DNA of 64,000 nt, from positions 157,801-221,800 of the forward strand of contig NZ_SOEY01000030.1 of the NCBI RefSeq assembly GCF_004402535.1. Reading direction: 5' to 3'. This DNA comes from Cryobacterium glaciale. GTDB taxonomy: Bacteria > Actinomycetota > Actinomycetes > Actinomycetales > Microbacteriaceae. The translations under genes and the position numbers were made by a program. The notes under the pieces are model-generated. The model worked only from the letters and a program-made list of their open reading frames with translations, was not told the DNA's origin and did not search any database. Positions 1 through 64,000 of this stretch are shown here, piece by piece (position 1 is the first letter of the stretch; every line of letters starts with the position of its first letter).

Positions 1-296
1 GTGACGCGAAGGGCTTCATCGGGTTCGCCGACTTCACCTGGCGGCACGCCAAGGTAATCGCGGAGTTCGACGGATTGAGAAAATACGAAGACGACGATTT
101 GCGGAACGGATTGTCGGCCAGCCAGGTTGTGGTTCGTGAGAAGCTCCGAGAGGACCGCTTGCGAGCTCTCGGCTATCAGGTGGTGCGGATTATCTGGAGC
201 CATCTCGCTGATCCGGTGCAGTTATTGAAACTTCTGACCGATGTCGGCCTCATGCCCGTGCACACGACGCGTATCCTCCGTCACACCGGCCTGTAG
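1..296 (+). CDS. DUF559-type endonuclease-like domain protein, C-terminal part (5' truncated by window)
   Basis: The frame is open from base 3 and ends at a TAG at 294-296, so only about the last 97 residues are present and the true start lies outside the window. The visible part has a pattern typical of actinobacterial DUF559 (Vsr/restriction-endonuclease-like fold) proteins: a G-F-x-D-F-x-W strand, then E-F-D-G with a Lys-Tyr soon after, then V-x-x-E-K-x-R-E-D-R-L-R-A-L-G and V-V-R-I-I-W. In this fold the Asp of EFDG and nearby acidic and basic residues form the putative catalytic site. Many members are annotated as type IV toxin-antitoxin AbiEi-related or simply hypothetical. Function is not established. 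A repeat-rich gene-free stretch follows directly. Confidence 0.6.
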   Translation, partial: DAKGFIGFADFTWRHAKVIAEFDGLRKYEDDDLRNGLSASQVVVREKLREDRLRALGYQVVRIIWSHLADPVQLLKLLTDVGLMPVHTTRILRHTGL

Positions 297-836
297 AGCG
301 CGACCTTCCCGCTCGTGCCGCAGGTGGATGCTGCTGGCGCGGACGCGAAGTGCTCGCCTGGCTGGCCTGCCGCTCGCAGGTGCAATGCGTGCCAGCCGCG
401 TGCAGCAGGTGCCAGCGGCTGGAGTGCCACAATCGACGGCGCGTGCAAGAGGCGCCTGCAGCGCGGGCCCGCGTGAGCGGATGCCGGATCGAGTCTTTCT
501 GGTCGACCCGGAGCATCCGTTCATCGGCCAGTAGCAAACGACCTTCCCGCTCGCGCTGCGAGTGGATGCTGCTCGGGCTGCCAAGTGTTGCCCGCGCGCC
601 TGGCTTGCCGCCCGCGCGTGCCGCATGCGCCAGCGTGGGCGGATGCCAGGTGACCGATCGTGAATCGCCGCCAAAAACGTCGTGGCGCGAGTGGATCTTG
701 CTGGCGCGCTTGCGTGGTGCTCGGGCGCCTGGCCTGCCGCCTGCGCGTACCGCGAACGCCGGCGCGTGCCGCGAACGCCTGCGCGTGCCGCGAACGCCCG
801 CGTGTGCCGCGAACGCCCGCGTGTGCCGCGGGAGTT
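297..836. repeat. Gene-free, repeat-rich stretch with three decayed copies of a GC-rich module
   Basis: I see no convincing gene here. Three diverged direct copies of a roughly 75-base module occur at about 300-380, 540-630 and 676-750. Each contains a GTGGATgcTGCT core, then GGCGC-rich sequence, then a CCTGGCcTGCCGCC segment and GCGCG. The frames open across it are arginine-, alanine- and proline-rich, as expected of random high-GC sequence. The third copy runs straight into the 19-base tandem array at 741-835. Confidence 0.55.
741..835. repeat. Tandem array of five 19-base units
   Basis: Units start at 741, 760, 779, 798 and 817. Each has the form ctGCGCGTgCCGCGAACGC with one to three substitutions; the last has lost its end (CCGCGGGAGT). 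A 19-base period is not a multiple of three, so this is not a peptide repeat. It abuts the stop codon of the parA-like gene on the minus strand, which ends at 837. Confidence 0.8.
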
Positions 837-1649
837 CTAGACCGCAGGCGCCTCGGCGTACTCGCCGATGCGCGCCGTGCGCAGTACCCGGTCGAGCAGC
901 TGGTCGAAGTACCCCGCCATTTCGAGCGCACTGTCACCCGGCCAGATGTGCAGCGGCTTCGCGGCGCCCTGCGCCTGCTGCAGCGACGTGCGCTCCGGCA
1001 GCTGGGGGCTCAGTACGAGGGGCCCGAACATGTCGCGCAGCTCCTTGATCCGAAACTGGTGCTCGAGGGAGGCCGTGCGGGCTCGGTTCACGATGATGCC
1101 GAGGGGCTGCAGTCGTGGGCTCAGTCCACGACGAATTTCTTCGATCGCGCGCAGCGCACGGTCGGCGGCAGCGACCGAGAACAGGCCGGGCTCGGTTACG
1201 ACAGCGACCCGGTCGCTCGCGGCCCACGCGGTGCGCGTGAGGGCGTTGAGGGACGGTGCACAGTCGATCAGCACGAGCTCGTAGTCCTTCTCGATCGTCG
1301 AGAGCGCTTCTTCAAGTTTCCAGATATCCCGGATGCTCGGGTGCGGTCCGTCGAAGTTGATCGCCGACGGGCTGCCGATCATGACGTCGATCGTGCCGGG
1401 ACGGTTGCGGGTCCACCCACTCGAGGCGATGGCCGCACGAACGGTTTTTTCCTTGGGCGAGCCGAGCACATCGGCGACATTGAGGTGACCGGCCACCTGG
1501 ATATCCATGCCGGTTGACACATCAGACTGCGGATCAAGATCCACAACGAGTGTTCGCACGCCGCGGGCGAAGGCAGCAGAAGCCAGGCCAAGGGTCACAG
1601 TGGTCTTGCCGACACCACCCTTGAGGGAACTTACGCTGAGTACGTGCAT
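837..1649 (-). CDS. ParA/MinD-family P-loop ATPase
   Basis: A 270-residue ParA-family ATPase. The deviant Walker A K-G-G-V-G-K-T-T is at residues 10-17, the Walker A' strand reads V-V-D-L-D-P-Q-S-D, and V-L-I-D-C-A-P-S is the Walker B region. The C-terminus continues the usual deviant P-loop fold. I chose ATG at 1649 because the Walker A then falls at the normal distance from the N-terminus and GAAGG lies upstream; a GTG at 1670 in the same frame would add seven residues. No parB or parS is visible nearby, so it may be an orphan ATPase rather than the chromosomal segregation ParA. It diverges from pyruvate carboxylase. Confidence 0.88.
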   Translation of the reverse strand: MHVLSVSSLKGGVGKTTVTLGLASAAFARGVRTLVVDLDPQSDVSTGMDIQVAGHLNVADVLGSPKEKTVRAAIASSGWTRNRPGTIDVMIGSPSAINFDGPHPSIRDIWKLEEALSTIEKDYELVLIDCAPSLNALTRTAWAASDRVAVVTEPGLFSVAAADRALRAIEEIRRGLSPRLQPLGIIVNRARTASLEHQFRIKELRDMFGPLVLSPQLPERTSLQQAQGAAKPLHIWPGDSALEMAGYFDQLLDRVLRTARIGEYAEAPAV

Positions 1650-1667
1650 GAGTAGCAACGTTACCTT

Positions 1668-1695
1668 CACTAGTGTTAGAGAACCTAACCGTTAG
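1668..1695. promoter_or_regulatory. Divergent parA-like/pyc promoter region with palindromes
   Basis: The 78-base gap between the two divergent genes contains a perfect CACTAGTG palindrome (1668-1675) and three alternating half sites GTTAG (1675-1679), CTAAC (1685-1689) and GTTAG (1691-1695). The last pair forms an 11-base inverted repeat. Such spaced half sites would suit a dimeric repressor acting on one or both genes. No regulator was identified. Confidence 0.4.
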
Positions 1696-1727
1696 CTGTG
1701 CGCCACGTACGCCCTCGAAAGGCCTGC

Positions 1728-4700
1728 ATGTTTGAGAAAATCCTCGTTGCCAACCGTGGAGAGATTGCGATCCGTGCCATGCGCGCGGCTTACGAGCTCG
1801 GAGCGAAGACTGTGGCGGTGTTCCCGTTCGAGGATCGGAACTCTTTGCACCGTCTGAAAGCGGATGAGGCGTACCAGATCGGTGAGGTGGGGCATCCGGT
1901 TCGCGCGTATCTGGATGTGAGTGAAATCATCCGGGTCGCCAAGGAATGTGGCGCCGATGCCATTTATCCCGGTTACGGTTTTCTGTCGGAGAACCCGGAG
2001 CTCGCCGATGCGGCCGACGCCGCGGGCATCACCTTCATCGGCCCCGGCGCCGACGTGCTCGAAATGGCCGGCAACAAGGTCACCGCGAAGGAACACGCCA
2101 TCGCGGCCGGCGTTCCCGTACTCCAGTCGACGCAGCCGTCGACCGATGTGGAATTGCTGATCAGCCAGGCCGATGAGATCGGCTTCCCCATCTTCGCCAA
2201 GGCCGTGGCCGGTGGTGGTGGGCGCGGCATGCGTCGCGTCGCGAAGAAGAGCGAGTTGCGCGGGGCCCTCGAAGAAGCCATGCGGGAGGCCAAGAGTGCC
2301 TTCGGCGATGCCACGATGTTCCTCGAAGCGGCCGTGCTCCGTCCGCGGCACATCGAGGTGCAGATTCTGGCGGATGCCTCCGGCGAGACCGTGCACCTGT
2401 TCGAGCGGGACTGCTCGGTGCAGCGTCGCCACCAGAAGGTCATCGAGATCGCGCCGGCGCCGAACCTGAGCGATGAGATTCGGGTGCAGCTCTACGCCGA
2501 CGCCATCAAGTTCGCCCGGTCGATCGGCTACGTCAACGCCGGCACGGTCGAGTTCCTGCTCGACACCGTCGGGGAGCGCGCCGGGCAGCACGTGTTCATC
2601 GAGATGAACCCGCGCATTCAGGTGGAGCACACGGTGACCGAGGAAGTCACCGACGTCGACCTGGTGCAGGCACAGATCCGCATTGCCGCGGGGGAGACCC
2701 TCGAGCAGATCGGCCTGACCCAGGGGGAGATCCGACTGCGCGGCGCGGCTCTGCAGTGCCGCATCACGACCGAGGACCCCGCGGCCGGGTTCCGGCCCGA
2801 CACCGGCAAGATCACCACGTATCGCTCGCCGGGCGGGGCCGGCATCCGCTTGGACGGTGGCACGGTCAACACCGGCGCACAGATCAGCCCGCACTTCGAC
2901 TCGATGCTCGCCAAGCTCACCTGCCGTGGCCGTGACTATGCGGCCGCCGTGGTTCGGTCCAAGCGGGCGCTGGCCGAGTTCCGCATCCGCGGCGTCTCCA
3001 CCAACATTTCCTTCCTGCAGGCCGTGCTCGACGACCCCGACTTCGCGGCCGGCGACCTCAGCACCTCGTTCATCGATGAGCGTCCGGAGCTGCTGCGGGG
3101 ACGTGAGTCCAAGGACCGCGGCACCAAGATCCTCAACTGGCTGGCCGAGGTCACCGTCAACCAGCCCAACGGGGTGCCGCCGACCACGGTGCACCCGCGC
3201 GACAAGCTGCCCCAGCTCGACATCACCCAGCCAGCGCCCGACGGCTCCCGGCAGAAGCTGGCACTGCTCGGCCCGACCCGGTTCGCCGCCGATCTCCGCG
3301 CTCAGACCGCGCTGGCCGTCACCGACACGACTTTCCGCGACGCCCACCAGTCGCTGCTCGCGACCCGGGTGCGCACCAAGGACCTCGTCGCCGTGGCGCC
3401 GTACGTGGCTCGACTGACGCCGCAGCTGCTCTCGGTCGAAGCCTGGGGCGGCGCGACCTACGACGTGGCGCTGCGGTTCCTCGGTGAGGACCCGTGGGAG
3501 CGCCTCGCGAGCCTGCGCGAAGCGCTGCCGAACATCAACCTGCAGATGCTGCTGCGCGGCCGCAATACCGTCGGTTACACCCCGTATCCGACCGAGGTGA
3601 CCGACGCGTTCGTGCGCGAGGCGACCGACACTGGCGTGGACATCTTTCGCATCTTCGACGCTCTCAACGACGTGTCGCAGATGCGCCCGGCCATCGACGC
3701 GGTATTGAACACCGGCACCGCCCTGGCCGAGGTCGCCGTCTGCTACACCGGCGACCTGCTCGATCCGGCCGAGAACCTCTACACCCTCGACTATTACCTG
3801 CGCCTGGCCGACCAGATCGTCGCCAGCGGCGCGCACGTCATCGGGATCAAGGACATGGCCGGGCTGCTCCGCCCGAGCGCTGCCGAGAAGCTCGTGGCCG
3901 CGTTCCGCGAACGCTTCGACCTGCCCGTGCACGTGCACACCCACGACACCCCGGGTGGCCAGCTCGCCACACTGCTCGCCGCGGCGCGCGCCGGCGCGGA
4001 CGCCGTCGACGTCGCATCCGCTCCAATGGCCGGCACGACCAGCCAGCCGTCGGCATCCTCTCTCGTCGCCGCCCTCGCCCACACCGAACGTGACACCGGC
4101 ATTTCGCTCAAGGCGACGACCGACCTCGAACCGTACTGGGAGGCCGTGCGCACCCTGTACAGCCCGTTCGAATCGGGCCTGTCCGCGCCGACCGGTCGGG
4201 TGTACTCGCACGAGATCCCGGGCGGGCAGCTGTCCAACCTGCGCACCCAGGCCGTCGCGCTCGGCCTCGCCGACCACTTCGAACTGATCGAAGACATGTA
4301 CACCGCAGCGAACACCATCCTCGGCCGTGTCCCCAAGGTCACGCCGTCGTCGAAGGTCGTCGGCGACCTCGCCCTCTACCTCGCAGCGGTGAAAGCCGAC
4401 CCGGCTGACTTCGAGGCGAACCCGGGCAACTACGACGTGCCCGACTCCGTCATCGGCTTCATGGCCGGCGAGCTCGGGGACCTGCCCGGCGGCTGGCCCG
4501 AACCCTTTCGCACCAAGGTGCTGGCCGGACGCAACGTGCGGGTCGGCGTCACCGAGATCACCGCGGGGGAGCGCACCGCGCTCGAAGCGACCAGCACCGA
4601 ACGGCGCGCGATGCTCAACCAACTCCTGTTCCCCGCGCCGACTCGCCAGTTCGAACAGGTCAGGGAAACCTACGGTGACCTGTCGGTCATCGACACCGTC

Positions 4701-5132
4701 GACTACCTCTACGGCCTGCAGCAGGGCCAGGAACACGCCGTCGAAATTGAGAAGGGCGTGCGTCTGTACGTGGGCCTGGAAGCGATCGGTGAAGCCGACG
4801 ACAAGGGCATGCGTACCGTTATGACCATCCTCAACGGCCAGTTGCGCCCCGTGTTCGTGCGCGACACCAGCATCACCGTGCAGACCAAGATCGCCGAAAA
4901 AGCGGATGCGAACCAGCCCGGCCAGATCGCAGCCCCCTTCTCCGGCGTCGTCACCCTGCAGGTCGAAGAAGGCGCGCAGGTCGAAGCCGGCCAGAGCGTC
5001 GCGTCGATCGAAGCCATGAAAATGGAAGCCGCGATCACCTCACCGATCGCCGGCGTCATCGAACGCGTCGCCATCCCGCTCACCCAGCAGGTCGATGCTG
5101 GCGATCTGCTCGTAACGGTGCGTCCACGCTAG
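1728..5132 (+). CDS. pyc: Pyruvate carboxylase
   Basis: A single-chain biotin-dependent pyruvate carboxylase of 1134 residues that makes oxaloacetate from pyruvate, bicarbonate and ATP, replenishing the TCA cycle. In order it has a biotin carboxylase/ATP-grasp domain (start L-V-A-N-R-G-E-I-A, glycine-rich A-G-G-G-G-R-G-M), a carboxyltransferase TIM barrel (D-T-T-F-R-D-A-H-Q-S, later H-V-H-T-H-D-T-P-G), an allosteric/linker domain and a C-terminal biotinyl domain with E-A-M-K-M-E, where Lys1098 is the biotin site. Start ATG at 1728 is preceded by GAAAGG at six bases; an upstream in-frame GTG at 1698 lacks such a site. Length matches the family. Confidence 0.97.
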   Translation: MFEKILVANRGEIAIRAMRAAYELGAKTVAVFPFEDRNSLHRLKADEAYQIGEVGHPVRAYLDVSEIIRVAKECGADAIYPGYGFLSENPELADAADAAGITFIGPGADVLEMAGNKVTAKEHAIAAGVPVLQSTQPSTDVELLISQADEIGFPIFAKAVAGGGGRGMRRVAKKSELRGALEEAMREAKSAFGDATMFLEAAVLRPRHIEVQILADASGETVHLFERDCSVQRRHQKVIEIAPAPNLSDEIRVQLYADAIKFARSIGYVNAGTVEFLLDTVGERAGQHVFIEMNPRIQVEHTVTEEVTDVDLVQAQIRIAAGETLEQIGLTQGEIRLRGAALQCRITTEDPAAGFRPDTGKITTYRSPGGAGIRLDGGTVNTGAQISPHFDSMLAKLTCRGRDYAAAVVRSKRALAEFRIRGVSTNISFLQAVLDDPDFAAGDLSTSFIDERPELLRGRESKDRGTKILNWLAEVTVNQPNGVPPTTVHPRDKLPQLDITQPAPDGSRQKLALLGPTRFAADLRAQTALAVTDTTFRDAHQSLLATRVRTKDLVAVAPYVARLTPQLLSVEAWGGATYDVALRFLGEDPWERLASLREALPNINLQMLLRGRNTVGYTPYPTEVTDAFVREATDTGVDIFRIFDALNDVSQMRPAIDAVLNTGTALAEVAVCYTGDLLDPAENLYTLDYYLRLADQIVASGAHVIGIKDMAGLLRPSAAEKLVAAFRERFDLPVHVHTHDTPGGQLATLLAAARAGADAVDVASAPMAGTTSQPSASSLVAALAHTERDTGISLKATTDLEPYWEAVRTLYSPFESGLSAPTGRVYSHEIPGGQLSNLRTQAVALGLADHFELIEDMYTAANTILGRVPKVTPSSKVVGDLALYLAAVKADPADFEANPGNYDVPDSVIGFMAGELGDLPGGWPEPFRTKVLAGRNVRVGVTEITAGERTALEATSTERRAMLNQLLFPAPTRQFEQVRETYGDLSVIDTVDYLYGLQQGQEHAVEIEKGVRLYVGLEAIGEADDKGMRTVMTILNGQLRPVFVRDTSITVQTKIAEKADANQPGQIAAPFSGVVTLQVEEGAQVEAGQSVASIEAMKMEAAITSPIAGVIERVAIPLTQQVDAGDLLVTVRPR

Positions 5133-5167
5133 GATTAGGGCCGTTATCGACCAGTTGAGGATGTATC

Positions 5168-6598
5168 GTGCCAGACAAACGTAGTGACGACCAGGGCGCG
5201 CCCGCGCGTCCCCTGTCTGCCGCCAAGCGAACCCGCGACGAGCGCGACAATGCCAACACCCAGGGTGAGGACCACCGCGGTGACGATTACCGCGGTGACG
5301 GTTACAACAGTGACAATTACCCCAGTGACAATTACCCCAGTGACAATTACCACAGTGAACTGCCACCGCACACGATCGACAACCTCGCCGCCTCACTGCC
5401 CGAAAGCCTGAGCGTGCCGATCCAGATGCCCGCCGGGCCCCGCCGGTCGGTGGCCGCACCCGGTCTCTCGAACGCCGGCACCGTCACCCCGACCGCCCGC
5501 GTTGTGTCGACCCCGGCCACCCACACCGTTGAGATCAGCACGCCGGCCCCGGCCCGCGCGGCCGGTGCAAGTTCGGCCATCGAATCGCTCTCGAGAACGG
5601 ATGCCGCCGCATCCGTTCGGCGCGACCGCATCCGCTCCGAGAACAGCACAGCCCCGGAGTCGGCGGCCATGCTGACGTCGGACCGCCTGCTCGCGGTCAA
5701 CCGCAAGACTCGCAAAGCGCCGCAGGGTGCCTGGCCCGAGTTCGTCTACGCGGCTACCCTGCACCTGGTCAACCTGGGCGACTCCGCCAAGGTGCAGGCG
5801 TACAAAGAGATGAGCGAGCGAATTCGCCGCCCGTTCGAGGGCGGAACCCGGTTCGTGCCGATCCTCACCCGTAAGGGAGGCGTCGGCAAGACCACCGTCA
5901 CAACGCTGCTCGGCATGGCCCTGGCCGACGCCCGTGACGACCGGATCATCGCCATCGACGCCAACCCCGACCGCGGCACCCTCTCCGAACGGGTCAGCAA
6001 GCAGACCCGTTCGACCGTGCGCGATGTCGTGTCGAAGGCCGCCTCCATTGGCAACTTCACCGACTTCTCCTCGCTCGTCTCTCGCGACGAGACCCGTCTC
6101 GACATCCTCGCCTCCGACACGGACCCGCTGCTCTCCGAGGCCTTCGACGAGAACGACTACAACGTCGTCGCCGACCTCGCGGCTCGGTACTACTCGATCG
6201 CCCTCACCGACTGCGGCACCGGAATCGTGCACTCGGTCATGCGCGCCACCCTGCAACGTGCCGATTCCATCGTTATCGTCTCCGGCGGCAGTGTCGACGA
6301 GGCCCGACTGGCCTCCGAGACCCTCACCTGGCTGGAAGCGAACGGCTACGGCGACCTCGTGCGCAACGCCATCGTCGCCCTCAACACCGCCACCCAGGGC
6401 ACCAACCTGGTTCGGCTCGAAGAGATCGAGTCGCACTTCCGCTCCCGTGTACGCGAAATCGTACGCATTCCCTACGACCCTCAGCTCGCCGCCGGCAGCG
6501 TCGTGTCCTACAAAGACCTCAAGCCGATCACCCGGCTCGCCGCCCGCACGCTCGCCGAGCTCGTCGTCGAGGGTCTCCCCGCCGACCGCAACCTGTAG
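5168..6598 (+). CDS. ParA/MinD-like ATPase with a long disordered N-terminal region
   Basis: 476 residues, GTG start with TTGAGGA upstream. The first roughly 180 residues are charged, then Pro/Ala/Thr-rich and probably disordered, and include a five-residue repeat from a 15-base tandem array. The C-terminal half is a P-loop ATPase: K-G-G-V-G-K-T-T at 236-243, then I-A-I-D-A-N-P-D-R-G-T-L-S-E-R. That Walker A' segment resembles the MinD-like ATPases of actinobacteria, including some linked to type VII secretion, more than classic segregation ParA. It lies 35 bases after pyc and 56 before def, so the three genes may be cotranscribed. Its partner is unknown. Confidence 0.8.
   Translation: MPDKRSDDQGAPARPLSAAKRTRDERDNANTQGEDHRGDDYRGDGYNSDNYPSDNYPSDNYHSELPPHTIDNLAASLPESLSVPIQMPAGPRRSVAAPGLSNAGTVTPTARVVSTPATHTVEISTPAPARAAGASSAIESLSRTDAAASVRRDRIRSENSTAPESAAMLTSDRLLAVNRKTRKAPQGAWPEFVYAATLHLVNLGDSAKVQAYKEMSERIRRPFEGGTRFVPILTRKGGVGKTTVTTLLGMALADARDDRIIAIDANPDRGTLSERVSKQTRSTVRDVVSKAASIGNFTDFSSLVSRDETRLDILASDTDPLLSEAFDENDYNVVADLAARYYSIALTDCGTGIVHSVMRATLQRADSIVIVSGGSVDEARLASETLTWLEANGYGDLVRNAIVALNTATQGTNLVRLEEIESHFRSRVREIVRIPYDPQLAAGSVVSYKDLKPITRLAARTLAELVVEGLPADRNL
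5264..5353 (+). repeat. Six 15-base tandem units inside the MinD-like gene
   Basis: Units begin at 5264, 5279, 5294, 5309, 5324 and 5339. The last three read AGTGACAATTACCCC or CAC, the earlier ones GGTGA(C/G)GAT-like. They encode a (G/S)-(D/E)-(D/N/G)-(Y/H)-(R/N/P/H) pentapeptide repeat. Period 15 keeps frame, so copy number can vary without breaking the protein. Local base composition is richer in A and T than the flanks. Confidence 0.9.
5595..5618. repeat. Perfect 10-base-arm inverted repeat built from the CGGATGC word
   Basis: GAACGGATGC (5595-5604), loop CGCC, GCATCCGTTC (5609-5618), inside the coding sequence of the MinD-like protein. It uses the window-wide over-represented word in both orientations. 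Confidence 0.8.
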
Positions 6599-6654
6599 CC
6601 GGCCGCCGGCACCACCCGCTCGCCTCACCACCCGCCCTACCGAGGAGTTTTCCC

Positions 6655-7146
6655 GTGCCCGAACGCCAGATCCGTCTTTTCGGAGATCCGGTCCTGAAGA
6701 CCGCCTCCGACCCCATCGCGGGGATCGACGACCGGGTGCGCGGTCTCGTGCAGGACCTGGTCGACAGCGTGCGCCTGCCCGGTCGGGCCGGCGTCGCCGC
6801 CTCGCAGATCGGCGTGAACCTGCGTGCCTTCAGCTACAACGTCGACGGCGTCGTCGGCTACATCCTCAACCCCATCGTCACCGAACTCTCCGGCGAGCCT
6901 GACCTCGTCGACGAGGGGTGCCTCTCCGTGCCTGGCCTGTGGTACCCCACCAAGCGCTACCCTTTCGCCCGCGTCACCGGCATCGACCTCTCCAATACCC
7001 CCATCGAACTCTCCGGCACCGGCATCATGGCGCAGGCCCTGCAACACGAAACCGATCACCTCGACGGCTACCTCTACATTGACCGTCTGGACAAAGAGAA
7101 TCGCCGAGCCGCCATGAAAGAGATCCGAGAGTCCACCTGGTTCTAG
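6655..7146 (+). CDS. def: Peptide deformylase
   Basis: 163 residues, GTG start with GAGGAG upstream. It removes the N-formyl group from nascent proteins using a bound metal. All three family motifs are present with small variations: G-R-A-G-V-A-A-S-Q at 43-51 (usual form GxGxAAxQ, here one residue longer), E-G-C-L-S at 87-91 and H-E-T-D-H at 131-135. Cys89, His131 and His135 are the metal ligands and Glu132 the catalytic acid. It follows the MinD-like ATPase by 56 bases and is convergent with the acyl-CoA synthetase gene. Confidence 0.95.
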   Translation: MPERQIRLFGDPVLKTASDPIAGIDDRVRGLVQDLVDSVRLPGRAGVAASQIGVNLRAFSYNVDGVVGYILNPIVTELSGEPDLVDEGCLSVPGLWYPTKRYPFARVTGIDLSNTPIELSGTGIMAQALQHETDHLDGYLYIDRLDKENRRAAMKEIRESTWF

Positions 7147-7174
7147 GTCCTCCAGAACCACTCACCTTCAAAGT

Positions 7175-7232
7175 GGCACGGGCAAAGCCTCGTGCCTCCC
7201 CTGGCTGCTCAGGCGAAGCCTCGAGTACGAGG
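7175..7232. terminator. Two small hairpins downstream of def
   Basis: GGCACGGGC-AAA-GCC-T-CGTGCC (7175-7196, one bulged base) and CCTCG-AGTA-CGAGG (7219-7232). Neither has a clear T tract. They may help end transcripts between the convergent genes. Confidence 0.35.
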
Positions 7233-7265
7233 GCTCGGGGAAAGTGTTTCGCGGAGTTGCGAGTT

Positions 7266-7322
7266 TTGGGGTCTTCTGGGCGGATCCGAACGCACTTCTC
7301 GGATCCGCCCAGAAGACCCCAA
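7266..7322. repeat. Perfect 24-base inverted repeat (possible bidirectional terminator)
   Basis: Left arm 7266-7289 and right arm 7299-7322 are exact reverse complements over 24 bases, with a 9-base loop. The arms start TTGGGGTCTTC and end GGGCGGATCCGA. The repeat lies in the 268-base gap between two convergent genes. The left end offers only AA or TT beside the stem, so it is a strong hairpin without a long T tract. I found no second copy in the window. Confidence 0.85.
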
Positions 7323-7414
7323 TGTCTGAGCGGGGAGCGGAATGCTTTTTCCGGGCCCGACCCACCAAATACTGTGAGCCGGGCCGGAGCCGGGCTGGGG
7401 CCCAGGTGCCCGAA

Positions 7415-9247
7415 CTACTCGCGCAGCGAAATCCCCTCGGTAGCCGGAGCATTCGAGTACATCGTCTCGATCTCGCCGGCGAAGTCCCGCAGAATGATGT
7501 TGCGCTTGATGCTCATTTTCGGCGTTAGGTGCCCGCTGTCCTCGGTGAATTCAACCGCGAGCAGCGAGAACTTGCGAATCGACTCCGCCCGGGACACACC
7601 CTCATTGGCATGGTCAACCGCGCGCTGAATCTCGGCGAGCACGGTCATATTGACGGATGCCTGCGCGAGCGACATGCCGGCATCCTCTTGGTGGTTGTTC
7701 AGCCAGACCGGCAGCATATCGGGGTCCAGGGTGATGAGCGCGCCGATGAACGGCTTCTGGTCGCCGACGACGACGACCTGACCGATCAGCGGATTCGCTC
7801 GGATCGGGTCTTCGAGCGCGGCCGGAGCGACATTCTTGCCGCCCGCCGTCACGATGATTTCTTTCTTGCGTCCGGTGATCGTGAGAAAGCCGTCGGCATC
7901 GAAGTCGCCGATGTCGCCGGTCTTCAACCAGCCGTCATCAAAGGTGGCAGCGGTGGCCTCCGGGTTCTTCCAATATTCCTTGAAGACGTTGACACCCTTG
8001 ACCTCGATCTCGCCGTCATCCATGACACGCACCGAGACGCCGGGCAGCGGCGGGCCGACGGTGCCGATCTTGGCCCGGGTGGCCAGCCCCACGGTGGCGG
8101 GAGCGGTTGTCTCGGTCAGGCCGTAGCCCTCGAGAATGACGATGCCGAGGCTCTTGAAAAAGTGACCGAGGTGGGCGCCGAGCGGGGCGGAACCGGAGAC
8201 CGCCCAGACCACTTTTCCGCCCATGGCGGCCCGCAGTTTGCTGTAGACGAGCTTGTCGAACAGGGCGAACTTGATCTTCATGCCCAGCGGAATCGACCCT
8301 CCATCCTGCACCAGCCTGGAGTGCTCAACAGCCACGTGGGCTGCCGCATCGAAGATCTTGCCCTTGCCGCCGGCGACGGCCTTCTGCTGGGCCGAGTTGT
8401 AGACCTTCTCGAATACCCGCGGGACCGCGAGCAAGAAGGTCGGTTGAAAGCTGCCGAGCGCGGCCAGCAGCGTCTTGGTGTCGGCCTGGTGTCCGACACG
8501 CACACCGGCGTGTACGCACAACACCGAGATGAATCGAGCGAAGACGTGGGCTGTCGTGATGAACAGCAGGGTCGAGGCGCCCTCGGGGTGAACCAGGACC
8601 TCCCGGAGCGCGACCGCGGCATTGCGGCTGGTTTCGAGGAAGTTCGCGTGGGTGAGCACGCAGCCCTTGGGCTTGCCGGTCGACCCGGAGGTGTAGATGA
8701 GGGTGGCCATATCGTCGCCGACGGCGAGGTTGCGGCGGCGTTCGATCTCCGCGTCCGTCACGTCGACGCCCCCGGCGACGAGTTTGTCGAGGTCGCCCAG
8801 GTCGATCTGCCACACCGAACCAATGGAGGCCAGCTCCGGGTGGACCTCGTCGAACCGGGCGAAATGATCGGCGGTTTCGACGATGACCGCCAGGGCACCC
8901 GAATCGCTGAGGTTCCACTGCACCTGACTGGGCGAGCTGGTCTCGTAGACGGGCACCAGGACCGCCCCGGCGAACCAGACGGCGAAGTCGATCAGGGTCC
9001 ACTCATAGCGGGTCTTGCAGACCAGCCCGATCTTGTCGCCGGGCTCGATGCCGGCGGCGACGAGGCCCTTGGCCAGTGCCACGACCTGCGCGTGGAACTC
9101 CCGGGTGGTGACGGGCAGCCACTGGCCGGCCCTGGGAAGCGAGAACAGTACGAGATCTGGAGTCGCGGCGAGGCGGTCCATGAGCAGGTCGGTGATGTTG
9201 GCGCCAGGATCGGCGGGAACGACGGCGGGAATATCAAACTGTTTCAC
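7415..9247 (-). CDS. fadD: Long-chain acyl-CoA synthetase (AMP-forming)
   Basis: 610 residues. It activates fatty acids to acyl-CoA through an acyl-adenylate. The phosphate-binding motif Y-T-S-G-S-T-G-K-P-K-G is near residue 185. Further on are the family motifs E-G-Y-G-L-T-E-T, W-L-K-T-G-D-I-G-D and the catalytic Lys region G-R-K-K-E-I-I-V-T-A-G-G-K-N, giving a FadD15-like (long-chain, eukaryotic-style) member. GTG at 9247 is chosen because AAGGAG lies seven bases upstream on the minus strand; longer in-frame extensions have no such site. It diverges from the glucokinase gene. Confidence 0.93.
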   Translation of the reverse strand: MKQFDIPAVVPADPGANITDLLMDRLAATPDLVLFSLPRAGQWLPVTTREFHAQVVALAKGLVAAGIEPGDKIGLVCKTRYEWTLIDFAVWFAGAVLVPVYETSSPSQVQWNLSDSGALAVIVETADHFARFDEVHPELASIGSVWQIDLGDLDKLVAGGVDVTDAEIERRRNLAVGDDMATLIYTSGSTGKPKGCVLTHANFLETSRNAAVALREVLVHPEGASTLLFITTAHVFARFISVLCVHAGVRVGHQADTKTLLAALGSFQPTFLLAVPRVFEKVYNSAQQKAVAGGKGKIFDAAAHVAVEHSRLVQDGGSIPLGMKIKFALFDKLVYSKLRAAMGGKVVWAVSGSAPLGAHLGHFFKSLGIVILEGYGLTETTAPATVGLATRAKIGTVGPPLPGVSVRVMDDGEIEVKGVNVFKEYWKNPEATAATFDDGWLKTGDIGDFDADGFLTITGRKKEIIVTAGGKNVAPAALEDPIRANPLIGQVVVVGDQKPFIGALITLDPDMLPVWLNNHQEDAGMSLAQASVNMTVLAEIQRAVDHANEGVSRAESIRKFSLLAVEFTEDSGHLTPKMSIKRNIILRDFAGEIETMYSNAPATEGISLRE

Positions 9248-9276
9248 GGTAGCTCCTTCGGTACCGGCTGAACAAT

Positions 9277-9308
9277 TCACTGCCCCTGCAACCAAATTTC
9301 TGCAGTGA
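9277..9308. promoter_or_regulatory. Candidate operator dyad between fadD and the glucokinase gene
   Basis: TCACTGC (9277-9283) and GCAGTGA (9302-9308) form a perfect 7-base dyad with an 18-base spacer in the 173-base divergent region. It would be placed to control the fadD-side promoter. The regulator is unknown. Confidence 0.3.
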
Positions 9309-9420
9309 GCGGGTGTTTCATGCAGCGGCAAACTGGTTTACTACACTCTAGATGGTGTCAGGCACCACCGCCCGGCCCTCTCAGCCCACTATCCGCTCAC
9401 CCCGAACGAAAGGTGCCACC

Positions 9421-10365
9421 GTGCACGCCATAGGTATCGATATCGGGGGCACCAAGATTGCCGGTGCGCTCGTCGACGAGGCGGGCACCATCATCCGTTC
9501 TGATCGCCAGCCGACCACGCCCGGAAACCCGGGCGAGATCGAAGACACCGTCGTGGCCATGATTATGGACCTGTCCGAGGGCGAAGACGTCGTGGCGGCC
9601 GGGGTCGCCGCTGCCGGCTTCATCGACTCGGCTCAGTCGACCGTGTACTACGCTCCGAACATCAGCTGGCGTAACGAGCCATTCCGGGACAAACTCGAGG
9701 CCAGGATCGACCTGCCCATCATCATCGAAAACGACGCGAATGCTGCCGGCTGGGCCGAATTCCGGTTCGGCGCCGGTCGCCCGTACACCGACATGGTCAC
9801 CCTCACGATCGGCACCGGCGTCGGCGGGGCGATCGTGACCAACAACGCCCTGTTTCGCGGCGGCTTCGGCGCCGGTGCCGAGCTGGGCCACCTGCGCGTG
9901 GTGCCCGACGGGCTGCCGTGCGGCTGCGGCGCTCACGGCTGCCTGGAACAGTACGGCTCCGGTCGGGCGTTGCTGCGCATCGCCAACGAATTCGCGGATG
10001 CCGGCGGCATCGGCCTCGGCCTGGCCGGCGCCCGCGAGCGGCGCGGAAAACTCACCGGGAAGGATGTCGGACGGCTGATCGAGGACGGCGATGGCGGCGC
10101 CCTCGCGGCGCTGCGCCAGCTGGGCGGCGCCCTCGGGCAGGCCTGCTCGAGCCTCGGCGCGGTGCTCGACCCGCAGGTGTTCGTGTTCGGCGGGGGGGTG
10201 GCCGCCGCCGGCGACCTGTTGCTCGAACCGATTCGGGCGGCCTACCTCGAATACCTGCCGGCCCGCGGCTACCATCCGGAAGCGGAATTCGCGATCGCCC
10301 AGCTCGTCAACGACGCGGGGGTCGTCGGCGCGGCCGACCTGGCCCGGCTGCACGCAGTGCGCTGA
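9421..10365 (+). CDS. glk: ROK-family glucokinase
   Basis: 314 residues. It phosphorylates glucose in the cytoplasm for glycolysis. The N-terminal phosphate-binding motif D-I-G-G-T-K-I-A-G starts at residue 7, E-N-D-A-N-A-A follows around 105, and the ROK zinc motif C-G-C-G-A-H-G-C-L-E begins at 167 (Cys167, Cys169, Cys174), after E-L-G-H whose His completes the site. GTG at 9421 has GAAAGG upstream and puts the phosphate motif at the normal position. No helix-turn-helix domain is present, so this is an enzyme rather than a ROK repressor. ATP or polyphosphate use cannot be told from sequence alone. Confidence 0.92.
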   Translation: MHAIGIDIGGTKIAGALVDEAGTIIRSDRQPTTPGNPGEIEDTVVAMIMDLSEGEDVVAAGVAAAGFIDSAQSTVYYAPNISWRNEPFRDKLEARIDLPIIIENDANAAGWAEFRFGAGRPYTDMVTLTIGTGVGGAIVTNNALFRGGFGAGAELGHLRVVPDGLPCGCGAHGCLEQYGSGRALLRIANEFADAGGIGLGLAGARERRGKLTGKDVGRLIEDGDGGALAALRQLGGALGQACSSLGAVLDPQVFVFGGGVAAAGDLLLEPIRAAYLEYLPARGYHPEAEFAIAQLVNDAGVVGAADLARLHAVR

Positions 10366-10443
10366 GCGGGCGGGGGCCGCGCGCGGCATCCGCTCTGCTG
10401 CGGCGGGCGGACTATGCTTTCGTAGTCGGATAAAGGAGTGCGA

Positions 10444-11133
10444 ATGTTCTATTGGTTCATGAAGAACATCGTCATCGGCCCGCTTTTGCTCACGCTGTTT
10501 CGACCGTGGATCATCGGCCTGGAGAATATCCCCAAGACCGGCCCGGTCATTTTGGCCAGCAACCACCTGTCGTTCATCGACTCGGTCTTCCTGCCGCTCG
10601 TCGTGCCGCGTCGGGTGGCTTTTCTCGCCAAGAGCGACTATTTCACCGGGAAGGGCCTGAAAGGCTGGGCCACGCGGCAGTTTCTCACCGCGGCCGGGCA
10701 GCTGCCCATCGACCGGTCGGGCGGCAAAGCCTCGGAGGATTCCCTCAACACGGGCCTGCGCGTGCTCGGTGAAGGCCGCATTCTCGGAATCTATCCCGAG
10801 GGCACCCGCAGCCCGGACGCCCGGCTGTACCGCGGCCGCACCGGCGTGGCGCGCATGGTGCTGGAATCGGGTGTGACGGTCATTCCGGTGGCCATGATCG
10901 ACACCGAGAAGGCCATGCCCACGGGCACGCGGATTCCGCAGGTGCGGCGCATCGGCATTGTCATCGGCAAACCACTCGACTTCACCCGGTTCGAGGGCAT
11001 GGAAGGCGACCGCTTCGTGCTGCGCAGCGTCACCGACGAACTCATGTACGAGTTGCAGCGACTGAGCACCCAGGAATACGTCGACGTCTACGCCTCCTCG
11101 GTGAAAGAAAAGCGAGCCAGCCTTTCGCGCTAG
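10444..11133 (+). CDS. plsC: 1-acyl-sn-glycerol-3-phosphate acyltransferase family protein
   Basis: 229 residues, ATG start with AAAGGAG five bases upstream. It is expected to add an acyl chain to lysophosphatidic acid at the membrane during phospholipid synthesis. The catalytic H-x4-D is N-H-L-S-F-I-D (His41, Asp46) and the substrate motif P-E-G-T-R-S lies near 118-123. A hydrophobic N-terminus can anchor it to the membrane. A second, different member lies at 42931-43731, so substrate roles may be divided between them. Its proximity to the fatty acyl-CoA synthetase is consistent with lipid metabolism. Confidence 0.9.
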   Translation: MFYWFMKNIVIGPLLLTLFRPWIIGLENIPKTGPVILASNHLSFIDSVFLPLVVPRRVAFLAKSDYFTGKGLKGWATRQFLTAAGQLPIDRSGGKASEDSLNTGLRVLGEGRILGIYPEGTRSPDARLYRGRTGVARMVLESGVTVIPVAMIDTEKAMPTGTRIPQVRRIGIVIGKPLDFTRFEGMEGDRFVLRSVTDELMYELQRLSTQEYVDVYASSVKEKRASLSR

Positions 11134-11231
11134 GCTGAAAGAAGTGCTGTCTGCGCGTTCAGCGCGGCGCACCTCATCCATTTCGGGCCGATACACGTTG
11201 CCGGTCCAACAGAGAAAACAGGAATCATCCC

Positions 11232-12602
11232 GTGGTAGACCCCACCGAGCCCATCGTTGCCGCAGAAGCCTCTGTCATCACGGGTCTGGACCACTGGCGC
11301 ACCCTGCCGATCAAGCAGCAGCCCACCTGGCCCGACGCGGCCAAGGTGGCTGCGGCATCCGCTGAGCTGGCGACCCAGCCGCCGCTGGTCTTCGCTGGTG
11401 AGGTCGATATTCTGCGCGACCGGCTCGCCCAGGCCGCTGGCGGGCAGGGCTTTCTGCTGCAGGGCGGCGACTGCGCCGAGACCTTCAGTGGTGCAACCGC
11501 CGATCAGATCCGCAACCGCGTGAAGACCGTGCTGCAGATGGCCGTCGTGCTCACCTACGGTGCGTCGATGCCCGTGATCAAGATGGGGCGCATGGCCGGC
11601 CAGTTCGCCAAGCCGCGCTCGAGCGACTTTGAGACGCGCGGCGACGTCACCCTTCCCGCCTACCGTGGCGACATCGTCAACGGCTACCCGTTCACCCCGG
11701 AGTCGCGCGAGGCCGACCCGGACCGGCTGGTCAAGGCGTACCACACCTCCGCTTCGACCCTCAATCTGATTCGTGCGTTCACGCAGGGTGGCTTCGCCGA
11801 CCTGCGCCAGGTGCACAGCTGGAACCAGGGCTTCGCTGCCAACCCGGCCAACCAGCGCTACGAAGGCCTGGCCAGGGACATCGACCGGGCCATCAAGTTC
11901 ATGATCGCCTGCGGTGCCGACTTCGAGGCCATGCGCCGCACCGAGTTCTACACCAGCCATGAAGGCCTGCTGATGGACTACGAACGCCCGATGACGCGCA
12001 TCGATTCGCGCACCGGAACGCCGTACAACACCTCGGCCCACTTCATCTGGATCGGGGAACGCACCCGCGACCAGGGCGGCGCCCACGTGGACTTCCTGTC
12101 GCGGGTGCGGAACCCGATCGGCGTCAAACTCGGCCCGACCACCTCGGCCGACGACATGCTGCGCCTGGTCGACAAGCTCGACCCGAATCGCGAACCGGGC
12201 CGCCTGACCTTCATCACCCGCATGGGCGCCGGCAAGGTGCGCGACGCCCTGCCGCCGCTGCTCGAGGCCATCAAAGCCAGCGAGGCGACGCCGCTGTGGG
12301 TCACCGACCCGATGCACGGCAACGGCGTCACCACGCCGACCGGCTACAAGACCCGTCGTTTCGACGATGTCGTCGACGAGGTCAAGGGCTTCTTCGAGGC
12401 GCACCGCGCCGTGGGAACGCATCCGGGTGGAATTCACGTCGAGCTCACCGGCGACGACGTCACCGAGTGCCTCGGTGGTTCGGAACACATCGATGAGGCC
12501 GCCCTGGCGACCCGCTACGAGTCGCTCTGCGACCCGCGGCTGAATCACATGCAGTCCCTCGAGCTCGCCTTCCTGGTGGCCGAGGAGCTGGCCGCCCGCT
12601 AG
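11232..12602 (+). CDS. aroG: Class II 3-deoxy-D-arabino-heptulosonate 7-phosphate (DAHP) synthase
   Basis: 456 residues. It condenses phosphoenolpyruvate with erythrose 4-phosphate, the first step of the shikimate pathway to aromatic amino acids. The plant/mycobacterial (type II) form is shown by W-R-x-L-P-I-K-Q-Q-P near the N-terminus, G-G-D-C-A-E-T-F around residue 80 with the metal-binding Cys, a K-M-G-R-M-A-G-Q-F-A-K-P-R-S segment, E-G-L-L-M-D-Y-E and the C-terminal G-G-x-H-V-E-L-T-G-D-D-V-T-E-C. Length is normal for the family. GTG start at 11232 with CAGGA upstream. It stands alone between an acyltransferase gene and a repeat-bearing gap. Confidence 0.96.
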   Translation: MVDPTEPIVAAEASVITGLDHWRTLPIKQQPTWPDAAKVAAASAELATQPPLVFAGEVDILRDRLAQAAGGQGFLLQGGDCAETFSGATADQIRNRVKTVLQMAVVLTYGASMPVIKMGRMAGQFAKPRSSDFETRGDVTLPAYRGDIVNGYPFTPESREADPDRLVKAYHTSASTLNLIRAFTQGGFADLRQVHSWNQGFAANPANQRYEGLARDIDRAIKFMIACGADFEAMRRTEFYTSHEGLLMDYERPMTRIDSRTGTPYNTSAHFIWIGERTRDQGGAHVDFLSRVRNPIGVKLGPTTSADDMLRLVDKLDPNREPGRLTFITRMGAGKVRDALPPLLEAIKASEATPLWVTDPMHGNGVTTPTGYKTRRFDDVVDEVKGFFEAHRAVGTHPGGIHVELTGDDVTECLGGSEHIDEAALATRYESLCDPRLNHMQSLELAFLVAEELAAR

Positions 12603-12619
12603 CGCTGCTTCTCTTCAAC

Positions 12620-12681
12620 CGGGCCCGGGCCCGGAAAGCGGGCCCATGATCAATCGTGGGCCCGCTTGCGTAAGGTGGGCC
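12620..12681. repeat. 62-base palindromic repeat, copy 1
   Basis: Begins CGGGCCCGGGCCCGGAAAGC and ends TAAGGTGGGCC. Its core is a dyad AGCGGGCCCAtGAT-CA-ATCgTGGGCCCGCT with one wobble pair, which follows the aroG stop by 17 bases and could act as a terminator stem. It differs from copy 2 at 4 of 62 positions. Confidence 0.85.
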
Positions 12682-12852
12682 CGATGAGCGGATGCCGTGG
12701 TTGGTCCGTTCCGCGCGGTGCGTTTTGCGCGGTGCGTTCCCAATGCGGCCGCGTCGTTGACGGGTCATCCGCTCCCCGCTCAGACATTCGGGCCTTTCTG
12801 GGAGTCCGCGAACAACCCGCCGCCGCCGCTACCCCTGGAGCGCATCACGCGT

Positions 12853-12909
12853 CGAGGTGTGAGTTTTGAATGTTTCAACGCCTAAAAGGGGTCTGAAACT
12901 CACCTCTCG
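12853..12909. repeat. Imperfect 14-base inverted repeat with a 29-base loop
   Basis: CGAGGTGTGAGTTT (12853-12866) pairs with AAACTCACCTCTCG (12896-12909) at 12 of 14 positions. It lies midway between the two 62-base repeats. The role is unknown. Confidence 0.6.
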
Positions 12910-13068
12910 GCAACCAAAAGTCACGGGTCAGCGAGAGGAGGCCGGGCCGCGGACCCTGCGACCACCCGTACTCCCGACAGGGAGTCCAGAGTCTCTCTCA
13001 GGTCCGGGCCAGACGGCCGCGTACTTGGCTGCCTTTCGCCCTGGGGCTAGCCCGCCACGTGTGCTTTT

Positions 13069-13130
13069 CGGGCCCGGGCCCGGAAAGCGGGCCCACGATC
13101 AATCATGGGCCCGCTTTCATAAGGTGGGCC
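13069..13130. repeat. 62-base palindromic repeat, copy 2
   Basis: Same orientation as copy 1, starting 449 bases downstream. Its core AAAGCGGGCCCACGAT-CA-ATCATGGGCCCGCTTT has 16-base arms with one wobble pair. The wobble position is the same as in copy 1 but on the opposite arm, so both copies keep the stem. Confidence 0.85.
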
Positions 13131-13202
13131 AGGGCGAGAAAGGACGCTCTGTGCTCTATTCCCGGTTCATTGCGGCGGCTCGTCGGGTCAGGTCAAGCCG
13201 AG

Positions 13203-15170
<1,968 letters not shown>

Positions 15171-15275
15171 TCCTTGATTCTACGGAATTCGGTGACGGCA
15201 CCGGCGCGCGGCGCGCAGGAACCGTCCCGGTCGGGGGTCACAGGGCCCGGTCACGCGGTCGGGCCCGCACCGGGA

Positions 15276-16604
15276 CTAGCCGATCTGGCTGAGCCAGGCC
15301 CGCGCCGACGCTTCCCACTTGGCGTAGTAGTCGGGGTAGGCCGAAATCTGAACAGCCTGCGCCGCCTGGGTCACGGTCATCGACTCCCAGCCGGGGATGT
15401 CGAGCAGGCCCCTGGTCACATCCGGGTTCGGGTTGCTCGCGCCGCCGAAGAAGGCGAGGCTGGCCCGCACCGGGTCCATTACCTGCTCCGGAGTGCCCCA
15501 GCCCGCGCTCGGGCGCTGCTGGAACAGACCGAGGGAATCCCGGTCGCCGTAGTCCACGTTGCGCAGCCCAGATTCCTGGGCCGCAGCGGCCAGCGCCACG
15601 ATGAGACCGTCATCATTCACCCCCGCGCCTCGCCCGACCGACACAATGATCTGGGCGTTCAGGCGCATTTCTTCCGACATGGGGGTGACGACACCGGCCG
15701 TGGCCGCGGTGATCGGTGCGGATGCCGCCACGACGGATGCCGGTGGCGCGGTCACCGGCAGGGTCAAAACCTGCCCGGGGTAGATGATGCTCGACCAGCC
15801 CAGACCATTGGCGTCGAGCACGGCCTGCACGCTCACCCCGGCGGCGTTCGCCACGGCGGTGATGGTCTCGCCCGAAGCGATCGTGTGCGTGGCCGCTACT
15901 GCGGCTACCGGCGCCACGTATACTGCCGCCTCCAACGCGGGCGCCGCAGCGAGGAGAACAACCTGGCCCGGATAGATGACGCTGCTTCCGTCCAGCGCGT
16001 TGGCTCCGAGAACATCAGTGGTCTTCAGCCCGTGGGCGGCCGCGATGCCGCTGATGGTGTCGCCGCTCTGAACGACATAGCTGCCAGCGGATGCCGCCGG
16101 CCCGGCCGGGGCAGCGGCCGGCGGTGCCGCCTGGGTCAGGGTCAAAACCTGGCCCGCAAAGATCAGGGCGCGGGAATCGAGACCGTTCAGCGCCAGCACG
16201 GCCGCCGTCGACAGGCCGAACCGGGCGGCAATGCCGCTCACGGTGTCGCCGTCCACGACCGCGTACTGGGCCGGCGCAACCTGCACGGCGGCAACCGCGG
16301 CCACCGACAGAACGGGAGTCGTCTCGGCGAGCTTCGATTTGAGGGGCTTCTTCGCCAGGGCCTGAGCTTGGGCGGGTGCGGCCAGATTGAGGCTGATCGC
16401 GAGGGTGCTGACGAGCACGATGGGTACGGTCAGCAGCGCCGGGCGGGAACGCAGATCGCCGGGCTTCTTCGCCCGCTGCCTCGTAGCGTCAGTACCAATA
16501 CCAGCAGCACCAACAACAACGGCGGCGACGTCGCCAGGAACGGTCTCACTTCGCCCGGCGGACGCCGCAGCATCCGTCGTTTTCGTATTCACCTTGGTCG
16601 ACAT
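15276..16604 (-). CDS. Secreted LysM protein with lytic-transglycosylase-like C-terminal domain
   Basis: 442 residues, ATG start with GGAGC upstream. An N-terminal cytoplasmic stretch of about 50 residues precedes a hydrophobic segment ending in A-Q-A, a likely long signal peptide or anchor. Three LysM domains follow (each with G-D-T or G-E-T, an N-G-L or N-A-L loop and P-G-Q- or A-G-Q-V-L), separated by Ala/Pro linkers. The C-terminal 130 residues contain A-Q-E-S-G-L and S-L-G-L-F-Q-Q-R-P, as in lysozyme-like transglycosylase domains of actinobacteria, with the Glu as likely catalytic acid. It probably binds and cleaves peptidoglycan. It shares orientation with the downstream PASTA kinase gene. 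Confidence 0.85.
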   Translation of the reverse strand: MSTKVNTKTTDAAASAGRSETVPGDVAAVVVGAAGIGTDATRQRAKKPGDLRSRPALLTVPIVLVSTLAISLNLAAPAQAQALAKKPLKSKLAETTPVLSVAAVAAVQVAPAQYAVVDGDTVSGIAARFGLSTAAVLALNGLDSRALIFAGQVLTLTQAAPPAAAPAGPAASAGSYVVQSGDTISGIAAAHGLKTTDVLGANALDGSSVIYPGQVVLLAAAPALEAAVYVAPVAAVAATHTIASGETITAVANAAGVSVQAVLDANGLGWSSIIYPGQVLTLPVTAPPASVVAASAPITAATAGVVTPMSEEMRLNAQIIVSVGRGAGVNDDGLIVALAAAAQESGLRNVDYGDRDSLGLFQQRPSAGWGTPEQVMDPVRASLAFFGGASNPNPDVTRGLLDIPGWESMTVTQAAQAVQISAYPDYYAKWEASARAWLSQIG

Positions 16605-16804
16605 GGTGCTCCGTTCATTGTTCGCACACGGCCGATCCGTACCTCAAGTTCGTACAGCATCGGGTGGAGTGCAGCAATCCCCACTGCGAGGTTTTCACAA
16701 TTTTAAGGGGGAGTCAATTGAACGGGCAGCATGAATAGGAACTGATCACGATAAAAATCGCCCGGAGGTTTTGCCGCGGCCCTAAATCATGGGAAGCTAA
16801 AAGG

Positions 16805-17146
16805 GTGACTGACGTGTCTTCAGAGCCCGAGTGGCTGACTATTCCTGCCCTTGTCAACCTGCTCGGAATGAGCCAGAGCCGCGTGCGGCACCTGATCGAC
16901 GACAAGTACCTGCTGGCCATCCGGCGGGACAACGTCGTATCGGTCCCTTCCCTCTTTCTGCGTGACGGCGCTCCGGTGCCCGAACTCCGCGGCACCCTGT
17001 TCGTGCTGGCCGACGACGGCTTCACCGACATGCAGGCCATGACCTGGCTGCTCGAGGTCGACGACAGCCTCGGCGTTCCCCCGATTGAAGCCCTCCGCGC
17101 CGGACGTAAGGCCGAAGTTCGACGGGTTGCCCAGGCCCTCGCCTGA
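16805..17146 (+). CDS. Rv2175c-like winged-helix DNA-binding protein
   Basis: 113 residues. It matches the actinobacterial Rv2175c family: W-L-T-I-P-A-L-V-x-x-L-G-M-S-Q-S-R-V-R-H-L-I-D-D is a helix-turn-helix, and a C-terminal G-T-L-F-V-L-x-D-D-G-F-x-D-x-E/Q-A-x-x-W-L segment follows. In Mycobacterium tuberculosis the family member is phosphorylated by the kinase PknL, which weakens DNA binding; a similar link to the kinase gene here is inference. GTG start at 16805; GTG at 16814 is also possible. The polyprenyl diphosphate synthase gene is convergent 49 bases downstream. Confidence 0.85.
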   Translation: MTDVSSEPEWLTIPALVNLLGMSQSRVRHLIDDKYLLAIRRDNVVSVPSLFLRDGAPVPELRGTLFVLADDGFTDMQAMTWLLEVDDSLGVPPIEALRAGRKAEVRRVAQALA

Positions 17147-17195
17147 CCATCCTGACCGACCGTTCCCGCCCGAACAGGCAGCCCGCCGCACCCGT

Positions 17196-18374
17196 TCAGA
17201 ACGCCCGGCGCGTGACCCGTTCGGTCAGGTCCAGCAGCTTTTGCCTGGCCTCAGCGCTGATCGGCGCGGACTCTAGCGCCGCGACGGCCTCGACCACCTG
17301 CGATTCAATGAGCGCTTCCACCCGCTCGACAGCACCGCTGGCGCTGATGACCTGCTGCAACGCACGAATCTGCCCCGCGTCGAGGGTGGGGTCGCCGAGC
17401 TGAGCGTCGAGCGACGCGCGGTCGGCGTCGCCCTGCCGCTCCCGCGCTAGGGCGATCAATACCGTGCGCTTACCCTCGGTGAGGTCGTCACCGCTCGGTT
17501 TGCCGGTCACAGCGGAGTCGCCGAACACGCCGAGCAGATCGTCGCGCAGCTGGTAGGCCATGCCGAGAGGCAGGCCGAACGCGCGCAGTGCGTTGAGCTG
17601 GGCGGTCGAAGCGCCGGCCAGTGCTGCCCCGATCACGAGCGGGGCCTGAACGCTGTACTTGGCCGATTTGTAGACGATCACCCGCAGGGCCCGGTCCAGC
17701 AGTTCAGCTTCCGGCTGGGCCAGCCAGGCGCGCTCCTCCAGAATATCGAGGTATTGACCGGCCGTGACCTCGGTGCGCATGTGATTAAACTCCAGCCGGG
17801 CCCGCCGGGCCGCGGACTGGTCGGCAAGCTCCCAGAGTCCCTCATCAAGCAGCTCATCGCTCCAGCCGAGCAGCAGATCACCGAGCAGAATCGCCGACGC
17901 CCGACCGAAGGAGACCGGATCGCCGGCCCAGCCCTCACTCTCGTGCAGACGTTCGAACAGTTTGTGGGCGCTCGGCGCACCGCGTCGGGTGTCGGAATTG
18001 TCGATGATGTCGTCGTGCACGAGCGCCGCAGCGTGAAAAATCTCCAGCGCGCTGGCCGCCGACACCACCGCTGCCAGCCCGTCCGCGGTGGGTGCCGGGG
18101 CAGCGGATGCGCCACCCTCGTCGGTCGAGACAGCCGCCGGTTCGCTCCCTGCCGGCCGGCCCCGGTTCGGGCCGGAATCCGGCGGTAGAACGCTCTGGGC
18201 ACCCCAGTAACAAAACTGGGCCCGAAACCGCTTTCCACCGCTGAGAAACTGCCGTGAGTAGTCGATCAGGGGAGCCAGATCGGGGCTGATCAGGGTCACA
18301 ATTGGTTCGCGGGACATGAGGTACTCGTCGATGCGAGATTGAACCAGATCGACCAGGCGTTTGCTTTCGGGCAC
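17196..18374 (-). CDS. idsA: Polyprenyl diphosphate synthase (geranylgeranyl/farnesyl type)
   Basis: 392 residues. It extends allylic diphosphates with isopentenyl diphosphate to make precursors of menaquinone, carotenoids or undecaprenol. The first aspartate-rich motif L-V-H-D-D-I-I-D is near 118-122 with D-T-R-R-G following, and the second Q-L-R-D-D-L-L-G-V-F-G-D near 276. The second motif is the D-D-x-x-G form common in actinobacterial IdsA proteins. A low-complexity Gly/Ala/Pro insertion of about 40 residues sits before the first motif. Chain length of the product cannot be read reliably. GTG start. It diverges from the DUF3040 gene. Confidence 0.92.
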   Translation of the reverse strand: MPESKRLVDLVQSRIDEYLMSREPIVTLISPDLAPLIDYSRQFLSGGKRFRAQFCYWGAQSVLPPDSGPNRGRPAGSEPAAVSTDEGGASAAPAPTADGLAAVVSAASALEIFHAAALVHDDIIDNSDTRRGAPSAHKLFERLHESEGWAGDPVSFGRASAILLGDLLLGWSDELLDEGLWELADQSAARRARLEFNHMRTEVTAGQYLDILEERAWLAQPEAELLDRALRVIVYKSAKYSVQAPLVIGAALAGASTAQLNALRAFGLPLGMAYQLRDDLLGVFGDSAVTGKPSGDDLTEGKRTVLIALARERQGDADRASLDAQLGDPTLDAGQIRALQQVISASGAVERVEALIESQVVEAVAALESAPISAEARQKLLDLTERVTRRAF

Positions 18375-18493
18375 CCGTATAGCCTAGCCATCACCGCGGG
18401 GTTAGAATTAGCTAGTCAGATATAAGCAATTCGAGCTTGTCCGGCTCGATTTTGTCAACCCACCCGCTCGATCCCGTAACTGGAGGGAATGAG

Positions 18494-18871
18494 ATGCCGC
18501 TTTCGGAACAGGAGCAGCGACTCCTTGAAGAGATGGAGCGCAGTCTCTATCACAACGATGCTGACTTTGTCTCCAGCGTTGGAGTGTCGAGGCTTCGCCC
18601 GAACTATCGTTCCATCGCTATCGGCGTACTGCTCGCCGTCGCCGGCATTGTCGCCCTCATTGCGGGTGTCGCCATCGCGCAGTTATGGCTGGGCATCCTC
18701 GGTTTCATCGTCATGTTCGGCGGTGTGCTCATCGCCGTGACGCCCGGCAAGTCCATTCGATCCGTTTCCGGACCGTCCGCTCCCGGTCGCCGCCCGGCGC
18801 AGGCCAGGTCGAACCAAGGCTTCATGGATCGTCTCAACGATCGTTGGGATCGACGGCAGGACGGTCAGTAG
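18494..18871 (+). CDS. DUF3040 small membrane protein
   Basis: 125 residues. The N-terminus M-P-L-S-E-x-E-Q-R-L-L-E-E-M-E is the hallmark of DUF3040, a family found beside mraZ in actinobacteria. Two hydrophobic segments lie around residues 38-62 and 64-84, followed by a basic, probably cytoplasmic tail. ATG at 18494 has GGAGG at the right distance. Its function is unknown. Position directly ahead of the division cluster, with a terminator between, suggests an envelope role but it is not part of the mraZ transcript. Confidence 0.88.
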   Translation: MPLSEQEQRLLEEMERSLYHNDADFVSSVGVSRLRPNYRSIAIGVLLAVAGIVALIAGVAIAQLWLGILGFIVMFGGVLIAVTPGKSIRSVSGPSAPGRRPAQARSNQGFMDRLNDRWDRRQDGQ

Positions 18872-18940
18872 CTCAACCGTCAGTCCGAAACCCCGCCCCT
18901 CCATCGGGCTCCCATAATTCAAGAGAAATGCTGTCTCGCA

Positions 18941-18969
18941 GGGCCGATCATCAGATCGGCCCTTTTTTT
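18941..18969 (+). terminator. Rho-independent terminator after the DUF3040 gene
   Basis: Stem GGGCCGAT (18941-18948) with ATCGGCCC (18955-18962), a 6-base loop, then seven T's. It separates the DUF3040 gene from the mraZ promoter. Confidence 0.88.
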
Positions 18970-19067
18970 ATGCCCGAAAACCGGCCGGAAGCATCCGGTC
19001 ATGGGAAATATGCTCCATTTCCCTCCACTGGTAAACCCCAGTAAATTAGGGGACAAATAGCGGTCAA

Positions 19068-19096
19068 TTGCAAATTATGCCGCTAAATCTTAGGTT
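19068..19096 (+). promoter_or_regulatory. Candidate promoter of the division/cell-wall cluster
   Basis: TTGCAA (19068-19073) and TAGGTT (19091-19096) are separated by 17 bases, in an A/T-rich patch unusual for this window. The -10 match is only partial. The MraZ boxes begin two bases downstream. Confidence 0.45.
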
Positions 19097-19097
19097 G

Positions 19098-19127
19098 GTG
19101 GTTGAAGGTGGAGTAAAGTGGAGTAAC
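19098..19127 (+). promoter_or_regulatory. MraZ operator: three GTGG boxes in 10-base phase
   Basis: GTGG occurs at 19098, 19108 and 19118, each starting a 10-base unit; the last two units read GTGGAGTAAA and GTGGAGTAAC. Direct GTGG/TGGG repeats at one-helical-turn spacing upstream of mraZ are the known MraZ binding architecture. They lie over or just after the candidate -10, so autorepression of the cluster is the expected effect. Confidence 0.8.
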
Positions 19128-19159
19128 ACCTGAATCTGGCCGGAAGAAAGGGGTGACGC

Positions 19160-19591
19160 GTGTTCCTTGGCACCTACGCCCCCCGGCTCGACGAAAAAGG
19201 TCGCATCATTCTTCCCGCGAAGTTTCGGGACGAACTCTCCACCGGCGTGGTGATGACGCGGGGGCAGGAACACTGCATCTACGTGTTCAGCACCCGCGAA
19301 TTCGAAACCCTGCACGACAAGATCCGCCAGGCCCCGGTCACGAGCAAGCAGGCTCGCGACTACCTCCGGGTGTTCCTGTCCGGGGCCAGTTCCGAAACGC
19401 CGGACAAACAAAACCGCGTCACCATCCCCGGCAACCTGCGCAGCTATGCGGGGCTTGACCGGGAACTGACCGTCATCGGTGCTGGCAGCCGGGTCGAGAT
19501 TTGGGACAGCGAAGCGTGGGCCACATACCTCGCCGAGCAGGAAACCTCGTACGCCAACACGACGGAGGAGGTGATTCCGGGACTCTTCTAG
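19160..19591 (+). CDS. mraZ: Transcriptional regulator MraZ
   Basis: 143 residues, GTG start with AAAGG upstream. It has two AbrB-like SpoVT/MraZ halves: [22 protein letters not shown] in the first, and [12 protein letters not shown] in the second. MraZ forms a ring that binds spaced repeats ahead of its own gene and represses the cluster. The boxes are seen at 19098-19127. It is the first gene of the division cluster. Confidence 0.97.
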
Positions 19592-19690
19592 CCCCTGATG
19601 TCTGACTCCCAGCCGTTTTTGCCCTGACACACTTCCCCGGTGCCAGGACGAAATGGAGGGGAATCAGGCCTCACGGACTATCCCGGCATT

Positions 19691-20647
19691 ATGGCCAGCA
19701 ACGAAATCCACACCCCGGTACTGCTCGAACGCTGCGTCGAGCTGCTCGCACCCGCGCTCGAACAGCCCGGCGCCGTGCTCGTCGACGCGACGCTCGGCAT
19801 GGGCGGCCACGCCGAAGCGATCCTGTCGCGCTTTCCCGATCTCATCCTCGTCGGCCTCGACCGCGACACCGAGGCCCTCGCCATCGCCGAGGAACGACTC
19901 AAGGGTTTCGGCGACCGGGTGCATCTCGTGCACACCGTCTATGACGGCATCGGAACGGCCCTCGACGGCCTCGGCATCACCGAAGTCGCCGGCGTGCTGT
20001 TCGACCTCGGCGTCTCCTCGCTGCAGATCGACCGCGTCGAACGAGGCTTCTCCTATTCCAAGGATGCCCCGCTCGACATGCGCATGGACGGCACCGCCGG
20101 CCTGACCGCCGAGAGCATCCTCGCCGATTACAGCGAACGCGACCTCAAGCGCATCTTCCAGGACTACGGAGAAGAGAAACTTTCCGCCCGCTACGCCAAA
20201 GCCATCGTCGAAGCCCGCGAGACGACTCCCTTCGTGCGGTCGGCCCAACTCGTCGAGGTCATCACCAAGGCCACCCCGGTCGCCATCCAGCGGCTCGGCC
20301 ACCCGGCCAAGCGGGTGTTCCAGGCGCTGCGCATCGAGGTCAACCAGGAACTGGCCGTGCTCGAACGTGCCATTCCCGCCGCCCTCGAACGGGTCGCCGT
20401 CGGCGGCCGCATCGTCGTCATGGCGTACCAGTCGCTCGAGGACCGCATCGTCAAGCGGGCCCTCGCCGCCGCATCCGGCTCCACGGCTCCCGCCGGGCTT
20501 CCGGTGGAACTGCCCGAACACAAACCGCTCTTTTCCCTGCTGTTGCGCGGTGCCGAACTGGCCTCCGACGAAGAAAAAGCACTCAACCCCCGCGCGACGC
20601 CGGTTCGGCTGCGCGCCGCTGTTCGACTGAGAAGGGCCGCCGCATGA
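19691..20647 (+). CDS. rsmH: 16S rRNA (cytosine1402-N4)-methyltransferase
   Basis: 318 residues. It methylates C1402 in the decoding centre of 16S rRNA with S-adenosylmethionine. Family motifs: H-T-P-V-L-L-E-R-C at the start, [10 protein letters not shown] for cofactor binding, [10 protein letters not shown] and [14 protein letters not shown] 19691 gives the usual N-terminus but has no obvious ribosome site; an in-frame GTG at 19640 would add 17 residues. A GGAGGGG at about 19652 lies between them without a start codon at normal spacing. It overlaps the next gene by four bases. Confidence 0.95.
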
Positions 20648-21213
20648 GCGACAACCTGGCACGCGTGTCAATTGGGATCGACCGTGAAGCCTTCGACACT
20701 CCGGCACGGGAACGTCGTGGGTTTCGCCTCGTCGCGCCGGCCCCGAGCCGCCGGGCCCGCCCGCGCATCTTCTACGCTCTCACTGCGGTGGCCGGCGTGG
20801 CCGCCATCATCGTCGCCCAGCTGCTGCTCAGCGTCGGAATCTCCCAGGGCGCTTACGAGATTTCCAGCCTGCAGTCGAGCCAGTCCGAGCTCGGCCGCAC
20901 GGCCGCGAGCGTGAGCGAAGACCTGGTTCGGGTGTCGTCCCCGCAAAGCCTCGCCGCCAACGCCGAGGGACTCGGCATGGTCAGCAATTCCAACCCCGTC
21001 TACCTGCGCCTCTCCGATGGCGCCGTCTTGGGCGCTCCGGCCTCGGCGTCGGGTTCGCAGGCCGGAGCGGCCAGCCTCGTCCCCAATGCCCTGCTGACCG
21101 GCAGTACCCTGCTCGCGCAGCTTCCGGAGGACGTGGCGTCGACGAAGGGTGCCGTGACGATCACGAGCGCCCCGGTGGTTCCTGCGGGACTCGCGGCGCC
21201 CACTACCCGATAG
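20644..21213 (+). CDS. FtsL-like septum protein
   Basis: 189 residues starting in an ATGA overlap with rsmH. Topology is that of FtsL: a cytoplasmic N-terminus of about 38 residues, one membrane helix around 40-62, then a short heptad-like stretch followed by an Ala/Ser-rich tail of about 80 residues. Sequence is poorly conserved in the family, so the call rests mainly on topology and on position between rsmH and ftsI. FtsL with its partners activates the FtsWI septal synthase. The long low-complexity tail after residue 130 is unusual relative to enterobacterial FtsL (about 120 residues). Confidence 0.75.
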
Positions 21214-21240
21214 TTTCCCCGAGTCGACCATGATGGGCAG

Positions 21241-23064
21241 ATGAGCGTGCGCAACAGCAGTGCCCGAAAGGCCGGAGCCCGAAACAACCCGACCAATTCC
21301 CGGTCCAGCCGTCGGCGCACCTTCTTCACCGTGGTTGTGCTGTTTGCGGTGATCGGAGTATTCCTGGTGCGGCTCGTGGACATCCAGGTGGTGCAGGCCG
21401 ATTCGCTCACCGCCGACTCCGTGGGGAACCGCTCGGTCGGCCAGGTCGTCTACGGCTCCCGGGGTGAGATCGTCGACGCCAACGGTGTCGTGTTGGCCGG
21501 AACGGTCATGCGCTACAACATCACCATGTCTCCGGTGAACGCGACGCCCTTCAAGCGCACCGTCGACGGCAAGAAGGTCGAAGTGTCGGTGGCTGACGCC
21601 GCCGCCGAAATCGGCGCTGTTACCGGCCAGACCGGTGACGCCATTTTGCTGACCATTTCCACCGCCCTCGAGGCCAACGCGGAGGCCAACTTCGCCTACA
21701 TCGCCCAAAAGGTCGACGTCGGCGTGCTGCGCGCCGTGCAGGAGCTGCACATTCCGTGGACGTACTCCGAGAACAGCCCGAGTCGGGTCTACCCGAACGG
21801 GGCCGTCGCCGGCAACATGCTCGGGTATCTGTCTGGGGACGGCGTGCCGCAGGCCGGCCTCGAATCCGGGCAGGACGCCTGCCTGGCCTCCACCAACGGC
21901 TCGGAAACCTACGAAAAGGGTGCCGACGGCGTGCGCATCCCCGGCAGTAGCGTCACGAGCACCGCAGCGGTCGACGGCGGCGACGTCGTCACCACCATCG
22001 ACTCCGATCTCAACTGGTTCGTGCAGCAGACCCTCGCTGCGCGGGCGCAGGAGACCGGCGCGGCCTGGGCTACCGCGGTCGTGCAGGACGCCAAGACCGG
22101 CAAGCTCCTCGCCGTCGCCGACTATCCCTCGGTCGACCCGAACAACGTCGGCGGCACCGAGAACCCGGAGGACCGCGGCTCGCGCGCGTTCACCCAGTCC
22201 TTCGAACCGGGCTCGACCTTCAAAGCGCTCACCGCGGCATCCGTTCTCGACGCCGGCGTCGCCACGCTCGACACCGGTGTCGTCTCGCCCTACCGCTACC
22301 TGCCGTCCAACGGCGCCAACATCAACGACAGTCACTCCCACCCCGACCAGAACATGACGATGACCGGTGTGCTGATCGACTCCAGCAACACCGGTATGTC
22401 CAAGTTCGGGGAGATGCTCACGGATCAGCAGCGCTACGACTACATGAAGGCCTTCGGCGTCGGCACCGCCACCGAGACCGGATTTCCCCGTGAAGACGGC
22501 GGAATTCTGCACCCCGTCGACGAGTGGGACAACCAGACCAGCTACGCGACCATGTTCGGGCAGGGCCTGACCACGACCGCCCTGCAGGTCTCGAGTATTT
22601 ACCAGACCATCGCGAACGACGGCGTGCGGATGCCGGTGCAGCTGGTCGAAGGCTGCCGTCAGGCCGACGGCACGATGACGAACGTGCCCGATGCGACCGG
22701 AACGCGGGTGCTGTCGGAGAGCGCGGCGAACGACACGAGCAACGTACTCGAGATGGTTTACCAGAAGAGCTGGGTATCGAGCAAGTGGAACATTCCGGGC
22801 TACCGCGTCGCGGCCAAGACCGGAACCGCGCAGATGCCGGACGGCAAGGGAGGGTACTCCAACGGGTATCTGGTTTCGGTGTCCGGCTTCGCCCCGGCCG
22901 ACGATCCGCAGTATGTCGTCTCGGTCAGCATCGCCGACCCTGTTAAACTGAACACGTCTGCCGCACCGGCTCCGGTCTTCCAGGAGATCATGAGCCAGGT
23001 GTTGAAAAAGTACCGGGCGGTTCCCTCCGGCGCGACTGCGCCTGACCTCCCTTCCACCTGGTAA
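21241..23064 (+). CDS. ftsI: Division-specific transpeptidase, penicillin-binding protein 2/3
   Basis: 607 residues. It cross-links septal peptidoglycan outside the membrane. One N-terminal membrane helix (about 30-52) precedes a dimerisation domain and the transpeptidase domain with S-T-F-K (nucleophile Ser325), S-S-N at 381-383 and K-T-G-T at 526-529. ATG at 21241 is 27 bases after the ftsL-like gene. Length fits class B PBPs, and no PASTA domain is present. It is expected to work with FtsW encoded at 28615. Confidence 0.96.
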   Translation: MSVRNSSARKAGARNNPTNSRSSRRRTFFTVVVLFAVIGVFLVRLVDIQVVQADSLTADSVGNRSVGQVVYGSRGEIVDANGVVLAGTVMRYNITMSPVNATPFKRTVDGKKVEVSVADAAAEIGAVTGQTGDAILLTISTALEANAEANFAYIAQKVDVGVLRAVQELHIPWTYSENSPSRVYPNGAVAGNMLGYLSGDGVPQAGLESGQDACLASTNGSETYEKGADGVRIPGSSVTSTAAVDGGDVVTTIDSDLNWFVQQTLAARAQETGAAWATAVVQDAKTGKLLAVADYPSVDPNNVGGTENPEDRGSRAFTQSFEPGSTFKALTAASVLDAGVATLDTGVVSPYRYLPSNGANINDSHSHPDQNMTMTGVLIDSSNTGMSKFGEMLTDQQRYDYMKAFGVGTATETGFPREDGGILHPVDEWDNQTSYATMFGQGLTTTALQVSSIYQTIANDGVRMPVQLVEGCRQADGTMTNVPDATGTRVLSESAANDTSNVLEMVYQKSWVSSKWNIPGYRVAAKTGTAQMPDGKGGYSNGYLVSVSGFAPADDPQYVVSVSIADPVKLNTSAAPAPVFQEIMSQVLKKYRAVPSGATAPDLPSTW

Positions 23065-23079
23065 GAAAGCGAGCTCTGC

Positions 23080-24624
23080 GTGTCTGAATTGGCGCCGTCG
23101 GCTCTCCGTCCCGAGCACCCCGTTCCGCGGTCGTTGTCGGGATTGGTTGCCGAATTTGATCTAGAACTACGTGGAGACATCGACGGTCTCGAAGTCACCG
23201 GTGTGAGCCTGAGCTCGCGCACGGTGCAGCCCGGCGACCTCTACGTCGGCGTTCCCGGCCAGCACCTGCACGGCGCGACCTTCGCTGCAGCGGCCGCCGA
23301 GGCGGGAGCCGTCGCCATCCTGACCGACGAGGCCGGCGCGCTACTCGCCGCAGCCAGCGGTCTGCCGGTGCTCGTGACACCGGATGCCCGCGCCGCGCTC
23401 GGCGCTGTCGCCGCCTGGATCTACCGCACCGCGGACAATCCGGCGACCCTGTTCGCCGTCACCGGCACGAACGGCAAGACCAGCGTCGTCTACCTGCTCT
23501 TCGGCATCCTGAACCAGCTCGGCGTCGTCTCCGGGCTGACCTCCACCGCCGAACGCCGCATTGGCGACCTCGCTGTCACGAGTGCGCTGACCACGCCGGA
23601 GGCCAGCGAACTGCACGCCCTGCTGGCCCGCATGAACGAGGCCGAGGTGCGCGCCGTCGGCATCGAGGTTTCGGCGCAGGCGCTCAGCCGGTACCGGGTC
23701 GACGGGCTCGTCTTCGACGTCGCCGCGTTCACCAACCTCAGCCACGATCACCTCGACGACTACGCGGCAATGGACGACTATTTCCACGCCAAGCTCGAGC
23801 TGTTCCAGCCAGACCGGTCGCACCGCGGCGTCGTCACCGTCGACACCGACTGGGGCCGACGCCTCGCCGACGAATGCCGCATCCCGGTGACGACCATCAC
23901 CAACCGGGCCGACGTAGAGGCGGACTGGCGGATGACTGTGGTCGGCGAATCCGCCAGCCACACCGACTTCGTGCTCGACGGACCCGACGGTCGCCGCCTG
24001 CACACCCGGGTGCCGTTGCTGGGCTGGTACATGGCCGCCAATGCCGCCCTGGCCATCGTCATGCTCGTCGAAAGCGGATTCGACCTCGACGCGATCGCAC
24101 ACACGCTCGGCCGGGACGGCGGCATTGTCGCTTTCATCCCCGGGCGCGCCGAGCGCATTTCCGGCGATCGGGGCCCGCTCGTCTACATCGACTACGGCCA
24201 CAGCCCGGACGCCTTTCTCAACACGCTCGCGGCCCTGCGCAAATTCACGCCGGGCAAGCTGATCATGCTGTTCGGCGCCGACGGCGACCGCGACACCACG
24301 AAACGCGCCGATATGGGCCGGATCGCCGCCCAAGGCAGCGATATCGTGGTCGTGACCGACTTTCACCCACGATTTGAAGATGCCGCGAGCATCCGTGCCG
24401 TACTGCTCGAAGCAGCGCGCGCCGCCGTGCCAGACGGCGAGTTTTACGAGGTGGCCAACCCGCGTGCGGCATTCCGCACGGCGTTGTCACTCGCACACGA
24501 AGGAGACACCATTCTGTACGCCGGCCCAGGCCACGAGGACTACCACGAGGTACAAGGCGTGAAATTGCCGTATTCGGCCAGGGATGACTCCCGCCAGGCA
24601 CTGCGCGACGCGGGGTGGCTGTAA
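23080..24624 (+). CDS. murE: UDP-N-acetylmuramyl-tripeptide synthetase with variant substrate motif
   Basis: 514 residues, GTG start. It adds the third-position diamino acid to UDP-MurNAc-dipeptide in the cytoplasm. The ATP motif G-T-N-G-K-T-S is near 128, H-D-H-L-D near 225, and A-G-P-G-H-E-D-Y near the C-terminus. The specificity motif that reads D-N-P-R in diaminopimelate-adding enzymes is here T-D-F-H-P-R-F-E-D (Asp427 onward): Pro-Arg is kept but Asn is His and the preceding Asp is Phe. It differs also from the D-N-P-A of lysine enzymes. A different diamino acid (for example diaminobutyrate or ornithine, both known in Microbacteriaceae) is the inference. Confidence 0.93.
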   Translation: MSELAPSALRPEHPVPRSLSGLVAEFDLELRGDIDGLEVTGVSLSSRTVQPGDLYVGVPGQHLHGATFAAAAAEAGAVAILTDEAGALLAAASGLPVLVTPDARAALGAVAAWIYRTADNPATLFAVTGTNGKTSVVYLLFGILNQLGVVSGLTSTAERRIGDLAVTSALTTPEASELHALLARMNEAEVRAVGIEVSAQALSRYRVDGLVFDVAAFTNLSHDHLDDYAAMDDYFHAKLELFQPDRSHRGVVTVDTDWGRRLADECRIPVTTITNRADVEADWRMTVVGESASHTDFVLDGPDGRRLHTRVPLLGWYMAANAALAIVMLVESGFDLDAIAHTLGRDGGIVAFIPGRAERISGDRGPLVYIDYGHSPDAFLNTLAALRKFTPGKLIMLFGADGDRDTTKRADMGRIAAQGSDIVVVTDFHPRFEDAASIRAVLLEAARAAVPDGEFYEVANPRAAFRTALSLAHEGDTILYAGPGHEDYHEVQGVKLPYSARDDSRQALRDAGWL

Positions 24625-26034
24625 ATGATCGCCCTCTCCCTGGCCGAGGTCAGCCAGGCCGTCGACGGTGCGCTGCACCTCACCGACGGCGCTGCGGTCA
24701 CCGACCTCGTCGACGGTTCGGTGCAGACCGACTCCCGGCTGATCGAACCCGGCTCCATCTTCGTCGCCAAGCCCGGAGAACTCACCGACGGGCACCTGTT
24801 CGCGCCCGTTGCCGCCGAACGTGGTGCCGCGCTGCTCATCGTGGAACGACTGCTCGACCTGCCGGTGACCCAGATCGTCGTCACCGACGCGGTCGCAGCC
24901 CTCGGCGGCCTGGCCGCCGCGGTCGTCGCGCGGGTTCGTGCCGCCGGGGCGCTCAAAATCGTGGCCGTCACCGGGTCCAACGGCAAGACCACGACCAAGA
25001 ACCTGCTGCGCAGCATGCTCGAACGGGTCGGTCCCACCGTCGCCCCGCGCGGCTCGTTCAACAACCAGGTCGGCGCGCCGATGACGATGCTCGAGGTGAC
25101 TGACGACACCCGGTTCCTCGTGATCGAGATGGGCGCCAGCAGCGAGGGCGCCATCGCGCACCTCGTGCGCCTGGCTCGCCCCGACGTCGGCATTGTGCTC
25201 ACCATCGGTCTCGCCCACGCCGGCGAGTTCGGCGACCTCGACGCCACCGTGCGGGCCAAATCCGAGATGGTCACCGACCTGCTCGAAACGGATGTCGCGG
25301 TACTCAACGCAGACGATCCACGCGTCGCGCAGATGGCAGCGCTCACCCCCGCCCGCATCGTGCGGTTCGGCGAGTATGGCCAGGTCGACGTGCGCGCGAG
25401 CGACCTGCACTCCGGTCGCACCGGCACGACCTTCACCCTGCACCTCGCGAACGGGCAGAGCGCCCCGGTCGTGTTCCCCGTGCTCGGCGAGCACCACGTC
25501 ATGAACGCGCTGGCCGCCGCCGCCGCCGCCGAGGTGCTCGGGGTGTCCCTGACGGACATCGTCGCGGCGCTCGAAGCGACCACCCGGGCCGAACGCTGGC
25601 GCATGGAGGTGCTCGGTGGCAAAGACGATGTCACCGTCATCAACGACGCCTACAACGCGAGCCCCGACTCGATGAGCGCCGCGCTCAAGACACTCGCTCA
25701 GATCGGCACCCCAGGGCGGCGCACCATCGCGGTACTCGGCGAGATGGCCGAACTCGGGGAACTGGCCGGTGAGGAGCACGATCGCATCGGGCTGCTCGCC
25801 GTGCGCCTGAACATCTCCCAGATGATCGTCGTGGGCCAGAAGGCTCGCCGCATGCACATCAGCACCATCAACGAGGGATCGTGGGACGGTGAATCGGCCT
25901 ATGTCGACACGCCGGACGAAGCCTTCGAACTGGTGCGCAGCAGCGTGCATCCGGGGGATACGGTGCTCGTGAAATCATCCAACTCCGCGGGCCTGCGATT
26001 CCTCGGCGATCGACTGGGAGACTTGTTCTCGTGA
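24625..26034 (+). CDS. murF: UDP-N-acetylmuramoyl-tripeptide-D-alanyl-D-alanine ligase
   Basis: 469 residues. ATG follows the murE stop with no gap. It adds D-Ala-D-Ala to complete the cytoplasmic pentapeptide precursor. The ATP-binding motif G-S-N-G-K-T-T-T is near residue 116; the central E-M-G-A-S and [11 protein letters not shown] motifs are typical MurF. Length is normal. Its coding end overlaps the mraY start by four bases (GTGA), so translation is probably coupled. Confidence 0.96.
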
Positions 26035-27122
26035 GAGTCCTTCTGCTGTCCGGCGCGTTCTCCCTCGCGTTCACCCTGTTCCTGACGCCGCTGTTCATTC
26101 GACTGTTCAAGAAGTTCGGCTGGGGCCAGTTCATTCGCGACGACGGCCCCAAGAGCCACCACGCCAAGCGCGGCACCGCCACCATGGGCGGAATCATCAT
26201 CATCCTCGGCGTTCTGATCAGCTATTTCACCGCCATGCTGATTGAACAACGACCGTTCACGCCGTCGCCGCTTCTCGTGCTGTTCATGATGGTCGGCCTC
26301 GGCCTGGTCGGATTTCTCGACGACTTTCTCAAGACCCGCAACCAGCGCAGCCTCGGCCTCGGCGGCTGGTCCAAGGTGCTCGGACAGGTCATCGTCGCCG
26401 GCGCCTTCGGTATCCTGTCGCTGCAATTCGTCGACCGCAACGGCCAGACTCCCGCCTCGACCAGCATCTCGTTCATTCGGGACCTGCCGCTCGATTTTAT
26501 GAAACTCGGCACCTTCATCGGTATCGCCGTCTTCCTGCTCTGGATCTGCCTGATCGTCGCCGCGACGTCGAACGGCGTCAACGTCGCCGACGGTCTCGAC
26601 GGCCTCGCCACCGGGGCATCCATTTTCGCCATCGGTTCCTTCGTCGTGATCGGCTTCTGGCAATCCAACCAGAGCTGCTTCGGGGGAGCGGATGCCGCCG
26701 ACCAGTACAAGTGCTACCTCGGCCCCGACTCCTTCGACCTCGCAATCGTCGCCGCGACCATCGTCGGCGGCCTGATCGGGTTCCTCTGGTGGAACACCTC
26801 ACCGGCGAAGATCTTTCTCGGCGACACCGGCTCGCTCGCCCTTGGCGGGGCGCTGGCCGCCCTGGCCATCCTCAGCCGCACCGAACTGCTCCTCGTGCTC
26901 ATCGGCGGCCTGTTCGTGATGGAAGCCGGATCGGTGATCGTACAGCGCGCGTACTTCAAAATCACCCACGGTAAACGCATCTTCCTGATGAGCCCCATTC
27001 ACCACCACTTCGAGCTCAAGGGCTGGGCCGAAGTCACCGTCGTCGTGCGGTTCTGGATCATCGGCGGCCTGCTCGTGGCCGCCGGCGTCGGCTCGTTCTA
27101 CCTTGAATGGCTGTCACGCTAG
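26031..27122 (+). CDS. mraY: Phospho-N-acetylmuramoyl-pentapeptide transferase
   Basis: 363 residues with about ten membrane helices. It transfers phospho-MurNAc-pentapeptide to undecaprenyl phosphate, making lipid I. Catalytic motifs: F-L-D-D-F-L-K near 95, [24 protein letters not shown] and H-H-H-F-E near the C-terminus. A hydrophilic loop containing S-C-F-G and Y-K-C-Y (two Cys) is present around residue 210-228, as in other actinobacterial MraY proteins. GTG start overlaps murF. Confidence 0.96.
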
Positions 27123-28618
27123 TGAGTATTGATTCTGGTACAAACGACCGCTTGGATCACCTAACCAGCTGGCATGCGGATTGGAGCGGCCTGCGCGTGG
27201 CCGTCCTCGGCCTCGGCGTGACCGGCTTCGCCGCCGCCGACACCCTCGCCGAACTCGGCGCGGACGTGCTCGTGCTGGCGTCGCCCGGTCCCGACGAACG
27301 ATTCGACCTGCTCGGGGTGCTTGGGGTGCCGTTCGTGCAGGCTGACCTGCGCGAGGTACCTGCGGAGCTCGCGGCGCAGCATCCGGAACTGATCATCGTC
27401 TCGCCCGGCTTCCACCCCGACCATCCGCTGCTTGCCTGGGCGAACGAACACAACGTGCCGGTCTGGGGCGACATCGAACTGGCCTGGCGGTTGCGGGACA
27501 AGGTCGGCGCTCCGGCCGAGTGGATGCTGGTGACCGGCACCAACGGCAAGACCACCACCGTGCAGCTCACCGCCACCATGCTCGCCGCGCACGGCAGTCG
27601 CGTCGCCCCCTGCGGCAACATCGGCGTGCCCGTGCTCGACGCCATTCGTGACCCGCAGGGCTGGGATGTGCTCGTCGTCGAACTCTCGAGCTACCAACTG
27701 CACCACCTGCCGCACAGTGGGCCCGGCGCCCTGGCACCGTGGGCCAGCCTCTGCCTCAACGTCGCCGACGACCACCTCGACTGGCACGGTTCCGCTGCCG
27801 CCTATCGCGCCGCCAAAGCCAAGGTTTACCTGAACACCGCGGTCGTCTGCGTCTACAACACAGCGGATGCCGCGACCCTCGCGATGGTGCAGGAGGCCGA
27901 CGTGCAGGATGGAGCCCGCGCGATCGGTTTCGGCCTCGGCGTGCCCGGACCGAGCGAGCTGGGCATCGTCGACGGCATCGTCTGCGACCGGGCCTTTCTC
28001 GAGGACCGGTTCGAACGCGCCCTCGAACTGACCACGGTGCCTCACCTCGTCGCCGCCGGGCTCGGCGCCCCGCACGTGATCCTGGACGTGCTGGCCGCGA
28101 GCGCCCTCGCCCGGTCCTACGGCGTGTTGCCGGCGACCATCCACACGGCGCTGGAAACCTTCCACCTCGACGCGCACCGCATCGAAACCGTCGCCGTCGG
28201 TGACGGCGTGGAATGGGTCGACGATTCCAAGGCCACCAACCCGCACGCCGCCGACGCGTCCCTGGCCGCCTACGAGTCCGTGGTCTGGCTGGTCGGCGGG
28301 CTGCTCAAGGGCGTCGACATCGACCAGCTCGTGCACAAGCACGTCGGACGCCTGCGCGGCGCGATCATCATCGGTGTCGATCGTCTGGTATTGCGTGAGG
28401 CATTCGCGCGACACGCCCCCGACCTGACCGTGTTCGAGATCGACCCGGACGACACTGAACAGGTGATGACCCGGGCGGTGCGGCTCGCCGCCGAACTCGC
28501 TCGGGCCGGCGACACCGTGCTGCTCGCACCGGCGGCCGCTTCGATGGACCAGTTCGAGAGTTACGCGGAACGCGGCCGGCTTTTCAATCAGGCAGTACAC
28601 GATCTTCTAGGCAGGTGA
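27107..28618 (+). CDS. murD: UDP-N-acetylmuramoylalanine-D-glutamate ligase
   Basis: 503 residues. It adds D-glutamate to UDP-MurNAc-L-Ala (or, in this family of organisms, possibly a glycine-bearing precursor). Motifs: V-L-G-L-G-V-T-G at the nucleotide-like N-terminal domain, G-T-N-G-K-T-T-T near 143, and [10 protein letters not shown] in the C-terminal domain. ATG at 27107 overlaps mraY by 16 bases; GTG at 27122 in the same frame overlaps by one base and is a plausible alternative. Neither has a clear ribosome site, consistent with translational coupling. Confidence 0.95.
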
Positions 28619-30033
28619 CGCGGATGGTACAGGTGCCGCGCAACCCCGCTTCCCGCAACCCCGCCTCGCGCACCAGGCCGGCCGCACACAACCCGGAGAG
28701 CACGTCGCCTCGCGCCTCGCGCCCCACCCCCGGGGCGCGCCAGACCTCCGGGGCGCGCCAGACGCCGGGCGGGCGCCAGGCCGCACGCCCGTCGCGGGCG
28801 TCCGAGCAAGCGGCGGTGACGGAAGAGCCGGGCGGACCATCCGTTCGAATCAACCTCGGCCGGGTTTTCAAGGCGGAGGGCGGCAACTACTTCCTACTGC
28901 TCGGCACCACCCTGTTCCTGGTCATTTTCGGCCTCGTCATGGTGCTGTCCTCGTCGTCGGTCGATTCGTTTCTGGCCGACATGGGCTTCTTCGGCGGCCT
29001 GCTGAGGCAGGGAATGTTCGCCCTGATCGGCATCCCGCTCATGCTCGTCGTCAGCCGGCTGCCGCTCGCGTTCTGGCGGCGCGTAGCCTGGCCGTCGATG
29101 CTGGTCACCTGTTTTCTGCAGTTTCTGGTCGTGGGAACCGGGCTCGGCCGCGGTACCGGCGGTAACACCAACTGGCTGAACATCGCTGGTATCCAGTTTC
29201 AGCCGTCCGAGGGCATCAAGGTAGCCCTGATCATCTGGCTCGGCATGATCTTGTCGCAGAAGCAGCACCAACTCGATGACTGGAAGCACGTGTTCATTCC
29301 GGTCTTCGGAGTCGGCGGCGGCGCGGTGCTGCTGGTCATGATCGGAGGGGACCTCGGAACCGCCATGATCATGGCCAGCATCCTGTTCGGCGCGCTGTTC
29401 TTCGTCGGCGTCAAGCTGCGTCTTCTCGCCGTGCCGCTGCTGGTCGGCGTGGGCGCCGCCGTCGTTCTGGCCATCGTGAGCCCCAACCGGCTGACCCGCA
29501 TCATGAGCTTCATCAACGAGGGGTGCACCGAGTTGAGCGGCGAGATCTCCTCGAGCTGCTGGCAGCCGCTGCACGGCACCTGGGCGCTGGCCAACGGGGG
29601 AGTGCTCGGCGTTGGCCTTGGCAACTCCAAGGCCAAATGGTCCTGGCTGCCAGCCGCCGACAACGACTACATCTTCGCCATTATCGGCGAAGAGCTCGGC
29701 CTGATCGGCTGCATCGTGGTGCTCGGCATGTTCATCCTGCTGGCCTTCGCTTTTCTTCGCATCATGAGAACGGCCACGACCGTGCAGGCGAAGGTCTCAA
29801 CCGCCGCCGTCATGGTCTGGATCATCGGCCAGGCCTTCGTCAACATCGGCGTCGTGCTCGGAGTGTTCCCTGTGCTGGGCGTTCCGTTGCCGCTCATCTC
29901 GGCCGGTGGCACCGCCCTGCTCACCACCCTCGTCGCGATCGGTATTGTGCTTTCCTTCGCGCGCGGCGATCGCTCAAGCGACCCGAAGAGCGATTTTCAC
30001 GATACCGAACTCAGTGAGGCAGACCGGGCATGA
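28615..30033 (+). CDS. ftsW: Septal peptidoglycan polymerase (SEDS family)
   Basis: 472 residues. The SEDS glycosyltransferase polymerises lipid II at the septum with FtsI. About ten membrane helices follow a basic, Pro/Ala/Arg-rich N-terminal tail of roughly 85 residues that carries short repeats (N-P-A-S-R twice; G-A-R-Q-T-x-G three times in variant form). SEDS motifs present include L-G-R-G-T-G-G-N-T-N-W-L and G-x-F-P-V-L-G-V-P-L-P-L-I-S-A-G-G-T. The tail is likely cytoplasmic and may bind FtsZ or SepF. GTG start overlaps murD by four bases. Confidence 0.95.
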   Translation: MTRMVQVPRNPASRNPASRTRPAAHNPESTSPRASRPTPGARQTSGARQTPGGRQAARPSRASEQAAVTEEPGGPSVRINLGRVFKAEGGNYFLLLGTTLFLVIFGLVMVLSSSSVDSFLADMGFFGGLLRQGMFALIGIPLMLVVSRLPLAFWRRVAWPSMLVTCFLQFLVVGTGLGRGTGGNTNWLNIAGIQFQPSEGIKVALIIWLGMILSQKQHQLDDWKHVFIPVFGVGGGAVLLVMIGGDLGTAMIMASILFGALFFVGVKLRLLAVPLLVGVGAAVVLAIVSPNRLTRIMSFINEGCTELSGEISSSCWQPLHGTWALANGGVLGVGLGNSKAKWSWLPAADNDYIFAIIGEELGLIGCIVVLGMFILLAFAFLRIMRTATTVQAKVSTAAVMVWIIGQAFVNIGVVLGVFPVLGVPLPLISAGGTALLTTLVAIGIVLSFARGDRSSDPKSDFHDTELSEADRA

Positions 30034-31124
30034 CCACGTACCTTCTGGCGGGCGGCGGAACAGCCGGCCACGTCAACCCCCTGCTCGCTGTCGCCGACCG
30101 CATCCGCGCCACCGAAGCGGATGCGACGGTGCTGGTTCTCGGGACGGCCGAGGGCCTCGAAGCGCGCCTAGTGCCGACCCGCGGCTACGAGCTCATCGTC
30201 GTACCCCGGGTTCCGTTTCCGCGCCGACCGAACCGGGCCGCCCTGCGCTTCCTGCCGCGCTTCACCGCTGCGGTGAGTGCGGTCGCCGACGTTCTCCGCA
30301 CGCGCCAGGTCGACGTGGTCGTGGGCTTCGGGGGCTACGTCTCGACTCCGGCCTACCTCGCCGCCCGGCGGGCCGGGGTGCCGATCGTCATCCACGAGGC
30401 CAATGCCAGGCCGGGGCTGGCCAACAAACTCGGCGCCCGCCTGACCCGGCACGTCGGCGTCGCGTTCGACGGCACGCCGATTCGGCACGCCCGGTTCGTC
30501 GGCATGCCGCTGCGGCCCGAAATCGAAGAACTCGACCGGTCGGCCAGGCGCGTCGAAGCGCTGGGATTTTTCACTCTGGCGCCGGACCGCCCCGTGCTGC
30601 TCGTGACCGGCGGGTCGCTCGGAGCCCGCCGGCTGAACTCCACGATGGTCGACGCGGCGCCCGCTCTCGTCGCTGCGGGCTGGCAGGTGCTGCACATCAC
30701 CGGGCTCAAGGCTGAGGTCGTCGACCCCGGCCTGCCCGACTACCACCTGGTCGCCTACTGCGACCGGATGGACCTCGCCCTGGCCGCGGCCGATTTCGCC
30801 GTGACCCGGGCGGGAGCGGCGACGGTGAGCGAACTGTGCGCCCTCGGCATTCCGGCCGTGTACGTGCCCTACCCGGTCGGCAACGGCGAACAACGCTTCA
30901 ACGCCTCGCCGGTGCTGGCGGCCGGAGGGGGCGTGCTGATCGACGACAAGGACTTCGTCCCGGCCTGGGTTCAGGGTGAGCTGGTGACCCTGTTGGGTGA
31001 CCGGGCGCAGCTGGCGGCGATGGGGCAGGGGGCGGCATCCGTTGGAGCACGCGACGGGACGGCCCGCATGCTCGACCTGATCCACGGTGCGCTCGCGTCG
31101 CCGCGCGAGCGGCCGCACGCGTAA
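30030..31124 (+). CDS. murG: Lipid II synthase (UDP-GlcNAc transferase)
   Basis: 364 residues, ATGA overlap with ftsW. It adds GlcNAc to lipid I on the inner face of the membrane, making lipid II. The N-terminal G-G-G-T-A-G-H-V-N-P-L motif, the F-G-G-Y-V-S segment, H-E-A-N-A-R-P-G-L-A-N and the C-terminal T-R-A-G-A-A-T-V-S-E-L are all typical of MurG (GT28). Length is normal. An 84-base gap with no clear signal separates it from murC. Confidence 0.96.
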   Translation: MTTYLLAGGGTAGHVNPLLAVADRIRATEADATVLVLGTAEGLEARLVPTRGYELIVVPRVPFPRRPNRAALRFLPRFTAAVSAVADVLRTRQVDVVVGFGGYVSTPAYLAARRAGVPIVIHEANARPGLANKLGARLTRHVGVAFDGTPIRHARFVGMPLRPEIEELDRSARRVEALGFFTLAPDRPVLLVTGGSLGARRLNSTMVDAAPALVAAGWQVLHITGLKAEVVDPGLPDYHLVAYCDRMDLALAAADFAVTRAGAATVSELCALGIPAVYVPYPVGNGEQRFNASPVLAAGGGVLIDDKDFVPAWVQGELVTLLGDRAQLAAMGQGAASVGARDGTARMLDLIHGALASPRERPHA

Positions 31125-31208
31125 CGTAGTGCCCGTACGAATTGTTTCATTAGCTGCATAGCTACTAGCGGCACAACCATCAGCTGCAACCGAGAAGAGC
31201 GCACCACC

Positions 31209-32618
31209 GTGATTAAACCAGACCTCACCCTGACCATTCCCGACCAGCTCGGGGTGGTGCACTTCGTGGGCATCGGTGGATCCGGCATGAGCGGCATCGC
31301 TCGCCTGTTCCTGAACCGCGGCTACACCGTTACCGGCTCCGACGCAAAGGAATCACCCAACGTCACGGCGCTGCGTGAGCTCGGCGCGACCGTGTTCATC
31401 GGGCACGACGCGGCAAACGTCGGTTCGGCCGACACGCTCGTCGTCACCGGCGCCCTCTGGCAGGACAACCCCGAGTACGTTCTCGCCAATGAGCGCGGAC
31501 TGCCGGTGCTGCACCGCGCGCAGGCCCTCGCCTGGCTCATTCGCGACCAGCGCCTCGTTGCGGTAGCCGGCGCGCACGGAAAGACCACCTCGACCGGCAT
31601 GATCGTCACGGGGCTGCTCGGCCTCGGCCAGGACCCGAGCTTCGTCAACGGCGGTGTGATCGAATCGCTCGGGGTCAGCTCCGCGAGCGGCGCCGACGAT
31701 CTGTTCGTGGTCGAAGCCGACGAATCCGACGGCTCCTTTCTGCTCTACCGCACGGCGGTTGCGCTGGTCACGAACGTCGACCCCGACCACCTCGACCACT
31801 ACGGCTCGCTCGAAGCTTTTGAGGCCGCCTTCGTCGAATTCAGCAGCAAGGCGAGTGAACTCGTCGTCATCTCCTCCGACGACGTCGGCGCGGTACGGGT
31901 CACCGCAACAATTGCGACAGCGGATGCCGCAGCCCGCGTGATCACGTTTGGTGAGCACCCGGATTCCACCGTGCGCGTGCACTCCATCACCACGACCGGG
32001 CCGGTGAGCTTCAGCGTCGCCTGGCAGGGCCAGGATTACAGCACCACCCTGCGCATCCCCGGCAAACACAACGCCATCAACGCGGCCGGCGCCTTCGCCG
32101 TGCTGGTCGGGCTCGGCTTCGACCCCGCAGCCAGCCTCGACGCCATCGCCGGTTTCGGCGGCACCCAGCGCCGGTTCGAGCTGCACGGCACTGTCGGCGG
32201 CGTCAGCGTCTACGACGACTATGCCCACCACCCGACCGAGGTCGCCGCAGCCCTCGCGGCGGCCCGCACCGTCGTGGGTGAGGGCCGCATCATCGCGGTA
32301 CACCAGCCGCACCTGTACAGCCGCACCCGTCTGTTCGCCCAGGAATTCGCGGAGACCCTCGAGGCCTTCGCCGACCAGACCATTGTGCTCGGTGTCTACG
32401 GCGCCCGCGAAGACCCCGAGCCCGGCGTGACCGGCGCCCTCGTCTCGGAGCGGTTCCGCGATCCGTCGCACGTTGCCTACGTGCCCGACTGGCAGGATGC
32501 CGCCGACTACCTCGCCAGCATCGCCCGCGACGGGGACTTCGTCGTGACCCTCGGTTGCGGCGACGTGAATCGCATCGTGCCCCAGCTTCTCGCCTCGCTC
32601 GAAAAGGTACGCGGATGA
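31209..32618 (+). CDS. murC: UDP-N-acetylmuramate ligase, first amino acid
   Basis: 469 residues, GTG start. It attaches the first stem residue (L-Ala in most bacteria, Gly in B-type peptidoglycan of many Microbacteriaceae) to UDP-MurNAc. Motifs: [14 protein letters not shown] in the UDP-binding domain, G-A-H-G-K-T-T-S near 120 and [10 protein letters not shown] in the C-terminal domain. Sequence alone does not settle Ala versus Gly. It ends eight bases before ftsQ. Confidence 0.95.
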
Positions 32619-32625
32619 GGCGGCG

Positions 32626-33750
32626 GTGAGGCGGCCGGCCGGCTTCGACCGCCCCGCGCGGCCGACACCCGAGCCGGCGCCGACCCCGAAACCCGCGGCG
32701 AAAGCGCCGCGCGCCAAGCCGACGACCGCCGCGTCTGACGCAGCAGCGCCGGTCCGGCCGCCGAAGAAGACGACTCCGGCACCGTCGAAGCCCACGGGCC
32801 GGCGCCGCGGTACGGCCGACCGTGCACGCACGCCGAAAGCCTTCGATCCTTCGGACACGACTACGGAACCGATCGTGCTCGCCGGGGGAGGCGCATCCGC
32901 TTCGCCGATCACAATGGTTCCCACGTCAGCTGCTGCTCGAGCCCGGCCGGACAAGCCCGATGAGCCGTCCGGCGGCACGGCGGGAGCACGAGCGGCCCGG
33001 TCGGTGCTGCGAGCGGCTCAGCGTGCCCGCAAGCGTTTTGAACGGGCCGAGGTACGGCGGTTCACCGGGCGCGCCCGGCGGCGGCGCACCGCGTGGATCC
33101 TCGGCCTCAGCTCGATCGTGCTCGCCTTCGGGTTCATCATCGGCGCGGCCTACTCGCCCCTGATGGCCCTGCGCACGATCGAGGTCGTCGGTACCAGCCG
33201 CATTCCGGCCACGGATGTCTCGGCGGCACTCGCCGATCAGCTCGGAACCCCCCTGCCGCTCGTCGATGCCGACGTGGTCAAGGGTGCACTGTCGCAGTTC
33301 ACGCTCATCCAGAGCTATGTCACCGAAAGTCGCCCGCCCGGCACGCTCGTGGTGCGCATCATCGAGCGGGTCCCCGTGGGGGTGCTGGCCGGCCCGACCG
33401 GATTCGACCTGGTCGATGCCGCCGGTGTTGTCATAGAAACAACGCCGGAACGCACCGTGGGCTACCCATTGATCGACGCGCCGGACGGCATCGACAGCGC
33501 GGGGTTCAAAGCCGCTGCCGCGGTGCTCGCCGTGCTGCCGGACGGCATCCGCGCTCAATTGGACACGGTGACCGCCGTCACCACCGACGACGTCACCCTG
33601 AGCCTGCTCGGCGGCGAACGGGTGGTCTGGGGCAGCCCGGAGAAATCCGAGTACAAGGCCGTCGTGCTCGCCGCCCTGCTCGTGGGGCACCCGGCGGGCA
33701 CCGTCAACGAGTACGACGTCTCATCACCGGACAGCGCCGTACTGCGCTAG
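32626..33750 (+). CDS. ftsQ: Cell division protein FtsQ
   Basis: 374 residues. A long Pro/Ala/Lys-rich cytoplasmic region of about 150 residues precedes one membrane helix (about 163-185) and a POTRA domain that opens with M-A-L-R-T-I-E-V-V-G, followed by the FtsQ/DivIB beta domain. FtsQ links FtsB/FtsL and FtsWI at the divisome. The cytoplasmic part is longer than in E. coli, as is common in actinobacteria. GTG at 32626 is the first in-frame start after murC. Confidence 0.9.
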   Translation: MRRPAGFDRPARPTPEPAPTPKPAAKAPRAKPTTAASDAAAPVRPPKKTTPAPSKPTGRRRGTADRARTPKAFDPSDTTTEPIVLAGGGASASPITMVPTSAAARARPDKPDEPSGGTAGARAARSVLRAAQRARKRFERAEVRRFTGRARRRRTAWILGLSSIVLAFGFIIGAAYSPLMALRTIEVVGTSRIPATDVSAALADQLGTPLPLVDADVVKGALSQFTLIQSYVTESRPPGTLVVRIIERVPVGVLAGPTGFDLVDAAGVVIETTPERTVGYPLIDAPDGIDSAGFKAAAAVLAVLPDGIRAQLDTVTAVTTDDVTLSLLGGERVVWGSPEKSEYKAVVLAALLVGHPAGTVNEYDVSSPDSAVLR

Positions 33751-34005
33751 TCGTGCCACACGCTGTCGGTAGCCGCTACGGTAGCTGGCGGAGCGGCCAC
33801 CCGTTTCGGGCGCGGTCGCGGGCAGGGCGAATGCGTGAGGGCGCGGGAGGCGCTCGCGGCACCCGATTCGGTGAGTTCTTCGCGACACGCGGGCGCGCCT
33901 CCCCAGCCACGCGCCGCGCCCGCATACTTTCGTAATCAGGAATTGCATACTCAGCATAACTTTAAACTTCGACTAGAGGTTTAGGGTTCCACCCGGAGGC
34001 CGGAC
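33751..34005 (+). promoter_or_regulatory. ftsZ leader/promoter region
   Basis: A 255-base gap, the longest inside the division cluster. Its first 170 bases are very GC-rich; the last 75 (from about 33930) are A/T-rich with TTGCAT and TAACTTTAAA-like stretches, followed by a strong GGAGG before the ftsZ GTG. This suits a separate ftsZ promoter, but I cannot fix a -35/-10 pair with confidence. Confidence 0.4.
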
Positions 34006-35211
34006 GTGTCAAACAATCAAAATTATCTAGCCGTCATCAAGGTAGTCGGCATCGGCGGTGGTGGCGTCAACGCCGTCAACCGCATGATCGAACTGGGCCT
34101 CCGCGGTGTCGAGTTCATCGCCATCAATACGGATGCCCAGGCCCTGCTCATGAGCGACGCCGACGTCAAGCTCGACGTCGGTCGCGACCTCACCCGCGGC
34201 CTCGGTGCCGGCGCTGACCCCGAGGTGGGTCGCCGCGCCGCCGAGGATCACGCCGAGGAGATCGAGGAGGCCCTGGCCGGGGCTGACATGGTTTTCGTCA
34301 CCGCCGGAGAGGGTGGCGGTACCGGAACCGGTGGCGCCCCCGTCGTCGCCCGCATCGCCAAGTCGATCGGCGCCCTCACCATCGGTGTTGTCACCAAGCC
34401 GTTCGGCTTCGAGGGCAAGCGTCGCCAGGCGCAGGCCGAGACCGGTGTTGCCTCGCTCAAGAACGAGGTTGACACCCTCATCGTCGTGCCCAACGACCGC
34501 CTGCTGGAAATCAGCGACCGCGGCATCAGCATGCTCGAAGCCTTCGCGACCGCCGACCAGGTTCTCCTCGCCGGTGTGCAGGGCATCACCGACCTGATCA
34601 CCACCCCCGGCCTGATCAACCTCGACTTCGCCGATGTCAAGTCGGTCATGCAGGGTGCCGGATCGGCCCTCATGGGTATCGGCTCCGCACGTGGCGCCGA
34701 CCGCGCGATCAAGGCCGCCGAACTCGCCGTGGCTTCGCCGCTGCTCGAAGCCTCCATTGACGGCGCCCACGGCGTGCTCCTGTCGATCCAGGGCGGATCC
34801 AACCTCGGCATCTTCGAGATCAACGATGCGGCCCGCCTCGTGCAGGAAGCCGTCCACCCCGAAGCCAACATCATCTTCGGTGCCGTCATCGACGACACCC
34901 TCGGTGACGAGGTGCGGGTCACCGTCATCGCCGCCGGCTTCGACGGCGGCGAGCCCGGTGCCAAAGCGGTCGAGGTGCGACGTGCCGACCTCGTCGCGGC
35001 GGGAATCGCGGCCGGTGCCGGAACGGCCGTGGCCGGAGCATCCGCCGGCAGCGCGACCGGAACCCCGGCGACCGACTCGGGCAGCTACAGCGATGGCGAG
35101 CTCGCGGCCTCCGTCTGGGGCGGCACGGACTCCGCCAACGGCGTCACCGTGGCCGACCCGGCCTTTGAAGAAGAGGCCGACGACCTGGACATCCCCGACT
35201 TCCTCAAGTAA
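34006..35211 (+). CDS. ftsZ: Cell division GTPase FtsZ
   Basis: 401 residues, GTG start with CGGAGG. The tubulin-like protein assembles the division ring. Signature [12 protein letters not shown] is near 102, and N-T-D-A-Q-A-L and the T7 region N-L-D-F-A-D-V are intact. A Gly/Ala/Thr-rich linker of about 60 residues leads to the conserved C-terminal peptide [10 protein letters not shown] at the very end, the docking site for SepF and FtsW in actinobacteria. No ftsA is present here, so SepF (36038) is the likely membrane tether. Confidence 0.98.
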
Positions 35212-35223
35212 GTCACTCTAAAT

Positions 35224-35250
35224 TCCGGGGCCGATCTATTCGGCCCCGGA
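35224..35250 (+). terminator. Strong hairpin after ftsZ
   Basis: TCCGGGGCCGA (35224-35234) and TCGGCCCCGGA (35240-35250) form a perfect 11-base stem with a 5-base loop. There is no T tract (CCCCTTGCG follows). It may attenuate or stabilise the abundant ftsZ transcript rather than end it. Confidence 0.65.
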
Positions 35251-35291
35251 CCCCTTGCGTCAATCGCACGACACGGAACGAACAGAGCAGC

Positions 35292-36005
35292 ATGAGCACG
35301 GTATTTCCCGAAGCGGCACCGGCCGATCTGGCCACCCGGCTGGGCAGCGTGCGCGCCGGCATCAGCGACGCCGCACGTGCGGCCGGTCGTGACCCGGCCG
35401 ACATCACCACCATCGTGGTCACCAAATTTCACCCCCTCGCTCTGATTGAAGAGCTCTACGCCCTCGGCGTTCGCAACGTGGGGGAGAACCGGCACCAGGA
35501 AGCGCAGGCCAAGGCTGCCGAGCTGGTCGATCTCGACCTGGTCTGGCATTTCGTCGGACAGGTGCAGGGCAAGAAGGCCCGCCAAGTGCGGGCCTATGCC
35601 GACGTCATCCACTCGGTTGATCGTGCATCGCTCGTCACCGCGCTGGGCTCGGACGAATCGAACATTGACTGTTTCATCCAGGTCAATCTCACCGATGATG
35701 CGGCGCGCGGCGGTGTGGGTCCGCTGGACCTGCCGGCTCTCGTCGACAAGGTACTGGCCACTCCCGGGCTGCGCCTGCTCGGCCTCATGGCCGTGGCTCC
35801 GATCAGCGTTAGCGAAGGGCCGGAAGAGCCGCGGCGGGCCTTCGCCCGGGTGCGCGAGCTCAGCGCGCAGATTCGTCTGCAGGCCCCGGCCGCCACCGCA
35901 CTGTCTATGGGCATGAGCCAGGACTACGCGGCGGCCGTGCTCGAAGGGGCGACACACCTAAGAATTGGCACCGCAATCACCGGCAATCGCCCGGTGCTCG
36001 GTTAA
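35292..36005 (+). CDS. Pyridoxal phosphate homeostasis protein, YggS family
   Basis: 237 residues, ATG start. A PLP-binding TIM-barrel protein with no known catalytic activity that buffers free pyridoxal phosphate. The PLP lysine is Lys45 in V-V-T-K-F; the V-G-E-N-R segment, the L-M-A-V-A-P turn and the C-terminal S-M-G-M-S-x-D-Y-x-x-A-V/I and R-I-G-T-A-I motifs are typical. Location between ftsZ and sepF is conserved across Gram-positive bacteria. Confidence 0.95.
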   Translation: MSTVFPEAAPADLATRLGSVRAGISDAARAAGRDPADITTIVVTKFHPLALIEELYALGVRNVGENRHQEAQAKAAELVDLDLVWHFVGQVQGKKARQVRAYADVIHSVDRASLVTALGSDESNIDCFIQVNLTDDAARGGVGPLDLPALVDKVLATPGLRLLGLMAVAPISVSEGPEEPRRAFARVRELSAQIRLQAPAATALSMGMSQDYAAAVLEGATHLRIGTAITGNRPVLG

Positions 36006-36037
36006 TCTCGAAGTAGCAAACCAACACGGAGGTCGAC

Positions 36038-36592
36038 ATGTCCAACCCGCTCAAGAAAACCATGGTCTACCTGGGTCTGGCAGACGAAGAGCTGGAGTAC
36101 CAGGCACCCGCCGGTACCAGTGCTTCCAACAGCGGCGCTTCCAGTAACGGTTCTTCCAGCAACAGCGGTGCCGCTAATCACGTCAGTGCCGTTCCGGCAC
36201 GCGGCCACGACAATGCCCACTTCAGCGCGGCCCAGAGCCACGCTGGGCGAGCGCCGGTGACCCCCCTGCGCAAGACTTCGACCCCCCAAGATGTGGCTGC
36301 GTCCGAAATGAATGAAATCCTCACGGTTCACCCGCGCGCCTACAAAGACGCCCAGGTCATCGCCGAATCGTTCCGCGACGGCATCCCGGTCATCATCAAC
36401 CTGTCGCAGATGAGCGACGGCGATGCTCGCCGCCTCATCGACTTCGCGAGCGGCCTGTCGCAGGGCCTGTACGGCAAGATCGAGCGCGTGACCGCCAAGG
36501 TCTTCCTGCTCTCGCCGTCCCACGTCGTCGTCTCCGGCGACAGCACCACCGAAGAGGGCGCTGAGGACAGCTCCTTCTTCGCGCAAGGCTAG
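36038..36592 (+). CDS. sepF: Division protein SepF
   Basis: 184 residues, ATG start with CGGAGG. An N-terminal amphipathic stretch ([10 protein letters not shown]) for membrane binding, a Ser/Asn-rich linker at about 25-50, then the SepF core ending with a C-terminal acidic tail. The core carries the expected Y-K-D-A-Q-V-I and V-I-I-N-L-S-Q-M segments. SepF tethers FtsZ to the membrane in bacteria without FtsA. Confidence 0.95.
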
Positions 36593-36600
36593 ACTTAAGT

Positions 36601-36894
36601 GTGACTGGTATACCGATCCTGGGGAATCTTCTCTATTTCCTGTTCTTCATGTACTTCCTCGTACTCTGGGGCCGATTCATCATCGACCTCGTACGCGGAG
36701 TCAACCGGGCCTGGCGTCCGCAGGGCTTCCTGCTCGTTGCCGTTGAACTCGTCTACACCCTGACCGATCCACCCGTACGTTTCTTCCGTCGCCTGGTCCC
36801 GCCGCTTCGCATCGGGCCCATCGCGCTGGACTTCGGCTTCACGCTGACGATGCTGTGCGCCATCGTGGGCATGTCCTTGTCGGGCTTACTGTAA
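36601..36894 (+). CDS. YggT family membrane protein
   Basis: 97 residues, GTG start eight bases after sepF. Two hydrophobic helices flank a central P-P-V-R-F-F-R-R motif, with L-D-F/G-x-x-F near the end, which identifies the YggT (YlmG) family. Its role near the divisome or in osmotic tolerance is not well defined. Conserved position between sepF and divIVA supports the call. Confidence 0.92.
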   Translation: MTGIPILGNLLYFLFFMYFLVLWGRFIIDLVRGVNRAWRPQGFLLVAVELVYTLTDPPVRFFRRLVPPLRIGPIALDFGFTLTMLCAIVGMSLSGLL

Positions 36895-36983
36895 TCGTCC
36901 GACCGGGGCATGTATCCTTGTCGGATGACTGGTTGGCCCTGAGCCCGCACTCGCTCGTCGGCAGCCCGTAGTCAATTTCAATC

Positions 36984-37006
36984 CTTGAGTCACTCATCGG
37001 CTCAAG
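36984..37006. promoter_or_regulatory. CTTGAG/CTCAAG dyad upstream of divIVA
   Basis: CTTGAG (36984-36989) and CTCAAG (37001-37006) form a 6-base dyad with an 11-base spacer in the 157-base leader of divIVA. A third related TCAAG...TTGAG stretch lies just before the ribosome site. A regulatory role is only a possibility. Confidence 0.3.
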
Positions 37007-37051
37007 TCAGTCAAATGTTCACGTAAATTCAAGTTTTGAGGGTGAAAAGCC

Positions 37052-37666
37052 ATGGCGCTAACTCCGGAAGATGTAGTCAACAAAAGGTTCCAGTCGACCA
37101 AGTTCCGTGAGGGATACGACCAGGACGAGGTCGATGACTTTCTCGACGAGGTCGTCGTCGAATTGCGTCGCCTGACCAAGGAGAACGAGGAACTGCGCGG
37201 CCAGGTCGGCGGGGACGCTGCCCCCGCAGCCGAGTCCGCCCCGGTTGCCGCAGTGGTTGCCGAGCCGGTCGTCGTCGAACCCGTCGCCGCCGCTCCGGTC
37301 GCCGCCACGCCGATCGACGAGACGGCCGGCACGACCAACCTGCTGCAACTGGCTCGCCGCCTGCACGAAGAGCACGTCAAGGAAGGCGCCGAGAAGCGCG
37401 ACGCACTGATCGCCGAAGGCCACGCCACTGCGGCACGCGTCATCGCCGAAGCCGAGACCCAGCAGCGCATCCAGCTGCAGAAACTCGACCAGGAGCGCTC
37501 CACCCTCGAAGGCAAGATCGACGAGCTGCGCACGTTCGAGCGCGAGTACCGCCTGAAGCTTAAGAGCTACATCGAGGGTCAGCTGCACGACCTCGACGCG
37601 AGCTCGGTCGGCTCCACGACTGATAACACTGCGCCGAAGCCCAGCTTCCAGGGCTTTGGAGCCTAG
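37052..37666 (+). CDS. divIVA: DivIVA/Wag31 polar growth scaffold
   Basis: 204 residues, ATG start with GAGGGTG upstream. The N-terminal lipid-binding domain A-L-T-P-E-D-V-V-N-K-R-F and Y-D-Q-D-E-V-D-D-F-L-D is followed by a Val/Ala/Pro-rich linker (about 60-95) and a long coiled coil. It marks curved membrane at poles and septum and directs apical wall growth. The linker length is typical of actinobacteria. Its last 11 bases overlap the lspA start. Confidence 0.95.
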   Translation: MALTPEDVVNKRFQSTKFREGYDQDEVDDFLDEVVVELRRLTKENEELRGQVGGDAAPAAESAPVAAVVAEPVVVEPVAAAPVAATPIDETAGTTNLLQLARRLHEEHVKEGAEKRDALIAEGHATAARVIAEAETQQRIQLQKLDQERSTLEGKIDELRTFEREYRLKLKSYIEGQLHDLDASSVGSTTDNTAPKPSFQGFGA

Positions 37667-38354
37667 GGCCCGAACGAAGAAGCGTTCGCGAGCGCTTATC
37701 GTTCTAGCCCTCGTCGCGCTGGGCATTTACGCGCTCGATCAATACAGCAAGTACCTCGTCGTCGCCTCGATGACCGAGGGTTCCGTGATTCGGGTTCTGA
37801 ACGATGTGCTGCAACTGCATTTCGTTCGGAACCCGGGCGCGGCATTCTCGCTCGCGAGCGGATCCACCTGGATCTTCTCGATCATCGCCGCCGCCGTCGT
37901 GGTGTTCATCATTTGGTTCGCCCGGCGCATCCGCTCGCTGGCCTGGGGTCTGGTCTTTGGCCTGCTGCTCGGCGGTGTGCTCGGCAACCTGACCGATCGG
38001 CTACTGCGCGAACCGGGCTTCGGCGTCGGGCACGTGGTCGACTTCATCTCGACCCCCTGGCTACTGCCGGCGATCTACAACGTCGCCGACATGGCCATCG
38101 TCACCAGCATGGTCATCTTCATGATCCTGACCATCCGCGGCATCGGCCTCGATGGCAACAAGGTCCTGGTCGTCAGCAAGACCGCCCCGGTATCTGTCGA
38201 AACTGCCGTACCTGTCGAAACTGCCGTGCCTGTCGGAACTGCCGCGCCCCTCGAAACTGCTCATAACCAAACGGATGCTGTGACCCCCGATACCACCGCC
38301 AGCGACCCCCTGCGCCGCGACCGACCGACTCCAGGAGCCGAGGCCCTGCCGTGA
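37656..38354 (+). CDS. lspA: Lipoprotein signal peptidase II with extended repeat tail
   Basis: 232 residues. It cleaves the signal peptide of prolipoproteins in the membrane. Four helices carry [14 protein letters not shown] (first catalytic Asp) and Y-N-V-A-D-M-A (second catalytic Asp). The start is TTG at 37656, overlapping divIVA; no ATG or GTG precedes the first membrane helix. The C-terminal roughly 60 residues after the last helix are extra to the usual family length and include a P-V-E-T-A-V hexapeptide repeat from an 18-base tandem array. It overlaps rluD by four bases. Confidence 0.93.
38196..38266 (+). repeat. Four 18-base tandem units in the lspA tail
   Basis: Units of the form CCTGTCGAAACTGCCGTa repeat with small changes, encoding [23 protein letters not shown]. 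The period keeps reading frame. Confidence 0.85.
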
Positions 38355-39301
38355 CCGGTCCCCTTGACCTGAGCAGCCCACCGGAACGGCGATCGCTGCC
38401 GCTCCCGGACGGCCTGGAAGGCGTGCGGGTTGACGCCGGTCTGGCCAAACTGTTCGGCTTCTCTCGCAGCTTCGCCGCCGAGGTCTCCGAGGCCGGCGGC
38501 GTCGTACTCGACGGCACCGTCGTCAGCAAGTCCGATCGCCTGCGGGCCGGCAGCTGGATCGAAGTGACCTGGCAGCCCAAGCAGCCGGTGCGCATCATCC
38601 CCATCGCCGTCCCCGACCTCACGGTCGTGCACGACGACGAGAGCATCGTCGTCATCAACAAACCGGCCGGAGTCGCCGCCCACCCAAGCGTCGGCTGGAC
38701 CGGACCGACCGTTCCCGGCGCCCTCGCGGCCGCCGGCTACCGCATCGCCACCTCGGGCGCAGCCGAACGTGCCGGCATCGTGCACCGGCTCGACGTGGGC
38801 ACGAGCGGGCTCATGGTCGTCGCCAAATCGGAAGGCGCCTACGTCGCGCTCAAGAAGGCGTTCCACGACCGCGAGGTGGAGAAGATCTACCACACCGTCG
38901 TGCAGGGTCACCCCGACCCGCTCACCGGCACCATCGACGCCCCGATCGGTCGCCATCCGCGGTCGGACTGGAAATTCGCGGTCATGGCCGACGGCAAGCA
39001 CTCGATCACCCACTACGAGACGCTCGAAGCCTTCCCCTCGGCCTCGCTGCTCGAGGTACACCTGGAAACCGGGCGTACCCACCAGATCCGGGTGCACATG
39101 ACCGCGCAGCGGCATCCGTGCGTCGGCGACGCCATGTACGGCGCCGACCCGTCGATCACCGCCCGGCTCGGGCTGAAGCGCCAGTGGCTGCACGCCAAGC
39201 AGCTCGCCTTCACCCACCCGGACAGCCACGAATGGGTCACCTACAACGCTGACTACCCGGCCGACCTCAACCACGCCCTCGCGGTGCTGCGCGGAGACTG
39301 A
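38351..39301 (+). CDS. rluD: RluA/RluD-family 23S rRNA pseudouridine synthase
   Basis: 316 residues, GTG start overlapping lspA. An N-terminal S4 RNA-binding domain ([14 protein letters not shown]) precedes the catalytic domain with H-R-L-D-V-G-T-S-G, catalytic Asp148. The C-terminal G-R-T-H-Q-I-R-V-H motif and [10 protein letters not shown] are typical. It converts uridines to pseudouridine in large-subunit rRNA, most likely at the helix 69 positions. The lspA-rluD pairing is conserved in actinobacteria. Confidence 0.94.
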
Positions 39302-39346
39302 CCCGGGACTCGCCCCTAACCGTTTCATCAACTCGTCGGAGTCATT

Positions 39347-42300
39347 GTGAGTAACCCGGTAACTGCCACCGACAATTTCGTGCACCTGCACGTGCACAGC
39401 GAATATTCCATGCTCGACGGCGCCGCCCGGGTGAAACCCCTGATCAAAGCCGCGGTCGAGCAGGGGATGCCGGCGGTTGCGATCACCGACCACGGCAACG
39501 TGTTCGGTGCGTTCGACTTCTGGAAGAGCGCGACCGACGCCGGCATCAAGCCGATCATCGGCACAGAGGCGTACATCACCCCCGGCACCGATCGCCGCGA
39601 CAAAACCCGGGTGCGCTGGGGCACGAGCGGGCAGAACCGCGACGACGTCGGCGGCGCCGGCTCGTACACCCACATGACGCTGCTCTCCGAGAACACCGCT
39701 GGCATGCACAACCTGTTCCGGCTGTCGTCGAAGGCGAGCCTCGAGGGCTACTACTTCAAGCCGCGGATGGACCGCGAACTGCTCAGCCAGTACTCGAAAG
39801 GCCTGATCGGAACCACCGGCTGCGTCGGTGGCGAAGTGCAGACCCGCCTGCGCCTCGGCCAGTACGACGAGGCGAAGAAGGCTGCCGGCGATTTTCAGGA
39901 CATCTTTGGCAAGGAGAATTTCTTCTGCGAGATCATGGACCACGGCATCGACATCGAACGCCGCACCATGACCGACCTGCTCAAGCTCGCCAAGGAACTC
40001 GACCTGCCGCTGCTGGCCAGCAACGACCTGCACTACACCCACGCCCACGACGCCACCGCCCACGCCGCGCTGCTGTGCGTGCAGTCGGCGTCGACCCTCG
40101 ACGACCCGAACCGGTTCAAGTTCGATTCCAACGAGTTCTACCTCAAGACCGCGGCGCAGATGCGGCACCTGTTTCGAGACCACCCCGAATCCTGCGACAA
40201 CACGCTGCTCATCGCCGAGCGCTGCGAGGTGGAATTCAACACCAAAGCCAACTACATGCCCCGGTTTCCCTGCCCGGAGGGCGAGAACGAGGAGAGCTGG
40301 TTCATCAAGGAGAACGAGATCGGGCTGGCCAAACGCTACCCGAAGGGCATCCCGGCGGATGTGCGCAAGCGCGCCGACTACGAAATCGGCATCATCGTGC
40401 AGATGGGGTTCCCCGGCTACTTCCTCGTCGTCGCCGACTTCATCATGTGGTCCAAGCAGCAGGGCATCCGCGTCGGCCCCGGCCGTGGTTCGGGTGCCGG
40501 CTCGATGGTCGCCTACGCGATGGGCATCACCGACCTCGACCCGCTCGTGCACGGCCTCATCTTCGAACGGTTCCTCAACCCCGACCGCGTCTCCATGCCC
40601 GACTTCGACGTCGACTTCGACGAGCGTCGGCGCGGTGAGGTGATCAAGTACGTCACCGAGAAATACGGTGAGGAACGCGTCGCCCAGATCGTCACCTACG
40701 GCACGATCAAGGCCAAGCAGGCCCTGAAGGACGCCTCGCGCGTGCTCGGCTTTCCCTTCGGCATGGGCGATAAGCTCACCAAGGCCATGCCGCCGGCCAT
40801 CATGGGCAAGGACGTGCCCCTCACCGGCATGTTCGACAAGGACCACCCGCGCTACCGTGAGGCGGCCGACTTCCGCGCCGTCATCGAGAGTGACCCCGAA
40901 GCCCGCACCGTCTTCGACACCGCCCTCGGCCTGGAAAACCTGAAACGCCAGTGGGGCGTGCACGCGGCCGGCGTGATCATGTCGAGTGACCCCCTGATCG
41001 ACATCATCCCGATCATGAAGCGTGAAGCGGATGGCCAGGTCGTCACGCAATTCGACTACCCGGCTTCCGAAGCCCTCGGACTGATCAAGATGGACTTTTT
41101 GGGGCTGCGCAACCTCACCATCATCGACGACACCCTCGACAACATCGCTGTAAACCGTGGTCACCGGCCCGTGCTCGAAGACCTCGGTCTCGAAGACCCG
41201 GCCGCCTACGAACTGCTCGCCCGCGGCGACACGCTCGGCGTGTTCCAGCTTGACGGGGGCCCGATGCGCGCCCTGCTGCGGCTCATGAAGCCTGACAACT
41301 TCGAAGACATCTCGGCCGTCATCGCCCTGTACCGCCCTGGGCCCATGGGCGCCAACTCGCACACCAACTATGCGCTGCGTAAAACCGGTGTGCAGGAGAT
41401 CATCCCGATCCACAAGGAGCTCGAAGAGCCCCTCCAGGATGTCATCGGCACCACCTACGGCCTGATCGTCTACCAGGAGCAGGTCATGTCGATCGCGCAG
41501 GTGCTCGCCGGCTTCACGCTCGGTGAGGCCGACCTGCTGCGCCGCGCCATGGGCAAGAAGAAGAAATCCGAGCTTGACAAGCAGTTCGAGGGCTTCTCGA
41601 AGGGCATGCAGGACCGCGGGTACTCGATGGATGCCGTCACCACGGTCTGGAACATCCTGCTTCCGTTCTCCGACTACGCCTTCAACAAGGCTCACTCGGC
41701 TGCCTACGGTGTGCTCTCATACTGGACTGCCTATCTCAAGGCCGTCTACCCGGCCGAGTACATGGCGGCCTTGCTCACGAGCGTCGGCGACTCCCGCGAC
41801 AAGCTCGCGCTGTACCTCAACGAGTGCCGCCGCATGGGTATCCAGGTGCTGGCGCCCGACGTGAACGAGTCGATCGGATTCTTCGCGGCGGTGGGCACCG
41901 ACATCCGCTTTGGTCTGGGAGCCGTGCGCAACGTCGGTTTCAACGTGGTCGAGGCCATTCGCGGCGCGCGTGAGGAGAAGGGCCGCTTCGAGTCGTTCCA
42001 CGACTTTCTGCGCAAGGTGCCGCTGCCGGTCGCCAACAAGCGCACCATCGAATCGCTCGTCAAGGCCGGGGCGTTCGACTCGCTCGGCGCGACCCGGCGC
42101 GGCATGGTCGAGATTCACGAATCGGCCGTCGAGTCTGCCGTCAAAATCAAACGCGAGGAAAGCAACGGCAATATCGGGTTCGACTTCGACAGCCTGTTCG
42201 ACGAACCGCAGGACACCGAGCAGGTGCCAGACCGCCCCGAATGGAGCAAAAAAGAAAAACTCGCCTACGAACGCGACATGCTCGGGCTGTACGTGTCCGA

Positions 42301-42877
42301 CCATCCGCTCGCCGGGTTGGAAATTCCGCTCGCGAAGCATGCCAGCACCACGATCGCCGACCTGATCGCGTCGGAGTCGACCGAGGACGGCGACACGGTC
42401 ACCGTGGCCGGCCTGATCACGAGCGTGCAGCACCGGATCGCCAAGAAGTCGGGCAACCAGTACGGCATGATCCAGGTCGAAGACTTCGGCGGTGAAATTA
42501 CCGCGATGTTCATGGGCAAGGCCTATCTCGAGTTCGCACCGGAGCTGATCAGCGACTCGGTCGTGGTCGTGCGCGGCCGGGTGAGCCTGCGCGACGACGG
42601 AATGAACCTGCACGCGTTCAGCGTGTTCCAGCCCGAGCTCGGCCAGGGTTCAGACCAGAGCATGGTCTCGATCACGGTCGGGGAGTCCCGCGCGACGACC
42701 GACACCGTGAGCGCGCTCGGCGAGATCCTCAAGCGCCACGCCGGCGAGGCCGAGGTGCGGCTCAAGCTGGTCAAGGGAGATGTGGCGCGGGTGTTCGAGC
42801 TGCCGCACCGGGTCAAGGTGAGCGCCGACCTGTTCGGCGAGCTCAAGAGCATTCTCGGCCCGAACTGCCTCACCTGA
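39347..42877 (+). CDS. dnaE: DNA polymerase III alpha subunit
   Basis: 1176 residues, GTG start. The main replicative polymerase. A PHP domain at the N-terminus (H-L-H-V-H-S-E-Y-S-M-L-D and T-D-H-G-N-V) may hold proofreading exonuclease activity, as in mycobacterial DnaE1. The polymerase palm has P-D-F-D-V-D-F-D near 418 and G-P-G-R-G-S-G-A-G-S shortly before. Fingers, a helix-hairpin-helix, an OB fold near 1020-1100 and a C-terminal tau-binding region follow. Length and domain order are those of DnaE1 rather than the shorter DnaE2. Confidence 0.97.
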   Translation: MSNPVTATDNFVHLHVHSEYSMLDGAARVKPLIKAAVEQGMPAVAITDHGNVFGAFDFWKSATDAGIKPIIGTEAYITPGTDRRDKTRVRWGTSGQNRDDVGGAGSYTHMTLLSENTAGMHNLFRLSSKASLEGYYFKPRMDRELLSQYSKGLIGTTGCVGGEVQTRLRLGQYDEAKKAAGDFQDIFGKENFFCEIMDHGIDIERRTMTDLLKLAKELDLPLLASNDLHYTHAHDATAHAALLCVQSASTLDDPNRFKFDSNEFYLKTAAQMRHLFRDHPESCDNTLLIAERCEVEFNTKANYMPRFPCPEGENEESWFIKENEIGLAKRYPKGIPADVRKRADYEIGIIVQMGFPGYFLVVADFIMWSKQQGIRVGPGRGSGAGSMVAYAMGITDLDPLVHGLIFERFLNPDRVSMPDFDVDFDERRRGEVIKYVTEKYGEERVAQIVTYGTIKAKQALKDASRVLGFPFGMGDKLTKAMPPAIMGKDVPLTGMFDKDHPRYREAADFRAVIESDPEARTVFDTALGLENLKRQWGVHAAGVIMSSDPLIDIIPIMKREADGQVVTQFDYPASEALGLIKMDFLGLRNLTIIDDTLDNIAVNRGHRPVLEDLGLEDPAAYELLARGDTLGVFQLDGGPMRALLRLMKPDNFEDISAVIALYRPGPMGANSHTNYALRKTGVQEIIPIHKELEEPLQDVIGTTYGLIVYQEQVMSIAQVLAGFTLGEADLLRRAMGKKKKSELDKQFEGFSKGMQDRGYSMDAVTTVWNILLPFSDYAFNKAHSAAYGVLSYWTAYLKAVYPAEYMAALLTSVGDSRDKLALYLNECRRMGIQVLAPDVNESIGFFAAVGTDIRFGLGAVRNVGFNVVEAIRGAREEKGRFESFHDFLRKVPLPVANKRTIESLVKAGAFDSLGATRRGMVEIHESAVESAVKIKREESNGNIGFDFDSLFDEPQDTEQVPDRPEWSKKEKLAYERDMLGLYVSDHPLAGLEIPLAKHASTTIADLIASESTEDGDTVTVAGLITSVQHRIAKKSGNQYGMIQVEDFGGEITAMFMGKAYLEFAPELISDSVVVVRGRVSLRDDGMNLHAFSVFQPELGQGSDQSMVSITVGESRATTDTVSALGEILKRHAGEAEVRLKLVKGDVARVFELPHRVKVSADLFGELKSILGPNCLT

Positions 42878-42930
42878 TTCTTCGGCCGTGGCCGCAGATT
42901 ACTGACAGGATGCCCGCCTAGGCTGGCACC

Positions 42931-43731
42931 ATGCACAAGCGAGAGCCGATCTACCGGGCCGCTATCGGCGCCGGGCGCGCCCTGTTCAGCCTGCTGCGGG
43001 TGCGCCCGTCCGCCACCGGCCTCGAACAGCTGCCGGCCACCGGCGGCGCCGTGCTCGCCATCACCCACTTCGGCTACCTCGACTTCGCCCTGGTCGAGTG
43101 GGTCACCTGGCGGCACAATCGGCGGCACATCCGCTTCATGGCCAAGAAGGGTGCCTTCGACCAGCCGCTGGTGGGCCCCCTGCTGCGCGGCATGAAACAC
43201 ATCTCGGTCGACATGGAGAGTGGCGGTGAAGCGTACGCCCAAGCCGTGGTGGCCCTGCGCACCGGTGAGCTGCTCGGCGTGTTCCCCGAGGGCGGAGTCA
43301 ACGCCTCGTTCACCGTGCGCGAACTCAAGACCGGTGCGGTGCGCATGGCGCAGGCCGCGAACGTGCCGATCATCCCGGTCGCCGTGTGGGGCGGACATCG
43401 GCTGATGACCAAGAACCACCGGTCCACCCTGCGGGAGCGGCTCGGCGTGCCGGTCAGCATCCGTTTTGGCGAGCTCGTCAGAGCGGATGCCGCCGGCCCG
43501 GCAGGCAGCAACGTCGCGGCCGCCACGCTGCGGCTGCACGACACCCTGCAGCACCTCGTCGACGCGGTGCAGGCGGAGTACCCGGTACCGGGTACCGGCC
43601 ACTGGTGGCAGCCCGCGCACCTCGGCGGGACCGCACCGACACCCGAGCAGGCCGCGGTGGTCGAGGCCGAGCGTCGCCGGCGCAAGGCTGCCGCGAAGCT
43701 GGCTGGCGCGAAGGGAAAGACCCGGTCCTAG
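42931..43731 (+). CDS. 1-acyl-glycerol-3-phosphate acyltransferase family protein
   Basis: 266 residues. The catalytic H-x4-D is H-F-G-Y-L-D (His46, Asp51) and the substrate motif F-P-E-G-G-V-N lies near 115. The usual P-E-G-T-R is P-E-G-G-V here, so substrate may differ from the copy at 10444. The Lys/Arg/Ala-rich C-terminal tail of about 35 residues is extra. ATG at 42931 is 53 bases after dnaE. It converges with the flavin reductase-like gene, overlapping by four bases at the stops. Confidence 0.85.
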   Translation: MHKREPIYRAAIGAGRALFSLLRVRPSATGLEQLPATGGAVLAITHFGYLDFALVEWVTWRHNRRHIRFMAKKGAFDQPLVGPLLRGMKHISVDMESGGEAYAQAVVALRTGELLGVFPEGGVNASFTVRELKTGAVRMAQAANVPIIPVAVWGGHRLMTKNHRSTLRERLGVPVSIRFGELVRADAAGPAGSNVAAATLRLHDTLQHLVDAVQAEYPVPGTGHWWQPAHLGGTAPTPEQAAVVEAERRRRKAAAKLAGAKGKTRS

Positions 43732-44294
43732 ACGGTGGCGCCCGGCACCCGATAGGTGCGCTCGTGGTAGAGCAGGGCCTCATCGTCGGTGCCCATGCCG
43801 CCGCCCTCGATCTGCACGACCACGACAGCGTTGTTGTGCACCGAAACCCGTTCGACGATGCGGGCAACCATCCAGCTCGTCACGTCGGCCAGCACTGGGA
43901 GTCCGTAGGGTCCGGGCTGCCAGTGCTCGCCGACGAAGCGGTCCGCATGTGGGCCGGCGAGTTTCTCGGCGACCACACGATTGTGAGCGCCGAGCATGTG
44001 GATGACCACGCGGTCGGCGACGGCGATCGCCGCCCACGAGCTCGCCGATCGGGCCATGTTGAACGTGGCGAGGGGCGGCACAGCGGACAGCGACGCGAGG
44101 GACGTGGCCGTGAAGCCGACCGGGGTGCCGTCGGGTGCGAGGGTCGTGATTGCGGCGACCCCGGCGGCATGGCGGCGGAACGCGTGCTTGAACGCGGCCA
44201 GGTCGTCGGGGGCATGGGGGTCGGCGGCGAGCGGCGGTGCAGCGGGTAGAGTCGCGGGCCGAGTAGATACTGGGGGTTCAACGTTGCTTTGCAT
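43728..44294 (-). CDS. Flavin reductase-like FMN-binding protein
   Basis: 188 residues. The split-barrel flavin reductase fold is indicated by F-R-R-H-A-A-G-V-A-A-I-T near 40, G-F-T-A-T-S-L-A-S-L-S near 62 and P-P-L-A-T-F-N near 74, and a late H-N-N-A-V-V-V segment. Members reduce FMN with NAD(P)H, usually to supply a partner monooxygenase; no partner is nearby. ATG at 44294 is preferred to a TTG two codons upstream. The first 30 residues are Pro/Ala-rich. The gene diverges from hisD. Confidence 0.85.
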   Translation of the reverse strand: MQSNVEPPVSTRPATLPAAPPLAADPHAPDDLAAFKHAFRRHAAGVAAITTLAPDGTPVGFTATSLASLSAVPPLATFNMARSASSWAAIAVADRVVIHMLGAHNRVVAEKLAGPHADRFVGEHWQPGPYGLPVLADVTSWMVARIVERVSVHNNAVVVVQIEGGGMGTDDEALLYHERTYRVPGATV

Positions 44295-44375
44295 ACTCAA
44301 CCAACAATCTGTTTCAGAGCCAGCCTATTCCCGCCAGCGGCTTGTTCTGCAGGTTCACGGATAGGCTGGGTCACG

Positions 44376-45689
44376 ATGATCCAGACTATTGACCTTCGCG
44401 GGAGTGAGCCGACACCGGCCGCGCTTCTGGCTTCCGTTCCGCGCGCCCTGACCAGCGTCGCCGTCGCCGCCGATATCGCGGCCGAGCTGATCGCCGACGT
44501 GCGCGAGCGCGGCGGGGCGGCTCTGCTCGACCAGGCCGAACGCCTCGACCGGGTGCGCCCCGGCCAGGTGCGGGTGCCCGCGAGCCACATCATCGACGCG
44601 GTCGCCGGTCTCGACCCGGCCGTGCGCACGGCCATCACCGAGACCATCCGCCGGGTGCGCCTGGCCAGTGCCGCGCAGGTGCCGCCGCACACGACGACCA
44701 CGATCGAAGCAGGGGCCACCGTCACTCAGCGCTGGCAGCCGGTGAACCGGGTCGGCCTTTACGTTCCCGGCGGCAAGGCCGTCTACCCCTCGAGCGTCGT
44801 CATGAACGTCGTGCCGGCGCAGGTCTCCGGCGTGAGGTCGATCGCCCTGGCCTCGCCGCCGCAGAGCCACTTCGACGGCCGCGTGCACCCCACCATCCTC
44901 GCCGTCGCCGGCCTGCTCGGAGTCGATGAGATCTACGCGATGGGCGGTGCCGGAGCCATCGGCGCCCTCGCCTACGGTGTCGAAGACATCGGCCTTGAGC
45001 CGGTGCAGATCGTCACCGGCCCCGGCAACGTCTACGTCGCCGCCGCCAAACGACTCATCCGCGGGCAGGCCGGCATCGATTCAGAGGCCGGCCCCACCGA
45101 CATCCTCGTGATAGCGGATGCCGCCGCCGATCCGCTGCTCGTCGCCGCCGACCTGGTCAGCCAGGCCGAGCACGACGAACTCGCCGCGGCTGTGCTGGTG
45201 ACCGATTCGCCCGAACTCGCCGAAGCCGTCGCGGCGCGGCTCATCGCGCTGGCGGAATCCACTACCCACAGCGAACGGGTGACTGCGGCGCTTCGCGGCC
45301 GCCAGTCGGCGATCGTGCTCGTCGACAACCTGCAGGTCGCGGCCGCGTTCAGCAATGCCTTCGGGCCGGAGCACCTCGAGATTCAGACGAGCGATCCCGA
45401 CGCGGTGCTCGAAACGATCGAGAACGCCGGGGCGATCTTCCTCGGCCCCTATTCGCCGGTGAGCCTCGGCGACTACGTCGCCGGATCGAACCACGTGCTG
45501 CCCACCGGGGGACAGGCCCGGTTCTCCTCCGGCCTCGGCGCCTATACCTTCCTCCGGCCGCAGCAGGTCGTGAGCTACAGCCGCGAGGCGCTGCAGGGAG
45601 TCGCCGATCACATCGCGGCCCTCTCCAACGCCGAGGCCTTGCCGGCGCACGGCGACGCCGTCACGGCCCGGTTCACGGCCGACCGCTAG
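44376..45689 (+). CDS. hisD: Histidinol dehydrogenase
   Basis: 437 residues. It oxidises histidinol to histidine in two NAD-dependent steps with a bound zinc. Motifs: N-R-V-G-L-Y-V-P-G-G-K-A near 125, G-G-A-G-A-I-G-A-L-A-Y-G near 190, P-G-N-V-Y-V near 212 and Q-A-E-H-D near 264 with the catalytic Glu-His. ATG at 44376 gives the normal N-terminus; longer in-frame extensions reach into the divergent gene's leader. No other his gene is in the window, so it is separate from a his operon here. Confidence 0.96.
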   Translation: MIQTIDLRGSEPTPAALLASVPRALTSVAVAADIAAELIADVRERGGAALLDQAERLDRVRPGQVRVPASHIIDAVAGLDPAVRTAITETIRRVRLASAAQVPPHTTTTIEAGATVTQRWQPVNRVGLYVPGGKAVYPSSVVMNVVPAQVSGVRSIALASPPQSHFDGRVHPTILAVAGLLGVDEIYAMGGAGAIGALAYGVEDIGLEPVQIVTGPGNVYVAAAKRLIRGQAGIDSEAGPTDILVIADAAADPLLVAADLVSQAEHDELAAAVLVTDSPELAEAVAARLIALAESTTHSERVTAALRGRQSAIVLVDNLQVAAAFSNAFGPEHLEIQTSDPDAVLETIENAGAIFLGPYSPVSLGDYVAGSNHVLPTGGQARFSSGLGAYTFLRPQQVVSYSREALQGVADHIAALSNAEALPAHGDAVTARFTADR

Positions 45690-45701
45690 GCTGGCAGCAC
45701 T

Positions 45702-46220
45702 ATGTTCTGCCCGTTCTGTCGCCACCCCGATTCCCGAGTCGTCGACTCACGCACGAGCGACGACGGACTGTCGATTCGCCGCCGCCGGCAGTGCCCCGAA
45801 TGCGGTCGCCGCTTCAGCACCACCGAGACAGCGAGCCTGAACATCATCAAGCGCAGCGGTGTGGTCGAACCGTTCAGTCGCGAGAAGATCGTCTCCGGCG
45901 TGCGGAAGGCCTGCCAGGGGCGGCCCGTCACCGACTCCGACCTCGCCATGCTGGCCCAGAAGGTCGAGGAGACCATCCGCCAGACCGGTGCCTCCCAGGT
46001 TGACGCCAACGACATCGGCCTGGCCATCCTGCCGCCGCTGCGTGATCTCGATGAGGTCGCCTATTTGCGGTTCGCGAGCGTCTATCAGGGCTTCGACTCC
46101 CTCGACGACTTCGAGACTGCCATCACCCAGCTCCGCACCGAGCACACCAACCGTTCCCAGACCCGCACGACCGAGGATGCCCCTTCGGTCGGCACCGCCC
46201 CCACCGCCAACCAACCGTAG
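45702..46220 (+). CDS. nrdR: Transcriptional repressor NrdR
   Basis: 172 residues, ATG start 12 bases after hisD. A zinc ribbon (Cys3, Cys6, Cys31, Cys34) followed by an ATP-cone domain; it senses ATP/dATP and represses ribonucleotide reductase genes by binding paired NrdR boxes. [14 protein letters not shown] and [10 protein letters not shown] are typical. A Thr/Ala-rich tail of about 25 residues is extra. No nrd genes are in the window. Confidence 0.96.
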
Positions 46221-46226
46221 GGCCCG

Positions 46227-47264
46227 ATGTATCCGCTGTTCTTCAAGCTCGTGCTCGCCCGGATCGATCCGGAGCGCGCCCACCACCTCGCTTTCACCGT
46301 CATCCGGTTACTGCCGACGCTTGGCATCGGGCGGCTCGTGCATCGGTTCACCCGCCCGCGCACCGACCTCGGCGTGAGCACCCTCGGCCTGCACTTCACG
46401 TCGCCGTTCGGTGTCGCGGCCGGTTTCGACAAAGACGGCGAGGCCGTGCTCGGCCTCGGCCAGCTGGGTTTCGGCCACGTCGAGGTGGGCACGCTCACCG
46501 CGCTCGCCCAGCCAGGCAACCCCACACCCCGCCTGTTTCGCCTCGTGGCCGACCGAGCGGTCATCAATCGCATGGGCTTCAACAACCACGGCGCTGCCGC
46601 GGCGGTCGCCCGCCTGACCCGGGTGCGCTCCGTGGCCGGCCGTCCGGTGCTCGGCATCAATATCGGCAAGAGCCGCGTCACCGCCGTCAAGGACGCGACG
46701 GCCGACTACCTGAACAGCGCTAAGACGCTCGCTGCCCTCGCTGACTATCTCGTGGTCAACGTGAGTTCACCCAACACCCCTGGCCTGCGCGGGCTGCAGG
46801 AACTCGATCAGCTCGCGCCGCTGCTGACCGCGGTCAAGGCCGCCGCCGGTGCCACCCCGCTGCTCGTCAAGATCGCCCCCGACCTCGAGGACGCTGAAGT
46901 CGCGCGCATCGCGGCCCTCGCCGTTGAGCTAGGCCTCGACGGCATCATCGCCACCAACACCACGCTCTCCCGCTGCGGCCTGCGAGCGGATGCTGCCACC
47001 ATCGCCGCCGCCGGCGCCGGCGGCCTGTCCGGCGCCCCGCTGCACGCCCGGTCGCTCGCCGTTCTGCAGCAGATTCGCGCCGTCGTGCCGCCCGCGTTCT
47101 GCGTCATCTCCGTCGGCGGGGTGGACACGGCCGCCCAGGTGGCCGAGCGTCTCGCGGCGGGTGCCACCCTCGTGCAGGGTTACACGGCGTTCCTCTACCG
47201 CGGTCCGCTCTGGGCCCGCCAGATCAACCGTGGACTCGATCGCATTCTGGCGCGAACAGCTTAA
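46227..47264 (+). CDS. pyrD: Quinone-dependent dihydroorotate dehydrogenase (class 2)
   Basis: 345 residues, ATG six bases after nrdR. It oxidises dihydroorotate to orotate in pyrimidine synthesis, passing electrons to the quinone pool at the membrane. The amphipathic N-terminal helix region (about 1-40) marks class 2. FMN-site motifs F-G-V-A-A-G-F-D-K-D-G-E-A, N-R-M-G-F-N-N and V-V-N-V-S-S-P-N-T-P-G-L-R are present, the last holding the catalytic Ser. T-N-T-T and a late I-S-V-G-G-V phosphate site complete it. Confidence 0.96.
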   Translation: MYPLFFKLVLARIDPERAHHLAFTVIRLLPTLGIGRLVHRFTRPRTDLGVSTLGLHFTSPFGVAAGFDKDGEAVLGLGQLGFGHVEVGTLTALAQPGNPTPRLFRLVADRAVINRMGFNNHGAAAAVARLTRVRSVAGRPVLGINIGKSRVTAVKDATADYLNSAKTLAALADYLVVNVSSPNTPGLRGLQELDQLAPLLTAVKAAAGATPLLVKIAPDLEDAEVARIAALAVELGLDGIIATNTTLSRCGLRADAATIAAAGAGGLSGAPLHARSLAVLQQIRAVVPPAFCVISVGGVDTAAQVAERLAAGATLVQGYTAFLYRGPLWARQINRGLDRILARTA

Positions 47265-47306
47265 GCCGGATCGACGCCCGATGGTGGGTCATCGAACGAT
47301 ACTCGC

Positions 47307-47320
47307 GGAGGATATCCTCC
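47307..47320. promoter_or_regulatory. Perfect 14-base palindrome in the leader of the NMT1-type transporter operon
   Basis: GGAGGATATCCTCC, an exact palindrome, 163 bases ahead of the substrate-binding protein gene. Three TTCGA-type half sites follow at 47336-47370. The 218-base leader shows no thiamin-box or FMN-riboswitch consensus that I can recognise, so a protein operator is more likely than a riboswitch. Confidence 0.45.
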
Positions 47321-47482
47321 TGTTCTCGACATCCGTTCGAAACATTGTCGAACAGTATTCGATATGTGACCCGCCTACACTCCGATTTTGCGGGCGTCTT
47401 TATGTCCGAACAAGACTCGACGTCACCAACCACAGCAGCTGTATCTCCACAGCGCCCTTGCACCCCCGAGAGGAATTCCGCA

Positions 47483-48568
47483 ATGACACCATCCAGAGGC
47501 TCTTTTACCCGCCGATCGGCCACCCGCCTGGTACGCGGCGTCGCGGTCGCCGCAGTCCTGACCCTCTCCCTGGCCGCGTGCGCTGGCAGCGACGCGGAAG
47601 AGGCCGGGGGAAACGGCGCGGCGGCAACGTTCGGGGATGCGAGCATCCAGTTCAGCTGGATCAAGAACGCCGAATTCATGGGTGAGTACCTCGCCGACGA
47701 GAGCGGATACTTCACCGAGGCTGGCTTCGACTCCGTTGACATGATCGAGGGTCCGGCTTCGATCGAAGCGGCCGTCATCTCGGGCAACGTCGACATGGGC
47801 ATCGGCAACGCGATCTCGACCGGCACCATCATCGCCAACGAGGGTGCCCCGCTGAAGATCATCGGAGCAACGTACCAGAAGAACCCCTTCACCATTCTCT
47901 CGCTGGCCGACAAGGGCAACATCGCGACCCTCGACGACCTGAAAGGCAAGACCATCGGCGTGCAGGCCAGCAACCTGAGCCTCTGGGAGGCTTTCCTCGA
48001 GATCAACGACATCGACGAGGACTCGCTGACCACGCTTCCGGTGCAGTACGACCCGACCCCGCTGTTCAACGGGGAGGTCGACGGCTGGTTTTCCTACCTC
48101 ACCAACGAATCCATCGACGCGGAACTGCTCGGACTCGACCCGGTCAACCTGCCGCTGGCCGACTTCGGCCTGCCGTTCGTGGCCGAAACGCTGACGGTCA
48201 CCGACGACGCGATCACGAACGACAGGGAGAAGCTCAAGGCACTGCTGGTGGCCGAGATTCGCGGCTGGACCGACGCCATCAACGACCCGGAGGCCGCCGC
48301 CGAACTCACCGTCGACAGCTACGGCCCGACCTTCGACCTCACGCTCGAGAAGGAGACCCGGCAGGCCGAGATTCAGTCCCTTGACCTCGTCGTGAGTGCC
48401 GAGACCCTCGCCAACGGCCTGTTCACGATCAGCGAAGAGTTGCAGCAGCAGAGCATCGACACCCTCGCGGCGACCGGACTGACGATCACGGCGAGCCAGC
48501 TGTTTGACATGACGCTGCTCGACGAGGTCTATGCCGAGAACCCCGACCTGCTCGCCTACAGCAAGTAG
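47483..48568 (+). CDS. ABC transporter substrate-binding lipoprotein (NMT1/THI5-like)
   Basis: 361 residues, ATG start with AGAGGA upstream. A signal peptide with lipobox L-A-A-C (Cys near 33) anchors it outside the membrane. The mature part has the type 2 periplasmic fold of the NMT1/SsuA group: E-F-M-G-E-Y-L-A-D-E-S-G-Y-F, G-N-V-D-M-G-I-G-N-A, D-D-L-K-G-K-T-I-G-V-Q and Q-Y-D-P-T-P-L-F-N-G-E-V-D-G-W. Relatives bind pyrimidine thiamin precursors, riboflavin, alkanesulfonates or taurine; the sequence does not decide between them. It heads a four-gene operon. Confidence 0.85.
   Translation: MTPSRGSFTRRSATRLVRGVAVAAVLTLSLAACAGSDAEEAGGNGAAATFGDASIQFSWIKNAEFMGEYLADESGYFTEAGFDSVDMIEGPASIEAAVISGNVDMGIGNAISTGTIIANEGAPLKIIGATYQKNPFTILSLADKGNIATLDDLKGKTIGVQASNLSLWEAFLEINDIDEDSLTTLPVQYDPTPLFNGEVDGWFSYLTNESIDAELLGLDPVNLPLADFGLPFVAETLTVTDDAITNDREKLKALLVAEIRGWTDAINDPEAAAELTVDSYGPTFDLTLEKETRQAEIQSLDLVVSAETLANGLFTISEELQQQSIDTLAATGLTITASQLFDMTLLDEVYAENPDLLAYSK
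47635..47648. repeat. GGATGC-GA-GCATCC inverted pair in the lipoprotein gene
   Basis: A 6-base-arm inverted repeat with a 2-base centre, another inverted pair of the over-used word, shortly after the lipobox codons. Confidence 0.7.
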
Positions 48569-48575
48569 CGGCAGC

Positions 48576-48607
48576 GGGCATCCGCCGCAACGAGACAGCG
48601 GATGCCC
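48576..48607 (+). terminator. Intercistronic hairpin after the substrate-binding protein gene
   Basis: GGGCATCCGC (48576-48585) and GCGGATGCCC (48598-48607) form a perfect 10-base stem with a 12-base loop, eight bases after the stop. It has no T tract. A stem here can raise binding-protein mRNA over the downstream ABC genes. The arms are the over-used word. Confidence 0.6.
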
Positions 48608-48677
48608 AGCCGGAACGTAAAATAAATATCTGACCCGAGGAATCACCCAGCATTGCCATCGCCGAGGAGCGAACCAC

Positions 48678-49523
48678 GTGAGTAGTACTGATGCCGGAGT
48701 TCGTGACTCGACGACGACCCCGGCCGCCGGTGGCGAGGCTGCCGGAACCGGCCTGCACATCTCCCAACTGCACAAGGTCTTCGCCGTTGGGCGCAAGGAA
48801 GTCGTCGCCCTCGACAATGCCAATCTGCACACCGACAAGGGTAGCTTTCTGTCACTGCTCGGACCGTCCGGTTGCGGAAAATCAACCATCCTGCGCATCC
48901 TGGCCGGCCTGGAGCAGCCCACGAGCGGCACTACCCGGGTCGACGGCAAAAGCCCGCAGCAACTTCGACTGGGGCACCAGCTCGGCATCGCCTTCCAGGA
49001 TTCCGCCCTGCTGCCCTGGCGCAGCGTGCGTGCCAACATTCGCCTGCCGTTCGAGGTTGCCCACCTCCCCGTCAACGACGCCTATATCGACGAACTGATC
49101 GCCCTCGTCGGCCTGCAGGGATTCGAGAAAGCCAAGCCGGCGCAGCTCTCCGGCGGCATGAAACAGCGCGTGTCGATCGCACGGTCGCTCGTGCTGAAGC
49201 CCTCGGTGCTGCTGCTCGACGAACCCTTCGGGGCCCTCGATGACATGACCAGGCAGCGACTCAACCTGGAATTGCTGCGCATCTGGACGCAGAAGCCCGC
49301 CACGACGCTCATGGTCACCCACGGCATCGCCGAGGCCATCTTCCTCTCCGACCACGTCGCGGTCATGAGTGCCCGCCCTGGTCGGGTCAAGGAAGTCATC
49401 GACGTCGACCTCCCCAGGCCCCGGTTGCCCGAGATGATGCGTTCGCCGGAGTTCCACGCCCTGCACGACCGCGCCTCCGACCTGCTGTTCAGCGATGCGG
49501 CCCTGGCGGGCGACGACCGGTGA
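48678..49523 (+). CDS. ABC transporter ATP-binding protein (SsuB/TauB/ThiZ-like)
   Basis: 281 residues, GTG start with GAGGAG. Walker [10 protein letters not shown] is at about 62-70, the Q-loop lies at [10 protein letters not shown], the signature is L-S-G-G-M-K-Q-R, and Walker B/D-loop [11 protein letters not shown] follows; the H-loop is V-T-H-G-I. The Q-D-S-A-L-L-P-W form is typical of nitrate/sulfonate/taurine type ATPases. It overlaps the first permease gene by four bases. Confidence 0.93.
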
Positions 49524-50332
49524 TCCGCAGCTCGCTGCGCGCCCTGCCGGCCTGGGCGACCGGCCTGATTGGGGCCGCGATCGTCGTGGCCCTGTGGTGG
49601 ATCGGAGCCGTCACCGTGTTCGCCGAGGTCGGTTCGATGCCCGGCGGCGCGGTGCCGACCCCGCTCGATGTGCTCGTGCAGCTCGTCAGCGACGGGCCCG
49701 CCTTCTACCTGCCCCACGTTAGCGTCACCGTTCTCGAATCGCTCATCGGGTTCGCCTGGGGCAACGGACTCGCCCTTGTCCTTGCGGCGCTCGTACTGCT
49801 TCTGCCGCGCATCGAGAAGATCGCGATGCAGGTCGCCGTGATCACCTACTGCATTCCAATCGTGGCCATCGGCCCGATCGCGTACATCGTGATCGGCGCG
49901 CCGAGCGCGGGCGACCCGGCCGGAACGGCAGTGTTCCTCGCCGCCATGTCGGTGTTCTTCACCACGGTCATCGGGTCGCTCGTCGGCCTCAAGGCAGCGG
50001 ATGCCGCCAGCCTCGACCTCATCACCGTCTACGGCGGCAGCAGATTCACCCAGCTGCGCAAGGTGCGCCTGATCGCCGGGCTGCCCAGTGTGCTGACCGC
50101 ACTGCAGGTCGCAGCGCCCGCAGCCTTCATCGGGGCCATCCTGGGGGAGTACCTCGGCGGGGTCAGCCGGGGGCTGGGGATCGCCATGCTCGTGGCCGGG
50201 TCGACCGCCAACGTGGATCGGGTCTGGAGTCTCGCGCTCGTGGCCGGGGTCACCGCGGGTCTCGGCTACGCGATCTTCGCCGTCATCCTGCGTTTGGCGA
50301 CGCCGTGGACGACCGGACGGGGCAGCCGATGA
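49520..50332 (+). CDS. ABC transporter permease 1 (SsuC/ThiX-like)
   Basis: 270 residues, GTG start. About six membrane helices. The EAA loop that contacts the ATPase is [15 protein letters not shown] followed by F-T-Q-L-R-K-V-R. Paired with a second, different permease, it probably forms a heterodimer. The next gene starts in its stop codon (ATGA). Confidence 0.9.
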
Positions 50333-51138
50333 GTTTTGCACGGGTGGCGCTGGCGACGGTCGCGCGCGGCCTGCTGACCGGGCTCATCACGCTGGTCTTG
50401 GTTCTGGTCGCCTGGCAGGGACTGCTCCTGCTGCTGGACATTTCGCCGTTCCTGGCCAAGGGGCCCCTCGACGTGTGGACCTGGCTCGTGACCGTACCCG
50501 ACGCCTCCGACAATCGGGCCCTCATCCTCGACAACCTCGTGGTGACCCTCGGCGACGCCTTTCTCGGGTTCGTGGCCGGTCTCACCTGCGCCCTGCTCCT
50601 CGCAGTACTTTTCACGCTGTCGAGGGGCATCGAACATGCCCTCATGCCCATCGCCCTGCTGCTGCGGTCGGTGCCGCTCGTGGCCCTCGTGCCGATCATC
50701 AGCCTCATCACCGGGCGCGGCCTCACGACCGCCGTGGTGATGGGGGCCATCGTCGTGTTGTTTCCGGCGCTGGTGAACATCGCATTCGGGCTGCGTTCGA
50801 CGTCGCCGCAGATCAGCGACGTGATCACCGTCTATGGCGGCAGCGCCTTCACGACCCTGCGCAAAGTTGCACTGCCGAGTTCGCTGCCCTCCTTCTTTGC
50901 CGCAGTGAAGATCTCGGTGCCCGGGGCGATCACCGGAGCGCTCCTGGCGGAATGGCTCACGACCGGCCAGGGACTCGGCAACTCGATCGTCGCTGCCGTC
51001 GCCAAGGTGCAGAATTCCGAAGTGTGGGCATCCGTCGTGGTGATCACGATCGTCTCGCTGGCTCTCTACGGCCTGGCCCAGGTGGTCGAGAACCTGGTAC
51101 TGCGGCGCATGAGCATGGAGCAGAGCACCGCGGGCTGA
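50329..51138 (+). CDS. ABC transporter permease 2 (SsuC/ThiX-like)
   Basis: 269 residues, ATG in an ATGA overlap; an in-frame ATG at 50305 would give a longer overlap. About six membrane helices, EAA loop S-D-V-I-T-V-Y-G-G-S-A-F-T-T-L-R-K-V-A-L-P. Related to but clearly different from permease 1. Systems for sulfonate or taurine usually use one permease gene as a homodimer, so two permeases point to another substrate class. It converges with the App1-type gene. Confidence 0.9.
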   Translation: MSFARVALATVARGLLTGLITLVLVLVAWQGLLLLLDISPFLAKGPLDVWTWLVTVPDASDNRALILDNLVVTLGDAFLGFVAGLTCALLLAVLFTLSRGIEHALMPIALLLRSVPLVALVPIISLITGRGLTTAVVMGAIVVLFPALVNIAFGLRSTSPQISDVITVYGGSAFTTLRKVALPSSLPSFFAAVKISVPGAITGALLAEWLTTGQGLGNSIVAAVAKVQNSEVWASVVVITIVSLALYGLAQVVENLVLRRMSMEQSTAG

Positions 51139-51164
51139 CGCAGTCCTGTCTGGTTGCCGTGCGG

Positions 51165-52238
51165 TTACAGCAGGCCGTGCTCGGCGAGCTGGTTGGCAAG
51201 GCTCGATCCGTCGGGCCCGTACACCCACGGTGCTTCAGCGCCGTCCTCGATCAGCACGGCGTCGCGTGAGCGACCACCGGCGAGCACCGCTTCGCTCGGG
51301 GACAGCTGGCGGATGGCCACGGCCGCGACGCTGCCCGGATAGTCACGCTGGAAGTCGCTGTAGATGGCCTCGTCGTGCTGGCCGTCGTCACCGATCAGAA
51401 TCCAGCGCATGTGCGGAAACTGCTCGGCGAGCCGGCGCAGGTTGTCCCGTTTGTGCGCGCTCCCGCTCCGGAACCAGCGGTCGTGGGTGGGGCCCCAGTC
51501 GGTCAACAGCAGCGCCCCGGCCGGGTAGAGGTTGCGGGAGAGAAAACGCGACAGGGTGGGGGCCACGTTCCAGGCACCGGTGGAGAGGTAGATCACCGGG
51601 GCTCCTGGCGTGTTCGACGCCAGGCGTTCCAGGAACACAGCCATGCCGGGCGTCGGAACCCTGGCATGCTCGTCGAGCACGAAGGTGTTCCAGGCGGCGA
51701 GCAGCGGGCGGGGGAGCGTGGTGACCATCACGGTGTCGTCGACGTCGGAGACGACGCCGTAGCCGACCGTTGGCGCCACGATGAAGAGCGGGGCCTCGGC
51801 CACGGCCGAGAATTCGGTGTGCAGCCGGGCGACGTGCCAGCCGGCCGGCAGCGACACCGGAACCACGGTGTCGACGACCCCGCCGCGATCCGCCTGCACG
51901 CGATGCGTCTGGCCGTCGATCTCAATCGTCACCGTCACGTCGTTGACGGGAACGCTCGTGAAGCTGCGCCAGCCTCGGATGCCGGCGTCACGGCCATCCG
52001 CTCGGGGGCGTTTCTGACGCTTCGAAGGTTTGTCGGGTTTGGCCAGGAGCACCCGGCAGAGGATGCGCACCCAGTCGGTCGAGCCGTAGCCGGTATAGGG
52101 GATGACGGTGGGCTGATACCCACGGCGACGGGCGGAATGCTCACGGCGGTCGTGCAGCCAGTCTTCCATGCGGGCCGCGCGGTGCATGATCCGCTCGGGA
52201 CTGGGAGCACGCGGCGTGGCGTCTGGGGACTCTGGCAC
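51165..52238 (-). CDS. App1-family phosphatase (DUF2183)
   Basis: 357 residues. The catalytic region has V-S-D-V-D-D-T (the D-x-D-x-T phosphatase motif, near 165) and matches the App1 phosphatidate phosphatase domain, with I-Y-L-S-T-G, L-L-L-T-D-W-G-P and K-R-D-N-L-R further on and I-G-D-D-G-Q-H-D-E as the last acidic motif. The fold is HAD-like. In bacteria the substrate is unproved; in yeast App1 dephosphorylates phosphatidate. GTG at 52238 with a very close GAAGG; a later ATG at 52187 is also possible. Confidence 0.85.
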   Translation of the reverse strand: MPESPDATPRAPSPERIMHRAARMEDWLHDRREHSARRRGYQPTVIPYTGYGSTDWVRILCRVLLAKPDKPSKRQKRPRADGRDAGIRGWRSFTSVPVNDVTVTIEIDGQTHRVQADRGGVVDTVVPVSLPAGWHVARLHTEFSAVAEAPLFIVAPTVGYGVVSDVDDTVMVTTLPRPLLAAWNTFVLDEHARVPTPGMAVFLERLASNTPGAPVIYLSTGAWNVAPTLSRFLSRNLYPAGALLLTDWGPTHDRWFRSGSAHKRDNLRRLAEQFPHMRWILIGDDGQHDEAIYSDFQRDYPGSVAAVAIRQLSPSEAVLAGGRSRDAVLIEDGAEAPWVYGPDGSSLANQLAEHGLL

Positions 52239-52335
52239 GCCTTCATTCTGCCATGTTTGCTGTGCATCCCCCGATCAGGCCTGTGGGATTGGGGTTTTAC
52301 CCCATAGGATGGTGAATTATCTTCAAGGGGGATAA

Positions 52336-53013
52336 ATGTCACTTGGTGGCCTATTGGGTGAAGAGGCCGGTGCAGCACTGCAGCAGGTGCGTACCGAGCC
52401 GATTCAGCAGCGCAGCGCTGCACGTCTGTCTGGTTTGCTCGATGCGGCTGCCGCCGTCGTGGACGAGGTCGGTTTCGACCGCATCACGACCGCGATGATC
52501 GCGGAACGTGCTGGTGCTTCCATCGGCACGGTGTACCGCTACTACCCCGACCGGGTGGCCGTCCTGCACGCCCTGCACGAGCGCGCCGTGGTGCGCTTTC
52601 GGCAGCGCGTCGTCGACGAACTCGGCGCCAGCACCCTCACGTCCTGGTGGGACGCGGTGGACTGTGTCGTGACCGCTTTCGTCGGCCTGTACCGCTCCGA
52701 GCCCGGCTTTCGCATCGTGAACTTCGACGACCGCGACGGCGCACCCGCCGCCGACGCCGTGGCGGATGCCGATTTCTTCGCACGACGCCTCGCCGATGTC
52801 CTCGTGAACGAGTTCGACCTGCCGGGCGGCGACGACCTGATCTTTCGCCTCGAGGTCGCCGTCGAGATGGCCGACGCGCTGCTCGCCCGCGCCTTCCACA
52901 CTGACCCGGTCGGCGACGAGCGCTTCATCGCCGAGTGCCGTCTCGTATTGCGCAATTACCTCGACGGGTTCTACAGCCCGCAGGCACTGAACCTGCTCGC
53001 GGACGCGTCCTGA
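52336..53013 (+). CDS. TetR-family transcriptional regulator
   Basis: 225 residues, ATG start with AAGGGGG upstream. The N-terminal helix-turn-helix F-D-R-I-T-T-A-M-I-A-E-R-A-G-A-S-I-G-T-V-Y-R-Y-Y-P is standard TetR. The ligand-binding half is unassigned. It diverges from the App1-type gene and precedes the osmoprotectant transporter by 180 bases with a terminator between, so it may control either neighbour. Targets cannot be read from sequence. Confidence 0.92.
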   Translation: MSLGGLLGEEAGAALQQVRTEPIQQRSAARLSGLLDAAAAVVDEVGFDRITTAMIAERAGASIGTVYRYYPDRVAVLHALHERAVVRFRQRVVDELGASTLTSWWDAVDCVVTAFVGLYRSEPGFRIVNFDDRDGAPAADAVADADFFARRLADVLVNEFDLPGGDDLIFRLEVAVEMADALLARAFHTDPVGDERFIAECRLVLRNYLDGFYSPQALNLLADAS

Positions 53014-53022
53014 CCTTCGCGC

Positions 53023-53060
53023 AATGCCGGGCAGCTTTACTGGGCTGCCCGGCATTTTTT
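53023..53060 (+). terminator. Rho-independent terminator after the tetR-type gene
   Basis: AATGCCGGGCAGC (53023-53035) and GCTGCCCGGCATT (53044-53056) form a perfect 13-base stem with an 8-base loop, followed by a run of T's to 53060. One of the clearest intrinsic terminators in the window. Confidence 0.95.
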
Positions 53061-53192
53061 CGTCGGCAGACCGGCCTGTTCGCTGCTGGATAAATCTTTC
53101 TGCGCAATCTGTTTTGCCTGTCGCCGCGAATAGTGATTGGGTTAGCATCTGCTGTGTGTTGACCCGAACGATGCGAGGAGCGCGCCACCAGG

Positions 53193-54098
53193 ATGATTGA
53201 ATTCCACTCGGTGACCAAACGGTTCCCCGACGGCACCCTGGCCGTCGACGACTTCAGTCTCGTGCTGCCCTCCCACAAGACCACCGTGTTCGTCGGAACG
53301 TCGGGGTCAGGAAAGACGACGTTGCTGCGCATGATCAACCGTATGGTCGATCCGACCAGCGGCTCCATCGACATCGACGGGGACGACATCGGTACCCTCG
53401 AACCGGTTAAACTGCGACGCGGCATCGGTTACGTCATGCAGAATTCAGGATTGCTTCCGCACCGCAGAGTCATCGACAACGTCGCCACCGTACCTATGCT
53501 GCGGGGGATGCCGAAGAAGAAGGCCCGCGAGGAGGCACTCGCGCTGCTCGACACGGTGGGCCTCGACCGCACGCTGGCCGACCGGTATCCGAGTCAACTC
53601 TCCGGCGGGCAGCAGCAACGCGTCGGCGTAGCCAGGGGACTCGCCGTCAACCCCAATATCCTCCTGATGGATGAGCCGTTCGGCGCTGTGGATCCCATCG
53701 TGCGCGCCGAACTGCAACAGGAGCTCCTGCGGCTGCAACAGGAGCTCGGCAAGACGGTGGTTTTCGTCACCCACGACATCGATGAAGCCTTTCTGCTCGG
53801 CGATCAGGTGGTCATCCTGCGCACCGGCGGCAAGGTCGCCCAGGTCGGTTCGCCGGCCGAGATACTGGCCAATCCGGTCGACGAGTTCGTGGCAACGTTC
53901 GTCGGCGCCGATCGGGGCAAGCGCTCCCTGCACGTCGAGAACCACGGCGACGGTGACATCGTGGTCGACGAGACCGGGCGCCTCGCCGGCGTGCTCGTGG
54001 ACGCAGGCTCGTCGGGTCATTCCTCCGCTGCCAGCTCAGAGTCAAAGGCCGGTCCTCGAGGACCGGGTGCCTCGGCGCAGGGTGGGGATTCGCGGTGA
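53193..54098 (+). CDS. opuCA: Osmoprotectant ABC transporter ATP-binding protein (OpuCA/ProV-like)
   Basis: 301 residues, ATG start. It energises uptake of glycine betaine, choline or carnitine. Walker A G-T-S-G-S-G-K-T-T is at 35-43, the signature L-S-G-G-Q-Q-Q-R-V-G-V-A-R-G follows, then L-L-M-D-E-P-F-G-A-V-D. The H-N-D region reads V-T-H-D-I-D-E-A. Typical OpuCA proteins are about 380 residues with two C-terminal CBS domains; here only a short single CBS-like stretch remains after residue 245. It overlaps the permease gene by four bases. Confidence 0.92.
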   Translation: MIEFHSVTKRFPDGTLAVDDFSLVLPSHKTTVFVGTSGSGKTTLLRMINRMVDPTSGSIDIDGDDIGTLEPVKLRRGIGYVMQNSGLLPHRRVIDNVATVPMLRGMPKKKAREEALALLDTVGLDRTLADRYPSQLSGGQQQRVGVARGLAVNPNILLMDEPFGAVDPIVRAELQQELLRLQQELGKTVVFVTHDIDEAFLLGDQVVILRTGGKVAQVGSPAEILANPVDEFVATFVGADRGKRSLHVENHGDGDIVVDETGRLAGVLVDAGSSGHSSAASSESKAGPRGPGASAQGGDSR

Positions 54099-54781
54099 CC
54101 TGGATCTGGTCGAATCTGGACCTTGTTTGGGATCGCACGTTCGATCACCTCGTGCTCAGCGTGCCCTCGATCATTCTGAGCTTCCTCATCGCCCTCCCGT
54201 TCGGCTGGCTCGCCCACCGCTACCGCACCAGCCGGGCAGTGATCCTCACCACCGTCGGGTTGCTCTACGCGATCCCATCTCTGCCGTTGTTCATCGTGCT
54301 GCCCTTCATCGTGGGCACCAGCATTCGCTCGCCGCTGAACCTCATCATCGCGCTCACCCTCTACGGGGTGGCACTCATGGTGCGGGTCGTAGCGGATGGT
54401 CTCGGTTCAGTCGACCGCGACGTGCAACAGTCAGCCACGGCCGTCGGCTTCTCGGGCTGGACCTCGTTCTGGCAGGTCGAGTTGCCCCTGGCCGGTCCGG
54501 TGCTGCTGGCTGGCCTGCGCGTCGTGGCGGTCAGTACGGTGAGTCTCGCCACGGTCGGTGCGGTGATTGGTGCCCAGAGCCTCGGCAGCTTGTTCACGGA
54601 CGGGTTTCAGCGGGGGATTCAGGCCGAAATCATCGCGGGGATCGTGGCCACCGTGCTGCTCGCCCTCGTCCTCGATGCGCTACTCGTGGTGATTGGACGA
54701 TTGCTGATGCCGTGGACCCGGCCCAGCGCGATCGGCGTCACTTCACGTCACGATGTGGTGGCCAGGGAGGTGACTGCATGA
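54095..54781 (+). CDS. opuCB: Osmoprotectant ABC transporter permease (OpuCB-like)
   Basis: 228 residues, GTG start. About six membrane helices. F-L-I-A-L-P-F-G-W-L-A and Y-A-I-P-S-L-P-L-F are family segments, and the EAA loop reads A-D-G-L-G-S-V-D-R-D-V-Q-Q-S-A. It pairs with the following gene product. Overlaps on both sides (GTGA and ATGA) show a tight operon. Confidence 0.92.
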   Translation: MTWIWSNLDLVWDRTFDHLVLSVPSIILSFLIALPFGWLAHRYRTSRAVILTTVGLLYAIPSLPLFIVLPFIVGTSIRSPLNLIIALTLYGVALMVRVVADGLGSVDRDVQQSATAVGFSGWTSFWQVELPLAGPVLLAGLRVVAVSTVSLATVGAVIGAQSLGSLFTDGFQRGIQAEIIAGIVATVLLALVLDALLVVIGRLLMPWTRPSAIGVTSRHDVVAREVTA

Positions 54782-55533
54782 CCTTTCTCCTCGAGACGCT
54801 GGCCTGGCTCGTCGACCCCGCGAACTGGGTCGGCTCCGGCGGAATTCCGACGCGCCTGGCCCAACACCTGTTGTTCACGCTCGTGACCCTGGTCGTGGCC
54901 TCGGTGATCGCCGTGCCGATTGGGTTCCTGATCGGTCACACCGGCCGTGGCCGTGGGCTGGCCGTGGCCACCTCGGGTGCATTCCGGGCCATTCCCACCC
55001 TGGGCCTGCTCACCTTGGTGGCCCTCTGGGTGGGCATCGGGCTGAATGCCCCCTATGTGGCGCTGACCATACTCGCCATTCCGCCCATCCTCGCCGGTGC
55101 CTACACTGGCTTTGAGGCCATCGATCGCAAGATCGTAGATGCCGCCAGGGCCGTGGGCATGTCGGAGGCCCAGATCGTGCTCAGGGTCGAGGTGCCCCTC
55201 GGCTTGCCCCTGCTCATCGGTGGAATTCGCTCCGCAGCCCTGCAGGTGGTGGCGACGGCCACCCTCGCCGCGTATATCGCCGATTTCGGCCTCGGCCGGT
55301 ACCTGTTCGCCGGCCTGCGTACCCGCGATTACGGCGAGATGCTCGGTGGATCCATCTTGGTGATCCTGCTCGCCATCGTGCTGGAGGGTGCGTTCGCCCT
55401 CGTGCAAAAGCTGGTCGTTCCGCGCGGCGTCACCGCGGGCCTCCCCACAGATATCCGGGACGGGTCATCCCGATCCCGCCCGGTGATGGAACCCACCATC
55501 GAGGAAGGAAACAGTCATGTTCACAGCACATAG
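54778..55533 (+). CDS. opuCD: Osmoprotectant ABC transporter permease (OpuCD-like)
   Basis: 251 residues, ATG in an ATGA overlap. About six membrane helices with F-R-A-I-P-T-L-G-L-L-T-L and an EAA loop A-A-R-A-V-G-M-S-E-A-Q. L-Q-V-V-A-T-A-T-L-A-A-Y-I resembles OpuCD/YehW proteins. A C-terminal hydrophilic tail of about 35 residues overlaps the start of the binding-protein gene by 17 bases. Confidence 0.9.
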   Translation: MTFLLETLAWLVDPANWVGSGGIPTRLAQHLLFTLVTLVVASVIAVPIGFLIGHTGRGRGLAVATSGAFRAIPTLGLLTLVALWVGIGLNAPYVALTILAIPPILAGAYTGFEAIDRKIVDAARAVGMSEAQIVLRVEVPLGLPLLIGGIRSAALQVVATATLAAYIADFGLGRYLFAGLRTRDYGEMLGGSILVILLAIVLEGAFALVQKLVVPRGVTAGLPTDIRDGSSRSRPVMEPTIEEGNSHVHST

Positions 55534-56440
55534 AGGCCGGCTCACGCTTATCGGCGCCGTCGCGGTTGGGGCCGTCGTAGCCCTTGCAGGGTGTGCGTCG
55601 GGGGACCCCCTGGCGGAACCGTCGAGCAGCGCAGCCGACTCGACCATAGTGGTCGGGTCGCAGGCGTATTACTCCAACGAGATCATCGCCGAGATCTACT
55701 CCCAGGCGCTCGAAGCGGGCGGTTTCACCGTCGACCGACAGTTCCAGATCGGTCAGCGCGAGGTCTACCTGCCCGACATCGAGGCCGGCAAGATCGACGT
55801 TTTCCCCGAGTACACCGGAAGCCTGCTCCAGGCCCTCGACAAAGAGGCCGTCGGCGGCACCAGCGACGCGACCTACGAGGAGCTTCAGGCAGCCCTGCCA
55901 GACAACCTGCGCGTTCTCGATAAGGCGGATGCCTCAGACCAGAACTCCTGGACCGTCACCGACGCCTTCGCGAGCGAGTACAGCCTCACCGACATCGCCT
56001 CGCTGACCAACGTCACCGAGCCGATTACCGTCGGTGGCAACTCGGAGCTCGAGACCCGGCCGTACGGACCGACCGCTTTGACAGAGAAGTACGGAATCGA
56101 TATCGCGGGATTCGTGCCGGTCGAAGACAGCGGCGGACCGCTGACCGTCAAGGCACTCGTCGACGGCGACATCCAACTCGCCAACATCTACACGGCCGAC
56201 CCGAACATCAAGACCAACAACCTGGTCGCCCTCTCCGACCCCGACGGACTGTTCTTTGCGGACAATGTCGTGCCCGTCGTCTCCCAGAAGATCGATGACA
56301 GTGCGGCGGCGATTCTCAACCAGGTCAGCGCGGCCTTGACGGCCGACACCCTCGTCGACCTGAACGCGCAGAGCAAGAACGACCAGCTCTCCGCCGACAA
56401 GATCGCGACCGCCTGGCTCACCAAGGAAAAGCTCGTCTAG
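55517..56440 (+). CDS. opuCC: Osmoprotectant-binding lipoprotein (OpuCC-like)
   Basis: 307 residues, ATG start after GAGGAAGG. A lipoprotein signal peptide ends at L-A-G-C (Cys near 21). The mature protein has the OpuAC fold: V-G-S-Q-A-Y-Y-S-N-E-I-I-A-E-I-Y, V-Y-L-P-D-I-E-A-G-K-I-D-V-F-P-E-Y-T-G-S and late F-F-A-D-N-V-V-P-V. It captures a quaternary ammonium osmolyte outside the membrane. It ends 11 bases before a displaced copy of the M56 gene's 3' end. Confidence 0.93.
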   Translation: MFTAHRGRLTLIGAVAVGAVVALAGCASGDPLAEPSSSAADSTIVVGSQAYYSNEIIAEIYSQALEAGGFTVDRQFQIGQREVYLPDIEAGKIDVFPEYTGSLLQALDKEAVGGTSDATYEELQAALPDNLRVLDKADASDQNSWTVTDAFASEYSLTDIASLTNVTEPITVGGNSELETRPYGPTALTEKYGIDIAGFVPVEDSGGPLTVKALVDGDIQLANIYTADPNIKTNNLVALSDPDGLFFADNVVPVVSQKIDDSAAAILNQVSAALTADTLVDLNAQSKNDQLSADKIATAWLTKEKLV

Positions 56441-56451
56441 TCGACGTAACG

Positions 56452-56583
56452 CTAGGCAGCAGACAGAATGAACGCCGGCCCGGCCAGGAGCACCGCCGAC
56501 ACGGTGAGTGCTCCGGCCGTGGCCGTGTAGCGCAGTGGCGCGGTCGGGTTCACCAGCCGCGCCACGCGCGGCATCACCTGGTG
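56452..56583 (-). pseudogene. Displaced 3' fragment of the M56 peptidase gene (132-base direct repeat, copy A)
   Basis: This 132-base stretch is the same as 59124-59255 at 129 of 132 positions, with no gaps, and in the same orientation. It encodes the last 43 codons and stop of the M56 peptidase in frame but has no start or rest of the gene. Its stop lies 11 bases from the end of opuCC, which suits the original convergent arrangement before a segment was inserted or duplicated. Identity ends abruptly at 56583. Confidence 0.92.
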
Positions 56584-56798
56584 GTGAGGCCCATTTGATG
56601 ATCGGGACCAAGCCACCTCACGATACAAGATTTAGGTCGTCGAATAATGCAGGAACAGCGCGTGCAATGCGGGAAACCTGCATCTGCGAGGTGCTCATCC
56701 GGCCGGTAGGTTGATTCAAGACAAGCCCTATTCTTTCCTGATCAGGTTGGCATTCTCGGTCTATCGCGAAAATCGCGTGTCGATCGGTGGATTCAGGA

Positions 56799-58751
56799 TC
56801 AGAACACTGGCTCATCAGTGGGTGACCCGGATCGACGCACACTGACGCCCCTATCAGAATGTATCTCTGAGTAGTAGCGCCTGGCGGCGAGATTCGCTGA
56901 CACCCTGGAGAATACACTCGCGAGACGACCTGCTCCGATGAGGAGCAGCACAGCGGTTGCGGAGTTGAGAAAGACCAGCGCGTCAGACTGGCTGGACCAA
57001 GAGGCCTCGTCTGAATACACACCTATCGCGATTAGGCACGCAAGCGTCAGGCAGAAAATGGAAGCGACAAGGCTGCCTGCCCATTTTCGTGTGTCGGGGT
57101 GCCTGCTGAGAAGAGATTGGTTTCTCATTCGCCCTCGCAGCAGGCGGTTTGCCAGCGTGAGAGCGAGGACGAGCCCAAGTCCAATCGTCAGCCAGAAGAA
57201 AGATGGCGACAACCAGAAGAAAAAAACCGCCGGCGAGCCCCAGATCAGAATTAGCATTAGGTACAGCCTGCCGGTTTGTTGCCATCTTCTGGACAGCGTC
57301 ACCGCGCTGGTCGCGACAACGTACTGTTCCGGATATGTGGCAAAACGAGGACTGTCCAATACCGGAAGTAGATCTTCCATAGCTGGCACGCTGAGCGCGC
57401 GGCTGTCGGGATAGAGGAGATCAAGTTGCGCGCTCGCTTGCTCGGCCGCGACGAGGACGGCAAGGCGTTGGCTGAGAATGCTGGTCTTGAACTTCGCCGT
57501 TGTTATTCCTAGAGGCGATGACAACCGGAGGACGGGATCGTGTGGATCATGGCCAACCCATCTCGGGACTGCAGGTCCAACCGAAGTCGCGGCCAGAATG
57601 GATGGCAATCCGGACTCGATCGCCTCAGGTAGCAACCGAATGGTGATTGCAACTACGCAGACGCAGGCTATGAGGCCGACGAGTACGCCGAAAAAGGAGA
57701 CCACCAGAATTGCGGACTGCAAAGGCATGTATTGGGGAGGGTTAGCAGCCTCTTCAACGACCACGTCTGCCCACCAGAAGAGCAAGGAGACTGCGATGAC
57801 GGATACGCCACCGACCCCAACTATCCATCTGAGTGCCGCCCAAGTCAGCAGCGCGCCGGTTGCCCCCATCCGTCGCGCGCTTCCTTGGTCAAATCTTGAG
57901 AAGCGCGGAGACGTTTGCCGGTAACTCTTAGCCGGGGTCGAAATCGGCGGGGGTGGCGGGGGCCACTGGATAGTGCCGTCAATGTAGGAATGATTATCTA
58001 AGGTCTTGAGCGCTGCTCCAGGACTGAATTCAGTGCGCTCTACGACGAAACCAAGGGTTGCTCGATCGGGCACCGAGGCAAGGCCAAAGTACGCCCTGAA
58101 CGACGTGTCTTGATACACGAACGACGGGTAGTTAGCCCACGTTCCACCGTCGACCAGGCGATGGATGGCCATGTCATGGCCGTCACCGACCAGAATTCTG
58201 CGGGTCGGAAGCACTACGGGGATGGCAGATGATGCGACGACCGCTTCAGCAATGAGGAGGTCCGGTGTGATCGAAGCATTGAAAACGATGGGCTCGCGCA
58301 GAGCTAAGTCCATGGCAACAACATTGAGCTCGATTGAGGATCTTATGGCCAGGGCGGCGAAAGTTAGAGGTTCACTTTCGTCCATGCCCAGTTTTGCGCG
58401 CATGGCTCCATCTAGCCAATCACGCAGTTTTTCCGTTTTGAAGAGTCCGCGATCGACGTTTCCCATCCAAGTGAGAAAGTTTTTCTTCAAACTTGAGAGT
58501 CCGTTCGGCACCAGTATCGTAATTTCCATGGGGTCGTGCCCCGATGCGATGAGAGCGGCGGTTATCGCTCCGGCCGACGATCCAGCCACCGAGTCAAACC
58601 ACACTCCCCGCGCACGAAGCTCGTGCAGGGCACCGCAATAGACGATTCCTTTCGCCCCTCCGCCCTTGAAAATTCCGCTCACCAAACGATCGAGTGGCGG
58701 GTAAGTGAAGGGCTTTAAGTCGGGAGCTAGGAGCGTCGTATGGGCAACCAT
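56799..58751 (-). CDS. Patatin-like phospholipase with C-terminal membrane domain
   Basis: 650 residues. The patatin domain is complete: F-K-G-G-G-A-K-G at 28-35 (oxyanion hole), G-S-S-A-G at 57-61 with nucleophile Ser59, and D-G-G at 201-203 with catalytic Asp201. A stretch of six prolines (264-269) joins it to a membrane part with helices at about 303-330, 344-373, 496-535, 556-579 and 590-613. Such enzymes cleave membrane lipids; some patatins are effectors in phage defence (CapV in CBASS), but no cyclase or other partner is here. Base composition and codon use differ from neighbours. Start ATG 58751 has no clear ribosome site. Confidence 0.85.
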   Translation of the reverse strand: MVAHTTLLAPDLKPFTYPPLDRLVSGIFKGGGAKGIVYCGALHELRARGVWFDSVAGSSAGAITAALIASGHDPMEITILVPNGLSSLKKNFLTWMGNVDRGLFKTEKLRDWLDGAMRAKLGMDESEPLTFAALAIRSSIELNVVAMDLALREPIVFNASITPDLLIAEAVVASSAIPVVLPTRRILVGDGHDMAIHRLVDGGTWANYPSFVYQDTSFRAYFGLASVPDRATLGFVVERTEFSPGAALKTLDNHSYIDGTIQWPPPPPPISTPAKSYRQTSPRFSRFDQGSARRMGATGALLTWAALRWIVGVGGVSVIAVSLLFWWADVVVEEAANPPQYMPLQSAILVVSFFGVLVGLIACVCVVAITIRLLPEAIESGLPSILAATSVGPAVPRWVGHDPHDPVLRLSSPLGITTAKFKTSILSQRLAVLVAAEQASAQLDLLYPDSRALSVPAMEDLLPVLDSPRFATYPEQYVVATSAVTLSRRWQQTGRLYLMLILIWGSPAVFFFWLSPSFFWLTIGLGLVLALTLANRLLRGRMRNQSLLSRHPDTRKWAGSLVASIFCLTLACLIAIGVYSDEASWSSQSDALVFLNSATAVLLLIGAGRLASVFSRVSANLAARRYYSEIHSDRGVSVRRSGSPTDEPVF

Positions 58752-59123
58752 GGTGCATGCTACTGCGGCGTTCCTGATTTGTCACCAAGACCCTACGCGT
58801 CAGGGTTGGGTGAGGCCAGCAACTAAGAGCAAGTCCGCCGCATGGCGTAGGGCGAGAACCAGGAAACCACCACCATGTCCAGCCCGTCGTTGATCGCCTG
58901 GCGCGACGATAGTCATATGACTTGTCCCGGGTCCCGATCCGGCGGTCCGAACTCGGGCTGAACACCCCCGCCGACGTGGCGCCGCGGCACGACGGCTCAC
59001 GACCCAGCTGCAGCATCCAACTCCTCCGCGTACCGACTCGGGACGGACCCGACCACATGTCGCAACGAGTTCATGCCGATTCTGCATGTCCGGCAGTTGT
59101 CGTGCCCCTCGACTCCGACCGGT
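58752..59123. other. 372-base gap between the patatin gene and the M56 gene end
   Basis: No convincing gene. From about 58800 the sequence becomes GC-rich and several frames stay open for 60-95 codons on either strand, but none has a recognisable motif or ribosome site. It probably holds the patatin gene's promoter and the terminator region of the M56 gene. Confidence 0.45.
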
Positions 59124-59255
59124 CTAGGCAGCAAACAGAATGAACGCCGGCCCGGCCAGGAGAACCGCCGACACGGTGAGTGCTCCGGCCGTGGCCGTGT
59201 AACGCAGTGGCGCGGTCGGGTTCACCAGCCGCGCCACGCGCGGCATCACCTGGTG
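59124..59255 (-). repeat. 132-base direct repeat, copy B (3' end of the intact M56 gene)
   Basis: The counterpart of 56452-56583, differing at three bases. Identity ends at 59255, about 40 bases short of the palindrome. It encodes residues 287-329 of the M56 protein, including its last membrane helix. Confidence 0.92.
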
Positions 59256-60113
59256 AGCCGGATGCTCGGGCGCTGCGGCCGGTCCCGGTTCCACCAGTGA
59301 AGCGGATGCGGCGGCGCGCGCCGCAGCATCCGCTTCACTGCTGGTGGCTGCGGCGAAACCGGCCAGTGCGAAGCCCACGAGCGCGATCGCGCGGGCCAGG
59401 GTGTGATCATCGACGACGCGGCGGGCGTGATCGTCCGCGAGCATTTCGACCAGTAGGGCGACGGCGTTCTCGGCGCGATTGGCGATGGGGAACCACGGCA
59501 GAGCGCTGTGCCAGCTCTTGAAGGCAAGCAACACCAGATGGTGCCGCTGCACGAGGTGGGCTTGTTCGTGGGCGATGACCGCGCGCATCTGGTCCGCGTC
59601 GAGCAGGCGCAGCAGACCGTTGGAGAGCACGGTCGCTGAATGCCCAGCTCCGGGCAGGCAGTATGCGACCGGTGCCGGATGGTCGATGACGCGCATGCCC
59701 GGCTGGCCGTGCAGCGGATCGCTCAAAAGCGCGATGAGGGCGTGGTGATGGCGGCGCTGGCGCTCAGCCCGCACGAAGGTCGCCAGCAGATTGAGCAGCA
59801 GGTGCGTGCCGAGCAGGATGGCCGCGCCGAGTGCGAGCACGTGGATGACGCTCGTGCCCATCGGAAGGGTTCCGGCGCGCAGATCGCCTCCCAGGGCGGA
59901 AACGCTCTCGCCGAGAGCGTCTCCGAAGGGAACGAGGCCGTAAAGCAGGAGCGAACCGATCATGGACAGGCCACCCGACAGCGCGATGGCCTGCCAGAGC
60001 ACGAGCGCCACACCGGGGGAGCGGGCCGGCCAGTCGGCGCGGGCCAGTGCTAACGGGACCGGCCCGGCCAACAGCACGGCGATGACGCCGAGCAGGGCGG
60101 CAGCGGTGATCAC
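59124..60113 (-). CDS. M56-family (BlaR1/MecR1-like) membrane metallopeptidase
   Basis: 329 residues. Several membrane helices and a cytosolic zinc-protease domain with H-E-Q-A-H (His182, Glu183, His186) and a downstream E-M-L-A-D (Glu223 as third ligand). The penicillin-binding sensor domain of BlaR1 (about 250 residues) is absent, so the signal is unknown. It lies 25 bases after the blaI-type gene and likely inactivates that repressor by cleavage, as in Bla/Mec systems. The last 132 bases are duplicated at 56452-56583. A large palindrome (59296-59339) lies in its C-terminal linker. GTG start, no clear ribosome site. Confidence 0.88.
   Translation of the reverse strand: MITAAALLGVIAVLLAGPVPLALARADWPARSPGVALVLWQAIALSGGLSMIGSLLLYGLVPFGDALGESVSALGGDLRAGTLPMGTSVIHVLALGAAILLGTHLLLNLLATFVRAERQRRHHHALIALLSDPLHGQPGMRVIDHPAPVAYCLPGAGHSATVLSNGLLRLLDADQMRAVIAHEQAHLVQRHHLVLLAFKSWHSALPWFPIANRAENAVALLVEMLADDHARRVVDDHTLARAIALVGFALAGFAAATSSEADAAARAAASASLVEPGPAAAPEHPAHQVMPRVARLVNPTAPLRYTATAGALTVSAVLLAGPAFILFAA
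59296..59339. repeat. 44-base near-perfect palindrome inside the M56 gene
   Basis: AGTGAAGCGGATGC (59296-59309) pairs exactly with GCATCCGCTTCACT (59326-59339). Between them GCGGCGCGCGCCGC (59311-59324) is itself a perfect palindrome, so the only mismatch is one G/A pair (59310, 59325). With a 3-base bulge the pairing continues outward through CCACC/GGTGG. It codes for a Ser/Ala/Asp-rich linker between the protease domain and the last helix. Confidence 0.9.
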
Positions 60114-60138
60114 GAGGAGTGCCGACCGGCTGGGGGGT

Positions 60139-60525
60139 CTAGTCGTTGTCGGCGGTCGCCGTGCCGAGCAACTGGCGCAGGGTTTCCGCTTCCTGGGGGG
60201 TGACGCCGCCGATGAAGCGCACGAGTGCCGCCTGGCGATCGGGTACCTGGCCGAGCACCTCGTGCATCAGACCGGCCGTGTGGGAGGCCCGGGTCATGAC
60301 GGCGGTATAGGCGTGCGGACGCACGGTGCGATCGCGGGTCACGAAGCCCTTGGCTTCCAGTCGGGACAGCACGGTCAGAATGGTGGTCGTCGCCAGTGGC
60401 TTCGCTGGCCTCTCCGAGATCTGGGGGTTGATCAGGGAGTCTTTGAGCTCGTTGGCCGTCAACGAGGTCGGGGAGTCCCACAGGATATCCATCATCAGCC
60501 TCTCGAGCACACCCAAACTTCCCAT
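60139..60525 (-). CDS. BlaI/MecI/CopY-family transcriptional repressor
   Basis: 128 residues, ATG start. A winged helix N-terminal domain (L-E-R-L-M-M-D-I-L-W, then T-T-T-I-L-T-V-L-S-R-L-E-A-K-G-F-V) and a short C-terminal dimerisation part match the family. BlaI-type repressors bind dyads with TAC/GTA cores and are cleaved by their partner M56 peptidase. Here the gene is followed by the M56 gene and diverges from cydA; two matching dyads lie in the 108-base gap. Regulation of its own operon and of cyd is the inference. Confidence 0.93.
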   Translation of the reverse strand: MGSLGVLERLMMDILWDSPTSLTANELKDSLINPQISERPAKPLATTTILTVLSRLEAKGFVTRDRTVRPHAYTAVMTRASHTAGLMHEVLGQVPDRQAALVRFIGGVTPQEAETLRQLLGTATADND

Positions 60526-60555
60526 GTTGTTAACACTACGCTGCGAAACTGTGTT

Positions 60556-60572
60556 TTCTACGATATGTAGAA
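60556..60572. promoter_or_regulatory. BlaI-type operator dyad 1
   Basis: TTCTAC-GATAT-GTAGAA, a perfect 6-base dyad with a 5-base spacer, 17 bases long, with the CTAC/GTAG cores seen in BlaI/MecI operators. It lies 31 bases upstream of the repressor gene start. Confidence 0.8.
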
Positions 60573-60580
60573 GAGTAGTG

Positions 60581-60597
60581 TTCTACACAGCGTAGAA
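60581..60597. promoter_or_regulatory. BlaI-type operator dyad 2
   Basis: TTCTAC-ACAGC-GTAGAA, the same arms and spacer length as dyad 1. Centre-to-centre distance is 25 bases. It lies 37 bases before the cydA start, so a bound repressor would be expected to block cydA transcription. Confidence 0.8.
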
Positions 60598-60633
60598 AAG
60601 ATAACGCGAGTAACACAAATTGCTGGAGGGCAC

Positions 60634-62049
60634 ATGAACGAGTGGTTGGATCCTTTACTCCTCTCACGGTGGCAGTTCGGTCTCACGACCATTTACCATT
60701 TTCTCTTCGTCCCACTCACCATTGGAATGGCGCTCACGGTCGCCATCTTCCAAACGGCCTGGGTACGCACTGATAAAGCTAAATATCTGCAGCTCACGCA
60801 CTTTTTCGGCAAGATATTCCTGATCAACTTCGCCATGGGCGTCGTGACCGGCATCGTGCAGGAGTTCCAGTTCGGCATGAACTGGTCCGACTACTCTCGC
60901 TTCGTCGGCGACGTCTTCGGCGCCCCGCTCGCATTCGAGGGCATCACGGCATTCTTCCTGGAGGCAACGTTCATCGGCCTCTGGATCTTCGGCTGGGACA
61001 AACTGCCCAAGAAGATCCACCTCGCGACCATCTGGCTCACCGTGATCGGCTCGATCACGTCGGCCTATTTCATCCTCGCCGCGAACGCGTTCATGCAGAA
61101 CCCGGTTGCTTTCGAGATGAACGCCGAAAAGGGTCGCGCCGAACTCACCAGCATCGGTGAGCTCCTGACCAACCCGATCGTTCTGGCCTCGTTTCCGCAC
61201 ACGATCTTCGCGTGCTTCATGGTCTCGGCCGGCCTGATCATCTCGGTCGCCGCCTGGCACCTCGCCCGCAACCAGCATTTCGAAACCATGCGGCCGGCGC
61301 TCAAATTCGGCATGTGGATGATGATCATCGCCGGAATTCTCACGACGCTATCCGGCGACCAGCTCAGCCTGATCATGACCGAAGTGCAGCCGATGAAGAT
61401 GGCCTCGGCCGAGGCCATGTACGTCACAGCGACCGGTGCGAACGCCTCGTTCTCGATCTTCACCCTCGGTACGCCCGACGGCGTGAGCGAGCTGTTCTCG
61501 GTGCGCATCCCGTACCTGCTGTCGTTCCTGTCCACGCACACTTTCGACGGTACCGTCGAGGGCATCAACAACCTGCAGGCACGGTACGTCGACGTGTACG
61601 GCCCCGGCGACTACACCCCGACCATCTGGATCACCTACTGGTCGTTCCGCTGGATGATCGGCCTCGGCCTGGCACACATGCTGGTAGCGATTGCCGGACT
61701 GTTCTTCACCCGCAAGAATGCCGCAAAGCCGGCCCGCCCGTGGATGTGGAAGGTCGCCATCTGGAGCTTCCCGATGTCGCTGCTCGCCATGAGCGTCGGC
61801 TGGACCTTCACCGAAATGGGACGCCAGCCCTGGATCGTGTTCGGACTCATGCGCACGGAAGGCGGCATCTCACCCGGCGTGACCGGTCTGGAGATTCTGA
61901 TCTCGCTGATCGTCTTCACCCTGCTCTACGGCATTCTCGCGGTAGTCGAGTTCAAGCTCATCCTCAAGGCCGTTCAGAAGGGCCCGGACGATGCTCCGGT
62001 TCTCGATGCTGAATCCGGCGTCGTCAAGCAAGCTGTCATGGTCTACTAG
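60634..62049 (+). CDS. cydA: Cytochrome bd ubiquinol/menaquinol oxidase subunit I
   Basis: 471 residues, ATG with GGAGGG upstream. It oxidises quinol and reduces oxygen with hemes b558, b595 and d. About nine membrane helices; heme ligands His22 and His189 (F-P-H-T) and Met341 in R-W-M-I-G-L-G are present, as is the G-R-Q-P-W motif near 395. The quinol-binding Q-loop is the short form found in actinobacteria and firmicutes, compared with 522 residues in E. coli. The first gene of a cydABD(C) operon facing away from the blaI-type gene. Confidence 0.97.
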   Translation: MNEWLDPLLLSRWQFGLTTIYHFLFVPLTIGMALTVAIFQTAWVRTDKAKYLQLTHFFGKIFLINFAMGVVTGIVQEFQFGMNWSDYSRFVGDVFGAPLAFEGITAFFLEATFIGLWIFGWDKLPKKIHLATIWLTVIGSITSAYFILAANAFMQNPVAFEMNAEKGRAELTSIGELLTNPIVLASFPHTIFACFMVSAGLIISVAAWHLARNQHFETMRPALKFGMWMMIIAGILTTLSGDQLSLIMTEVQPMKMASAEAMYVTATGANASFSIFTLGTPDGVSELFSVRIPYLLSFLSTHTFDGTVEGINNLQARYVDVYGPGDYTPTIWITYWSFRWMIGLGLAHMLVAIAGLFFTRKNAAKPARPWMWKVAIWSFPMSLLAMSVGWTFTEMGRQPWIVFGLMRTEGGISPGVTGLEILISLIVFTLLYGILAVVEFKLILKAVQKGPDDAPVLDAESGVVKQAVMVY

Positions 62050-62070
62050 AACGGTTAGCAGGAATACAAG

Positions 62071-63075
62071 ATGGATCTCACAATTCTCTGGTTTTGGATC
62101 ATCGCCGCGTTGTTCATCGGGTACTTCGTGCTCGACGGCTTCGACTTCGGGGTGGGCATGTCCCTGCCGTTCCTCGGCAAGGATGACACCGATCGCCGCG
62201 TTCTCATCAACACCATCGGTCCGGTCTGGGACCTCAACGAAACCTGGGTCATCGTGGCCGGCGCAGCACTGTTCGCGGCCTTCCCCGAGTGGTACGCGAC
62301 GATGTTCAGCGGCTTCTATCTGGCCCTGCTGCTTATCCTGGTGGCACTGATCCTCCGCGGCGTCTCCTTCGAATACCGGCATCAGCGCCCCGAATCAACG
62401 TGGAAAAAGTGGTTCGACGGCATGATCATCGTCGGCTCGGCCGTACCGGCCCTTCTCTGGGGTGTAGCCTTCGCCAACGTCGTGCGCGGCGTCAAGCTCG
62501 ACGTCAACCACGACTACATCGGCACGTTCTTCGACCTGCTGAACCCCTACGCCCTGCTCGGCGGCGTCACCACGCTGCTGCTGTTCTTCGTGCACGGGGT
62601 GGTGTTCATCTCGCTCAAGACCGAGGGCGACATCCGCGTTCGGGCCCGCAAACTGGCCACCAGGGCCGGAATCGTCACGATCGTCGTCGCGGCCAGCTTC
62701 CTGGCCTGGACGACCCTCGCGTATGGCACTCCGGCATCCGCTATTTTCGCCGCCCTCGCCGCTGTGGCGCTGATCGCCTCCTTCCTGGCCAACCTGCGCG
62801 GGGCCGAACGCCTCGCGTTCGGTCTTATGGCCGGCACAATCGGTTTCGCCGTGCTGACCCTGTTCGCGTCGCTGTTTCCCGACGTCATGCCGGCCAGCAA
62901 CGACCCGGCCAACAGCCTGACGATCGCCAACGCGTCGTCCTCGGCGTACACGCTCGGCGTGATGAGCTGGACGGCACTGATCGGAATGCCCGTCATTCTG
63001 CTCTACCAGGGCTGGACCTACTGGGTGTTCCGCAAGCGCATCGGCCGGGCCCACATTGAGGTCGCCGTACACTAA
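62071..63075 (+). CDS. cydB: Cytochrome bd oxidase subunit II
   Basis: 334 residues, ATG 21 bases after cydA. It stabilises the oxidase with subunit I. About eight to nine membrane helices; the N-terminal L-W-F-W-I-I-A-x-L-F-I-G-Y-F-V-L-D-G-F-D-F-G-V-G and G-P-V-W-D-L-N-E-T-W-V motifs are diagnostic. Length fits the family. Confidence 0.96.
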   Translation: MDLTILWFWIIAALFIGYFVLDGFDFGVGMSLPFLGKDDTDRRVLINTIGPVWDLNETWVIVAGAALFAAFPEWYATMFSGFYLALLLILVALILRGVSFEYRHQRPESTWKKWFDGMIIVGSAVPALLWGVAFANVVRGVKLDVNHDYIGTFFDLLNPYALLGGVTTLLLFFVHGVVFISLKTEGDIRVRARKLATRAGIVTIVVAASFLAWTTLAYGTPASAIFAALAAVALIASFLANLRGAERLAFGLMAGTIGFAVLTLFASLFPDVMPASNDPANSLTIANASSSAYTLGVMSWTALIGMPVILLYQGWTYWVFRKRIGRAHIEVAVH

Positions 63076-63079
63076 GGCA

Positions 63080-64000
63080 GTGCGCCCCCTCGACCCCCGC
63101 CTTCTCCGTTACGCCCACGCAGCGCGCCGATTTCTTCTGATCGGCGCGCTGCTCGGGTTCGCGCAAACCCTCGTCGTGATCGCGTTCGCCTGGCTGCTGA
63201 CCCGGGCGATCACCCTGACGGTGGCGGGGGAGCCCCTCAGTCAGATCCTGTCGACCCTGGCCGCCCTGGCCGGGGTCATCGTGCTTCGCGCGGTGCTCAT
63301 CTGGCTGCTGGAAGTCTCGGCCAATCGCGGCGCCGCCCAGGTCAAGAGCCAGCTGCGGGCCCGCGTCATGGCCACACTCGCCGAACGCGGCCCCGACTGG
63401 GTCGCCTCCCGGCAGAGCGCGCGCCTGTCCACCGTCGTGACGACCGGCCTCGACGCGCTCGACAACTACTTCGCCCGGTACCTGCCGCAGCTGCTGCTGA
63501 CCGTGATCGCCACACCGATCCTGATCGCCGTCATGCTCTGGCAGGACCTGGCCAGCGGCCTCACCGTCATCATCGTGCTGCCACTGATTCCCGTCTTCAT
63601 GATTCTCATCGGCCGGGTCACGCAGTCGGTGCAGCAGGAACAATGGCAGGCGCTGCAACGCCTGTCCACCGGATTCCTCGACGTGGTCGGGGGGCTCGGC
63701 ACCCTGAAAATCTATGGCAGGGAACGGCGCCAGTTCGACCGGATCCGCAAGATCACCGAGGAATACCGCACCCGCACCATGAAGGTGCTGCGAGTGTCGT
63801 TCCTGAGCGGCTTCGTGCTCGAGCTCGCCGCGAGCCTCTCGGTCGCGCTCATCGCCGTGTCGATCGGCCTGCGCCTCATCGACGGCGCGCTGTTGCTCGG
63901 CGTCGGACTGTTCGTGCTGCTGCTCGCACCGGAGGCGTTTCTGCCACTGCGCCAGGTGGGCGCACAATTCCACGCCGCGGCCGACGGCCTCGCCGCCGCC
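63080..64000 (+). CDS. cydD: Cysteine/glutathione ABC exporter CydD, N-terminal part (3' truncated by window)
   Basis: GTG at 63080, four bases after the cydB stop; the frame stays open to the window end, giving about 307 residues. It is the transmembrane part of an ABC exporter (six helices), with L-D-N-Y-F-A-R-Y-L-P-Q and G-L-G-T-L-K-I-Y-G-R-E near the end, matching CydD. With CydC it exports thiols needed for cytochrome bd assembly. The ATPase domain lies beyond the window, and cydC is expected there or fused to it. Confidence 0.92.
   Translation, partial: MRPLDPRLLRYAHAARRFLLIGALLGFAQTLVVIAFAWLLTRAITLTVAGEPLSQILSTLAALAGVIVLRAVLIWLLEVSANRGAAQVKSQLRARVMATLAERGPDWVASRQSARLSTVVTTGLDALDNYFARYLPQLLLTVIATPILIAVMLWQDLASGLTVIIVLPLIPVFMILIGRVTQSVQQEQWQALQRLSTGFLDVVGGLGTLKIYGRERRQFDRIRKITEEYRTRTMKVLRVSFLSGFVLELAASLSVALIAVSIGLRLIDGALLLGVGLFVLLLAPEAFLPLRQVGAQFHAAADGLAAA

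Follow-up and report, generated by a model that had tools for sequence, protein, structure and literature searches.

A patatin gene and insertion-sequence remnants between two copies of a protease gene end in Cryobacterium glaciale

How does the end of a protease gene come to stand twice in a genome, with a segment of lower GC content between the two copies? Duplicated gene ends are often read as the mark of an integrase, and a first-pass annotation had compared this layout to an integrative element that enters at a gene 3' end and restores it, while remarking that no integrase was seen. The locus lies in a 64,000-nucleotide stretch of the Cryobacterium glaciale genome (contig NZ_SOEY01000030.1, positions 157,801 to 221,800), which we call the window. 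Its features are as follows.

55517..56440, + strand: opuCC-like substrate-binding protein gene, the native neighbour (PF04069, E 8e-47).
56452..56583, - strand: outer copy of the repeat, by comparison with relatives the native protease 3' end (43 codons and the stop codon), reduced to a dead fragment in which one F has become S.
56584..56803, - strand: truncated IS1380-family end, with 71-80% identity over the longer matches to congener elements.
56799..58751, - strand: patatin-like phospholipase gene, 650 aa (PF01734, E 2.5e-27), with GSSAG and DGG motifs.
58791..58978, + strand: IS3-family remnant, at most 90% identical over 165 nt to multicopy congener elements.
58979..59123, no strand: 145 bp that separate the IS3 remnant from the protease stop codon, with short matches only.
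59124..59255, - strand: inner copy of the repeat, the 3' end of the intact protease gene, with two probably derived silent changes.
59124..60113, - strand: intact membrane protease gene (earlier "M56"), 329 aa; Pfam Peptidase_M48; orthologue in 54 of 56 congeners.
59291..59344, no strand: 54-bp palindrome within the protease gene, at 36 bp from the edge of the repeat; no stronger palindrome was found in the window.
60139..60525, - strand: BlaI/MecI-type repressor gene, upstream of the protease gene (PF03965, E 2e-17).

The two copies (56452-56583 and 59124-59255) form a direct repeat of 132 bases on the same strand, 2672 bp apart and identical at 129 of 132 positions; coordinates, orientation and identity are exactly those given in the first-pass annotation. 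The copies differ at repeat positions 11, 40 and 79. With no exact run longer than 53 nt common to both copies, the repeat is unlikely to have been collapsed or mis-assembled. When the window was scanned for direct repeats of 60-500 nt with at least 92% identity and a spacing of 0.8-15 kb, this pair was the only one found, and the same scan returned no comparable repeat in any of 79 related loci (1,281,821 bases, ~1.28 Mb). Searched against its own genome, the 132-base sequence matched two places, both of them the known copies. On the + strand the inner copy starts with CTA, the protease stop codon. Past this codon the next 60 bases of the inner and outer surroundings are 7% identical in a gapped alignment, which is chance level. 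The length of the repeat, 132 bp, also brought attC sites and integron cassettes to mind.

The gene that is duplicated at its end had been labelled M56. Pfam disagrees and assigns the protein to Peptidase_M48 (PF01435, E 4e-12); the neighbouring BlaI-type repressor gene speaks for the label, being an arrangement that we take to be the one known from BlaR1/M56 pairs. The closest matches to the protease gene among named genomes are in C. ruanii and C. luteum (90-91%).

The state of the junction in relatives bears directly on how the duplication arose. We surveyed 56 other Cryobacterium genomes and read the locus in the 54 with a protease gene match (G028 and G071 gave none and were left out). 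In 51 of the 54, opuCC and the protease gene converge across a gap of -4 to 599 bp, which narrows to between -4 and 29 bp where protease identity is above 80% and to 10-12 bp in most of the closest relatives. The other three loci carry an unrelated block of ~6.7 kb between opuCC and the protease gene, and no direct repeats were found in these blocks. The two arrangements that the first-pass annotation had named as evidence against an insertion, the duplication without an intervening segment and the patatin gene at the same site in all relatives, were not seen in the 54 loci, none of which has the window's insert. Four loci with another opu type (L004 and L009-L011; opuCC 46-47% identical) were checked and have no insert. 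Within the flanks covered, no duplicated tail of the protease gene occurs in the 79 related loci. One locus, L162, has a 153-bp tandem repeat inside its 599-bp gap; this repeat does not come from the protease end. Taken together, the empty junction in relatives, a native outer copy and an inner copy that completes the gene support the proposed insertion into an ancestral opuCC-protease junction with restoration of the gene. Our literature search found no report that links an integrative element or site-specific integration to an M56 protease gene, and a search on islands in Cryobacterium gave none naming Cryobacterium among the matches listed.

Which copy is native can be judged from the same relatives. 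The outer copy is separated from opuCC by 11 bp; the gap has the same length in Cryobacterium luteum (L005), and its first seven bases are common to both. This comparison identifies the outer copy as the protease gene's native end, and the relatives' loci likewise agree with the earlier view that the original end abuts opuCC and the inner copy completes the intact gene. Because all 14 close relatives checked carry the inner letter at position 11, we assign the change at that position to the outer copy, where it alters F to S in a dead fragment. At positions 40 and 79 the outer letter is found in 13 of the 14; the exception, L004, has T, a third letter, at position 40 and A, the inner letter, at position 79. 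The inner copy therefore most likely carries two derived silent changes. They fit an end imported from another strain and also drift since the event, two origins that three sites cannot separate. The spread of the differences had been taken as a sign that the event is not very recent. Three differences are too few to judge its age, because the inner copy may have brought its two silent changes with it, and the third lies in the dead outer copy, where F became S.

Between the copies lie 2540 bp that contain the patatin gene, as the first-pass annotation had said, and in addition two IS remnants that it had not mentioned: a truncated IS1380-family end and an internally deleted IS3-family remnant, which stand on either side of the orphan patatin-like gene. 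The lower GC content reported for this segment is borne out. The patatin gene has 57.2% GC (GC3 61.9%) versus 65.8% for the whole window, and GC3 is 81-85% in the protease, opuCC and cydA genes; the composition of the insert supports a foreign origin. Both IS family labels come from plasmid annotations. Relatives of the IS1380-family element are multicopy in congeners and ~1664 bp long in G072. Its terminus lies at ~56803, with the patatin stop codon (56799-56801) inside the terminal repeat, and its interior, at about transposase codon 30, abuts the outer copy. The IS3 remnant has kept one exact terminus, at 58791, and has lost ~1.1 kb internally of a 1560-bp element: 58946-58978 is a piece of the transposase C-terminus and matches 1.1 kb further into that element. 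A composite transposon or other IS-borne insertion was rejected on two grounds: the preserved IS termini (56803 and 58791) both point towards the patatin gene, and the duplicated stretch is 132 bp long. Outward-facing IS ends were not found. The source of 58979-59123 was sought in 397 other family genomes, 22 of which gave matches of only 19-47 nt that we treated as chance, and its score against the IS was within the range of shuffles. An 81% match in G077 was dropped as a source when it proved to fall inside a response-regulator-like ORF. The insert as a whole has no match in phages, and its plasmid matches are limited to the IS parts.

Of three insert ORFs scanned with Pfam, only the patatin one has a match. 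We take GSSAG and DGG in this 650-aa protein to be patatin-like phospholipase motifs. The C-terminal half of the protein is long, has hydrophobic stretches (by eye) and lacks a Pfam match, and relatives were found almost only over the catalytic domain. Among 299 family genomes 19 have a match, the own genome included (best other E 3.4e-8), and among 396 phylum genomes 77 do, again with the own one (best other 38% over residues 27-214, E 3.3e-21). One weak match in the phylum set, with an internal stop (G722, E 8.4e-4), falls outside the catalytic domain. Matches in plasmids (6 records) and phages (2 records) are all over the catalytic domain, and seven distinct sequences with solved structures match the N-terminal patatin region. 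The patatin pattern picked out 27 stretches in genome contigs and one in viral contigs, none of which was confirmed. The gene has one match in its own genome.

The two edges of the insert differ in kind. On the right the insert meets the stop codon of the protease gene; the match between the inner copy and the native end runs through this codon. A comparison of relatives with different opu types (L004, L009, L010 and L011 versus L005, L007, L008 and the outer copy) gave 78-87% identity over the last 129 bp of the protease gene and 58-67% over the next 60 bp; this latter range overlaps the upper end of a shuffled control, which covered a single pair (mean 26%, maximum 65%). Between loci of the same opu type, the 60 bp past the stop are 77-97% identical. 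The more distant L006 gave 69-74% in the gene end and 42-48% beyond. Because similarity also drops at this codon when two loci differ in opu type, a donor with the same protease gene and a different neighbour would be expected to leave its edge there. On the left, the insert does not stop where an element ends: its edge falls within the IS1380 transposase gene and has the look of a broken or deleted end. We saw no clean microhomology at the left joint; as read from the sequence, GTGAG occurs on both sides with an offset of 3 nt.

The account towards which we lean, tentatively, is that a foreign, IS-littered patatin fragment was integrated by ordinary repair and recombination through homology at one end only, either as a circle or in a linear variant. 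The donor would have been a near-identical strain in which foreign DNA follows the protease gene in place of opuCC. A broken piece of donor DNA, with one end 132 bp into the protease gene and the other at a break within the IS1380 transposase gene, would have entered the cell, and its two ends would have been joined to a circle. The genome has a Ku gene (PF02735, 173.6 bits, G000:C35:33574-34110), which may give it the end-joining capacity for such a step. One homologous crossover within the 132 bp would then have inserted the circle, leaving an intact protease gene with the donor end, the foreign DNA, and a native 132-bp remnant beside opuCC. In the linear variant, one homologous and one illegitimate crossover could give the same product, usually with deletion of target DNA. 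The donor arrangement, a protease gene followed by 58979-59123 or by the patatin gene, was not found in the loci read, which represent one genome per species. The silent changes of the inner copy are consistent with an origin in another strain.

A precedent comes from Escherichia coli (PMC3240628). As reported there, 56 of 60 clones gave a PCR sign of partial duplication at the homologous locus, and the 14 duplications that were sequenced measured 109-950 bp. The authors infer a single crossover of a shortened circular molecule and regard degradation with recircularisation as its likelier source. Their study was designed to find homology-facilitated illegitimate recombination, and only 4 of the 60 clones were of this linear, illegitimate type, which generally deletes target DNA. 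We prefer the single-crossover circle because it would explain both edges, the native outer copy and the lack of recombination genes; we disfavour the linear variant because target deletion is usual there and only those 4 of 60 clones represent it.

The gene end itself has a marked structure. As single-stranded DNA the repeat folds strongly (outer copy z -5.1 and -6.1 in two runs, inner copy z -4.0), and only 1 of 160 stretches sampled from the window as background reaches z -4 or below. In 29 relatives the same region has a mean z of -1.5, with 8 of the 29 at -3 or below; in L004-L011 z ranges from -1.8 to -3.6, and seven of these eight share the same main hairpin (by eye). The folded end may be a terminator common to the convergent genes, of which the duplication would have left each gene one copy. 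The palindrome at 59291-59344, which may have made a break more likely, is seen in 9 of the 29 relatives (L004-L012, protease identity at least 77%) and absent in the other 20. It also occurs in three of five further close relatives, is weaker in one and is absent in one. We give little credence to the bolder idea that the foldable gene end and the palindrome, an inverted pair of the group-over-represented motif AGCGGATGC, mark a place of recurrent breaks with repeated capture of DNA by Ku-joined circles and short homology, and so produce integrase-free islands. The locus is most likely a one-off, and a new kind of mobile element is not favoured.

The main rival is a decayed site-specific integrative element, a phage, ICE or IME remnant of the CIME kind, whose integrase would have joined an attP bearing the protease 3' end and would later have been lost through IS insertions and deletions. 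We consider this rather unlikely. Several points speak for it. Direct repeats flank the insert and one of them completes the target's 3' end, as e14 does in icd (PMC6379469); the 3' ends of protein genes are known as targets and CIMEs are known as well (PMC5704250); and the duplication stops exactly at the stop codon. An att duplication of the integrase type would in fact yield the same right edge. By itself it would not explain the left edge, which lies within an IS gene and would require an extra deletion reaching the edge of the repeat. Use of the same site by relatives was not seen either: within the flanks covered, none of the 79 related loci has a duplicated tail of its own, and the 54 congeneric loci lack the insert. 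The insert has no phage match, with patatin as the only Pfam-matched ORF of the three scanned, and a 25-mer taken from the repeat has no exact counterpart in viral contigs. The remark that no integrase is seen holds for the window's contig, which has no match to PF00589 (tyrosine recombinase) or PF07508 (serine recombinase); the genome has 12 PF00589 matches, all on other contigs, and no PF07508 match. Neither family is thus represented inside the element; a CIME does not require an integrase there. The absence of these two families from the contig, the left edge inside the IS1380 gene and the lack of own-tail duplications in 79 loci leave an integrase-type element, as the first-pass annotation had in mind, unsupported.

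Two further explanations dispense with an integrase. Nicks 132 nt apart could have been filled in and a foreign fragment ligated into the staggered break by Ku-dependent joining. A Ku gene is present, the left edge lies within an IS gene, the repeat folds strongly and a 54-bp palindrome lies 36 bp away, all of which suits such a capture. It would nevertheless make the position of the duplication edge exactly on the stop codon a coincidence, and both silent changes in the inner copy would need to postdate the event; we think it improbable. Still less probable, in our view very unlikely, is tandem duplication of a larger chromosomal region with later loss, by deletion, of all but the gene end and the patatin stretch. 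Copies in this order and orientation would be expected from it, but with one match for the patatin gene and two for the 132-bp sequence in the genome, the other copies must have been lost.

Compared with known systems, e14 in icd of E. coli comes close in layout. As described in PMC6379469, the duplication at icd covers 163 bp of the 3' end, with the prophage providing the gene's new end; here, too, the 3' end of a protein gene is duplicated, the incoming DNA gives the new end and the old one lies outside. Unlike the 15,204-bp prophage, the insert is 2.5 kb long, and we recognised no integrase or phage gene in it. A CIME, in the terms of PMC5704250, is a decayed ICE or IME that retains its att sites and has by definition lost its integration genes. 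The locus resembles it in that foreign DNA with no recombination gene recognised lies between two related repeats of a gene end, and differs in that no full element or att core was seen at this site and in that the left edge lies in an IS gene. If the decayed-element explanation were true, the protease gene would join the known integration sites. The patatin protein shares its domain and the GSSAG and DGG motifs with CBASS-type and other patatin-like phospholipases, and it matches the PADLOC phospholipase effectors weakly (best 6.6e-13). A CBASS effector, however, has a CD-NTase partner, whereas the neighbours of the window's patatin gene are opuCC and the protease gene, with no partner in the insert.

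If the single-crossover circle is the right account, the locus would be a natural example of end joining and one crossover leaving an integrase-like mark, with consequences for calling islands in genomes. It is a fresh example of an already known kind of event. The integrants of Amarir-Bouhram 2011 (PMC3240628) came from a laboratory plasmid in E. coli under selection, whereas ours is a natural actinobacterial locus at which neither circle nor donor was seen; both have a partial duplication of the locus around foreign DNA, with one edge set, in ours putatively, by the loss of homology.

We compared the junction between the protease gene and opuCC, its convergent neighbor, across related protease loci. 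Four congeners (loci L004, L009, L010, and L011) carry beside the protease gene an opuCC that is only 46–47% identical to that of the window, while their proteases are 83–91% identical to the window's. In these loci, an exchange appears to have affected the opu operon up to approximately the protease stop codon. In three other congeners (loci L159–L161, from genomes G079, G070, and G073), a block of ∼6.7 kb separates the two genes, and these blocks lack direct repeats. Their ORF contents were read from L160 alone: judged by eye, its larger ORFs appear to encode glycosyltransferase-like proteins together with one secreted and one small membrane protein. The 599-bp protease-opuCC gap of genome G001 (locus L162) contains a tandem repeat:

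L162 2295–2593: tandem repeat, 153 bp, 78% identical

The 3′ end of the protease gene, in the outer copy (56452–56583) and in relatives, contains a hairpin, GGCCAGGAGCACCG...CGGTGAGTGCTCCGGCC. Of the closest relatives listed, 7 of 8 showed it on inspection by eye. Lying in the coding end of the protease, the hairpin is possibly a bidirectional terminator.

The IS3 remnant inside the insert carries an internal deletion, at which ∼10 bases (58946–58955) match both flanks of the deleted part. Such a match suggests that the deletion arose between short repeats.

The protease gene itself contains a palindrome that is an inverted pair of the motif GCGGATGC:

59291–59344: 54-bp palindrome without a loop, inside the protease gene
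59302–59309 and 59326–59333: example sites of the octamer GCGGATGC

The palindrome was found in 9 of 29 relatives and in 3 of 5 further close relatives. The octamer occurs 40 times in the whole window versus 7.8 expected, and 121 times versus 24.8 expected in 12 close Cryobacterium loci. Four other sets of Microbacteriaceae loci contained it at 2.4–3.1 times the expected frequency, and Arthrobacter/Kocuria loci at 0.48 times. The preceding base is A in 74% of cases (n = 161). Among the matches listed, we found no report of this motif in the literature searched; it may be an uptake motif, or a motif of the REP or HIP1-like type.
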